Shown here piece after piece: positions 1 to 38,389 of a stretch of DNA of 38,389 nt. The notes beneath the pieces were generated by a model. That model did not search any database and had not been told where the DNA came from. It worked only from the letters and a program-made list of their open reading frames with translations. The translations under genes were made by a program, and so were the position numbers. The number at the start of each line of letters is the position of its first letter. Within the stretch, counting starts at the first letter, position 1. The DNA comes from a virus: positions 1 through 38,389 of the IMG/VR virus record IMGVR_UViG_3300032156_000889. One strand, 5' to 3'.

Positions 1-757
1 GATAGTTGAAGGAACAGGGGTGGGAAGTGAAATTGCTATTACTTCTAACACCGCTACCCAATTAACCTACGCCACCCAAACTTTCACACCCGACACTACT
101 ACTCGATACGTCATTATGGATACGTTTGGTACGGCAACTTCAGGTACGACTACCGTTTTAACAGATACAGGTCAAAATTGGGATACCAACGTTTTTATAG
201 GGAAAAGAGTGCGTTTTATGTCGGGGACTTCGCAGGGGAATGAATATGCAATTACCGCTAACACGGCAACAACCTTAACATATGCAACTGGAACAGCACC
301 AGATACCAGTACGGCGTATGCTATTCTTGAGGCTACTCCAAAGAGTTTTGGGGTACATATGGATGTAATTACTGGTTCAACCGACACAACCTTAAATCAT
401 AAATATATGTATGCGTGGGTTGGTACGGTAACTACTGAACTGGAAAGATATAACTTAACCAACGAACATTGGGACTCATTGCAATACTTCCCGCAGTTTG
501 AAACCTTAACAACAGGTTCAATGTATGTTTATGATGGTGTGGATAGGATTTACTTCACCAAAGAAGCCACGGGTAGGGTAATGTATTATGATTTAGTAAA
601 AAATGTAATAGTTAATGCTTCAACCATTCCATATGGTCATTCAACCGCCATATCGGGAAACAGGATGGAAATTATACAGACAACCGATGGATTGAAATAT
701 CTCTATATCATGCGACATTCAGCGAGTGAGATGTGGAGGACATTGTTGTTCTGGTAA
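1..757 (+). CDS. Phage structural protein, kelch-like, 5'-truncated
   Basis: The frame is open from base 2 to a TAA at 755-757; the true start lies outside the window. About 250 residues are visible. The first part is Thr/Ser-rich and beta-rich, with one and a half copies of a repeat (shared core like ITSNTATQLTYAT and ITANTATTLTYAT). The second part has a kelch-like segment (ERYNLTNEHWDSL) followed by a conserved-looking end (LYIMRHSASEMWR). Such Thr-rich repeat plus propeller proteins are typical virion surface or tail-associated proteins of podoviruses. The gene starting at 38179 ends in the same kind of sequence (YRYDTWTDSWNQL), so both are probably the two ends of one gene broken at the repeat. 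Exact role is not known. Confidence 0.75.
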   Translation, partial: IVEGTGVGSEIAITSNTATQLTYATQTFTPDTTTRYVIMDTFGTATSGTTTVLTDTGQNWDTNVFIGKRVRFMSGTSQGNEYAITANTATTLTYATGTAPDTSTAYAILEATPKSFGVHMDVITGSTDTTLNHKYMYAWVGTVTTELERYNLTNEHWDSLQYFPQFETLTTGSMYVYDGVDRIYFTKEATGRVMYYDLVKNVIVNASTIPYGHSTAISGNRMEIIQTTDGLKYLYIMRHSASEMWRTLLFW

Positions 758-823
758 ATATATGACAGAGGATGTTTTGTTTCTAGTTTAGATAATGTTA
801 TAAAAACCATAAGCAAAATAATG

Positions 824-851
824 TTGCTTTTAGAAAATATTAGTTTATAAT
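824..851 (+). promoter_or_regulatory. Sigma70-type promoter of leader 1
   Basis: TTGCTT (824-829), 16-nt spacer, TATAAT (846-851). Predicted start about 858-861, just ahead of the hairpin/terminator leader that precedes the sugar cassette. The -35 is imperfect. Confidence 0.55.
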
Positions 852-857
852 TCTTAT

Positions 858-933
858 TAGCGGGTGTTGAAACCTTTGGTTTTATCCCGATGTTAGTTTA
901 GGATACGTCCTGAATTGACATCGGGATTTTTTT
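858..933 (+). terminator. Leader RNA 1 with switchable hairpin and intrinsic terminator
   Basis: Terminator: 884-899 pairs with 912-927, closed by AGGA/TCCT on a TACG (UNCG-type) tetraloop, about 20 bp including wobble pairs, followed by seven T (927-933). Upstream hairpin: CGGG (861-864) with CCCG (886-889) enclosing AAACC (870-874) and GGTTT (878-882). The CCCG arm belongs to both structures, so they exclude each other. The same layout recurs at 9092, 14200 and 32082. It may attenuate transcription into the sugar cassette; it also ends transcripts coming from the gene before. Confidence 0.7.
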
Positions 934-960
934 GTAACTATCAATAAATAGTTAAAAACT

Positions 961-1737
961 ATGAAAACGATTGTTTGCGGTGCGGGATTTATAGGTAATC
1001 ATCTCATTAAAAAACTTCTGGATTTAAAACATGAGGTAGTTGTTTTTCATCACGATGATAAGATTGATATAAAAGACGCCGATTACATTTTTTATCTTTG
1101 CTCTTACGGTAATCATTATCATCAAAAAGATTTTTACCAGACTGTAAAAGCTAACATATTAGATTTATACGAACTTTTAAGAAAAACGAAAAATATACAA
1201 TATAAAGGGTTTATTCACTTTTCAACTTCATCAGTCATCCTGCCTGTCCAGACACCATATTCGGATACTAAATTTATTGCGGAGATTTTATGTAAACGCT
1301 TTTACAAGAAATACAACAAACCAGTAGTTTCAATAAGACCTTACTCTGTTTATGGTGAAGGCGAGGCTAAATTTAGGTTCATTCCAACAATAATAGATCA
1401 TCTTAAAAGTGGCAAATCCATGCCTTTAACTGCCGGCTATCATGATTGGATTTATATTGAAGATTTTATTGAAGCGGTTATCAAAGTGATGGAAAATTGC
1501 CAAAACTTGTCAGGAAAATCAGTACCGATCGGGACTGGAAAACAAACGAGCAACTTTGATGTATTGAGAATTTTAATGGAAGTGAGTAAGAAAAAGATTA
1601 AAACACAACATAGTTATAAGGTTAAAAGAATTTATGACACTAAAAACTGGGTAGCAGATACAACTTTGATTAAGTCTTTGGGATGGAAACCGAATTATAC
1701 ATTAAAAGAGGGTTTAAGAAAAACATGGATTGTCTAA
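961..1737 (+). CDS. NAD(P)-dependent sugar epimerase/dehydratase (extended SDR)
   Basis: 258 residues, short for the family. The N-terminus has the Rossmann dinucleotide motif (GAGFIGNHL, residues 7-15), and the SDR active site is seen as S-T-S near residue 87 and Y100-S-D-T-K104. These are the marks of nucleotide-sugar epimerases/dehydratases of the UDP-glucose 4-epimerase type, which act in the cytoplasm on activated sugars. It is the first gene of a cassette in which almost every neighbour overlaps the next; its 3' end overlaps the next gene by 13 nt. The exact substrate cannot be told. A second, diverged SDR lies at 3534-4274, so two steps of one sugar pathway are likely. Confidence 0.85.
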   Translation: MKTIVCGAGFIGNHLIKKLLDLKHEVVVFHHDDKIDIKDADYIFYLCSYGNHYHQKDFYQTVKANILDLYELLRKTKNIQYKGFIHFSTSSVILPVQTPYSDTKFIAEILCKRFYKKYNKPVVSIRPYSVYGEGEAKFRFIPTIIDHLKSGKSMPLTAGYHDWIYIEDFIEAVIKVMENCQNLSGKSVPIGTGKQTSNFDVLRILMEVSKKKIKTQHSYKVKRIYDTKNWVADTTLIKSLGWKPNYTLKEGLRKTWIV

Positions 1738-2447
1738 TTTGTAAGACTAAAACAGAAACAATAAAAGCTAAAGTTAATCCTTTTGTTGCCGAAAGAATGT
1801 ATCTTGACAAACCCCCAGAAATTTTTTTAAACATTTGTTTTTCCTGTGGGTTTAAGTTCTACTCACCCCGACCAAACGAGAAAGAGTTGAAAAGGCTTTA
1901 TACCGGCTACCGAGATGAAAAATACCAGAAAGACCGCCAAAAATATGATTTATGGTATACGAAAACTCTTAATAAGAACTTGGGTTATCACCCTATACAA
2001 ATAGAAACCAAAATCAAGAATATGATGACTTTTCTAAGGGGACATAAAATAAAAAGCGTTCTAGATTATGGAGGAGATCGAGGCCAATTTATGCCAGAAG
2101 CTCCTATACGGTATGTTTTTGACATATCGGGAGATAAGCCGATTAATGGGATTAAAGAATGGAAAGGAACACCGAAGAAATTTGATCTTGTGATTATCTC
2201 TCACTTATTAGAACATCTAAGCAATCCCCAACTCTTATTTAAAAAATTACGAAACTTAGGAAAAATCTTTTACATAGAGGTTCCTGCTAAAGGCCCAACC
2301 TACATTGATGGAACCTCCATAATGCACGAACATATTAATTTTTTTACCCCTAAGTCTTTAAATATTATGACTGGCGGTAGGTTCAAAATAAGAAATCTAG
2401 ATTTTGGTTTTTGTAAATATAAAGTTGTTTGTGGTTTAGTAATATGA
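1725..2447 (+). CDS. Class I methyltransferase with N-terminal zinc-ribbon-like CxxC pairs
   Basis: 240 residues from ATG 1725, which sits 13 nt inside the end of the preceding gene. The N-terminus has two Cys pairs (CLIC and CFSC), as in sugar C-methyltransferases of the NDP-hexose type, followed by a SAM-binding core with the motif VLDYGGDRGQF and, later, FDLVIISHLLEHL, typical of Methyltransf_23-like folds. Expected reaction: SAM-dependent methyl transfer, possibly to a nucleotide sugar given the neighbours. It ends with ATGA overlapping the next start, suggesting coupled translation. The target (sugar carbon or oxygen) is not known. Confidence 0.75.
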   Translation: MDCLICKTKTETIKAKVNPFVAERMYLDKPPEIFLNICFSCGFKFYSPRPNEKELKRLYTGYRDEKYQKDRQKYDLWYTKTLNKNLGYHPIQIETKIKNMMTFLRGHKIKSVLDYGGDRGQFMPEAPIRYVFDISGDKPINGIKEWKGTPKKFDLVIISHLLEHLSNPQLLFKKLRNLGKIFYIEVPAKGPTYIDGTSIMHEHINFFTPKSLNIMTGGRFKIRNLDFGFCKYKVVCGLVI

Positions 2448-3061
2448 CCGATTTAGAAAAAAGAATAGTTGAAATTTCTTATAAACATAAACTATCCCAT
2501 ATCGGTAGTTGTCTAATCTCAGTTAATATTATAGATAAAATCTATGGTCTTAAAAAGAAAAATGAGCCGTTTATTCTTTCAAATGGTCATGCGGGACTTG
2601 CTCTTTATGTAGTTTTGGAGAAATATGGCGGTCAGGATGCCGAGAAACTCTGGAAGAAACACGGAACGCACCCCAACCGTGATTTAAAGGATGGAATATG
2701 GGCCTCTACGGGGTCTTTAGGACATGGAATTGGAATTGCAGTAGGAATGGCACTCGCCGATAGATCAAGAAATGTCTATGTTTTAATGAGTGATGGGGAA
2801 TGTGCTGAGGGATCGGTTTGGGAAGCTCTTAATATTGCTGCTAAATATAGATTGGAGAACTTGAGAATTACAGTTGTTGCCAATGGTTATAGTGCTTACG
2901 ACAAGGTAGATAGGGATGACTTGGATATGCGGTTACAGTTATTTTATCCCTGTCTTGTTTTAAGAGCCAATCTTTTTATTCTACCTGATTATTTAAATGG
3001 ATTATTTGGTCATTACACAGTTTTAAATAAAAAACAATATAAGGAGTTAACAGGATTATGA
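2444..3061 (+). CDS. Transketolase, N-terminal (ThDP-binding) subunit
   Basis: 205 residues from ATG 2444. It covers the PP domain of transketolase only: early His motif (KLSHIGSCLS-like), SNGHAGLALY, GSLGHGIGIAVGMALA, then the ThDP/metal motif around SDGECAEGSVWEAL ending in VVANGY. The usual second Asn pair is AN here. It needs the partner encoded directly downstream (4-nt overlap) to make an active enzyme, as in split archaeal and cell-surface-polysaccharide transketolases. It would move a two-carbon ketol unit between sugars. In this cassette it more likely serves a nucleotide or surface sugar than central metabolism. Start chosen over an upstream TTG because of the ATGA overlap. Confidence 0.85.
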   Translation: MTDLEKRIVEISYKHKLSHIGSCLISVNIIDKIYGLKKKNEPFILSNGHAGLALYVVLEKYGGQDAEKLWKKHGTHPNRDLKDGIWASTGSLGHGIGIAVGMALADRSRNVYVLMSDGECAEGSVWEALNIAAKYRLENLRITVVANGYSAYDKVDRDDLDMRLQLFYPCLVLRANLFILPDYLNGLFGHYTVLNKKQYKELTGL

Positions 3062-3534
3062 GACGTTTATTTGCTGATGAGTTAAAAAAACAAATGGTCT
3101 ATGATGCCGATATTATTGTGATTACTTTTGATTTGGGATACAAACTTTGGGATCAAATAAGAGATGAATACCCAACAAGATTTTATAATGTAGGAGCTGC
3201 GGAAAGTGCGGGAATGGATATAGCGATGGGACTTGCTCTCTCTGGAAAAAAACCATTTGTTTATTCAATAACCAACTTTTTACTCTACCGACCTTTTGAG
3301 ACTCTAAGGACTTATATCAATTATGAGAAAATTCCCGTTAGGTTGGTTGCTAGTGGTAGAGATGAAGATTACGAGATAGATGGTATTTCTCATCATAGTA
3401 AAGATGCTAAACAGATTTTAGACTGTTTACCTAATATAATCCAATATTGGCCTGATGGAAAAAAGGGAATTCCTAATTTAGTAAAAAAAATGGTTGAAAT
3501 CAATAGCCCACAATTTATCAGTTTACGAAAATAA
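3058..3534 (+). CDS. Transketolase, central (pyrimidine-binding) subunit
   Basis: 158 residues. It is the Pyr domain only, with the catalytic Glu that activates thiamine diphosphate in VGAAESAGMDIAMGLAL. The usual C-terminal transketolase domain is absent, so the pair 2444-3534 is a minimal split enzyme. The start overlaps the stop of the N-terminal subunit by 4 nt and its TAA overlaps the next ATG by one base, so the two halves are probably made in equal amounts. The length is at the low end even for split versions (these often have 300 residues), which may mean altered assembly or a specialised substrate. Confidence 0.8.
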   Translation: MRRLFADELKKQMVYDADIIVITFDLGYKLWDQIRDEYPTRFYNVGAAESAGMDIAMGLALSGKKPFVYSITNFLLYRPFETLRTYINYEKIPVRLVASGRDEDYEIDGISHHSKDAKQILDCLPNIIQYWPDGKKGIPNLVKKMVEINSPQFISLRK

Positions 3535-4274
3535 TGATACTTTTAACAGGATTTAAAGGTTTTATCGGAAGAAATATCGCCGAGAAAATAAAAGTGCTTA
3601 CGCCTGATTTAGATATTTTAGATTATTATAGTTTAAATAAATTTGTAAGAGAAAATAGAGTAAGAACTGTAATTCATTGTGCCATAAAAGAGGTAACTAG
3701 AAGAAACGAAAATCTATATTGTAATACGACAATGCTTCTTAATATATTAAGATTGCCTGTCAAATATATAGTTTTATTTGGAAGCGGATCACAATTCAAT
3801 GATTATCCTAAAAGACCAGAATACAAATTATTTAAGGAAATTCAGGCAAAATTGATAAAACATGATAGACGGGTTGTTAATCTAATTTTATATGGTGTAT
3901 ATGGGAAATATGATGATATTAAAAATAAATTTATTCCTAATTCAATTATTAGAAGTTTGAATAAAAAAACAATAATAGTAAATCAGAATAGGGAAATGAG
4001 TTATTTATATGTAGGTGATTTAGTAAGAATTATTAAGTATTTTTTACATAAAAAGAAATATGGGTCTTATGGGATAGTTCCACCAAAAAGTATAAAACTG
4101 TCTGAAATAGCAAAGTTATTAGGTTTTTATAGAATAAAAAATAAAACACTCGCTCCAAAATATATAGGGAGTTGCGAGAAGATTAAAAAGGAATTGCCAC
4201 ACTTCAAATTTATCTCTTTTCAAAAAGGTCTTAGATTAACAGTTAAACATTTTAAAAAAAATATTTATGCTTAA
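3534..4274 (+). CDS. NAD(P)-dependent sugar reductase/epimerase (SDR), second copy
   Basis: 246 residues. It starts LLTGFKGFIGRNIAEK (Rossmann motif GxxGFIG) and has a Y-x-x-x-K active-site candidate (YKLFK, near residue 98) after a Ser-containing strand (FGSGSQF). The length and early part resemble GDP-fucose synthase/dTDP-4-dehydrorhamnose-reductase-like SDRs, so it could reduce or epimerise a keto-sugar produced by the other genes. It overlaps its neighbours at both ends. Clearly diverged from the SDR at 961-1737, so not a recent duplication. Confidence 0.75.
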   Translation: MILLTGFKGFIGRNIAEKIKVLTPDLDILDYYSLNKFVRENRVRTVIHCAIKEVTRRNENLYCNTTMLLNILRLPVKYIVLFGSGSQFNDYPKRPEYKLFKEIQAKLIKHDRRVVNLILYGVYGKYDDIKNKFIPNSIIRSLNKKTIIVNQNREMSYLYVGDLVRIIKYFLHKKKYGSYGIVPPKSIKLSEIAKLLGFYRIKNKTLAPKYIGSCEKIKKELPHFKFISFQKGLRLTVKHFKKNIYA

Positions 4275-4902
4275 GGCGCTTTTTTATCCTGATGTTCGTT
4301 TTGACTCGTTATATATTCCTTATATTTACAAGGAAATTTATCTTGAAGGAATATATATTGATATATTTAACACAAGAAAAGAGATGGTTTGTATAGATGT
4401 GGGAGCAAATATCGGTATTGTCACACAATATATAAGGGACTTCTCAAAGATAGTCTATGCGTTGGAACCAAGCTCGGAGCATTATGAGGCTTTGGCCAAG
4501 AACGTAGAATTTAACAAGTGGACTAATGTTAAACCTCTGAAGGTTGCTCTAACCGAGAAAGACGGAGAAATGACTTTAAACTTTCATCTTAAAAATAGGA
4601 CTTGTCATTCTTTAGCAATGGATTTTGGTAAAGGCGGAGAAAAGGTGAGAACGGTTTGTTTTGAAACTTTATTTAAGGAACAGAAGATTGATAAGGTTGA
4701 TTTTATTAAGTTTGATGTTGAAGGTTATGAAGAACAAATTTTAATGGGTGAAAGTTTTAAGAAGGTCGCTGATAAAATCTCGGCACTTGAAGTTGAGTTC
4801 CATTTTCCCACTTTTCCTAAAATCGTTGAACATATGATGAAGTTAGGTTACAAGGCAAGGCGGTATGACGCATCAGCAATAATAGTTCTTTTTACTCGTT
4901 AA
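4267..4902 (+). CDS. FkbM family methyltransferase
   Basis: 211 residues. SAM-binding motif DVGANIGIVTQY, acidic strand motif ALEPSSEHYEAL, and the FkbM signature DFIKFDVEGYEEQIL are all present and in the usual order and spacing. FkbM enzymes commonly O-methylate sugars in glycans or secondary metabolites. Here it probably acts on a surface glycan or on a sugar made by the upstream enzymes. The start overlaps the preceding gene by 8 nt. A second FkbM gene follows at 5056. Confidence 0.88.
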   Translation: MLKALFYPDVRFDSLYIPYIYKEIYLEGIYIDIFNTRKEMVCIDVGANIGIVTQYIRDFSKIVYALEPSSEHYEALAKNVEFNKWTNVKPLKVALTEKDGEMTLNFHLKNRTCHSLAMDFGKGGEKVRTVCFETLFKEQKIDKVDFIKFDVEGYEEQILMGESFKKVADKISALEVEFHFPTFPKIVEHMMKLGYKARRYDASAIIVLFTR

Positions 4903-4909
4903 CAAAATC

Positions 4910-5047
4910 ATGAAAAAAAATCAAAACTTTCTTAATTGTAAATTGGCTGGGATGATATTAAATAAAATATCTTTAAAGAAACCAAAGAAGAAGATTAAGA
5001 AATTTTCTATTAGAGATTGTTCTGTTGACAAGTATGAAAGTTGGTAA
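4910..5047 (+). CDS. Small basic hypothetical protein
   Basis: 45 codons plus stop between the two FkbM genes. The product has a strongly basic middle (KKPKKKIKKF) and two Cys. No family recognised. It fills the only gap in an otherwise gapless operon, starting 8 nt after the preceding stop and ending just before the next start, which favours a real gene, but it is short and could be chance. Confidence 0.4.
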   Translation: MKKNQNFLNCKLAGMILNKISLKKPKKKIKKFSIRDCSVDKYESW

Positions 5048-5055
5048 ATCAAAGT

Positions 5056-5676
5056 ATGATTAAATATTTTATAGATTCAATTAAACCTACTGGTATATGG
5101 GTTGATGACCCAAGATTTATAGAAGAAGTTATCAAAAGGGAAGAATACAGGTTTTTGTTTAATTATGACACGGTAGTCGATTTGGGAGCTAATATTGGTG
5201 CTTTTTCTTTCTATATCTATTCCTACGCTAAAAAGATATATGCGGTTGAACCAAACCCGAAAGCCATAGTCTGTTTAAAAAGAACCATAGAGGACAACTA
5301 TTTGGATAAAATTATACCCTGTGAATATGCCATAACATCTTCCATAGGCGATAGGTTTCTTTCCATAATTGACGGCGATCTCTGTTATGGTTCAAGCAGA
5401 ATAGATGACAAGGCAGGAATAATTGTTAAGGGAATTACCATAGAAGAGTTAATGAGATTGTATTCTATTGAATATATCGATCTTCTTAAAGTAGATATTG
5501 AATACAGTGAGAAAGAATTATTTGAATCACAAGCATTTAAGAATGTATCCAACAGAATTGGAACCATTATTGGTGAATATCACGACCAAAGAATTTTAGA
5601 AAGTATTGCTAAAAATATGAATGAGGCAGGATTCCGTTTTACTAGTTTAAAGCCTAAATTCATAGCTAGAAAATGA
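5056..5676 (+). CDS. FkbM family methyltransferase, second copy
   Basis: 206 residues from ATG 5056. Shows VVDLGANIGAFSFYIY (SAM motif I), YAVEPNPKAIVCLKR (motif II region) and IDLLKVDIEYSEKELF (the FkbM motif, with IEYSE in place of VEGYE). The loss of the Gly in that motif is slightly unusual. It is related to but clearly different from the FkbM gene upstream, so they may methylate different positions. The stop overlaps the next ATG by 4 nt. Confidence 0.85.
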   Translation: MIKYFIDSIKPTGIWVDDPRFIEEVIKREEYRFLFNYDTVVDLGANIGAFSFYIYSYAKKIYAVEPNPKAIVCLKRTIEDNYLDKIIPCEYAITSSIGDRFLSIIDGDLCYGSSRIDDKAGIIVKGITIEELMRLYSIEYIDLLKVDIEYSEKELFESQAFKNVSNRIGTIIGEYHDQRILESIAKNMNEAGFRFTSLKPKFIARK

Positions 5677-6452
5677 AAACGGTTGTGTTTGCTATTATAT
5701 CCGACCTTTTCTATATTCATGGAGGAGGAATTTTATTTATTAATTCCTTCCATCATTTCCATCCTGATATAGATTTGGTGGTTTTTCGTCAGAACATGAT
5801 TGATAAATGGGTTGATCCTAAAGCAAAAACATCATATGTTATAGATAAAACAGGACAAAGAAAGACATCGTTCTCTACCGCCAAACCTGTTTTTGGTAAA
5901 CTCTTAACGAATAAATACGACAAAGTTATCAATATTGACTGCGACACGATCATTACAGGTAGGTTGGATGAGGTATTGAAAGACGATTGGGAAGTGGGTG
6001 GGGTATGGAACTTTAATGATTTTGAAAATGCTTACTTTGATAATATCACTGCTGAAATGTATATACAGGCAGGGATGGTTGGTTCAACCAAACCTTTATT
6101 TTGGGAGAAATGGGATGAGGCGAACAAAGACGCCTCAAATTATAAACGGATAGAAAACGATACTTTAAATTTGGTTATCTATAACGATTCTGAAATAAAG
6201 AAATTAAAACTAAAGATTTTTGATAAAGATAAAGATTACTACGGTTGTAAGAGCCTAAATCGTGAGAAAGAAATGTATATTGAAAATGACGAATTGATGT
6301 TGAGGGGAGAGAAAGTAAAAGCCTACCATCAGGCAAAAGGCCCTATTTTACCTAAATTAAGGTTTGAAAGGTTGGGATTTAAACCCGAAGTAGTTGACTG
6401 GTTATATAAAATTGGCGTTTACGGACAAAGTTTTAAATCTAAAGGAATATGA
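5673..6452 (+). CDS. Glycosyltransferase, GT-A fold, DxD motif (paralog 1)
   Basis: 259 residues. N-terminal strand TVVFAIISDLFY, then a central segment VINIDCDTIITGRLDEVL in which D89-C-D91 is the metal-binding DxD of GT-A glycosyltransferases. A C-terminal block reads KDYYGCKSLNREKE and ends with a His-containing segment (KAYHQAKGP), as in GT8-like enzymes where a late His helps bind metal. It would transfer a sugar from a nucleotide sugar to a glycan in the host cytoplasm. The next gene is a clear tandem paralog. Confidence 0.8.
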   Translation: MKTVVFAIISDLFYIHGGGILFINSFHHFHPDIDLVVFRQNMIDKWVDPKAKTSYVIDKTGQRKTSFSTAKPVFGKLLTNKYDKVINIDCDTIITGRLDEVLKDDWEVGGVWNFNDFENAYFDNITAEMYIQAGMVGSTKPLFWEKWDEANKDASNYKRIENDTLNLVIYNDSEIKKLKLKIFDKDKDYYGCKSLNREKEMYIENDELMLRGEKVKAYHQAKGPILPKLRFERLGFKPEVVDWLYKIGVYGQSFKSKGI

Positions 6453-7189
6453 AATCAGTATTTTTTACCATTGTTAGTGATGATTACTATTATCAGGTGG
6501 GAACTCCTATCCTTATAAATTCTTTCAAAAGATTTCATCCCGATATTGATCTTGTGATCTTCCGGCAGGATATGGTAGAGAAGGTCTTTAAGGAAAAGCA
6601 TGTTAATTTCTATATGGCAAAACCAACTTTTGCTAAGTTATTGACTTCTAAATATGATTTGGTAGTGAATTTAGATGCGGATCATATAGTCCTTGACCGA
6701 CTGTCTACCATTTTAGATGGGGACTACGACATTGGGTGTCCTATTAACAAGAACGATTTTGAGAACTCAAGTATTGAAAATATTAATGAAGATATGTATT
6801 TACAGGGAGGACTTGTTGCTTCAACTAATAAGAGGTTTTGGGATATATGGGAGGAAAAGAATAAAGATGCAATGACCTATAAATGCAAGGAAAACGATAT
6901 TATGAATTTAGTTATTTACAACGACCCGATTGTTAGCAAAATGAAACTTAAGGTTTTTGACAAAAATAAGGACTACTATGGATGCAAGAGTTTAGGTCGG
7001 GAAAAAGAGTTTTATCTTGAAGATACTAAAGTTATGTGTAGAAAAGAACAGGTTTTTCTATATCACAATGCAATGGGATCACGGCTTCCAAAGTTACAAT
7101 TTGAGATGATGGGTTTCCCAAGACCAGTTATTAACCGTTTAAACCTTATAGGAAGTTATGGTAAATCCATAAAGATAGGAGAATTATGA
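6449..7189 (+). CDS. Glycosyltransferase, GT-A fold, DxD motif (paralog 2)
   Basis: 246 residues, colinear with the upstream gene through its length: INSFKRFHPDIDLVIFRQ matches the same place in paralog 1, the DxD is D76-A-D78, and the KDYYGCKSL-REKE block and the C-terminal YHNAMGS/LPKL segment recur. It lacks an insertion of about 15 residues that paralog 1 has before the DxD. Tandem duplication followed by divergence, probably to add different sugars or linkages. Overlaps neighbours by 4 nt on both sides. Confidence 0.8.
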   Translation: MKSVFFTIVSDDYYYQVGTPILINSFKRFHPDIDLVIFRQDMVEKVFKEKHVNFYMAKPTFAKLLTSKYDLVVNLDADHIVLDRLSTILDGDYDIGCPINKNDFENSSIENINEDMYLQGGLVASTNKRFWDIWEEKNKDAMTYKCKENDIMNLVIYNDPIVSKMKLKVFDKNKDYYGCKSLGREKEFYLEDTKVMCRKEQVFLYHNAMGSRLPKLQFEMMGFPRPVINRLNLIGSYGKSIKIGEL

Positions 7190-7947
7190 GAAAATACTAT
7201 TCGATATTCTGTCCACCTTACAGTATAACAAGTGGTGGTATTCGTGTAATGCATGGACTTAAATCGTGGCTTGCGATTAAGGGTGAGGTTGTTATGGAGA
7301 ATGTTAAATTTAAGGATGATTTTATCGCAGTTTATCCTGAGATAGTTAATGGTAATCCTTTCAATGCTCAAACTGTAGTCCGTTATATCTTACAAAAGCC
7401 TGGAATGATGACTTCAGGTGGAACTCCAGGGCCAACCGTCTTTGATAAGACTGACAAGATATTCGTGTTCTCCAAGCTCTACAATACTATGGGAGTTGAC
7501 GAGGATCATCTGATGTTTCTTCCGATTATTAACCTTAATCTGTTTAAGGATCAAAAAAGAAGAAGGTCAGGGAAATGTCTTTTTATAGGTAAAGGAAATC
7601 CCAATATAACAGTCCCAGGAACCTTTATAGTTGATCGTCCATTTGCCGAAGATCAGGAAAAGTTGGCAGATTATCTAAATACGGTTGAGGTAATGTTTGG
7701 ATACGATCCGGTATCGGCAATGTATGATATTGCCCGTCTATGTGGGTGTCGAGTGGTTGTATTGTCTTCTTGGTGGACGAAAGAGGAATTTGCCGACTAT
7801 GAACTATGTCAGGATTTTAACGGTCTATCTTGGGGAAAAGATGAAGGGAATAAAGTTGATTCAGGCTCATTTCGGGAACATTACATAAAGTTGGTTAAAT
7901 TAATGAGTCAGAAGATTGATTTTTTTATAAATGAATCCCAAAAATGA
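7186..7947 (+). CDS. Glycosyltransferase-like protein (GT-B type, tentative)
   Basis: 253 residues. Starts YYSIFCPPYSITSGGIRVMH, a Gly-rich N-terminal segment with a GGIRVMHGL turn like the donor/acceptor loop of GT-B enzymes, and has later segments ADYLNTVEVMFGYDPVSAMYDIARLCGCRVV that resemble the conserved C-terminal helix region (E/D-x7-E area) of GT4-like transferases. Shorter than usual GT-B proteins, so the call is by partial resemblance and by position between confident glycosyltransferases. Confidence 0.55.
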   Translation: MRKYYSIFCPPYSITSGGIRVMHGLKSWLAIKGEVVMENVKFKDDFIAVYPEIVNGNPFNAQTVVRYILQKPGMMTSGGTPGPTVFDKTDKIFVFSKLYNTMGVDEDHLMFLPIINLNLFKDQKRRRSGKCLFIGKGNPNITVPGTFIVDRPFAEDQEKLADYLNTVEVMFGYDPVSAMYDIARLCGCRVVVLSSWWTKEEFADYELCQDFNGLSWGKDEGNKVDSGSFREHYIKLVKLMSQKIDFFINESQK

Positions 7948-9026
7948 AAATTTATAAAATCTTTGCGCTTCCTAGTCATACTTTTGTCGATAAGGTCTCA
8001 GGGACAGATTATGTTAGAGTGATACAACCTCTCAAATATTTGGACGGTTATAAAGATAAGGAGGTTGAGTTTCAGGTTAAAGTTTATGATCATTCACAGA
8101 ATAAGTCTTTTGATTGGCGGGATATTTTCAGAGACTATGATGCTATTTATTTTAATTATACCTCAAATGATGTTGGTTATGCGATAATGGGACTTCTGGC
8201 TCAAAAATATAATCGTAAGTTAATTTGTGATATAGATGATGATATTTTCAATATCCTTCCAAATAATCCAGCTCATGAAGTATTTAAGAAAGGTGCTTGG
8301 GGAAATGTGGTAGTTAGGGCAGTTTTGGAGGATGTAGCCCATGTTACCTGCACCAATTCACACCTCAAGCATTCATTGGAGTTCAATGCTCAAAAAATGA
8401 AGGGAATTACGGTTATTCCAAATTACATTGATCTTTCTCTTTATAAATACCGGTGTAAGTTTAAAGACAGAGGTTATTATAAGGCCCTTCACTTTGGTTC
8501 TTCAACCCATCATGGCGATCTCTATTCTCCGGCTTTTGTTGAGGGTTTGGATCGAATAATGAAAGAATACCCTAATTTTACTTTTACAACAATCGGCTCG
8601 CATATTCCTAGATTTAAGAATAAATGGGGTATAAGATATGAAATCGCTTTTGGACATCAAGACCTTTTTGAGTGGATCAAAATGATGCCTGAAATTATGG
8701 ACGATACTGATTTTATGTTAGTACCTTTGGACAATAATACATATACAAGAAGTAAAAGCTCAATTAAAAGATGGGAAGTAAGTTCTTATAAAATTCCGTT
8801 TATCGGACAAAAAATTCGTCAATATAATGAAGTTGTAACTCACGGAGTAGATGGTTTATTATGCTCCACAGCAGACGAATGGTATAGTGCTATAAAGTTA
8901 ATGTTGGATAATCCCTCTAAAAGGAAAGAATTTGGTGAAGCTGGATATAAACGAACGGTTAAAGAGGCACAAATTCAAAATCATCTCGAAGAATATTCCG
9001 ATATGCTGAAAAAGGTATTGACTTGA
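7944..9026 (+). CDS. Glycosyltransferase, GT4-like (GT-B fold)
   Basis: 360 residues, normal length. N-terminal domain contains KLICDIDDDIF and VTCTNSHLKHSL then VIPNYIDLSLY, the usual inter-domain region of GT4 enzymes. The C-terminal donor-binding domain shows LVPLDNNTYTRSKSSIKRWE, then HGVDGLLCSTADEWYSAI, the conserved GT4 end. It would use an NDP-sugar to extend a surface glycan. Last gene of the sugar cassette; promoter and leader 2 follow directly. Confidence 0.88.
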   Translation: MKIYKIFALPSHTFVDKVSGTDYVRVIQPLKYLDGYKDKEVEFQVKVYDHSQNKSFDWRDIFRDYDAIYFNYTSNDVGYAIMGLLAQKYNRKLICDIDDDIFNILPNNPAHEVFKKGAWGNVVVRAVLEDVAHVTCTNSHLKHSLEFNAQKMKGITVIPNYIDLSLYKYRCKFKDRGYYKALHFGSSTHHGDLYSPAFVEGLDRIMKEYPNFTFTTIGSHIPRFKNKWGIRYEIAFGHQDLFEWIKMMPEIMDDTDFMLVPLDNNTYTRSKSSIKRWEVSSYKIPFIGQKIRQYNEVVTHGVDGLLCSTADEWYSAIKLMLDNPSKRKEFGEAGYKRTVKEAQIQNHLEEYSDMLKKVLT

Positions 9027-9057
9027 CAATACATTATAATAATAAAAATAATTCTTC

Positions 9058-9085
9058 TCTTGACTTCTTAAAAATATGATATAAT
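9058..9085 (+). promoter_or_regulatory. Extended -10 promoter of leader 2
   Basis: TGATATAAT (9077-9085) is an extended -10. The best -35 is TCTTGA/TTGACT around 9058-9065, giving a 14-16 nt spacer. The bases after it (TATCGAGG) match those after the promoter at 32046-32075, so both likely start RNA at the same place. A further TTGACA at 9023-9028 has no good -10. Confidence 0.6.
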
Positions 9086-9091
9086 ATTATC

Positions 9092-9188
9092 GAGGTTACA
9101 GGCGAACGCTCGTAGCTCTCTACGATCAACCTGCTTGTAGATTTCAAGATAGTTAGTACTGTCTTGAATTTTATAGGCAGGTTTTTTT
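9092..9188 (+). terminator. Leader RNA 2 with switchable hairpin and intrinsic terminator
   Basis: First structure: AGGTT (9093-9097) with AACCT (9128-9132), enclosing CGTAG/CTACG (9111-9115 with 9120-9124). Terminator: AACCTGC (9128-9134) with GCAGGTT (9177-9183), enclosing TTCAAGA/TCTTGAA (9143-9149 with 9162-9168), then a run of seven T (9182-9188). The AACCT segment is shared, so the two folds exclude each other. Same design as leaders 1, 3 and 4 although the primary sequence differs. Confidence 0.7.
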
Positions 9189-9235
9189 ATGGGTAAAAAA
9201 CATGTTTAGGTTATTAGAAGTTGCCATTATCAAAT

Positions 9236-9439
9236 ATGCCACTAGGACCAGGGGTAAGATACAGATACAAAAAAGGAACAAAGATAAGATTGGCGTTTCG
9301 AGGAAACAAAGTAATCGAAGCGAAAAATATGAAAACTGGTAAAACTCATACACAAGCAGAATTTAAAAAAGACAAGAAGAAAAAGAAAAAAGGTTACAAC
9401 TTTAAAAAGATGGAAAAGAAATTAAGAGTGGTTTATTAA
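9236..9439 (+). CDS. Small, very basic protein, probable virion or DNA-binding role
   Basis: 67 residues from ATG 9236, chosen over an upstream TTG because of the AAATATG context common in this genome. N-terminus MPLGPGVRYRYKKGTK, C-terminus a Lys-rich run around residues 45-60. Such small basic proteins often sit directly ahead of the internal virion genes in this type of phage; function unknown. It is the first gene after leader 2. Confidence 0.65.
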   Translation: MPLGPGVRYRYKKGTKIRLAFRGNKVIEAKNMKTGKTHTQAEFKKDKKKKKKGYNFKKMEKKLRVVY

Positions 9440-9642
9440 GATTTTCTGACTTTATGTTTTAGGAAGTGAAAAATCAAGCATGAAGTTACGAAAAAGAACC
9501 AAAAACCTACATGGTAAATCTTGATAGGTAACGGTTCAAAAATAATATTTAGAAACCAAAAAGCAATATTAATAAAAATTATCAAAAGGAGAGGAATAGC
9601 AATTAAATATTTTAACAACTTAAAAACAGTTTTTATTTTCAC
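9436..9642 (-). CDS. Possible small membrane protein on the opposite strand
   Basis: 68 codons from a GTG at 9642 with two hydrophobic stretches (residues about 10-30 and 42-60), as in a two-pass membrane protein. A TATAAT element lies just upstream on the same strand (around 9651-9656). It occupies the whole 230-nt gap in the rightward late genes and converges with 9236-9439. AT-rich DNA easily gives hydrophobic frames, so this is tentative. Confidence 0.35.
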   Translation of the reverse strand: MKIKTVFKLLKYLIAIPLLLIIFINIAFWFLNIIFEPLPIKIYHVGFWFFFVTSCLIFHFLKHKVRKS

Positions 9643-9671
9643 ATTATTAATTATACCAAAAATATAAAAAT

Positions 9672-10850
9672 ATGGCTACAGGAACATGGTCAATAGGAGG
9701 ATATAAACTTCCCGATTATCATATTACGGAAACATTGGCAAATTGGGGAATATTGCCAAAAAGTTCAACATTTATAAATCCGGTTTATGCGGCTGAATAT
9801 CAAGCTCCAGCGATTACAGGTGGAGGTGGTGGTGGAGGTGGTGGTGGAAGTTGGGGAGGAACTACAACAGCTCCCGCAGTTCAAGGAGTATCAACAGGTG
9901 GTACTCCCGCAGGTTATAACCTTAATAGTCAAGGAACTCTAGTTCAGTCAGACGTAAACGCAGGCGGTGGTGGAACAGTTGATCCTTATGCCGCCTTAAG
10001 AGGCGAAATCTCCGGTGGCTGGGACACATATATTAATTCACTTGATCAACAGTTGGGTCAACTACCTGGACAAAGATCAACTCTTGAAAGTCAAGCCCAA
10101 ACTCAAGCAACGGGTGGTCAACAAGATATAACCGGCCAACAGAACTTAGCCCTACAGGACATCGAAGGTTTACGGACTAAAGCAACAGAAAATCAAGTAA
10201 AATCCCTAAAAGACGTAGGAAGTAACATTGGGAACCTGATGAACGCCGGACAGGTAATGCTCGGATCACGTGGCGCAGGAGACAGTTCTGCCGCCAATAT
10301 GTATTCTTATGCTTTAACAAAAATGGGTAGTAAAGAAAGAGGCAACGTCATGGGTCAGACCAAATCAATTATGGCAGACCTTGATACAAGAGAAGGACGC
10401 TTAAATGAAATCACCAATCAGGAGAAGAACAAACTCACTAATTGGTTGAATACACAACTTGGCAGTATCGCTCAATGGTTTCAGACAGCCCAACAGAGCT
10501 TAACGCAACAAAAAGGGGTGGCAGGTCAACAGAAAAGCTCTGATTTAGCTCAACTATCTAAGAGTTTGTTAGATCAGGCGACCCAGATGGCGATGTACTA
10601 CAAAAGTCAACATGATAATTTAATGTCTGGTTTGAATACATGGGCGGCAAATCATTCAACCGACATAAACAGCTTAAGAACGAATTTACAGGCTGTTTCC
10701 CAACTACCTATTTCTCAAGTCCAAGCTCAACCGATTGCCGGTATGCCAGCATTTTCAGGAAACAACTTTAATTTACCTGGTTTTACTGGGTATGGCGCTG
10801 GATCAACACCAGATTGGAAGAAATATCCAAATAACGGCTATAGCTATTAA
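9672..10850 (+). CDS. Internal virion / ejection-type protein with polyglycine linker
   Basis: 392 residues. Order: a short N-terminal segment (GTWSIGGYKLPDYHIT), a hydrophobic-to-Ala part ending YAAEYQ near residue 42, an uninterrupted run of ten Gly (about residues 51-60), then a long Gln/Ala/Ser-rich, helical coiled region (about 120-330), and a Pro/Gly-rich end. No enzyme motif. Composition and position before the 1061-residue protein fit podoviral internal core or ejection proteins that leave the head with DNA. AAAAATATG start, no Shine-Dalgarno. Confidence 0.6.
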   Translation: MATGTWSIGGYKLPDYHITETLANWGILPKSSTFINPVYAAEYQAPAITGGGGGGGGGGSWGGTTTAPAVQGVSTGGTPAGYNLNSQGTLVQSDVNAGGGGTVDPYAALRGEISGGWDTYINSLDQQLGQLPGQRSTLESQAQTQATGGQQDITGQQNLALQDIEGLRTKATENQVKSLKDVGSNIGNLMNAGQVMLGSRGAGDSSAANMYSYALTKMGSKERGNVMGQTKSIMADLDTREGRLNEITNQEKNKLTNWLNTQLGSIAQWFQTAQQSLTQQKGVAGQQKSSDLAQLSKSLLDQATQMAMYYKSQHDNLMSGLNTWAANHSTDINSLRTNLQAVSQLPISQVQAQPIAGMPAFSGNNFNLPGFTGYGAGSTPDWKKYPNNGYSY

Positions 10851-10869
10851 AAGTTAATCCAAAATAAAT

Positions 10870-10929
10870 ATGGCATTAACTTTAAATCGTAATATTAAGG
10901 GACAATTTTTAAAGGGTTATATTATGTGA
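10870..10929 (+). pseudogene. Short ORF remnant, possibly of a homing-type gene
   Basis: 20-codon frame beginning MALTLNRNIKGQFLKGY and ending at TGA 10927-10929, in an otherwise empty 156-nt gap. The G-Q-F-L-K-G turn resembles the start of many phage HNH proteins (G-R/K-F-x-K-G), while its first five residues equal those of the next large protein (MALTL). It may be a deletion scar. Very tentative. Confidence 0.25.
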
Positions 10930-11006
10930 AAGATGTGATTATAAATTAATAATGTTTCACGAAGAAGAATGGGAAAGTTATTTTAAATTTAATTTAGAAA
11001 CAAGAA

Positions 11007-14000
11007 ATGGCACTTACACTCAAAAATATTGCTAACAAGATCGGAGAATTATTTAATCAGGGAGTAAGTAACTTTCAAGGCAATGTTTCCGCTATTGCTA
11101 ATCCCCAGACAAGATCGACTTGGTTTCAGGGGTTTACTCCACCTTTACAAGGCCCAATTGGTCAAGGTATTCGTAATGTTCAGGCAATGGCCAGACCAAC
11201 GGTATTTCCTACTTTAGCCCGAAGCGTTACTCCTCAAATGCCCCAACAATTACGACAGCCTATTTCCAATCTTCAACAGAATTTAAAGTTATTCACCAAT
11301 CCTCAAACGGTAGGAACAATGTTAAAAGGATTTATTCCTTCTCAAGCATTAAATATTAAAGAGGATTTATTTGGTGAGTCGGGAGTAAATAAGACAAGAG
11401 AGTTTTTAGAAAGCAAAACACCGAAAGGAAAGATTGCCCAATGGTTATACAAGCAGATAGTTTACAATCCTAAAGAAAGATATTTCTCAAAAGGGATGAT
11501 CGGGGATGTGAACAGAATTGCTTTAGCGGAAAAGCAATATAAAAACAAACTAATCTCCAAAAAACAACTTGAGGATATAAAAGTAGGAGCAATGATAAAT
11601 CCTATTTTTGCAGTAAGTATGGGAATTAAAGAGAAGCCCCCAGTACAGGGAGGAGTAATTACAAAAATAAAGCCTGAAGTGCCAGTGAAGTTACCAAAAA
11701 ATATCCAAGAGCAAATCCAACAATCAACAGCCAGTGAGTTAGGTACGATTCCAACTTCTTTAGAAGCCAATAAAAAACCGTTATTTGTAATAAAATCAGG
11801 GCAAAAGCTCCCACAGGCGCCAGGTGGAACATCAGGAGAAATTATACCACAAGAGAAATATGCTTACAATGTTAATCTTGAAAAATTAAATTTAAAACCA
11901 GAAGAAAAGGCAAATCTTAAAAAAACTATTGATATTGCTACTCCAGAACTACAGAAATTTAAAGGTAAAACTCTTTCAAATGAAGAAGTAGTAAAAGCCG
12001 CTAAAACATCAGAAATTCTACAGAAAACAACTACAAGAGATGCTACCTTACAGGCAGAAGCGGCACTTTTAAAAGCTCGACAACAAATGGTATCTTTAGA
12101 TAAGGAAGTTGCACAACTTGCTAAATCCGGTAATACTCCACAACTTCGAGCAAAACTTACAGAATTGGTTGATACTTTGAAAGTGGTTTCCTCAAATGCA
12201 GGTGAGAAAGGTAGACAATTACAAGCTTTATCAATTAATGCAGGTGATGAATCATTAAGACAACAAATATTAAAAGATATTTTAAAAACAGAAACAGATA
12301 GTAATAAAGTAATCGAGGGAGCGATGAAAGTTAATTGGGACAATGCCAATGAAGTATCTAAATTTTATCGGGCTTTTGTCAAACCGTCAGTCGGGCAGAT
12401 TATTGATGAATATCGGTATAACAATATGCTTTCTAATCCGAGGACTCATTTAAGAAATGCCTTTTCAAATTTAGTTCAAACATTTCTGACAAGACCGGCG
12501 ACAATAGCCATGAAAGGCGATATTAAAGGGGTAGGACAATACTATACGGGTGCATTAAAAAGTTTTCCAGAAGCGGTTGAAGCTTTTGTAAAATCTTTTA
12601 AGGGAGAAACACCAATAGCCAAACCTGATTTACAATATATTTCTACTCATAAACTTCCACGATTTATGACTATTCCTACAAGAGCGATGGAGGCTGCTGA
12701 TAAATTCTTTTCAGCTTTAATCAAGGGTGGAGAAATGGCAAGAGGAGCAACCGAACAGGAAGCAATAAAAACCGCAGAATATTCGCTTTTTAGACAGGGA
12801 TTAAAACCAGAAGGACAAGGAAAATTATTAAATGGTATAGATTCGCTTACTAACTGGATGTATAAAGCACCTAAAGCTGTCAGATGGTTTGCTCCTTTTA
12901 TCAGAACACCAATGAATTTTGCTAAACAATGGATCGAATATAGTCCTTTAGGTGTTGGGACACTTCCTGGGGCGGTAAACAAACAAGAACAACTGGCTAA
13001 AGCTATGATTGGATCAATAGTAACGGCAGTTGGTGCTAAAGTAGCATTAGATGGAAGAACAACTTGGTCTGCACCAACCGATCCAAAACAGAAAGAAGCA
13101 TTTTACGCTACAGGAAGAAAACCATTTTCAGTAATGATTGGTAACAAGTGGGTATCTATGCAATATTTAGGACCATTTGGATTGGCTTTAGCTATTCCTG
13201 CTGCTTTTAAATATCAATATGATGAATCAAGGACAGCCTTAACTGATGACCAGATTACAAAAGCAGCCCAAAGTCTAATGGGAATGGCTGAATATTTTTC
13301 AGGACAGACTTTTTTAGAGGGAATAAATAACTTTGTAAAACTGGCTTCAGGCGATGTTGATTATACACTTCCTAAAAACCTCGCCTATACTACAGGACAG
13401 GTTATTCCACTTGAAGGGTTGGTTCGCTATGTTTCAACAATAATAGATAATGTTTATAGAAAGCCGAAAGGGTTTATGCAACAGTTACAAGGAAATATCC
13501 CGTTTGCCAGTAAGCAATTACCCAACTATACGATGCCTTTTGGCGAACCATCAACTAGAGAAAGAATAAATTTGGCTACTCCTTATGATATTACGACAAA
13601 TAGACCCGAATATGAACAAATGTATCAGGAAAGAGGTCAAAAACTTCAACAAAATGCCGTTATCAACAAAATGAAGACTGACTATGAACAAGGAACACCA
13701 ACTACCTCTCAAACAGGAACAGGTAATTTAGAGATGGATAAGGCTAAACTTAAATATTCTAATCAAGACACGATGTTGTCAAGAAATTACTTTCTATATA
13801 AAGACGGAGACACGATAAAAAAGATAGATTTCTTATTCCAACCGAAAGAACCTACATTAACAGGTAATACAGAGCTTGATAAAAAATCAGTCTCTAAATA
13901 CAAAGGAGAAATTACCAAAAAAGCTAATGATATTTATACACTTTACGAGAAAGGATTTTACACATCAGATCAGGCGGAAGCGGAACTGGCTAAACTTAAG

Positions 14001-14192
14001 ACAATTTCCGATAAGCTAAAAGCACCAGCAAAACCCAAGAAAGTTACCTTTAAGATTACTAAACCGCCTAAACTAAAAACAATCAAACTTAAACTAGGGA
14101 AACCAAAGAAACTAAAGAAAATCAAGTTGCCGGTGATCAAAGAACCGAAGAAAGTTAAGTTAAGTTTGACAAAAGGAATTAAAAGAATATAA
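11007..14192 (+). CDS. Large internal virion protein (polyvalent/ejection type) with Lys-rich tail
   Basis: 1061 residues. Helical, Gln/Lys/Ala-rich overall. Around residues 466-500 there is a segment (RYNNMLSNPRTHLRNAFSNL) of the kind found in phage large polyvalent or ejected virion proteins. Residues about 370-410 predict coiled coil. The last 55 residues are a series of short basic repeats (KPKKVTFKITKPPKLK style) that could bind DNA. No catalytic motif seen. With 9672-10850 it forms the probable ejection module. A strong promoter lies inside its final codons (14166-14193). Confidence 0.65.
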   Translation: MALTLKNIANKIGELFNQGVSNFQGNVSAIANPQTRSTWFQGFTPPLQGPIGQGIRNVQAMARPTVFPTLARSVTPQMPQQLRQPISNLQQNLKLFTNPQTVGTMLKGFIPSQALNIKEDLFGESGVNKTREFLESKTPKGKIAQWLYKQIVYNPKERYFSKGMIGDVNRIALAEKQYKNKLISKKQLEDIKVGAMINPIFAVSMGIKEKPPVQGGVITKIKPEVPVKLPKNIQEQIQQSTASELGTIPTSLEANKKPLFVIKSGQKLPQAPGGTSGEIIPQEKYAYNVNLEKLNLKPEEKANLKKTIDIATPELQKFKGKTLSNEEVVKAAKTSEILQKTTTRDATLQAEAALLKARQQMVSLDKEVAQLAKSGNTPQLRAKLTELVDTLKVVSSNAGEKGRQLQALSINAGDESLRQQILKDILKTETDSNKVIEGAMKVNWDNANEVSKFYRAFVKPSVGQIIDEYRYNNMLSNPRTHLRNAFSNLVQTFLTRPATIAMKGDIKGVGQYYTGALKSFPEAVEAFVKSFKGETPIAKPDLQYISTHKLPRFMTIPTRAMEAADKFFSALIKGGEMARGATEQEAIKTAEYSLFRQGLKPEGQGKLLNGIDSLTNWMYKAPKAVRWFAPFIRTPMNFAKQWIEYSPLGVGTLPGAVNKQEQLAKAMIGSIVTAVGAKVALDGRTTWSAPTDPKQKEAFYATGRKPFSVMIGNKWVSMQYLGPFGLALAIPAAFKYQYDESRTALTDDQITKAAQSLMGMAEYFSGQTFLEGINNFVKLASGDVDYTLPKNLAYTTGQVIPLEGLVRYVSTIIDNVYRKPKGFMQQLQGNIPFASKQLPNYTMPFGEPSTRERINLATPYDITTNRPEYEQMYQERGQKLQQNAVINKMKTDYEQGTPTTSQTGTGNLEMDKAKLKYSNQDTMLSRNYFLYKDGDTIKKIDFLFQPKEPTLTGNTELDKKSVSKYKGEITKKANDIYTLYEKGFYTSDQAEAELAKLKTISDKLKAPAKPKKVTFKITKPPKLKTIKLKLGKPKKLKKIKLPVIKEPKKVKLSLTKGIKRI

Positions 14193-14193
14193 T
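14166..14193 (+). promoter_or_regulatory. Strong sigma70 promoter of leader 3
   Basis: TTGACA (14166-14171), 16-nt spacer, TATAAT (14188-14193): both hexamers are perfect. It overlaps the last codons of the upstream gene. Predicted start near 14200, leading into leader 3 and the tail genes. Confidence 0.75.
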
Positions 14194-14199
14194 TAAATT

Positions 14200-14284
14200 G
14201 TTCAAAGTAAAGTCTTGCTGAATTAAATTTTTCAGACGGCTTTGTTAGTTCCGATTTCTCGGAATTGACAAGGTCGTTTTTTTT
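14200..14284 (+). terminator. Leader RNA 3 with switchable hairpin and intrinsic terminator
   Basis: Terminator: 14236-14247 with 14266-14277 and GTTCCGA/TCGGAAT (14248-14254 with 14259-14265) make a continuous 19-bp stem including wobble pairs, with a TTTC loop and eight T (14277-14284). An earlier hairpin joins GTC and TGAA (from about 14212) to TTCAGAC (14231-14237), whose AC overlaps the first bases of the terminator arm; it therefore competes only weakly. Its stem length matches leader 1. Confidence 0.65.
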
Positions 14285-14310
14285 ATGGTTAAAAATTCTT
14301 TTATAAAAAT

Positions 14311-15033
14311 ATGAGCGCAATGACGGAGGCAAATATCTTAAACGCCGCCTACACAAACGTAGAAGGCGATACTACCGGTTGGGACTCTTCTTCAGAAGAT
14401 TATTTAGCGGGTCGAAGATGGGCAAATCAGGCTATTAATAAGTGGGAGAACTATATCAATTCAAGATCGGGCTCACAGCTTCCTATTAGATGGAAAGGTT
14501 TATGGACTCCTCTTTCAGCATCAGCGTCAGATGTTGTTAAGGAGATAACGGCAGGAACTTATACCTACGATTGTCCGACTGACATGAAATATCCGGCAAG
14601 TTATGTGAGGACAGTTAGAAACGGAAATTCTACCTACTGGGATGTTGTTGGGCCTGACTATGTTCCTTCACTTGATGATAGCACTTATCACTACTGCTAT
14701 TTTACAGGAAACCAGAAGGACGGATTTACTCTTAACTTCAATCCCGAACTGACCTTAACTACAGGAGACACAATTTCTTACGAATATTACAAGACTGCGA
14801 CTACTTTTACGGCCACTTCCTCAACTACCGAAATGGATGACCCGTATTTCATCGTGGCTTATGTAACCGCAATGTTTATGAAAGATGACGACCCTGACCA
14901 ATTTAAAGTATTCATGGATGAGGCAGAAAGTCGGCTTGACCAGATGGCAACCAATAATATAATCGGTCTTGAAGGAGTCGATGACGTTATAAAAGAAACC
15001 CTGAAGGGGGGGAATATTGGATTTGGTGATTAA
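14311..15033 (+). CDS. Head-tail adaptor-like protein (podoviral)
   Basis: 240 residues. Helical N-terminus (TEANILNAAYTNVEGD... then a long helix with RRWANQAINKWENYI), a beta-rich middle, and a C-terminal helical part (DDPDQFKVFMDEAESRLDQM). Similar layout and size to gp4/gp11-type adaptors that sit between portal and tail tube. Followed after 2 nt by the large tube/hub-like protein, which is the usual order in podoviruses. The call rests on layout and position rather than on a diagnostic motif. AAAAATATG start. Confidence 0.6.
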   Translation: MSAMTEANILNAAYTNVEGDTTGWDSSSEDYLAGRRWANQAINKWENYINSRSGSQLPIRWKGLWTPLSASASDVVKEITAGTYTYDCPTDMKYPASYVRTVRNGNSTYWDVVGPDYVPSLDDSTYHYCYFTGNQKDGFTLNFNPELTLTTGDTISYEYYKTATTFTATSSTTEMDDPYFIVAYVTAMFMKDDDPDQFKVFMDEAESRLDQMATNNIIGLEGVDDVIKETLKGGNIGFGD

Positions 15034-15035
15034 TT

Positions 15036-16979
15036 ATGAAAAAAACAGTCTATATACCATTGGATAAATTTAACGGTGGTGTAAACAAATTACTGGATGA
15101 AGCCAGAATCGGTTTACACGAAGCAAAAGAGGCAACCAATCTTCTTCAGGTTCAGGACGGATTATGGCATCCACGTTGGGGAACAGCTTACTACGGAGCA
15201 GATCATTTAGATGTTATTGATGGTGCGGCAGAATATGTAAAAAGTGATGGAACTACTGAACTTATCGTCATTTCTGGAGGCATAGCTTATAGTTCACAGG
15301 ACGGAGGAACGGCAACTCCACTTACAGGAGCATTATTTACTCCAGATATCCAATGTTATTTTCTTCAGATTGCCTCTTTTTTATATATCGCCAACGGGAC
15401 AGACAATCTGGTTAGATATGACGGAACTGATCTACACACCTACGAGTCTGTTCCTGTCCCAACCTCTCTGGCGGCAACCGCTTCAGGAATGACCGGATCA
15501 ACCTATGTTTACTATGCGCAGGTTACGGCACTAAATGACATCGGAGAGACTACAGGATCGACAGAGGCTTCAGTCAGCTGTTCAAAGCTACGGGATACTT
15601 GGGTTTCTGCCAGCGAGTATATTACATGGACTTGGACTCCTCCGGCATCAGGAACATTTAATCGGTATCAAGTCTATGTAGGAGATGAGACAGGAGACGA
15701 GCATTTACTAGGTTCAACCACTACTAATTCCTTCAAGGATGATGGAACGCTTGACATCAACCCATATATTGAACCGCCTCTTTCAAACACAACTACAGCG
15801 CCTAAATTTAAGGATATGTGTCTTTCAGGTAACAGGATTTGGGCGACTAACGATCCGAATAATAAATATACAGCCTATTTTTCAGGGACAGGAACACGGA
15901 TAGGTTCATTCTCCGATTTCTACGGCGGAGGGTGGATTAACCTTGAAAAAGGAGGGCGTGAAATGCCAACTGCTGTCAGACATTACCAGTCAGGGACTGG
16001 ACAGGGAATGGCAACGGTACTTTGTCGGACGCCAGAAGGTAGAGGCGCTGTTTGGCAGATCGAGATTTCAACTGCTACTGTTGGGGATACTTCCTTCTCG
16101 ATCCCATCAGCCGTCAAGGTAGTCGGCTCATCGGGAACTGACAGCCAACTCTCAGTAACGGCAGATAATAATAACATCTGGTTTTTCAACAGGCGTGGTA
16201 TGTTTACGCTTGGGCCGGAGAAGAATTTTTACGGAATTTTAAGAACTAATGAACTTTCATCAAGAATAAGACCGTATATTCAGGGTTTCACTGGGTCAGC
16301 GATTAATAAAGTTTGTGGTTATTTCTATGATGCTAAGGTTTTCTTTTCAGTTCCGACAGCTGGAACTATCAACAATAGAATAATGTACTATGATACTGAG
16401 AGAATAAATTGGGTAGTAGATTGGTCTATTGGGGCTAAGCAATTCTTAGAATATACCGATACTTCAAAAAACAGTCATTTATTATATGTTCCAAATACTG
16501 GAAATAAACTAATTGAGATTTCTCCAAACGTTAAGGGCGATTTAGGAACGGCTTTTTACACTTCATATATCTCCGGTCGGTATCCTTTGTCTAAACTTTG
16601 GAAAGATTTTATGAAGGTTAAAAAAGTCTATATTAAACTTGGTTCACCACGTGGATCGGTCAATTTCTCAATTACGGGAACAGGTCGGTCAACTCCTTTT
16701 TCAAGTATCGGAACGGCTACTATCTCAAATCTAATTTCAATGACTGGGATGGGATTTGATCTTATGGGGACTATCGAAATGGGAGATACAGCAGGAACTC
16801 CGACTACATTTGCCGATACGTCAGATACCCGTTACGTCAAAATCAGAAAAAAAATAAGAGATATTCAATTTCAAATTACAACTAATTCAATGAATGCTGA
16901 TTATACGTTATTGGGATTTATTATTGAGGGCGTCCCATTGAAGACGAAGCCACCGGCAGCATGGCGAATTACCAATTAA
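15036..16979 (+). CDS. Tail hub / tubular-protein-B-like structural protein
   Basis: 647 residues, beta-rich. Begins with a segment like the first domain of podoviral tail tube or stabilisation proteins (DKFNGGVNKLLDEARIGLHEA, then LWHPRWGTAYYG), has Thr/Gly-rich strands with a fibronectin-like part at about 140-250 (TSLAATASGMTGSTYVYYAQ), and later propeller-like blades (IMYYDTERINWVVDW). Together with the adaptor before it and the fibre after it, this fits the nozzle or hub of a short tail. No enzymatic motif seen. Confidence 0.65.
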   Translation: MKKTVYIPLDKFNGGVNKLLDEARIGLHEAKEATNLLQVQDGLWHPRWGTAYYGADHLDVIDGAAEYVKSDGTTELIVISGGIAYSSQDGGTATPLTGALFTPDIQCYFLQIASFLYIANGTDNLVRYDGTDLHTYESVPVPTSLAATASGMTGSTYVYYAQVTALNDIGETTGSTEASVSCSKLRDTWVSASEYITWTWTPPASGTFNRYQVYVGDETGDEHLLGSTTTNSFKDDGTLDINPYIEPPLSNTTTAPKFKDMCLSGNRIWATNDPNNKYTAYFSGTGTRIGSFSDFYGGGWINLEKGGREMPTAVRHYQSGTGQGMATVLCRTPEGRGAVWQIEISTATVGDTSFSIPSAVKVVGSSGTDSQLSVTADNNNIWFFNRRGMFTLGPEKNFYGILRTNELSSRIRPYIQGFTGSAINKVCGYFYDAKVFFSVPTAGTINNRIMYYDTERINWVVDWSIGAKQFLEYTDTSKNSHLLYVPNTGNKLIEISPNVKGDLGTAFYTSYISGRYPLSKLWKDFMKVKKVYIKLGSPRGSVNFSITGTGRSTPFSSIGTATISNLISMTGMGFDLMGTIEMGDTAGTPTTFADTSDTRYVKIRKKIRDIQFQITTNSMNADYTLLGFIIEGVPLKTKPPAAWRITN

Positions 16980-16988
16980 TTTTTAAAT

Positions 16989-18098
16989 ATGTCGAATCAC
17001 TTTTTTAAATATACTTCTCTCTACTCATCGACGTTATCAACAGGCATTTCAACAGGTACGGGAGAAACCATTACTCCCGCAGGATCAGGACTGCCGGAAG
17101 ATACCGAAATTACCCTGACAATAGACAGGGTTGACTCATCAGGCAAAGCTACCCCTACCAAAATGGAGAGAATTAGGGGAACGTTTGATGGTGTTAATCT
17201 AACTTCTTATACAAGAGGAGTAGATCAAACAAATGATCAAGCCCACTCGGCGGGAGCTGTAGTTGAGATGGTTTGGAATGCTAAAGACTGGAATGATGCT
17301 GTGGATGGAGTTATCGTGGAACATAATCAAGATGGAACCCATAAAGCAGCAACAGTTACTACTCTCAAAGCAAGTGGAGCCAACATAACAACTGGAACTT
17401 CCGATGGAACGATTGTTACTCCAAAATCTTTGGCTGATGCGGGGGTGAATCTTTCTAATGGTTGGATTTTAGCTAACGAAACATGGGCTTATGCTTCACC
17501 TACTACGATTACTGTCCCAGCAGGAGCATTGTTAAAATATTCTACTGATGACAAAATCAGAATAATTCAAACTACCACCAAATATTTTTATGTACTATCG
17601 GTAGACGACACGCTGTTAACGGTAACAGGGGGTTCAGATTACACAGTAACCAACGCAGCAATTGCTTCGCCCTATTACTCCCATGAGGAAAGTCCGTTTC
17701 TTTTTCCCTCTACTTTTAACTGGACTCCAACACTTGCTAATATAACAAATACAAACGGAACCTTATCGGCAAGGTTTAGTTTGAGTGGAAAAACCTGTTA
17801 TTTTATATTCAAATTTATTCTTGGTTCTTCATCAGCTATAGGAACAGGTCCAACATTTACAACACCACTAACTGCCGTTAATGTAGGAGCGCAATACGTT
17901 CTTGCTCTTTATGACGCAAGTACATCGCCCTATTTCTATACAGGAGTAGGAATACAAACAAGCACAACGGTAATTAGTCTTTATTGTACTAAAACAGATA
18001 GTACTTATTTAACAGCAACAGCACTAACAGCAACAGTTCCGTTTACTTTTACAACATCAGACGAACTTACGATAATTGGTTCTTTTGATATAGCTTAA
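16989..18098 (+). CDS. Tail fibre / receptor-binding-like protein
   Basis: 369 residues. The N-terminal part is typical of phage minor tail fibres: repeated Thr/Gly strands, a MERIRGTFDGVNLTSYTRG segment, then EHNQDGTHKA and GTIVTPKSLADAG, which are common linker motifs near the attachment end of fibres. The C-terminal 120 residues are beta-rich with aromatic/Thr pattern and look like a receptor-binding head. Precedes the lysis genes. Host receptor unknown. Confidence 0.7.
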   Translation: MSNHFFKYTSLYSSTLSTGISTGTGETITPAGSGLPEDTEITLTIDRVDSSGKATPTKMERIRGTFDGVNLTSYTRGVDQTNDQAHSAGAVVEMVWNAKDWNDAVDGVIVEHNQDGTHKAATVTTLKASGANITTGTSDGTIVTPKSLADAGVNLSNGWILANETWAYASPTTITVPAGALLKYSTDDKIRIIQTTTKYFYVLSVDDTLLTVTGGSDYTVTNAAIASPYYSHEESPFLFPSTFNWTPTLANITNTNGTLSARFSLSGKTCYFIFKFILGSSSAIGTGPTFTTPLTAVNVGAQYVLALYDASTSPYFYTGVGIQTSTTVISLYCTKTDSTYLTATALTATVPFTFTTSDELTIIGSFDIA

Positions 18099-18133
18099 TA
18101 TGGAAAACAAATTTAAATCATTTTTATAAACTT

Positions 18134-18883
18134 ATGAATAAAATTAAATTAACACTCCAAAATGGTCATATGAATGCTAGCGGAGGTCAAACAGGAACAG
18201 GTGGAGAGCTTGAACTAATCCAAAAGGTTTATTACGCCATTAAGACAATCATTGACAGCCAATACTCCGACAAGATTGAACTTTCCTATGATGATGCGAC
18301 AGTCAAAAACGGGAAATTGGCCGATTATTTTATTGCTTTACATTTTGACGGTTCAACCAATCCAAACTATAATGGCGGACTGGTAGACGCAGGGACTCTA
18401 CCTTCTGCCACCAAAGATCAGGACTGGGCTTTTGCTACAAAGGTAGCCGATTATTATTTTAATCCTATGGGTATCAGATTTGCTCAAGAACATAGGACTA
18501 TCAACACAAATCAATATTATGCTTTTAACGATACAGGAGAAAATACGAAACAATTTCTTATTGAACTGGGAACGCTTACGAACGCAGATGATAAAGTTAA
18601 GTGCCAAGATTTTAACAAAATTGCCAAACTGCTTGTTGAAGGAATGGTTGCTTATTTTAAGTCAAAAGAGGCAATTTTCTCAGCTCCATCAACGCCAACT
18701 CCACCTGTCGCAGATACGACAAAGATTGATGGCTTTCATAAACAACTGCAAGAACAGAAAAAGTTGGTTGAAAACCTCACCAACGAGAAAAAAACATTAG
18801 CAATTAATTTGGGTAATTGCCAAAAAGCATTACTCACCTTACAAGACCGTCTTGATAAGATAAAAGTTATTGTTAACACATGA
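18134..18883 (+). CDS. Endolysin, N-acetylmuramoyl-L-alanine amidase (Amidase_3)
   Basis: 249 residues. The zinc amidase fold is visible: H12 in LQNGHMN, a Glu at about 25-27 (GGELELIQ), H70 in ALHFDG and the catalytic E144 in FLIELGTLTN. It cuts the amide bond between muramic acid and the stem peptide. Residues from about 195 form a Pro/Thr linker and then a coiled coil (KQLQEQKKLVENLTNEKK) that may anchor it or make dimers, instead of the usual binding repeats. No signal peptide, so export probably needs the holin-like neighbours. Overlaps the next gene by 4 nt. Confidence 0.88.
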   Translation: MNKIKLTLQNGHMNASGGQTGTGGELELIQKVYYAIKTIIDSQYSDKIELSYDDATVKNGKLADYFIALHFDGSTNPNYNGGLVDAGTLPSATKDQDWAFATKVADYYFNPMGIRFAQEHRTINTNQYYAFNDTGENTKQFLIELGTLTNADDKVKCQDFNKIAKLLVEGMVAYFKSKEAIFSAPSTPTPPVADTTKIDGFHKQLQEQKKLVENLTNEKKTLAINLGNCQKALLTLQDRLDKIKVIVNT

Positions 18884-19146
18884 ACTTATCAAATCAAAAC
18901 CAGTTGGAAATGATCGAAAAACTCTTTGATGAAAAACTTAAAGGAGTAACCGAGAAACTTGAGAATATCGAAGTGATTATGATTGAGATGAAAACTAATG
19001 TTAAGGAAGATAGTAAAAGAATAACCGTTTTAGAAAGGTTTAAAGATGAGTTTGTGGCAAAAGCGACTATTATATTCGCCATTATTGCTTTCGGGGTTAC
19101 TTTGCTAAAAGATTGGCTATTTGAAAAGTTTGGGCTTAGGAATTAG
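18880..19146 (+). CDS. Holin-like protein (XhlA type, one membrane segment)
   Basis: 88 residues. The N-terminal 55 residues are a charged coiled coil (EKLENIEVIMIEMK... VLERFKDEF) and one hydrophobic helix follows (about residues 60-80, ATIIFAIIAFGVTLLKDWLF) with a short charged tail. This is the layout of XhlA-like proteins that associate with holins. Starts inside the end of the endolysin gene. Confidence 0.7.
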   Translation: MNLSNQNQLEMIEKLFDEKLKGVTEKLENIEVIMIEMKTNVKEDSKRITVLERFKDEFVAKATIIFAIIAFGVTLLKDWLFEKFGLRN

Positions 19147-19158
19147 GAGGTGAAAATT

Positions 19159-19404
19159 ATGTTAGATAAAATCAGATTTTGGTCATCACAATTTGCTACT
19201 CCATTATCTGAGGCTTTAAAAGAAGCCTTTAGAGTTACCTTATTTTCAATTCCAGGCCAGCTTATTATCTGGATTGAGAATAAAGATATTGTCTTAAAAA
19301 TGGTAATTGTTAATATTATTTTAATTTTCCTTCGGGCTTTGGATAAATATCTTTTTGAAAAATCAAAGAAAATGGGACAAGCTAAAGGACTATCGCCTAT
19401 ATAA
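19159..19404 (+). CDS. Holin-like membrane protein
   Basis: 81 residues from ATG 19159; the perfect AGGAGG at 19145-19150 is at the proper distance from this ATG, so the GTG at 19150 is rejected. One clear hydrophobic helix (KMVIVNIILIFLRALDKYLF, about residues 50-69) and a second moderately hydrophobic segment before it (TLFSIPGQLIIWI). Size and position fit the second lysis membrane protein. Confidence 0.6.
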   Translation: MLDKIRFWSSQFATPLSEALKEAFRVTLFSIPGQLIIWIENKDIVLKMVIVNIILIFLRALDKYLFEKSKKMGQAKGLSPI

Positions 19405-19701
19405 ATGGAAAGAGGGCGTCAATTTGAAGTTTTTTGTAATCCTCACGGTTTATTAGCAATAGTATCACAAGCATATCTCGGAATAGCCTTGTTTGAAGCC
19501 CATAGATTAAAGTCTAAGAATTGTTTGGAAGTGGAGATAAAACCCATCCTTAGAGAAACAATGTCCAATGAACAGTTAGAGGAATTTAACTCTGAGGTGG
19601 TGTTAACTTTGACACTAAATCAAATGGAAATAGTTAAAAGACAAAACGAAAGAATAAGGAGAAATAATGGAAAAACTATCACCGTTTATCGGCAACCCTG
19701 A
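19405..19701 (+). CDS. Hypothetical protein
   Basis: 98 residues, one base after the previous stop. Has Cys/His-containing start (FCNPHGLLAI), an AYLGIALFEAHRLK helix and a basic C-terminus (RIRRNNGK). No family recognised. Its last 35 nt overlap the next gene. Confidence 0.5.
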   Translation: MERGRQFEVFCNPHGLLAIVSQAYLGIALFEAHRLKSKNCLEVEIKPILRETMSNEQLEEFNSEVVLTLTLNQMEIVKRQNERIRRNNGKTITVYRQP

Positions 19702-19867
19702 AAGTCCTAATCCAATAAGACTTCTCGCTCAATGTCAGGACTGTAACTGGAAAGCGGAACTTCTTACCTCTCAGTATGATTTTGTTGAAGATTACGAGAT
19801 TATAAGGGAGAGTGCTTTTAATCATGAAAACGATCTTGAACACTCAGTTACCGTTTTTAGGAAGTAA
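19667..19867 (+). CDS. Small protein with a Cys pair
   Basis: 66 residues. Start has a good AAGGAG ahead. Contains CQDC followed by WKAELL and later H residues, possibly a small zinc-binding unit. Last gene of the rightward late run; it converges on the leftward early operon with a 24-bp overlap of coding ends (19844-19867). Confidence 0.5.
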   Translation: MEKLSPFIGNPESPNPIRLLAQCQDCNWKAELLTSQYDFVEDYEIIRESAFNHENDLEHSVTVFRK

Positions 19868-20197
19868 AAATTCTTTAATATAAGCAATAATATCGTTTAC
19901 ATCAATAGGTCTGCCTACCCAAGAACCAGCATATTTAGTTTTTCTCCGCCAGCAAATTCTTTGTTCTCGATTGCTATAAATGAAAGTTTTTTGAAGTAAA
20001 CCCCGCCAATTCTTTTTCATAGCCAATTCTTTTTCATACTTCTTGGGTTTAAATAATTTATTAGCTTTTATAATGGATTTTAATATTTTTGGATTCCATT
20101 TTTCTGCTACTTCAAATGAATTTCTTGGTTTCATACATAAATAGAGCCATACCCTCTCATATTTTTTTAAACTATCAACCAATAAGACATATACCAT
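19844..20197 (-). CDS. Hypothetical protein, last gene of early operon
   Basis: 117 residues. Basic, rich in Lys/Arg/Trp, with no motif I can name (SFEVAEKWNPKILKSIIKA, then IYSNREQRICWRRK). Starts within the end of the preceding leftward gene. It may act on nucleic acid because of its charge, but this is only a guess. Confidence 0.5.
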   Translation of the reverse strand: MVYVLLVDSLKKYERVWLYLCMKPRNSFEVAEKWNPKILKSIIKANKLFKPKKYEKELAMKKNWRGLLQKTFIYSNREQRICWRRKTKYAGSWVGRPIDVNDIIAYIKEFLLPKNGN

Positions 20198-20357
20198 ACT
20201 CAGGCTCTACCTCATCCTGTAATTTCTTGGCGTATTTTATGGCGGCTCTAAGGCTCTTGAATTCATGGAAACCAATATAACTCCCGCCATTTTCAATATC
20301 AGTATGGGTAACTTTAAATGTTTTTGTATTTAAATAGATTACATCATTTTGACTCAT
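20175..20357 (-). CDS. Hypothetical small protein
   Basis: 60 residues, mixed alpha/beta (TFKVTHTDIENGGSYIGF, then a helix with AAIKYAKKLQDEV). No family recognised. Upstream sequence is A-rich without Shine-Dalgarno, like other early genes. Confidence 0.5.
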   Translation of the reverse strand: MSQNDVIYLNTKTFKVTHTDIENGGSYIGFHEFKSLRAAIKYAKKLQDEVEPEYGICLIG

Positions 20358-20377
20358 ATTTTTTTAATAATAATTCC

Positions 20378-20890
20378 TTATTTCACTAACACAAACTTAT
20401 ATTTCTTACCGTAAATTGCCTGAGCTAATTTCCATTTTAATTTAGCAATAGGTGTAAAGTAACCTTTTGTTTCGTGTATTTCTTCTCCGCTTGTGGTAAA
20501 CACCCAGAAGTCCGCAATATATTTACAGACAAGTTTTTTATTAACCTCCAAACGTAATGTTACCTGTGGTAACCAACTAAGGATTTCCTTATTTTTTATC
20601 ATATCATCTAAAATCATGGCATACTCTGCTTCAAATTTAGAGTGGTATATTCGCCCCTTATACTGGCTGGGAGTATTATGATATTTACTTCCCCATTTGA
20701 GATAGGTAGGAATAATACCATTTTTAACCTTAACCCGCTTGTTTTGGGCTGTTTTGCCCCTTATTTTAGATGCTGTAGCTGATTTCACAGGCTTAGGACA
20801 CCCATACTTTATCGGTCTTAAACTTGAAATGTATTCTTTAGTTAGTTTTGCTTCTTCAAGCGCTTTCATGGTGTTTTTGCTAAATATCAC
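20378..20890 (-). CDS. DUF1064-like phage nuclease (PD-(D/E)xK type)
   Basis: 170 residues. The C-terminal half carries the DUF1064 pattern: YHSKFEAEYAMILDDM, then an aromatic/hydrophobic strand, Y-I-A-D-F-W, and E-T-K-G (E and K of an (D/E)xK motif), ending with a helix with AIYGKKYKFVLVK. Related proteins are thought to be Holliday-junction or packaging-related nucleases. The N-terminal 70 residues are basic and unknown. Its place in the early operon fits DNA processing. Confidence 0.7.
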   Translation of the reverse strand: MIFSKNTMKALEEAKLTKEYISSLRPIKYGCPKPVKSATASKIRGKTAQNKRVKVKNGIIPTYLKWGSKYHNTPSQYKGRIYHSKFEAEYAMILDDMIKNKEILSWLPQVTLRLEVNKKLVCKYIADFWVFTTSGEEIHETKGYFTPIAKLKWKLAQAIYGKKYKFVLVK

Positions 20891-20909
20891 GATATTTTTT
20901 AACTGTTGA

Positions 20910-21233
20910 TTATTTCTTTTGTAAATTTTTATTCCTTGATAACCATAAAATCATATCTTCCGCAAAACTATCAAAATCATAAGTATCAGACTCTTCATCA
21001 ATGTTTCTCTTTTCAATAGCAACTATTTCTTCAATTATAGACCTTCTTTCCTCCCTCACTAAAGCTGATAGTTCTTTACGGAGCCACTTTTCTACATCTT
21101 CAGCAGGGATTATTGATGAAACCCCCTCTTTTAATGGATAAACAACAGCCTTGCCAAGACCTTCCCAATGGTCAACGAATTTCTTGCTAAACTTCTCCAA
21201 AATTTTCTCAATCCCTTTTATTTTATTTTCCAT
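20910..21233 (-). CDS. Hypothetical helical protein
   Basis: 107 residues, mainly helical and acidic toward the end (RNIDEESDTYDFDSFAEDM). No known motif. It ends shortly before the DUF1064-like gene and its start overlaps the end of 21223-21546. Confidence 0.5.
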   Translation of the reverse strand: MENKIKGIEKILEKFSKKFVDHWEGLGKAVVYPLKEGVSSIIPAEDVEKWLRKELSALVREERRSIIEEIVAIEKRNIDEESDTYDFDSFAEDMILWLSRNKNLQKK

Positions 21234-21546
21234 AGGTGGTTAATAATTTAATGTATTCTTCTGGGCTAATTATATTCCCCGCTAATTTCTTAATGTCTTC
21301 TTCACTTATTGTCATAGTTGGGTAAATATCATTTCCTTTTATTAAGGCTAATTGTTTACATAAAAAAGTATACAACTTGTCTTTTAATGATAATTCCCAC
21401 CAATGTTCTGGGTCTAATTGCTTCAATTGGTCAATCCTTAATTCCATAAGTTTACTTATTCTTAACCAATTTTCTTTCTGTATTTTTTTATATTCTTCTT
21501 TTCTCATAGGTTTCTCCAAACCAAAGTCAATTTTAGGGGTTTTCAT
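21223..21546 (-). CDS. Hypothetical helical protein
   Basis: 107 residues, rich in Lys/Glu, with KKIQKENWLRISKLMELRI and EHWWELSLKDKLYTFL. No family recognised. Overlaps both neighbours by 11-14 nt, so it is part of the same translated series. Confidence 0.5.
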   Translation of the reverse strand: MKTPKIDFGLEKPMRKEEYKKIQKENWLRISKLMELRIDQLKQLDPEHWWELSLKDKLYTFLCKQLALIKGNDIYPTMTISEEDIKKLAGNIISPEEYIKLLTTYGK

Positions 21547-21970
21547 AATAATATTTTCTCCAATAATCAGGATGTTTTTTTCTAAATTCTATTGACTTTA
21601 ATCTAAAATATTCTTTTGGTATTTTATCTTTTTGAATTTTCCTATATTCTTTCATTTCTTTGGGATAAAGTTCCGATAAAATTTGATATCTTCTTCGGGA
21701 ATTTTGTCCTCTCTTTTCTATTTGGTTAGGTTGGGTTTTCAAGTAATCATAACTTTTATATATTTTTCTAAATAATTCCTTATATCCTCTTTTACAATGT
21801 ATCCTGACGGTATGTCTTGATACCCCAAGTTCCCTTGCGACAAACCGTTCAGAATTACCTTCATCTAACATAAATATTCCTTTTTCTATCATCTCATTGG
21901 TCATTTTCTTAAGAGTCCCTTGTTTTAGTCTATCTTTCGGTATTTTTATTTTCTTATCTTTACTGGACAT
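21533..21970 (-). CDS. HTH DNA-binding protein, homeodomain-like
   Basis: 145 residues. Residues about 35-58 hold a helix-turn-helix (ERFVARELGVSRHTVRIH). The C-terminal part is basic and aromatic (YRKIQKDKIPKEYFRLK, then HPDYWRKYY). Similar small phage proteins combine HTH with a basic tail; could be a regulator of the early operon or a remnant of a homing-related protein. ATATG start follows the TTCCCATAAATAAAT junction. Confidence 0.6.
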   Translation of the reverse strand: MSSKDKKIKIPKDRLKQGTLKKMTNEMIEKGIFMLDEGNSERFVARELGVSRHTVRIHCKRGYKELFRKIYKSYDYLKTQPNQIEKRGQNSRRRYQILSELYPKEMKEYRKIQKDKIPKEYFRLKSIEFRKKHPDYWRKYYYENP

Positions 21971-21989
21971 ATTTATTTATGGGAAATTT

Positions 21990-22220
21990 TTAATCATTTA
22001 TATAAGTATCAATCGGGTAAAAATTATGAGTTCCGAGTTTCTCTATTATGCTATCTATGATTTTTATTTTTGTTTCGCACTCATTTCGTTGTGAAAATAG
22101 CTTTTTTTTATCGTGTCCGCTAAATTCTTCTATTTTAATCAAGACCTCCAGTTCAAAATACTTTTTTAACTGAACATTCCGTAGGTCAATCAAGACCTCT
22201 TTTTTGGTTAGTGCTTTCAT
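21990..22220 (-). CDS. Hypothetical coiled-coil protein
   Basis: 76 residues, helical (VQLKKYFELEVLIKIEEF, then CETKIKIIDSIIEKL). No family recognised. Preceded by an A/T-rich start region. Confidence 0.45.
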   Translation of the reverse strand: MKALTKKEVLIDLRNVQLKKYFELEVLIKIEEFSGHDKKKLFSQRNECETKIKIIDSIIEKLGTHNFYPIDTYIND

Positions 22221-22239
22221 ATTTATTTAAAATTTATAA

Positions 22240-22461
22240 CTAGCCTTTGGGGGCTTTATCCAACTTAAAATGACCGTGGATTTCATTTATTTCTATCTGT
22301 CCGCATTTTTTACACAGTCCTGAATATGTAAACTTTTCGTGATAATATCCTGTTGGATATTTAACCAAGCCCCAAAACAAACTTACTTCACCTATTTTTA
22401 TAAATGATCTTTCTTTATCTATTGCTTCTTCGTATTGATGTGTATTTATTGCTACTGCCAT
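22240..22461 (-). CDS. Hypothetical protein with CxxC
   Basis: 73 residues with a CKKC near residue 50 and nearby His, maybe a small metal site. No family recognised. Start context is the recurrent junction described for the early genes. Confidence 0.45.
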   Translation of the reverse strand: MAVAINTHQYEEAIDKERSFIKIGEVSLFWGLVKYPTGYYHEKFTYSGLCKKCGQIEINEIHGHFKLDKAPKG

Positions 22462-22463
22462 AT

Positions 22464-22640
22464 TTATTTATGGGAATTAACTAATAACGTGCTTCTTACC
22501 TTTTTACAGCCAAAACAAACTTGAGTCAGTCCGTCATGGAAAGTGCTATAGATAGCCTGTTGGGTATGTTTTCCCTCGCACTTTTGAATATGCCGTCTGA
22601 CATCTTCTTGATTTTTATAATATTCGTATTTAAAGTTCAT
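22464..22640 (-). CDS. Small Cys/His-containing hypothetical protein
   Basis: 58 residues. Contains HIQKCEGKH and VCFGCKK, which could form a CHCC zinc-ribbon-like unit. ATG at 22640 overlaps the stop of the larger gene upstream (ATGA), so translation is probably coupled. Its own last codons are the TTCCCATAAATAA junction of the next gene. Confidence 0.5.
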   Translation of the reverse strand: MNFKYEYYKNQEDVRRHIQKCEGKHTQQAIYSTFHDGLTQVCFGCKKVRSTLLVNSHK

Positions 22641-23572
22641 TTTAGACCAGTAATTTTTAATCCAAACTTATCACATTCGTATAATACTTTCCCTGTTCTA
22701 AAAGCTATCTTGTGGGGATAAGAGGGGTTTTTATCCCAAACATGGACATTCTTTTTATTGACTTTTATTGCTATATATTTGTCGTTAATCGAATTTCTAA
22801 ACTCATCGCAAAAATAAGGTCGTGAGCAGGCGTGAAGTTTACCCGCCCCGCACTCGTTATTTTTAGGTGCCCAGTCTTTTATTTTAACCGTTTTCCCAAT
22901 TGGATAATTAAATTCGTTTGAGGTTCCCTCTTGAGTTTTAAAGTCTTTTGATACCCGCTTGTAAATGATAAAATCACCTTTCGTATCTCTTTTAACCGCA
23001 TTACTATTGAGCCAACCTTTTAAACCTTTTTCTGTTTTAGGTTTAATAATTGTCGCTGTTTTGGATTTTTTAATTACCTTACCAAGCGAAGTCACGAAAC
23101 AAACTGCATACATAAACAAGGTAACGATTGCGTTAGTTGATTGTAGATAAGTGGCGACATTTCCCCAAGCCACTACTGTTGAGTTTTCCCAAGCCACTAC
23201 TGTTGAGTTTCCCCAAGCCTCTACTGTTGAGTTTCCCCAAGCCTCTACTGTTGAGTTTTCCCAAGCCTCTACTGTTGAGTTTTCCCGAGCCTCTACTGTT
23301 GAGTTTCCCCAAGCCACTACTGTTGAGTTTTCCCGAGCCACTACTGTTGAGTTTCCCCAAGCCACTACTGTTGAGTTTCCCCAAGCCACTACTGTTGAGT
23401 TTTCCCAAGCCACTACTGTTGAGTTTCCCCAAGCCTCTACTGTTGAGTTTTCCCAAGCCACTCTGACAAATATCGTTTCCTTAGTATCTTTTAAATAGAT
23501 ATAGGTAAACTCTTTAAATGTTTTTGGCAGTTTGTCAAATTCTGCCTGTGTTGAGATATATATTTCTTTCAT
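22637..23572 (-). CDS. Octapeptide-repeat protein with DUF7666-like C-terminus
   Basis: 311 residues. N-terminal 40 residues, then 12 copies of an eight-residue repeat of the form (G/E)NSTV(V/E)AW at about residues 41-136, a hydrophobic stretch (IVTLFMYAVCFVTSL, about 150-164), and a C-terminal domain of about 130 residues with Cys/His motifs (CGAGKLHACSRPYF) that looks like the small domain seen in other phage/bacterial proteins (DUF7666-like). The repeat likely forms a short beta-solenoid. Function unknown. Neighbours in the operon also carry repeats of other kinds. Confidence 0.6.
   Translation of the reverse strand: MKEIYISTQAEFDKLPKTFKEFTYIYLKDTKETIFVRVAWENSTVEAWGNSTVVAWENSTVVAWGNSTVVAWGNSTVVARENSTVVAWGNSTVEARENSTVEAWENSTVEAWGNSTVEAWGNSTVVAWENSTVVAWGNVATYLQSTNAIVTLFMYAVCFVTSLGKVIKKSKTATIIKPKTEKGLKGWLNSNAVKRDTKGDFIIYKRVSKDFKTQEGTSNEFNYPIGKTVKIKDWAPKNNECGAGKLHACSRPYFCDEFRNSINDKYIAIKVNKKNVHVWDKNPSYPHKIAFRTGKVLYECDKFGLKITGLK
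23160..23463. repeat. 24-bp tandem repeat array (12-13 units)
   Basis: Units of 24 bp whose core reads CAAGCCACTACTGTTGAG on the plus strand, repeated head to tail with few changes (mostly CAAGCCA to CAAGCCT or CCCGAGCC). Because 24 is a multiple of three, five other frames also stay partly open; those frames are not genes. The units differ by single bases, consistent with slippage or recombination among copies. Confidence 0.9.
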
Positions 23573-23587
23573 ATTTATCTATGGGAA

Positions 23588-23830
23588 TTAACTTTTAATA
23601 AGTCCTAATTTTCTTAACTTAGATATAGGAATATGAATTTGTTTATAATAGGCCTTTCGGTAGGCCTTATATTTATTAGACTTTTGGTAGGCCTTTCGGT
23701 AGGCCTTATCTTTATTAGACTTTTGGTAGGCCTTTCGGTAGGCCTTACCTTTCGCTGTTTTTAACCAAACAGCTTGACGGCTGATACCTTGTTTATTAGC
23801 TATTTGTTGTAGAGTTTTTATTTTTTTCAT
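23588..23830 (-). CDS. Small HTH protein with 11-residue KAYRKAYQK repeats
   Basis: 80 residues. Residues 4-27 hold a helix-turn-helix (TLQQIANKQGISRQAVWLK) followed by three tandem copies of an 11-residue basic repeat (KAYRKAYQKSN) and a C-terminal IPISKLRKLGLI. At DNA level the repeat is about 33 bp. HTH plus positive repeats suggests a DNA-binding regulator. ATG overlaps the stop of the Ala-rich protein gene upstream. Confidence 0.6.
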   Translation of the reverse strand: MKKIKTLQQIANKQGISRQAVWLKTAKGKAYRKAYQKSNKDKAYRKAYQKSNKYKAYRKAYYKQIHIPISKLRKLGLIKS

Positions 23831-24495
23831 AAAGGTTTTAACTTTTTAACCAACTTATTGAAATATGTTTGTATTTTTTTAATTACAGCAGCCCCAGCAG
23901 CCCCAGCAGCAGCCCCAGCAGCCCAAGCAGCAGCCCAAGCAGCAGCCCCAGCAGCCCCAGCAGCAGCCTCAGCAGCCCAAGCAGCAGCCTCAGCAGCCCC
24001 AGCAGCCCCAGCAGCAGCCCCAGCAGCCCCAGCAGCAGCCCCAGCAGCCCCAGCAGCAGCCTCAGCAGCCCCAGCAGCCTCTTTATTTTTCTTAGTAGGA
24101 TTTTTTGACCATTTAATAGCTGCCTCTATCGCTAGTCGTGGTCTTTTATCCTCTGGATATTTTTTCTCAAAATTATGTATTACAAGTTCTGCCGAGTAGA
24201 TAGCCAAAGCCACACTATCTTTTTTAGTCCATTTATAGGCTTTAACCACTCTTTGTTCCTCCCAGCACTCTTTCTCTTTTTCTATTAAATGTTTCCCTCT
24301 ACACTCAACCATTGCCAGTATCTCCCCTTGAATAAATGAAAAAGCGTCATAGGGTTCCCGCGAACAATGAAGCCCCCAGTTACACATGGAGAGCTTACCT
24401 TCTACCTTGTTCCATTTGCCTATTTTCCATTTAAGGTCGTTGCTCTGGCTTTTTAATCCTGTTCTTAAAAATTTCCATCTAAAGATTTTTTTCAT
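23827..24495 (-). CDS. DUF7666-like protein with alanine-rich repeat tail
   Basis: 222 residues from ATG 24495 (overlaps the stop of the preceding gene as ATGA; an upstream TTG is rejected). Residues 1-130 contain CNWGLHCSREPYDAFSF and a following beta strand, the Cys/His pattern of DUF7666-like domains; then RLAIEAAIKW. Residues about 140-200 are nearly all Ala/Gly with Trp/Glu at intervals (AAGAAEAAAWAA style), ending in a basic helix. Such Ala-repeat proteins are known in phages and bacteria, with function not established. Base composition of the repeat is sharply GC-rich against its surroundings. Confidence 0.55.
   Translation of the reverse strand: MKKIFRWKFLRTGLKSQSNDLKWKIGKWNKVEGKLSMCNWGLHCSREPYDAFSFIQGEILAMVECRGKHLIEKEKECWEEQRVVKAYKWTKKDSVALAIYSAELVIHNFEKKYPEDKRPRLAIEAAIKWSKNPTKKNKEAAGAAEAAAGAAGAAAGAAGAAAGAAGAAEAAAWAAEAAAGAAGAAAWAAAWAAGAAAGAAGAAVIKKIQTYFNKLVKKLKPL
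23887..24080. repeat. GC-rich alanine-coding tandem repeat
   Basis: CAGCAGCCCCAGCAGC-type triplet-rich repeat, roughly 12- and 6-bp units, coding for the Ala/Gly tail on the minus strand. It is a strong compositional outlier in an AT-rich genome. Long frames on the plus strand here are shadows. Confidence 0.9.
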
Positions 24496-24833
24496 ATTGA
24501 TTTTTCTATTTTCCTCCAAGCGGTAGCAACTTTTAATGCTCCTTCTTCAGTCCAACTAATAGGTTGAAGGTTTTGTTTGAGAAAGCGCCGGATATAATTT
24601 CCAAAAAGCACCATTGGCTGTTCTTTAATAAGAAATACCTTCTCCATCTTCTTTGCGCCTTTCATCCATTCCTTATAGGTCGCTACATACTTCTCTCCGT
24701 TATATTCAAGAACAATCTTTTTTTTAGTTTCTTTGGCTTTCTTTAACCATTTATCCCTGATATAGAACATTCCGGCAATCGGCGGTTCGACTATCTTGAT
24801 GTGGATTGTGTTAGGTGTTTCAATCGGTGTCAT
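24492..24833 (-). CDS. Hypothetical protein
   Basis: 113 residues from ATG 24833 (AATATTACTAAT context without Shine-Dalgarno). Alpha/beta, with a Lys-rich middle (KWLKKAKETKKKIVLEYNGE, YVATYKEWMKGAKK) and a VLFGNYIRRFLKQNL segment. No family recognised. Ends in an ATGA overlap with the Ala-rich protein gene, so they may be made together. Confidence 0.5.
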   Translation of the reverse strand: MTPIETPNTIHIKIVEPPIAGMFYIRDKWLKKAKETKKKIVLEYNGEKYVATYKEWMKGAKKMEKVFLIKEQPMVLFGNYIRRFLKQNLQPISWTEEGALKVATAWRKIEKSI

Positions 24834-24834
24834 A

Positions 24835-25884
24835 TTAGTAATAATTATTTTGTAAATGGAAACGCCACGCTTGGGTTGGTGAACCATAGCGCCTGTTTAA
24901 ATATCCGATAAACCATTGTGTCTGACATAAAATCCCGTCCTCTGTTAAAGGACAACCTAATTTAGAAGCCGGACAAGCCTGAACCATGCCGGCGCAACCT
25001 ATTTCATTTACAGCGTCATATCTATATCCGGCTTCTTTCTTGAGGATGTTGTCGGCGGCTATTAACTCATCTCCTTGATAGTATTTGCTTAAATAAACAA
25101 GGGCTTTTTCTCTATTCTTTTTTCCTTGAGGAGTTAGTAACTTAGGGAATGGAATTATCTTTGAACCACCAGAGCCACGCTGGTTTTCAGAAATCTTGGG
25201 TTTTAGAAGAGATGAACTTTCTTTTACAACCAACTTATAGGCTCTAGTGGGTCTAAATGAGATTTGATAGTGTATTGAAACAGTTGTAGCCTGGATCGGT
25301 TTTATTAAAGGAAGAAGTAGGAATGAAAGGATAATGGCACCCTGACTAATTCTTTTAGCGGCTAATCCAAACCTTTCTTTCCATTTAAGGTCTTCCGGTG
25401 TATTAAGGGTTTCTTTGATTTCTTCATTAAGACTTTTTGATTTCTTATTTATCGTTTTTAATTTATGATTTATGATTTCTGATTTATGATTTATAGAGGT
25501 ATCGCTACTGTATTGATACCCTATCGATACCTTATTATTAAAATATTTCTTTATTTCCTTAGGGAGTTTCTCTTTTTCGTTATCATAAGCAACGGCATTT
25601 TTAGGACCAGAATACCCACCGTATATACTCGACTTAACGACATAAATCCAATCCTTATAGAAGAAAATTTTACGGTCTTTTTCAAACAAGGTTTTTGCTT
25701 CTTGTAGTTGTTCAGGCGTGGCGCCAGTCTCAAATTTTATAATCCGGTCTGAAAGTTGGTAGATACCCGTAAGACCAATTCTTGAATTGGTGAAGAAGTA
25801 AATAAACAGCATCTTATACACTATCGATAGGGTATTGAACCAATCGTCATCGTAAATTTTCGTATGAACGATCCGAGTCTTCAT
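24835..25884 (-). CDS. Fusion: replication-initiator-like wHTH, membrane segment and transglycosylase-like domain
   Basis: 349 residues in one open frame with no internal start between the parts. Residues 1-120 resemble the N-terminal winged-helix of phage replisome organisers (TKIYDDDWFNTLSIVYKMLF, then a beta-wing and GYSGPKNAVAYDNEKEK). A Lys/Ser-rich linker follows to about 170. Residues about 180-197 are a hydrophobic segment (GAIILSFLLLPLIKPI). Residues about 272-349 resemble a lytic transglycosylase: candidate catalytic Glu in LKKEAGYRYDAVN, then GCAGMVQACPASKLGC and ending NRRYGSPTQAWRF. No membrane or cell-wall role is expected for a replication protein, so either this is a real two-function protein or two genes have become joined. 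Predicted parts are by resemblance. Confidence 0.55.
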   Translation of the reverse strand: MKTRIVHTKIYDDDWFNTLSIVYKMLFIYFFTNSRIGLTGIYQLSDRIIKFETGATPEQLQEAKTLFEKDRKIFFYKDWIYVVKSSIYGGYSGPKNAVAYDNEKEKLPKEIKKYFNNKVSIGYQYSSDTSINHKSEIINHKLKTINKKSKSLNEEIKETLNTPEDLKWKERFGLAAKRISQGAIILSFLLLPLIKPIQATTVSIHYQISFRPTRAYKLVVKESSSLLKPKISENQRGSGGSKIIPFPKLLTPQGKKNREKALVYLSKYYQGDELIAADNILKKEAGYRYDAVNEIGCAGMVQACPASKLGCPLTEDGILCQTQWFIGYLNRRYGSPTQAWRFHLQNNYY

Positions 25885-25904
25885 ATTTCGTCCCGAACTT
25901 CTAA

Positions 25905-26648
25905 TTAACTAAATAATTTCTTTTCATCATATTCGCCTAAATACTTACCTTTCTTACCAAACACTTTAGCTTTTCCTTTTATAAACACTATCATTACTCC
26001 GAGCTTTAGAAAATTAAAGAACCAATGTTTAATCGAAAGTCCTAGAACGACTTTTACCGCCCAATATGAGGTCGCCCTGACCTGATCCCCGACCTGATCC
26101 CCGACCTGATCCCAGACCTGATCCCAGACCTGATCCCAGACCTGATCCCAGACCTGATCCCCGACCTGATCCCCGACCTTTTTAGGCAGTCTTTTTTTAA
26201 TATCTTTTAATTTAGGAAGTTTAGTTGCTTGATATGGATTGTATTTTTTTATTGGTTCTTTTTTAAACTTTTCTATTTTATCTTAGAAAGTAAGTAAAAG
26301 AGGATTAACTTTTCTTGCTAGTTTTTTAAACTTCGGATCAAGTAGCTTATCCCACTCACTAGGAACTTTCTTTAACCATTTAGCAAGTTTAGTATCAGTA
26401 TTAAAATTCTTTTTAACGCTTTGTTCTACGAGTTTGGTTGTTTTAACCACGCTGATCTTTTTCAAGATGTTTTCGGCTATTTCATCATAATGAACATGAT
26501 TGATTTCCTTATCCCACCAAAGATATTCAAACTTTCGATATTTATCCTCGTCAATTTTTAACTCCTCTGCCCCCTCACTATGAGAAACGGTTTTTTTGGC
26601 ATACAAAGCCTTTTTATTATTAGCAAAATATGCTACTCCTTGACACAT
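25905..26648 (-). pseudogene. DQV-repeat protein gene split by an in-frame TAA
   Basis: The first part (ATG 26648 to TAA 26283-26285) codes for 121 residues beginning MCQGVAYFANNKKALY. The next codons are in the same frame and open for 125 further residues to TAA 25905-25907: DKIEKFKKEP..., eight copies of (G/W)DQV, then a domain [14 protein letters not shown] and an end KGKYLGEYDEKKLFS. No new start codon is present right after the TAA. So it looks like one 247-residue gene with a single nonsense codon; alternatively the C-terminal part is expressed by read-through or is decayed. Function of neither part is known. Confidence 0.6.
26080..26175. repeat. 12-bp tandem repeat (8 units)
   Basis: Eight perfect or near-perfect copies of GACCTGATCCC(C/A) on the plus strand, encoding (G/W)-D-Q-V units on the minus strand. 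Only the last base changes, so copies are young or are being homogenised. Local base composition is well above the GC of its flanks. Confidence 0.9.
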
Positions 26649-26669
26649 ACGTTTTTATTAACTTCTAAA

Positions 26670-26734
26670 CATCAACCGTCGTCCCCTACAAGCGGTTGGT
26701 GTCTGCCCTGAACAGACCTCTGAAGTTCAGGGCT
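26670..26734. other. Two stacked inverted repeats upstream of the DQV-repeat gene
   Basis: CAACCG (26674-) with CGGTTG in a first hairpin, then GCCCTGAAC (26705-) with GTTCAGGGC (to 26733) in a second. On the minus strand they lie in the leader of 26648; on the plus strand the second is followed by TTTCT. Could be a regulatory leader or a weak terminator. No known riboswitch pattern recognised. Confidence 0.45.
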
Positions 26735-26743
26735 TTCTAATTG

Positions 26744-26902
26744 TCAAATATGTTTTGATTTGATTTCCTCAATCTCTTCTTGGGAACACTTATAGCATTG
26801 ATAAGATAATCTATGACGGCTCCTTATCTCCTCATTGTATTTGCGCTCACCAGCCGTCAATACTTTTCCGCAATGACATTTAATCTGTAATGGGTTATCC
26901 AT
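26744..26902 (-). CDS. Small zinc-ribbon-like protein
   Basis: 52 residues from ATG 26902. Four Cys in two pairs (KCHC near 9-11 and CYKC near 38-41), a typical tiny zinc ribbon. Basic and acidic halves. No family recognised. Sits directly after the probable ssDNA-binding gene. Confidence 0.55.
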   Translation of the reverse strand: MDNPLQIKCHCGKVLTAGERKYNEEIRSRHRLSYQCYKCSQEEIEEIKSKHI

Positions 26903-26904
26903 GT

Positions 26905-27450
26905 TTAGATTTTTACATCATCAGGATTGACATCTTCAACTCCCTCTTTTGAAAAAAGAAACGGATCTTCTCCTGAAAATAGAGCATTTAGTTTAACTGG
27001 TTTATTTTTAAGAGCTTCTTTTATATGTTTTTCGGTTGGTTCTTTTGGATCCGGTACAACTGTGTATTTTGTCGCCAGTCCTGTTCCTGCTTTTTGGATT
27101 ATAAGATCATAACTGTCAACCGGTGATCCCCATTTGTTACTGTTAATTAGCGCTTGAATTGATTGTTTTAATCCTTTTTGGGTTAGTTCAAGTATCTGGA
27201 TCGCCTCATCTTTGTAATTCCAAACGATAAAAGCCCAAAACTTTTTAACCTTGTCTGGTTCTTGGATTTCACTCATTATTAAATCTTCATCTAAGCGTTT
27301 TCTTATCGGCTTGCGATTGCCTTCATTATCTTCGTTCCAGTATTCCCATCCAACGATAGCTGAGGATAAAATTCTAAATTTGTTCTCGCCATCCTCAAAC
27401 TTCATATAATTCCCAATTTCCTTATAACCTTTCGGTAAAAGATCTGTCAT
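26905..27450 (-). CDS. Probable single-stranded DNA-binding protein
   Basis: 181 residues. Beta-rich N-terminal half: GENKFRILSSAIVGWEYW, KKFWAFIVWNYKDEAIQILEL, then a helix with LKQSIQAL and a strand DLIIQKAGTGLATKYTVVP; the C-terminus is acidic (EGVEDVNPDDVKI), as is normal for SSB and gp2.5/gp32-like proteins, where the acidic tail recruits partners. It would coat ssDNA in replication or recombination. The call rests on overall pattern. Confidence 0.55.
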   Translation of the reverse strand: MTDLLPKGYKEIGNYMKFEDGENKFRILSSAIVGWEYWNEDNEGNRKPIRKRLDEDLIMSEIQEPDKVKKFWAFIVWNYKDEAIQILELTQKGLKQSIQALINSNKWGSPVDSYDLIIQKAGTGLATKYTVVPDPKEPTEKHIKEALKNKPVKLNALFSGEDPFLFSKEGVEDVNPDDVKI

Positions 27451-27451
27451 A

Positions 27452-27670
27452 TTATTGATTTAAAAGCCTTGAGATTTGTTTTTCTTCTTTCTGGCTTAAT
27501 TTATAATTTTCTGCGACGACCCATCTTTTAAGCAATCGATAAAGATCATGTAAAAAACTATCCTGTTGCTCGTTTGTGAGCTTTAACCAGGTAAGTGTTC
27601 TTACGACTGTCATTATTTCTTGTTTGGTATTCATATTGACCTTTTCCTTTTTTTCTGCTATATTTGTCAT
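27452..27670 (-). CDS. Hypothetical small helical protein
   Basis: 72 residues. Mostly helical (KQEIMTVVRTLTWLKL, HDLYRLLKRWVVAENY). A second ATG at residue 13 (27634) follows an AAAGG and could be the real start. No family recognised. Confidence 0.5.
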   Translation of the reverse strand: MTNIAEKKEKVNMNTKQEIMTVVRTLTWLKLTNEQQDSFLHDLYRLLKRWVVAENYKLSQKEEKQISRLLNQ

Positions 27671-27691
27671 AAAGTTTTTAGAACTTTTAAC

Positions 27692-27727
27692 AATAAAGAT
27701 CGAGTTTGCGCTCGGTCTTTATTTTTT
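27692..27727. terminator. Bidirectional-type hairpin with T-run
   Basis: AATAAAGATCGAG (27692-27704) pairs with CTCGGTCTTTATT (27711-27723), followed on the plus strand by a T-run. It overlaps the stop of the leftward membrane protein gene. It could partly terminate the first two genes of the early operon. Confidence 0.55.
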
Positions 27728-27907
27728 AACATTAAACTGTTTCTCAATTTTTAAACTTTCAACTACTTCTGGGTAACTTATCGCAGTCGCAAGCGCCCTA
27801 TAATGCTTGTTTACCCAAAACATCGCCATAATCACCAAAGTTAAAACAACACCGGCAAAAAATATCTTTACTACTTTCAATATTTCTTTAAAATTTGGTT
27901 TTTTCAT
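27719..27907 (-). CDS. Single-pass membrane protein
   Basis: 62 residues with one hydrophobic helix (about 15-32, FFAGVVLTLVIMAMFWV) and a charged tail. A GAGGGTGAG-type Shine-Dalgarno precedes it. Overlaps the stop of the upstream gene by 4 nt. Could be a superinfection or membrane-host-takeover factor; function unknown. Confidence 0.55.
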   Translation of the reverse strand: MKKPNFKEILKVVKIFFAGVVLTLVIMAMFWVNKHYRALATAISYPEVVESLKIEKQFNVKK

Positions 27908-28161
27908 TTATTCTCACCCTCTTTCTCTTTGATTAACTGATCTATGCGTTGAAATGTGTAGCTGATGTTTCGAGGTTTTAAAGCATTATTTATTTTTTCA
28001 GTCAGTTTTCGTAGGGTATAGTTAATTCTAAATTCACGAGCGATCAATCCGATAAGATCACTTGAAATTACCTTGTATGATAGATTTACTAACTCATGCG
28101 CTTCCGATGGTTGATTTGTAACATTTATTTTGTTATAATTCTTGTCATTATGGCTTGTCAT
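27904..28161 (-). CDS. First gene of the early operon, possible DNA-binding protein
   Basis: 85 residues. Helical, with a segment DLIGLIAREFRINYTLRKLTEKINNAL that could be a winged-helix-like DNA-binding unit. It lies directly next to an inverted repeat (28177-28224) and the leftward promoter, the normal place for a phage switch regulator. Identity not established. Its TGA overlaps the next ATG. Confidence 0.5.
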   Translation of the reverse strand: MTSHNDKNYNKINVTNQPSEAHELVNLSYKVISSDLIGLIAREFRINYTLRKLTEKINNALKPRNISYTFQRIDQLIKEKEGENK

Positions 28162-28176
28162 ATCACCCTTATTTCC

Positions 28177-28224
28177 GCTTTTTTACGATCTTAAAGATGA
28201 TATAATTAAGATCGTAAAAGAAGC
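28177..28224. promoter_or_regulatory. Long inverted repeat, probable operator
   Basis: 28177-28194 and 28206-28224 are inverted copies (core TTTTACGATCTT / AAGATCGTAAAA perfect over 12 bp, extended to GCTT...AAGC with one extra base in the right arm). The loop (28195-28205) holds most of the -10 of the rightward integrase promoter. A dimeric repressor on this site would block int and act as a roadblock for leftward RNA. Confidence 0.7.
28198..28206 (+). promoter_or_regulatory. Extended -10 promoter for integrase
   Basis: TGATATAAT (28198-28206) is a full extended -10; no good -35 is seen 17 nt upstream. Predicted start near 28213, giving a leader of about 95 nt before the integrase ATG. It sits in the middle of the inverted repeat. 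Confidence 0.55.
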
Positions 28225-28244
28225 TAATTTTTAATGTTGTTTTA

Positions 28245-28273
28245 AGTATAAACAGGTTATTTCTGATTGTCAA
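28245..28273 (-). promoter_or_regulatory. Strong promoter of the leftward early operon
   Basis: On the minus strand: TTGACA (28273-28268), 17-nt spacer, TATACT (28250-28245). Predicted start near 28238. It faces the integrase promoter, and its RNA passes through the inverted repeat. Confidence 0.8.
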
Positions 28274-28307
28274 GCGTATTTGATAATAGAGTAGGAAAAA
28301 GGGTAAT

Positions 28308-29285
28308 ATGAAGTGCCCTTTTATGTTCAAATTAACGCTTGACCAGTTTGAAAACAATCTTTTTCTTAACGGGAACAGGAAAAGCACCATCACTACTTTT
28401 AGGTCTATTTTTAATAAAATCAGTGCATACTTTAAGAATATTGAGTTTAATGAGGAAAACTGCGACATCTTCATTTCAGAGCTTAGAAGTAAAATCCAGT
28501 CAGGCACTCTAAGAAACTATATTATTGTTCTCCGGCACATCGGAGAGATTACCGGCGATAGATTTGTATTTAAGTATAAGACGCCGAAAGTAGATAAGAA
28601 ATTCATCGTAACTCTTACTCCCCAGGAGATAAAGCAGATTGCTGAAGTGAAAACCCTACGAAAGAAGGATAAAAGAAAGATAAACTATAGGTATAAGTGC
28701 GTGATCTATGCCCTATCCTTAACAGGACTGCGTATTTCAGAACTTACCTGTCTTAAATGGGAAGATATCATAAATGATTGTTTTGTCATTAGGAAATCAA
28801 AGACTGGAGAAGCAAGAAGCGTCCCTTTGGCCCCAAAAGTCAAGGAACTTATAAGCAAACTTCCCCATTATAATCATGGGTTTATATTCGGATCACATCT
28901 AGGCGGTCTTAATCCCTCACGGTTTAACCTTGAATTAAAGGTTCGAGCAAAACTCATGGGTATTGATAAGATAATAACAGCCCATACTTTCAGACACTCA
29001 TTTATCACCGAGTGTATCCAAAACGATGAAAACCCTTTTAAGGTCAAGAAAATAGTGGGACACAAGAAACTCGAAACGACCCTAGCCTATACTCATTTGG
29101 TAGTTGATGATCTAATCAACATCGTCAAGTCTCATCCTTTGGCGGGGATGGCCCGACTATCTTTAATCAAAGACAAACTGAGAAGATTTATCGAAAGATT
29201 AAATACAGGAAATCTTGAACTATTATTTGAAGAAAAAGTAGATGAAGTAATCTTAAGAATTAGGAAACGGCGATTGACAAATTAA
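28308..29285 (+). CDS. int: Tyrosine recombinase, phage integrase
   Basis: 325 residues. An N-terminal core-binding domain (about 1-100, SAM-like) precedes the catalytic domain with all active-site residues: R142 (TGLRISEL), K165 (KSKTGE), H226-x-x-R229 (HTFRH), H252 (VGHKKL) and Y261 (TLAYTH). It should carry out site-specific integration and excision, so the phage is probably temperate. It is transcribed away from the early operon from a promoter lying inside a probable operator. An attP core was not identified. Confidence 0.92.
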   Translation: MKCPFMFKLTLDQFENNLFLNGNRKSTITTFRSIFNKISAYFKNIEFNEENCDIFISELRSKIQSGTLRNYIIVLRHIGEITGDRFVFKYKTPKVDKKFIVTLTPQEIKQIAEVKTLRKKDKRKINYRYKCVIYALSLTGLRISELTCLKWEDIINDCFVIRKSKTGEARSVPLAPKVKELISKLPHYNHGFIFGSHLGGLNPSRFNLELKVRAKLMGIDKIITAHTFRHSFITECIQNDENPFKVKKIVGHKKLETTLAYTHLVVDDLINIVKSHPLAGMARLSLIKDKLRRFIERLNTGNLELLFEEKVDEVILRIRKRRLTN

Positions 29286-29307
29286 CAAAAAAACGTAGAA
29301 TTAAACT

Positions 29308-29478
29308 ATGAACCCACTAATAAAAACAGCAGAGAAAATGGAAACTCAACAAGAATATAAAAATAGGGTACAAAGCGCTATACAAACGGCTTATCAGTAT
29401 AATGAACAAGAAATCTATTATATGTGGCACTATCACGGATACGTTCCTAATCTTAAAAGCTATACAGATTTTCTATAA
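29308..29478 (+). CDS. Hypothetical small protein
   Basis: 56 residues. Helical and aromatic-rich (KTAEKMETQQEYKNRVQSAI, then YYMWHYHGYVP). No family recognised. It starts 22 nt after the integrase stop. Confidence 0.45.
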   Translation: MNPLIKTAEKMETQQEYKNRVQSAIQTAYQYNEQEIYYMWHYHGYVPNLKSYTDFL

Positions 29479-29517
29479 AAAACCCATTTATACAATTGGT
29501 TAAATAATTACGTTCTT

Positions 29518-29546
29518 TTGACAACTGTAATAAAAAAGAGTAAAAT
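29518..29546 (+). promoter_or_regulatory. Strong sigma70 promoter of the packaging operon
   Basis: TTGACA (29518-29523), 17-nt spacer, TAAAAT (29541-29546); only one base from consensus in the -10. It lies just ahead of the small genes before the terminase. Confidence 0.8.
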
Positions 29547-29567
29547 TCAATTAGACCTCTGCTATTA

Positions 29568-29765
29568 ATGGCTGTTATATTCACGTTGAAGAAAACCGGC
29601 GAATTTGTTAGAACCCATGTAAAGGAAGGTGTTACTGAAGTGTGGGAGCTGATTAATAGTGGCGACCCCAACAAATCTACCAGAGACTATTTATTACTTT
29701 TAGATGACAAGAACAATCCAATTATTATTAATAAACGATTTATTTTCAGAATAGATGAAGACTGA
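29568..29765 (+). CDS. Hypothetical small protein
   Basis: 65 residues, beta-rich (VIFTLKKTGEFVRTHV, then LLLLDDKNNPIIINKRF). No family recognised. Its stop overlaps the next start; likely translated together with the next genes from the promoter at 29518. Confidence 0.5.
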   Translation: MAVIFTLKKTGEFVRTHVKEGVTEVWELINSGDPNKSTRDYLLLLDDKNNPIIINKRFIFRIDED

Positions 29766-29919
29766 GTTTACCGCAGAGATCAAGGAAACTAAACAAGTTA
29801 AAAGTGTATCACTAGACAATGTATTTTCAATTAAGTTTATTACTGATGATAGTTCTGTTCTTGATTTGGGTAAACTCCCATCGGACAGGACTGTAAAAGT
29901 TATTGTGGAATATGACTGA
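29755..29919 (+). CDS. Hypothetical small protein
   Basis: 54 residues. Beta-type sequence (KTEFTAEIKETKQVKSVS, then VFSIKFITDDSS). Its ATG overlaps the previous gene by 11 nt and its TGA overlaps the ATG of the small terminase by 8 nt. No family recognised. Confidence 0.5.
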   Translation: MKTEFTAEIKETKQVKSVSLDNVFSIKFITDDSSVLDLGKLPSDRTVKVIVEYD

Positions 29920-30280
29920 TTTAAAATTATTATCACCACCAGAAAAGAAAGTAGCATCTAAGGTGCTTAGAAACAGAGGATTTTCCTTGCGACAAATTGA
30001 AAACATACTTGGAGTGTCAGATAGCTCCGCATTACTTTATTCTAAATTAGAAACTCCAGAAGAATTAACGCAATTTCAAGCGGAACTGGAAAAACAGTTT
30101 ACAATTAGAGAAGATATTGTTGCCGCAAAAGCCCTATCAAGAATAGATAATAAAATGGCAACTGCAAGAATTAACGAAGCCCTAGATGTTTACAAAGTGA
30201 TGAGAGGAAAAGAACAAGGAGGAGGGGTGATGGTTAATATTAAACAGGAGTTTCAAAAGGAGGCAGAGGAATATAAATGA
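29912..30280 (+). CDS. Terminase small subunit (probable)
   Basis: 122 residues from ATG 29912, preferred to an upstream TTG. Residues about 18-45 contain an HTH (GFSLRQIENILGVSDSSALL) of the sort used by small terminases to bind packaging sites; a helical oligomerisation part (AAKALSRIDNKMATARINEAL) and an acidic end follow. The next gene is the large terminase, overlapping by 4 nt. Confidence 0.75.
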   Translation: MTDLKLLSPPEKKVASKVLRNRGFSLRQIENILGVSDSSALLYSKLETPEELTQFQAELEKQFTIREDIVAAKALSRIDNKMATARINEALDVYKVMRGKEQGGGVMVNIKQEFQKEAEEYK

Positions 30281-31074
30281 ATTATCTTAAATGGATCACC
30301 GACAAATTAAAAATTGTTGATAAAAATAAACAATCTGTAGATTTTATTCCCAATAAAACACAAACAGATTTTGTTTCTAAAATGTCAGGAAAAGACATAA
30401 TATTAAAAGCAAGACAGATGGGGTTTTCCAGTATTATATTAGCAGTTTTTACCGCTGATTTTACTTTGATTGAAAATACTTACAATGTGGTAGTGGCTGA
30501 TGTTGATGATAATGCCACTGGACTTTTAGCAAGGGTTAAATATTACGTTGAGTCTTATGCAGAAAAAACAGGAAGGCAAATACCTCTTAAATATAATTCA
30601 AAGACTGAGTTATATAATCCAGTAATGAATAGCTACTATAAAATAGGATCAGCTAAAAATATCGAGTTTGGACGATCAAAAACAATTTCCAATTTACATT
30701 TAAGCGAACTTTCGTTTTATTCCAATCCAGAAGCAATCTTTGGTTCAGCACTACAAGCGGTTGTTCCAAATGGGCGGGTAATCATTGAGACAACCGCCAA
30801 CGGTTTTAACTGGTTTAAGAATTTATGGGATCGAGGGGAGGAGCGGGGATTTAAGAAGCATTTTTATAATCCTCTATGGGAGTATGACGAGAAGTTTTTA
30901 GAGATGAAAAAAAGAGAGCTTGAGAGATTATTTCCCCAAGAGTATCCAATGACCGAACAAGAGGCGTTTTTAACTTCAGGCGATCTTTATTTTAGTAAAC
31001 TAGCGCTTAAGTATTATCTTGATAATATTAAAGAACCAATTACTGAAAATTTAATCTATGGTCAAACAATTTAG
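30277..31074 (+). CDS. Terminase large subunit, ATPase part
   Basis: 265 residues. Walker A-like K44-A-R-Q-M-G-F-S-S52, Walker B with E144 (NLHLSELSFY), and the motif III/coupling region around IIETTANGF. It drives DNA into the procapsid. The frame stops at 31074, before the nuclease domain, which continues in another frame from 31058. So the usual single protein is split, or joined by a +1 frameshift near the overlap 31058-31074. Confidence 0.88.
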   Translation: MNYLKWITDKLKIVDKNKQSVDFIPNKTQTDFVSKMSGKDIILKARQMGFSSIILAVFTADFTLIENTYNVVVADVDDNATGLLARVKYYVESYAEKTGRQIPLKYNSKTELYNPVMNSYYKIGSAKNIEFGRSKTISNLHLSELSFYSNPEAIFGSALQAVVPNGRVIIETTANGFNWFKNLWDRGEERGFKKHFYNPLWEYDEKFLEMKKRELERLFPQEYPMTEQEAFLTSGDLYFSKLALKYYLDNIKEPITENLIYGQTI

Positions 31075-31708
31075 AGATATTGAAAGTGGTGAGTTTTTAG
31101 TTGCTGGTTATGATTTAGCGGCTGGTGTTAAGGATTACTGCGCTGTTCAATTCATTTCAAAGACTAAAGTAGATGTTCCTTTGGTAATTCATTCAGATAA
31201 AATCGCAAGCGAGATAACTAATATAGTTGTTCAGGTATTGGAAAAGATTTATAATCGCACAAAAATCAAACCGCTTATCGCTCCTGAAACTAATGCCGGT
31301 GGAGCTTATGAGATAGATCGAATGCTTGCGATGAATAGATTAAACCGATATAGTGTGTGGGAGCAACCTTCAGGAGTAGGAATGATAGTAGGAGGTGAGC
31401 CTAGACGTTATGGGTGGACAACGACAACTGCTACTCGACCCAAGATGTTATCTGATTTAAAACAAGCAATAGATAATAAAGTGTTAAAGATTTATGACGA
31501 AAAAACAATTAATGAGATGTATTCTTTTGTTGTAGTTAAAGGAACTTCTATTTGGAAAGCTCAAGCTGAAGAAAACGCTCACGATGATCTTTTAATGGCT
31601 TTGGCTATTGCTTATCAATTGTATCAATCGGCTGAAAAACCTGAAGCTGAAGAAGACGACACACCAGTTCCTAAAGAACACCTATTTAACAAACAAGGAT
31701 TTTATTAA
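31058..31708 (+). CDS. Terminase large subunit, nuclease part
   Basis: 216 residues. RNase H-like nuclease: D19 in VAGYDLAAG, E77 in APETNAGG and D176/D177 in HDDLLMAL are the expected acidic metal ligands. It makes the packaging cuts. Starts at ATG 31058, 17 nt before the end of the ATPase frame. Ends in a Lys/Glu-rich tail and overlaps the next gene by one base. Confidence 0.85.
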   Translation: MVKQFRDIESGEFLVAGYDLAAGVKDYCAVQFISKTKVDVPLVIHSDKIASEITNIVVQVLEKIYNRTKIKPLIAPETNAGGAYEIDRMLAMNRLNRYSVWEQPSGVGMIVGGEPRRYGWTTTTATRPKMLSDLKQAIDNKVLKIYDEKTINEMYSFVVVKGTSIWKAQAEENAHDDLLMALAIAYQLYQSAEKPEAEEDDTPVPKEHLFNKQGFY

Positions 31709-31896
31709 TGAGCGAACATAAATTACCTTATGAACTCCATATCAGAGAAGAAAACCTACAATTCCATAGGGATTTGGATGAGGATATGATCCATAAGGGA
31801 ATGGGGATGTTTTCGTTTATTATAAAACTGAACAATGGGGAGATAATTGATTATATTGTCTTGGATTATGAATCAACAGAAGGATTGGAGTTATGA
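31708..31896 (+). CDS. Hypothetical small protein
   Basis: 62 residues. Acidic, with His-rich start and beta end (FIIKLNNGEIIDYIVLDYES). No family recognised. Overlaps the terminase stop by one base. Confidence 0.5.
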   Translation: MSEHKLPYELHIREENLQFHRDLDEDMIHKGMGMFSFIIKLNNGEIIDYIVLDYESTEGLEL

Positions 31897-31900
31897 AAAA

Positions 31901-32062
31901 ATGTTTTTACATGCCCTTATTGAGAAGAAAGCGCAAACCTTAAAATATGGCAATATAACGGTCTATGTATCACTAATAAAGTCTGAACCGATATTAAAAA
32001 CTTTGAGGATAATTGGATCAAAGCGAAGAAAATATAGTAAATCTGTTGACAAAGTAAAATAA
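31901..32062 (+). CDS. Hypothetical small protein
   Basis: 53 residues from ATG 31901, which has GGAG about 10 nt upstream; longer readings from earlier starts are rejected because they overlap the previous gene. Beta-type core (YGNITVYVSLIKSEPILK) and basic tail. No family recognised. Contains the -35 of promoter 4 in its last codons. Confidence 0.45.
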   Translation: MFLHALIEKKAQTLKYGNITVYVSLIKSEPILKTLRIIGSKRRKYSKSVDKVK

Positions 32063-32075
32063 GATGTGATATAGT
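32046..32075 (+). promoter_or_regulatory. Promoter of leader 4
   Basis: TTGACA (32046-32051), 18-nt spacer, TATAGT (32070-32075) with a TGA just before it, an extended -10. Followed by TATCGAGG, as at leader 2. Predicted start about 32082. Confidence 0.7.
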
Positions 32076-32081
32076 TTGTAT

Positions 32082-32136
32082 CGAGGGTTGTTGAACTTAT
32101 TAAGTTTATACCCGACCAAAATGGTCGGGTTTTTTT
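32082..32136 (+). terminator. Leader RNA 4 with switchable hairpin and intrinsic terminator
   Basis: First hairpin: GGGT (32085-32088) with ACCC (32110-32113), enclosing AACTT/AAGTT (32094-32098 with 32102-32106). Terminator: ACCCGACC (32110-32117) with GGTCGGGT (32123-32130), loop AAAAT, then T7 (32130-32136). ACCC is shared by both. The internal loop TGTTG/TAT is the same as in leader 1, so these two are clear relatives. Confidence 0.75.
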
Positions 32137-32155
32137 ATGAGTTGAAAACTTCGAT

Positions 32156-33991
32156 ATGGAACAAAAAGAAATCCTGAAGGATCGCTTTCACGCTGCGGAC
32201 ATGAGTCTTTCTGAAAAAAGACCTAAATGGACGGAATATGAGCAAATTTTCAATGTCTCGCTCGAAGATAAATTATCTGATGATACTAAATCTAAGGTCT
32301 TTGACCCCAAACTTCCGACAATGACACTGGATCGGGAGTCAAGGGTCATGGCCCAACTTCCTACAGGCAAGGTAAGGGCGATGTCAAAAAACGATGAAGG
32401 GGCTTCTAAGTTTATGACATTGGTTCTTGACAAATATATTCTTTCCAATGCCAACTCACAGTTTCCCTTCTTAATCAAAAACAGAATGGTTGACAGATAC
32501 TCAAATATTTACGGTAATCAGTTTGTTTTAATAGATTGGGTAGTTAAAGAGGATGGGTATATCGGTCCTGATATGTGGCTTATTCCTATTCGTGATGTTT
32601 TTCATCAGGTTGGAGCAGTTTCAATAGAAGATTCAGACTTTATTATTATAAGAACATGGCGACCTTTATCATTTTTTAAGACCTTGCCAAAAGGTGAGGA
32701 CTACAGGAATCAGGATGCTATCTATCAGAAACTAAAAGATAAGGCAGGCAAGAAAGACAATAAACGGTCAGAAGACCAATCAGCAAGAGAAGAAAAAGAA
32801 TATGCAGGTTCGCCGGCGGCAAAAGGGGCTGGATACTATGAGGTTTGGTCAATGTATGAGAAAGACAGATGGTTTGATTATTCGGTAGACGCTGATATGG
32901 AATTTAGGGATACAGACAATAAACATGATAACGGAGAACTGCCGGTTGCCAACAAATACTCAATTCCTTTAATAGATGACTTTATGGCAATCGGGGACTT
33001 TGAGAGAGGAAAGACAATGCAGTATGCTTTAAACTCACTATGGAACCTGTCATTAGATAGCGCAAAGTATTCAATCTTTCCGCCACTTCTTATTAATAAA
33101 GACGCAATTATTCCATCAACAGCCAAGTGGGGGCCGGCAGCCAAATGGTTTTATCGGGGTGGTATGCAAGGTATTCCTGCGTCAAATGTAGCTACTCCTT
33201 TAATTCACGATCCTCAAGGGATGACAGTATTCCAGCAACTCTATTCTGTGATGAATGCCTCGCTTCTTAATCAATTCGGAACAACTGATACAACCGTGAC
33301 CACAGGAACTGATCCTGGGTTTGGTAAGACTCCTGAAGCCTTGAAGATGGCGGCTATGAGGGAAAACGCCAGGGATAATACCGACAGATTTTATATGGAG
33401 CAGTTCTTAGTGACAGTGATAAATAGGTTTGTCAATTTAGTCGCCAAGAAAATGAAATCAAATCTTCAGGTAAGGTTATTTCCTGATGAGATCAATGAAT
33501 TGGTCTCAAAGTATGAAGATATGGCTGATATGTATGATGAGAAGTCAGGTAAGCTAACTCTTTCTTCAAAAAGAATCGGCAATATTACCTATGATTACGA
33601 AATCGTACCTGGTTCTACTTATAAGGTAGATGAGCAGAAACAGGTAGAGAACTTGATTTCATTTTTGGAGTATTACACCAAAAGTCCCCAACTTATCGAT
33701 CAGAAATTATTTGAAGAGAAGGAAGCCAAAGGAATTCAACTTTCGGAACTTCTAACAAGAACGTTTGCTAAATCTGGGATCGAGGGTTGGGACAAAATCT
33801 TGGTTGATAAATCGAAAGAGAAAATGATGGCTCTCGATCAACAGAAACTAATGGGTATGTTACAACAAATTGGGGGAAGAGCTGGTATTCCTCCACAACC
33901 AGGAGGTCAACCAGGGCAACCCCCTGGACAACCGACTGGACAACCAGCACCAACAAATGAACAAATCCCAACAGGGGGCATTGCACCCTGA
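32156..33991 (+). CDS. Portal protein
   Basis: 611 residues. Typical portal layout: N-terminal helical clip/wing part (KEILKDRFHAADMSLSEKRP), an acidic middle (KVFDPKLPTMTLDRESRVMAQLPTGK), a segment NRMVDRYSNIYGNQFVLIDWV and a WYRGG-type stretch with MQGIPASNVATPLIHDP, then a long C-terminal helical part ending in a Pro/Gln-rich tail (PPQPGGQPGQPPGQP). It forms the dodecameric ring for DNA entry and exit. First gene after leader 4. Its end overlaps the next gene by 35 nt. Confidence 0.85.
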   Translation: MEQKEILKDRFHAADMSLSEKRPKWTEYEQIFNVSLEDKLSDDTKSKVFDPKLPTMTLDRESRVMAQLPTGKVRAMSKNDEGASKFMTLVLDKYILSNANSQFPFLIKNRMVDRYSNIYGNQFVLIDWVVKEDGYIGPDMWLIPIRDVFHQVGAVSIEDSDFIIIRTWRPLSFFKTLPKGEDYRNQDAIYQKLKDKAGKKDNKRSEDQSAREEKEYAGSPAAKGAGYYEVWSMYEKDRWFDYSVDADMEFRDTDNKHDNGELPVANKYSIPLIDDFMAIGDFERGKTMQYALNSLWNLSLDSAKYSIFPPLLINKDAIIPSTAKWGPAAKWFYRGGMQGIPASNVATPLIHDPQGMTVFQQLYSVMNASLLNQFGTTDTTVTTGTDPGFGKTPEALKMAAMRENARDNTDRFYMEQFLVTVINRFVNLVAKKMKSNLQVRLFPDEINELVSKYEDMADMYDEKSGKLTLSSKRIGNITYDYEIVPGSTYKVDEQKQVENLISFLEYYTKSPQLIDQKLFEEKEAKGIQLSELLTRTFAKSGIEGWDKILVDKSKEKMMALDQQKLMGMLQQIGGRAGIPPQPGGQPGQPPGQPTGQPAPTNEQIPTGGIAP

Positions 33992-34301
33992 CGTATTTGC
34001 TGATTTTCATGCCTTGAAATCAATAAAAGAGGAGAAAGAGGCTAAGAAGAAAGGTTTGGATGTAGAGACATCAGCCTTGTCGTATTTAAGTAGGACTAAA
34101 GGTTGGGCAGTGTTGAAAGAGTACATTGAAAATTTGATAAAAGACTTAGACAACATGGTAACAGTTAGTATGCAACAGGGAATGGGATTTGAAGAAATTG
34201 GCAAGCGATCTCTTTTGTCAACTTTGACCAAAGAAGCATTGTTAAAAATTAAACAAAAAGTTGATGATTCAAGAGAAGCCGCAGACAACGCAGGAAAATG
34301 A
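33957..34301 (+). CDS. Hypothetical helical protein after portal
   Basis: 114 residues from ATG 33957, which lies inside the portal end; a longer reading from 33870 only reads the Pro/Gln-repeat in another frame and is rejected. Helical (KSIKEEKEAKKKGLDVETSA, AVLKEYIENLIKDLDNMV). Position between portal and scaffold is where podoviruses often carry small head factors. No family recognised. Confidence 0.5.
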   Translation: MNKSQQGALHPDVFADFHALKSIKEEKEAKKKGLDVETSALSYLSRTKGWAVLKEYIENLIKDLDNMVTVSMQQGMGFEEIGKRSLLSTLTKEALLKIKQKVDDSREAADNAGK

Positions 34302-34506
34302 AGAAAAAAAAGAAGGGGAAATACTTGATTTCAATAGACCTGATTTTAAGTTTATTCCTAAAGGCAGTCATATATGGAGACAGCAAGGCCCATATATTAT
34401 TTGTAAGAGTTGTGAGCTAGACCATGCTGTTTTCATAGGAATAAACAAGCAATTGATAGGTTTTACCGACAAAGGAGAACCTATAGTTCAGAAGGTTAAG
34501 GTTTAA
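34264..34506 (+). CDS. Hypothetical protein with a Cys pair
   Basis: 80 residues from ATG 34264. Acidic start (NEEKKEGEILDF) and a C-terminal beta part with ICKSCELDH, possibly half a zinc site, and IQ-like end. Overlaps the previous gene by 38 nt. No family recognised. Confidence 0.5.
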   Translation: MIQEKPQTTQENEEKKEGEILDFNRPDFKFIPKGSHIWRQQGPYIICKSCELDHAVFIGINKQLIGFTDKGEPIVQKVKV

Positions 34507-34549
34507 GGTTAATTCCTTGAACTTTGACGAGCCTGGACTCGTTAAACCT
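34499..34549. other. Nested hairpins before the scaffold gene
   Basis: AGGTTTAA (34499-34506) can pair with TTAAACCT (34542-34549), enclosing TTTGACGAG/CTCGTTAAA with loop CCTGGA (about 34523-34546). The TTAAA part is common to both, as in the leader RNAs, but no T-run follows. It spans the previous stop codon. Confidence 0.4.
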
Positions 34550-34571
34550 GATTATAAGTTCTAACACCATT

Positions 34572-35318
34572 ATGGTAGATGAACAAAAGGCGGAAAACGT
34601 AGACGTTGAGCCAAACAACGTTACAGAATCGCCACCTGTAGAACCAATAGCGCCAGAAGTTAAGGAGGAAACGGTACAACCAGAGAAAACTGAACAATCT
34701 ACCGAAGAACCCATAACAGAAGGTGAACCGAAGAAAGTTTCGGGGGCTACTAAAAGAATACAAGGGCTTGTAGCTGACAAGAAGAAGTTGGAGGCCGATA
34801 ATAAATCCCTGGCTGAACAATTAAGGGAACTAACAAGCGGTTATCAACCGCAAGTGGAGAGTACTCCACAATCCCAGATTCAGCCGGATAAAGAGGTGTC
34901 GGTTGAAGACTATCGGACGGATGTTGTCAAGACTGCTGATGCTTTGGTTCAGATTAGGATGAACCAACAGAAGATAGTTGACAATATCAACAAAGAAGCT
35001 ACAGAAGCCATTAAATTTTACCCTGAGTTAGACCCTGATAACAAGGAAACATTTGATAGGGAACTATCAAATACAGTCGCTGAAGCGACCCTTGCCTATG
35101 TCAGGTCTAACCCTACGGCATCAGTTAAAAAGTTTGTTGACAAACTGATGAAGCCTTACAAAAAATCTTTGGAGCAACGGGTTGGTGATGATACCGAGAA
35201 AGTTGCAAAACAAGTAACGGAAGCGGCCCTTAGGCCAACCAACGTCAAAGTCAAGGAAAAAGCCTTTGACGAACTAACTCTTAAAGAGATGGAAGATAAG
35301 CTAGGGGTTGTTCATTAG
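34572..35318 (+). CDS. Scaffolding protein
   Basis: 248 residues from ATG 34572; an earlier start at 34524 is rejected because that frame begins within the hairpin region with no initiation signal. Strongly acidic N-terminal half (VDEQKAENVDVEPNN, EEPITEGEPKK), a coiled coil around 70-95 (ADKKKLEADNKSLAEQLREL) and a basic C-terminal helix region (KAFDELTLKEMEDK at end). Directly ahead of the major capsid gene, the normal order. It would chaperone capsid assembly and then leave. Confidence 0.8.
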   Translation: MVDEQKAENVDVEPNNVTESPPVEPIAPEVKEETVQPEKTEQSTEEPITEGEPKKVSGATKRIQGLVADKKKLEADNKSLAEQLRELTSGYQPQVESTPQSQIQPDKEVSVEDYRTDVVKTADALVQIRMNQQKIVDNINKEATEAIKFYPELDPDNKETFDRELSNTVAEATLAYVRSNPTASVKKFVDKLMKPYKKSLEQRVGDDTEKVAKQVTEAALRPTNVKVKEKAFDELTLKEMEDKLGVVH

Positions 35319-35347
35319 TTAGCCTAGAGAAAGGCAGGTGAAATATT

Positions 35348-37022
35348 ATGGCAACTGCAAGAGAAAACACAAGTGCAAACCTACCACAAGAGGTAGCGAC
35401 CTATTATGAAAAGGTCTTTTTAGCAAGAGCTGAGTACCAGCTTATTGCTAAAGAAGGTGGTCAGATAAGGACTCACGCATCAGGAGAAGGAAAAACTATA
35501 AACTTCACCCGATACGTTCCTTTGACCGTCAACCTCGCATCAGGTTTGATCACAGAAGGTTCCAATCCGTTGTTATGTGCAATTACGGCATCAACGATTT
35601 CTATGGGGCTATGTGAGTATGGTTTGACTGTGCAAACAACCAAATTCTTGTCGACAATCTCCATAGATAAAAATATGGCAGAAAAGGTGGCATTGGTTGG
35701 TCAGCATATGGGTGAGTATTTGAACATGTTGGTTTTGAACGAACTGTCAAATGGTACAGCGTATTATGCGAATAGCAAAAATACCTCTACCTATGCGGCA
35801 TCTGATACCTTCGCCGCTTCAATGATAAGAGGGATTACTAGAACTCTAGAGTTGAATAAAGCGATGGAGTATCCAGATGGTTACTTTTTAGGAAAAGTTC
35901 CACCTCAAGCCAAGTATCAGCTTTTAGGAGACAGTACTTGGATCAATGCTAAAACCTACTCTGATGTAAAAGACTTATACAAAGGCGAAATGGGAGAACT
36001 CTATCAAGTTAGATGGCTTTTGAATAAGGACTATATGTCAGCGGTGGGTGCGGCATCTGAGGCATCGGTTGTAGCAGCGTTCTATACGTTCATTCACGGT
36101 GCTGAAAGTTTCGGATGTTATGATCTTGACAAAACAGGATCTTTTGCTAGTGATAGCACTATTAAATTTCGAGAAGTCGGTGAAAATCCAGAACGGATAA
36201 CACCGAGCGGAGCCCTGCAAAGGGAACGTGTAACGACTATGCACGAAACCCTCGAAAAGAGGAGAAGAGATAGTCTGAACTGATTGGGAACAATCAGAGT
36301 TTGGCAGAAATGTCCAAACCGCACATTAACAACTTGACATCGGAAAACGCTTAGAGTATAATAATCCGTATATGATAAACATAGAAAGGGAATTTATAGG
36401 ATTTCTAATAGGAGAAGGATGTTTTAGAGTAAGTAAACAAAACAGAAAGTGGAAAAACAATCGGATAAATTATAGACCACAAATAAGCGTTGCTCAAAGA
36501 GCAGATAATATAGAAATGCTTAAATGGGCTAAGGAAAGATTTGGTGGTACTTTAGTAAGAAGTGATGGTAGACGAGATATTCCTAATCAAAATCCAGCAT
36601 ATGCTTGGATTTTAACGTCTTGTGTTACTTGTCTAAAAGTATTAGAACTTTTTTTACAGATAGAATTACCAAACAACAAATTAAAACAAGCAAAATTACT
36701 TTACGATTTCTGTAAATTGAAAGCTCAATACAAAAATATGACAGGTAAACAAAAATATGGAATTAATAAAAAATTTTATTATAATGAAAAAGATTATCAA
36801 TATCAGGAATATGTCTACAACCAATTATCTTTCTTAAAACGATATCAAGCAGTGTAGTAACAAAATTGTGAAGGGGACAAGCCAAGACTTTATATTCTTC
36901 CAAACTTAGTGGACTCCGGTTCACCAGCTGGACGAATAAGTAAAATATCTTGGGCGGGAAGTTATGCAACAAAAATACTCAATAGTGATTGGGTAATTGT
37001 TTGCAAAACTCCAACTTCGTAA
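35348..37022 (+). CDS. Major capsid protein, N4-gp56 family, gene split by a group I intron
   Basis: Coding parts are 35348-36126 and 36869-37022, giving 310 residues. Exon 1 carries the family pattern: EVATYYEKVFLARAEY, TRYVPLTVNLASGLITEG, LTVQTTKFLSTISID and KYQLLGDSTWINAKTYSDV... ending FGCYDL. Exon 2 supplies EGDKPRLYILPNLVDSG, PAGRISKISWAGSYATKIL and NSDWVIVCKTPTS, the expected C-terminal strand. The reading frame is restored exactly: last bases CT of exon 1 plus T of exon 2 make a Leu codon. Without splicing the frame would run 52 codons into the intron and stop at 36281-36283, replacing the conserved end. AGGTG precedes the ATG. Confidence 0.9.
36334..36362 (+). promoter_or_regulatory. 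Perfect consensus promoter inside the intron
   Basis: TTGACA (36334-36339), 17-nt spacer, TATAAT (36357-36362), both hexamers exact. Predicted start 36368-36370, only 2-4 nt before the endonuclease ATG. This gives the intron gene a promoter of its own, with a nearly leaderless RNA. Confidence 0.8.
36372..36857 (+). CDS. LAGLIDADG homing endonuclease, intron-encoded
   Basis: 161 residues, one motif (FIGFLIGEGCF at residues 8-18, with E15 at the acidic position), so it probably works as a homodimer. The rest has the family's order: QISVAQRADNIEMLKWAKERFGGTL, a strand, then KLKQAKLLYDFCKLKAQ. It should cut intronless copies of the capsid gene near the exon junction and spread the intron. Fully inside the intron and ending 11 nt before the 3' splice site. 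Confidence 0.88.
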   Translation: MINIEREFIGFLIGEGCFRVSKQNRKWKNNRINYRPQISVAQRADNIEMLKWAKERFGGTLVRSDGRRDIPNQNPAYAWILTSCVTCLKVLELFLQIELPNNKLKQAKLLYDFCKLKAQYKNMTGKQKYGINKKFYYNEKDYQYQEYVYNQLSFLKRYQAV

Positions 37023-37064
37023 GTTTGGAGTGTTGTTTGGCTCTCTCTCCTTAAAGGGAGAGCC
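37008..37064 (+). terminator. Two hairpins after the capsid gene
   Basis: ACTCCAACTT (37008-37017) with AAGTTTGGAGT (37021-37031), then TGTTGTTT, spans the capsid stop codon. A second hairpin GGCTCTC/GAGAGCC lies at about 37039-37064. T-runs are poor, so termination would be partial. They may balance capsid against downstream genes. Confidence 0.45.
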
Positions 37065-37081
37065 AATTTAAGGAAACAACT

Positions 37082-37315
37082 ATGAGTAATACTGGACGAT
37101 CAGAAGATATTAAAGAGTTATATAGACAATTAGAGCGTGAACCACATGCTGAAACAAGACGTAATATCAGACGAACAATCCAGACGATTAGAAATGAATC
37201 AGGCTTGGTTCGAAGTATGAGAGAGTCGTTAGTTAAAGCTCATCGAGAAGGTAATAAGGCTGAAATTAAGGATATTCACTATTTTATAGAAGGAAAACAA
37301 AAATATGGTCAATGA
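37082..37315 (+). CDS. Hypothetical helical protein
   Basis: 77 residues. Basic and helical (DIKELYRQLEREPHAETRR, LVRSMRESLVKAHREG). No family recognised. It follows the capsid gene by about 60 nt and overlaps the next gene. Confidence 0.5.
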   Translation: MSNTGRSEDIKELYRQLEREPHAETRRNIRRTIQTIRNESGLVRSMRESLVKAHREGNKAEIKDIHYFIEGKQKYGQ

Positions 37316-37736
37316 CACTATTTTCAGAGAAAAGGTTGAACAACAATTAGAAAAACCAGAAGAAGTAAAGATTGGCGATAAGGCTGGAACTCAAATATCC
37401 AATATTGAACCGCCTTATACCGATTATGAGAAAGTTCATAACCATCCTTATTTAGTAGACCATTTTAAATTAGGAGACACATGGAGGGATAAACTAGGCG
37501 GATTTGAGAAGGAAATTTCATTGATTGAGGGTTATTTCAAAGACAAAATCAACGAGGGTCAGATGAAAAATGAGAAAGAAGCAGTGCAAGAACAACTTAA
37601 AAAGATTTACCGGCTTTGTAATATAGATAAGACCGAAAGAACAACTATGCAGATTGAAAAGTTAGCGGCCTATATTGAATTTTTAAGGAAAACAGATTTA
37701 ATTTCATTAAATCATTATAAATATGGCAACCAGTAA
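37305..37736 (+). CDS. Hypothetical structural-region protein
   Basis: 143 residues. Mixed alpha/beta: EKVEQQLEKPEEVKI, an aromatic middle (YTDYEKVHNHPYLVDHF), and a helical end (EQLKKIYRLCNIDKTERTTM). Overlaps the previous gene by 11 nt and the next by 14 nt. No family recognised; position fits a head-completion or tail gene. Confidence 0.5.
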   Translation: MVNDTIFREKVEQQLEKPEEVKIGDKAGTQISNIEPPYTDYEKVHNHPYLVDHFKLGDTWRDKLGGFEKEISLIEGYFKDKINEGQMKNEKEAVQEQLKKIYRLCNIDKTERTTMQIEKLAAYIEFLRKTDLISLNHYKYGNQ

Positions 37737-38175
37737 TCAACCAGGAAATAAACACTCAATTCAGAATATTCTGAATTGGTCTTTTGATTCTGATTATAAT
37801 GTTTTGGCAATTGGACTTTTGGGATATGATGGAACAGTTCTTAGAAGGATTAAAGCAAATTCAGACGGAGAATTTGTTACTGAAGAGACTCTTCTTCTTC
37901 GTCGTATTGTCAAACTCCTTGAAAGTAATGCGGTAGTTGATAGTAACATGAGACAAAAGGTAGCGTTAGACTACCCAACAACAGTTATTAGTGGAACTGA
38001 TTATGGTATTGGTTATGCTGCTCCTAATGCTATAACTGCAAATGCACCAAGCGCAGGAACTTCACGTCCTTATTTAGCGGTGTGGTGTGGGGTGGTTGAC
38101 CAGAGATATGAGATAATAGATAGAGCAAGAACGGCGTATAATTTAGGTATTAGAAACCAATTATCATTTACATAA
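37723..38175 (+). CDS. Phage structural protein, small
   Basis: 150 residues, beta-rich. Start AATATTLNWSFDSDYNV pattern follows an AAATATG context; includes LLGYDGTVLRRIKANSDGEF and ETLLLRRIVKLLESNAV. Similar small proteins occur between head and tail genes in podoviruses (decoration or tail). Role not certain. Confidence 0.5.
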   Translation: MATSNQPGNKHSIQNILNWSFDSDYNVLAIGLLGYDGTVLRRIKANSDGEFVTEETLLLRRIVKLLESNAVVDSNMRQKVALDYPTTVISGTDYGIGYAAPNAITANAPSAGTSRPYLAVWCGVVDQRYEIIDRARTAYNLGIRNQLSFT

Positions 38176-38178
38176 AAT

Positions 38179-38389
38179 ATGGCACTAACAAATAATTTGA
38201 AGGTTCAGGTTGATTATCCGGTATGGGAATGGTGCAGGTTTGCTCCTGCGGCAGTTACGGCAATTTCTTCACTTGGAACTAGTAATAATTTGACTCACCG
38301 TTATCTTTATTACCAAGTATCAGCTACTCTTTACCGTTATGATACATGGACTGACTCTTGGAATCAGTTAATGTCCACTACCTCTTTTA
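38179..38389 (+). CDS. Phage structural protein, kelch-like, 3'-truncated
   Basis: Starts AAAATATG at 38179; 70 codons are visible before the window ends. Contains PVWEWCRFAP and RYLYYQVSATLYRYDTWTDSWNQL, a kelch-like turn. Probably the 5' end of the gene whose 3' end is at 1-757. The frames differ by one base at a direct join, so 1 nt (or 1 + a multiple of 3) is missing between the ends. Confidence 0.75.
   Translation, partial: MALTNNLKVQVDYPVWEWCRFAPAAVTAISSLGTSNNLTHRYLYYQVSATLYRYDTWTDSWNQLMSTTSF

Follow-up and report, generated by a model that had tools for sequence, protein, structure and literature searches.

A probable mobile group I intron with its own LAGLIDADG-type endonuclease gene interrupts the major capsid gene of a phage

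The major capsid gene in the window (the whole stretch of DNA analysed here, 38,389 nucleotides of the virus record IMGVR_UViG_3300032156_000889) is interrupted by a group I intron of 742 nt at positions 36127 to 36868 of the plus strand. With a probability of about 0.93, we consider it a mobile element that splices itself out of the capsid transcript and is spread by its own endonuclease, which is probably made from a promoter of its own. The intron anatomy, the empty sites in relatives, the intact open reading frame (ORF), the promoter consensus and a class of related introns can all be observed directly. Group I introns in phage capsid genes are already known, and the window intron is a further member of this kind of element.

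A preliminary description of this DNA had proposed the intron and suggested a covariance search as a check. The Rfam group I model RF00028 matched positions 36117 to 36297 with 57.6 bits (gathering cut-off 50, E 8.5e-14), and ungapped intronless relatives likewise confirmed the intron. A scan of the whole window with default filters reported no match to RF00028, while the intron scored above the cut-off otherwise. The junction can be placed in four ways (shift 0 to +3) that give an identical mRNA, and only at shift 0 (36126/36869) is the last base of exon 1 a U that forms a U.G pair with the guide while the intron itself ends in G. Thus the splice sites given earlier were upheld as a choice among four placements by the U.G and terminal-G rules. 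Meanwhile, the 5' 255 nt of the intron folded with -70.5 kcal/mol, which gave z = -4.8 against shuffled sequences.

The U.G pair in P1 at the 5' site, the terminal G and the P3-P7-P8 core of a group I intron are all present. As read from the sequence, the exon strand of P1 is GATCT (36122 to 36126), whose last base is the U of the U.G pair, and it pairs with the internal guide sequence GGATC (36137 to 36141). It is followed by the P2 hairpin TGCTA-GTGA-TAGCA with a GNRA loop (36145 to 36158; sequence and folding) and by the 5' strand of P3, TTTCG (36167 to 36171), whose partner CGAAA lies at 36244 to 36248 in the RF00028 alignment. Both the alignment and the sequence place P4 and P5 at 36177 to 36206 (TCGGTG/CACCGA at 36177-36182/36201-36206 and ATCC/GGAT at 36186-36189/36195-36198, with J4/5 strands AAA and AA), P6/P6a at 36207 to 36229, and the two strands of the guanosine-binding helix P7, GACTA and TAGTC, at 36235 to 36239 and 36271 to 36275. 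The P8 hairpin CCTC-GAAAA-GAGG was found at 36250 to 36262 by folding and sequence. Downstream are the P9 hairpin with its GNRA loop GGAA (36280 to 36297) and the P9.1 hairpin with the conserved GCAGAAATG (36299 to 36319). The intron ends at 36857 to 36868 with the conserved GTAACAAAATTG, including the terminal G; P9.0 and P10 comprise only about 2 bp each. The P1 pairing, P2, P4, P5, P7, P8, P9 and the J4/5 AAA thus agree with the preliminary description. Its account of the anatomy was nevertheless incomplete, as P3, P6 and P9.1 are present too and an endonuclease ORF at 36372 to 36857 had been missed.

P9 and P9.1 are further supported by covariation. When the 3' domains of 22 related introns (the window intron included) were aligned and scored for the two helices as read from the window intron, 95.7% of the cells were paired, with 95 double changes vs 28 in shuffled alignments. 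The covariation score was 0.847, compared with 0.229 for shuffled and 0.06-0.13 for slid helices. The scoring covered these two helices, as ORF insertions break the alignment of P7 and the remaining core.

The interrupted gene encodes a major capsid protein of the N4-gp56 type. Exon 1 (35348 to 36126, plus strand) contains 259 codons and 2 nt, matches TIGR04387 and phrog_1357, and has intronless homologues with 90-92% amino acid identity. Exon 2 (36869 to 37022, plus strand) carries the rest of the gene including the stop, is ungapped in the homologues, and joins exon 1 in frame to give 310 codons. The spliced product scored 124.6 bits against TIGR04387 (N4-gp56 major capsid, cut-off 60) over positions 2-322 of 324, whereas the unspliced 311-aa reading scored 109.7 bits and stopped at position 282, with the C-terminus lost. 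The intron sits at residue 260, within the conserved DL|EGDKP motif of the capsid protein. The only genome match of this capsid protein was a short MAG contig.

A search of 2.9 million viral contigs for capsid homologues revealed the empty site. In three contigs (L003, L004 and L005) the capsid protein is a homologue of 310 aa with 90-92% identity and no gap, and in two of them (L004 and L005) the nucleotide alignment crosses the junction without a gap over 311 nt. Because these uninterrupted capsid proteins span the junction point without a gap, the empty site is directly seen. It was also found gap-free in L003-L012 and in all other relatives covering the junction. The best 80 related contigs by score were of full or near-full length without an interruption at the window site; as ranking by score favours uninterrupted genes, this says little about the intron frequency. 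Eight intronless relatives (L007, L009-L012, L018, L039 and L103) have kept the target GATCT|TGAAGG unchanged, and the symmetry of the target site is limited to 12/30 matching positions with no clear palindrome. In L010, whose protein is 75% identical, the bases immediately flanking the junction are identical to those of the window. Co-conversion of the exon flanks is weakly suggested by the codon identity of exon 2 in this relative (p = 0.045, uncorrected).

The distribution of the intron is patchy. Among 23 capsid-bearing records, the single RF00028 match above the cut-off was the window itself, and 43 further records gave none above it and one sub-threshold match of 18 bits. LAGLIDADG_1 matched only the window among 42 records, and a 20-base core pattern detected no close relative of the window intron. 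Since no second RF00028 intron above the cut-off was present in the 65 related records, the distribution is mobile-like.

The 3' half of the intron is occupied by an intact ORF for a protein of 161 aa (36372 to 36857, plus strand). By domain, motif and predicted fold it is a LAGLIDADG homing endonuclease of the single-motif type: the LAGLIDADG_1 domain (PF00961) matched with 32.6 bits, the motif GFLIGEG with its acidic residue is present, and the AlphaFold2 model, built from an alignment of seven intron-encoded proteins, reached a mean pLDDT of 75.5. The best PDB matches of the model include I-OnuI, I-TnaI and I-CreI (E about 1e-6 to 1e-5). By analogy with I-CreI, the length of 161 aa and the single motif suggest that the endonuclease would work as a homodimer. 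Searches with its protein sequence found no close relatives; a candidate, L002, was rejected as a chance peptide match within a long structural-type ORF. It should also be mentioned that phrog_5046, labelled as an HNH endonuclease, matches the LAGLIDADG proteins of both the window and the L027 contig described below, and this label looks wrong or mixed.

A perfect sigma-70 consensus, TTGACA-N17-TATAAT, lies at 36334 to 36362 on the plus strand, 9 nt upstream of the endonuclease start codon. By expectation, about 0.06-0.08 perfect sites would occur in the window as a whole and about 2e-5 in the gap that holds this one; the window contains two. Nine bases lie between the end of the -10 box and the ATG, with no recognisable Shine-Dalgarno sequence, and the predicted transcript would accordingly be near-leaderless. 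The intron may express its nuclease independently, from this predicted promoter. A similar near-leaderless promoter-like site (10/12) precedes the ORF of the related intron L147. The other perfect site in the window (12/12, 16-nt spacer, 14166-14193) is located at the end of the gene for a 1061-aa internal virion protein. Another repeated element of the window is the 24-base AGTTAATTCCCATARATAAATATG on the minus strand at 22459-22482 and 23570-23593, where it stands immediately ahead of two genes and extends across their start codons; its chance expectation is 0, a looser form stands before the gene at 21533-21970, and it is possibly a shared leader or promoter. A sugar-type gene run with epimerase, methyltransferase and glycosyltransferase families was also observed at 961-9026 of this 38-kb phage contig.

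Splicing, cleavage, homing and the timing of expression are predicted here from the sequence. The intron at DL|EGDKP would leave the capsid transcript in the usual two transesterification steps started by guanosine, with P1 (GAUCU.GGAUC) and probably also P9.0 as guides, and exon joining would restore the capsid protein of 310 aa. A homodimer-type LAGLIDADG endonuclease would most likely cut the intronless allele in a co-infecting relative, and repair of the cut allele would copy the intron in. The endonuclease would probably be made from its own sigma-70 promoter on a near-leaderless mRNA, either earlier than late capsid transcription or independently of it. Homing is directly testable, as the junction is known exactly, relatives offer an intact empty site and the endonuclease ORF is intact too.

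The idea of the preliminary description that head assembly is controlled through splicing was speculation. A regulatory switch, with the timing or extent of capsid synthesis and head assembly set by how efficiently the intron is spliced, might be imagined because the capsid protein is a bulk late product and inefficient splicing would become limiting. However, close relatives make the same capsid protein with no intron, the element has its own endonuclease and promoter-like site, and the capsid intron of mycobacteriophage LittleE was spliced efficiently during late expression according to its authors (PMC3706429). Such a switch is thus highly improbable; the endonuclease, the promoter-like site, the intact empty sites and the patchy distribution agree better with mobility than with a regulatory role. 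It is scarcely credible that the core or the endonuclease is defunct and that the virus makes a read-through capsid protein of 311 aa ending at 36283. The read-through frame does stay open for about 52 codons past the junction, but every core helix pairs, the ORF is intact, exon 2 has kept the invariant residues of the family, and exon joining restores the family C-terminus.

By analogy, the main role of the endonuclease might be to cut the capsid gene of co-infecting relatives that lack the intron and so to disable them, with homing as a by-product. This reading is compatible with that of a mobile intron and differs from it in the target of selection. Several intronless relatives retain the exact exon target, and a precedent exists in phage PhiPA3, whose intron endonuclease gp210 damages a competitor, PhiKZ, through its RNA polymerase gene (PMC11620839). 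We regard interference as the main function as possible but rather unlikely.

Another group I intron lies at 5323-5998 of a MAG contig (JAACVK010000010.1, here L027), where it splits a related N4-gp56 capsid gene close to the N-terminal end. The capsid protein is 63% identical to that of the window, and the 676-nt element lies at residue 19/20 and contains a LAGLIDADG-type ORF. Its P1 is formed by GACCT at the end of exon 1 and the guide GGGTC with a U.G pair, its last twelve bases are the same GTAACAAAATTG, and it shares the hairpin with GCAGAAATG. RF00028 gave no match on L027, probably because the ORF splits the core. The residue 19/20 site is likewise occupied in L169. A distant N4-gp56 capsid protein (28% identical) is interrupted near residue 34 in four further contigs (L136, L161, L167 and L174), which have one intron in common, and a LAGLIDADG-type ORF was read in L136.

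Viral contigs were then searched with a pattern made only of the intron bases common to the window intron and L027, which gave 69 matches. With L027 counted in, the P7 strand AGTCYGA was found upstream in 33, representing 26 distinct introns (25 further ones and L027), and AACAAAATTG at the 3' end is common to the class. Host genes, assigned by the 3' or 5' exon, encoded major head proteins of several unrelated families in 17 of the 26 cases (L027, L169, L113, L115, L121, L131, L136, L137, L147, L158, L165, L173, L124, L130, L133, L164 and, weakly with E 6e-4, L123). One portal gene (L163) and one tape-measure gene (L152) were also hosts, and the remaining seven introns had no host-gene assignment. 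The head families include phrog_752, 267, 283, 1357, 2522, 9953, 1328 and Phage_capsid_4. Within N4-gp56 (phrog_1357), introns occur at residue 19/20, close to residues 34, 75 and 105 as judged from alignment offsets, at 260 (the window intron), and approximately near the C-terminus in L124 and L133. In view of these 17 introns and of the precedent of LittleE (PMC3706429), the preliminary opinion that introns in capsid genes are rare is not supported.

These data point tentatively, at somewhat less than even odds, to a widespread phage group I lineage with GCAGAAATG in the P9.1 loop and AACAAAATTG at the 3' end. It would be specialised on virion genes, mainly major capsid genes of unrelated families, and would move among many sites with exchangeable LAGLIDADG/HNH endonucleases, with an early-type promoter for the endonuclease in the present case. 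A comparison sample, collected by a P7-sequence pattern without any P9.1 or 3'-end condition, gave at least 71 downstream ORFs. Among the Pfam matches listed, capsid families accounted for about 13, minor tail protein for 6 and terminase for several, with one each for ribonucleotide reductase, exonuclease and PhoH. The prominence of virion genes in this sample too weakens the case for the class defined by GCAGAAATG and AACAAAATTG as special. Moreover, viral contigs are recognised partly by virion genes, so the enrichment of virion genes carries a sampling bias.

The most interesting lead of this study is that the related introns favour genes for virion structure, an under-appreciated niche. 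That the class is found mainly in capsid, portal and tail genes, and in phages that are uncultured, suggests that the picture drawn from model phages is a sampling effect and that the element follows a selfish strategy, directed at any gene that is conserved and essential.

Self-splicing group I introns with homing endonucleases are well known from phage genes such as td, nrdB and nrdD of T4 and from SPO1 and Twort. Phage IA introns have a P7.1/P7.2 insertion, and none was seen in the window intron. Unlike the window intron, those of T4, SPO1, Twort and the Bastillevirinae are mainly found in genes of nucleotide and DNA metabolism. According to a 2025 study, the Bastillevirinae introns colonise only this category, to which most split phage genes belong; the study asked for the reason for this restriction and proposed that the introns are on-switches (PMC11878797). 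Each Jug phage genome carries some 18 group I introns (PMC12363816).

Compared with the window intron, those of L027 and L169 share the N4-gp56 capsid gene, the U.G pair in P1 (checked in L027), the 3' end GTAACAAAATTG, the P9.1 loop GCAGAAATG and a LAGLIDADG-type ORF. They differ in the insertion site and in the ORF, which lies upstream of P7/P8 rather than after P9.1, and BLASTP gave no significant match between the window and L027 endonucleases. The capsid gene of Tuc2009, a lactococcal phage, also contains a group I intron, as cited in the LittleE paper, our source for it (PMC3706429). LittleE, described in 2013, carries a capsid intron whose splicing was demonstrated by RT-PCR and N-terminal sequencing and whose ORF is similar to LAGLIDADG endonucleases (PMC3706429). 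This intron, probably of group I, shares with that of the window its place in a major capsid gene, the U in which exon 1 ends and the final G of the intron. The capsid and the host are different, and the LittleE ORF lies on the opposite strand, whereas that of the window stands on the sense strand, after P9.1 and behind a consensus promoter.
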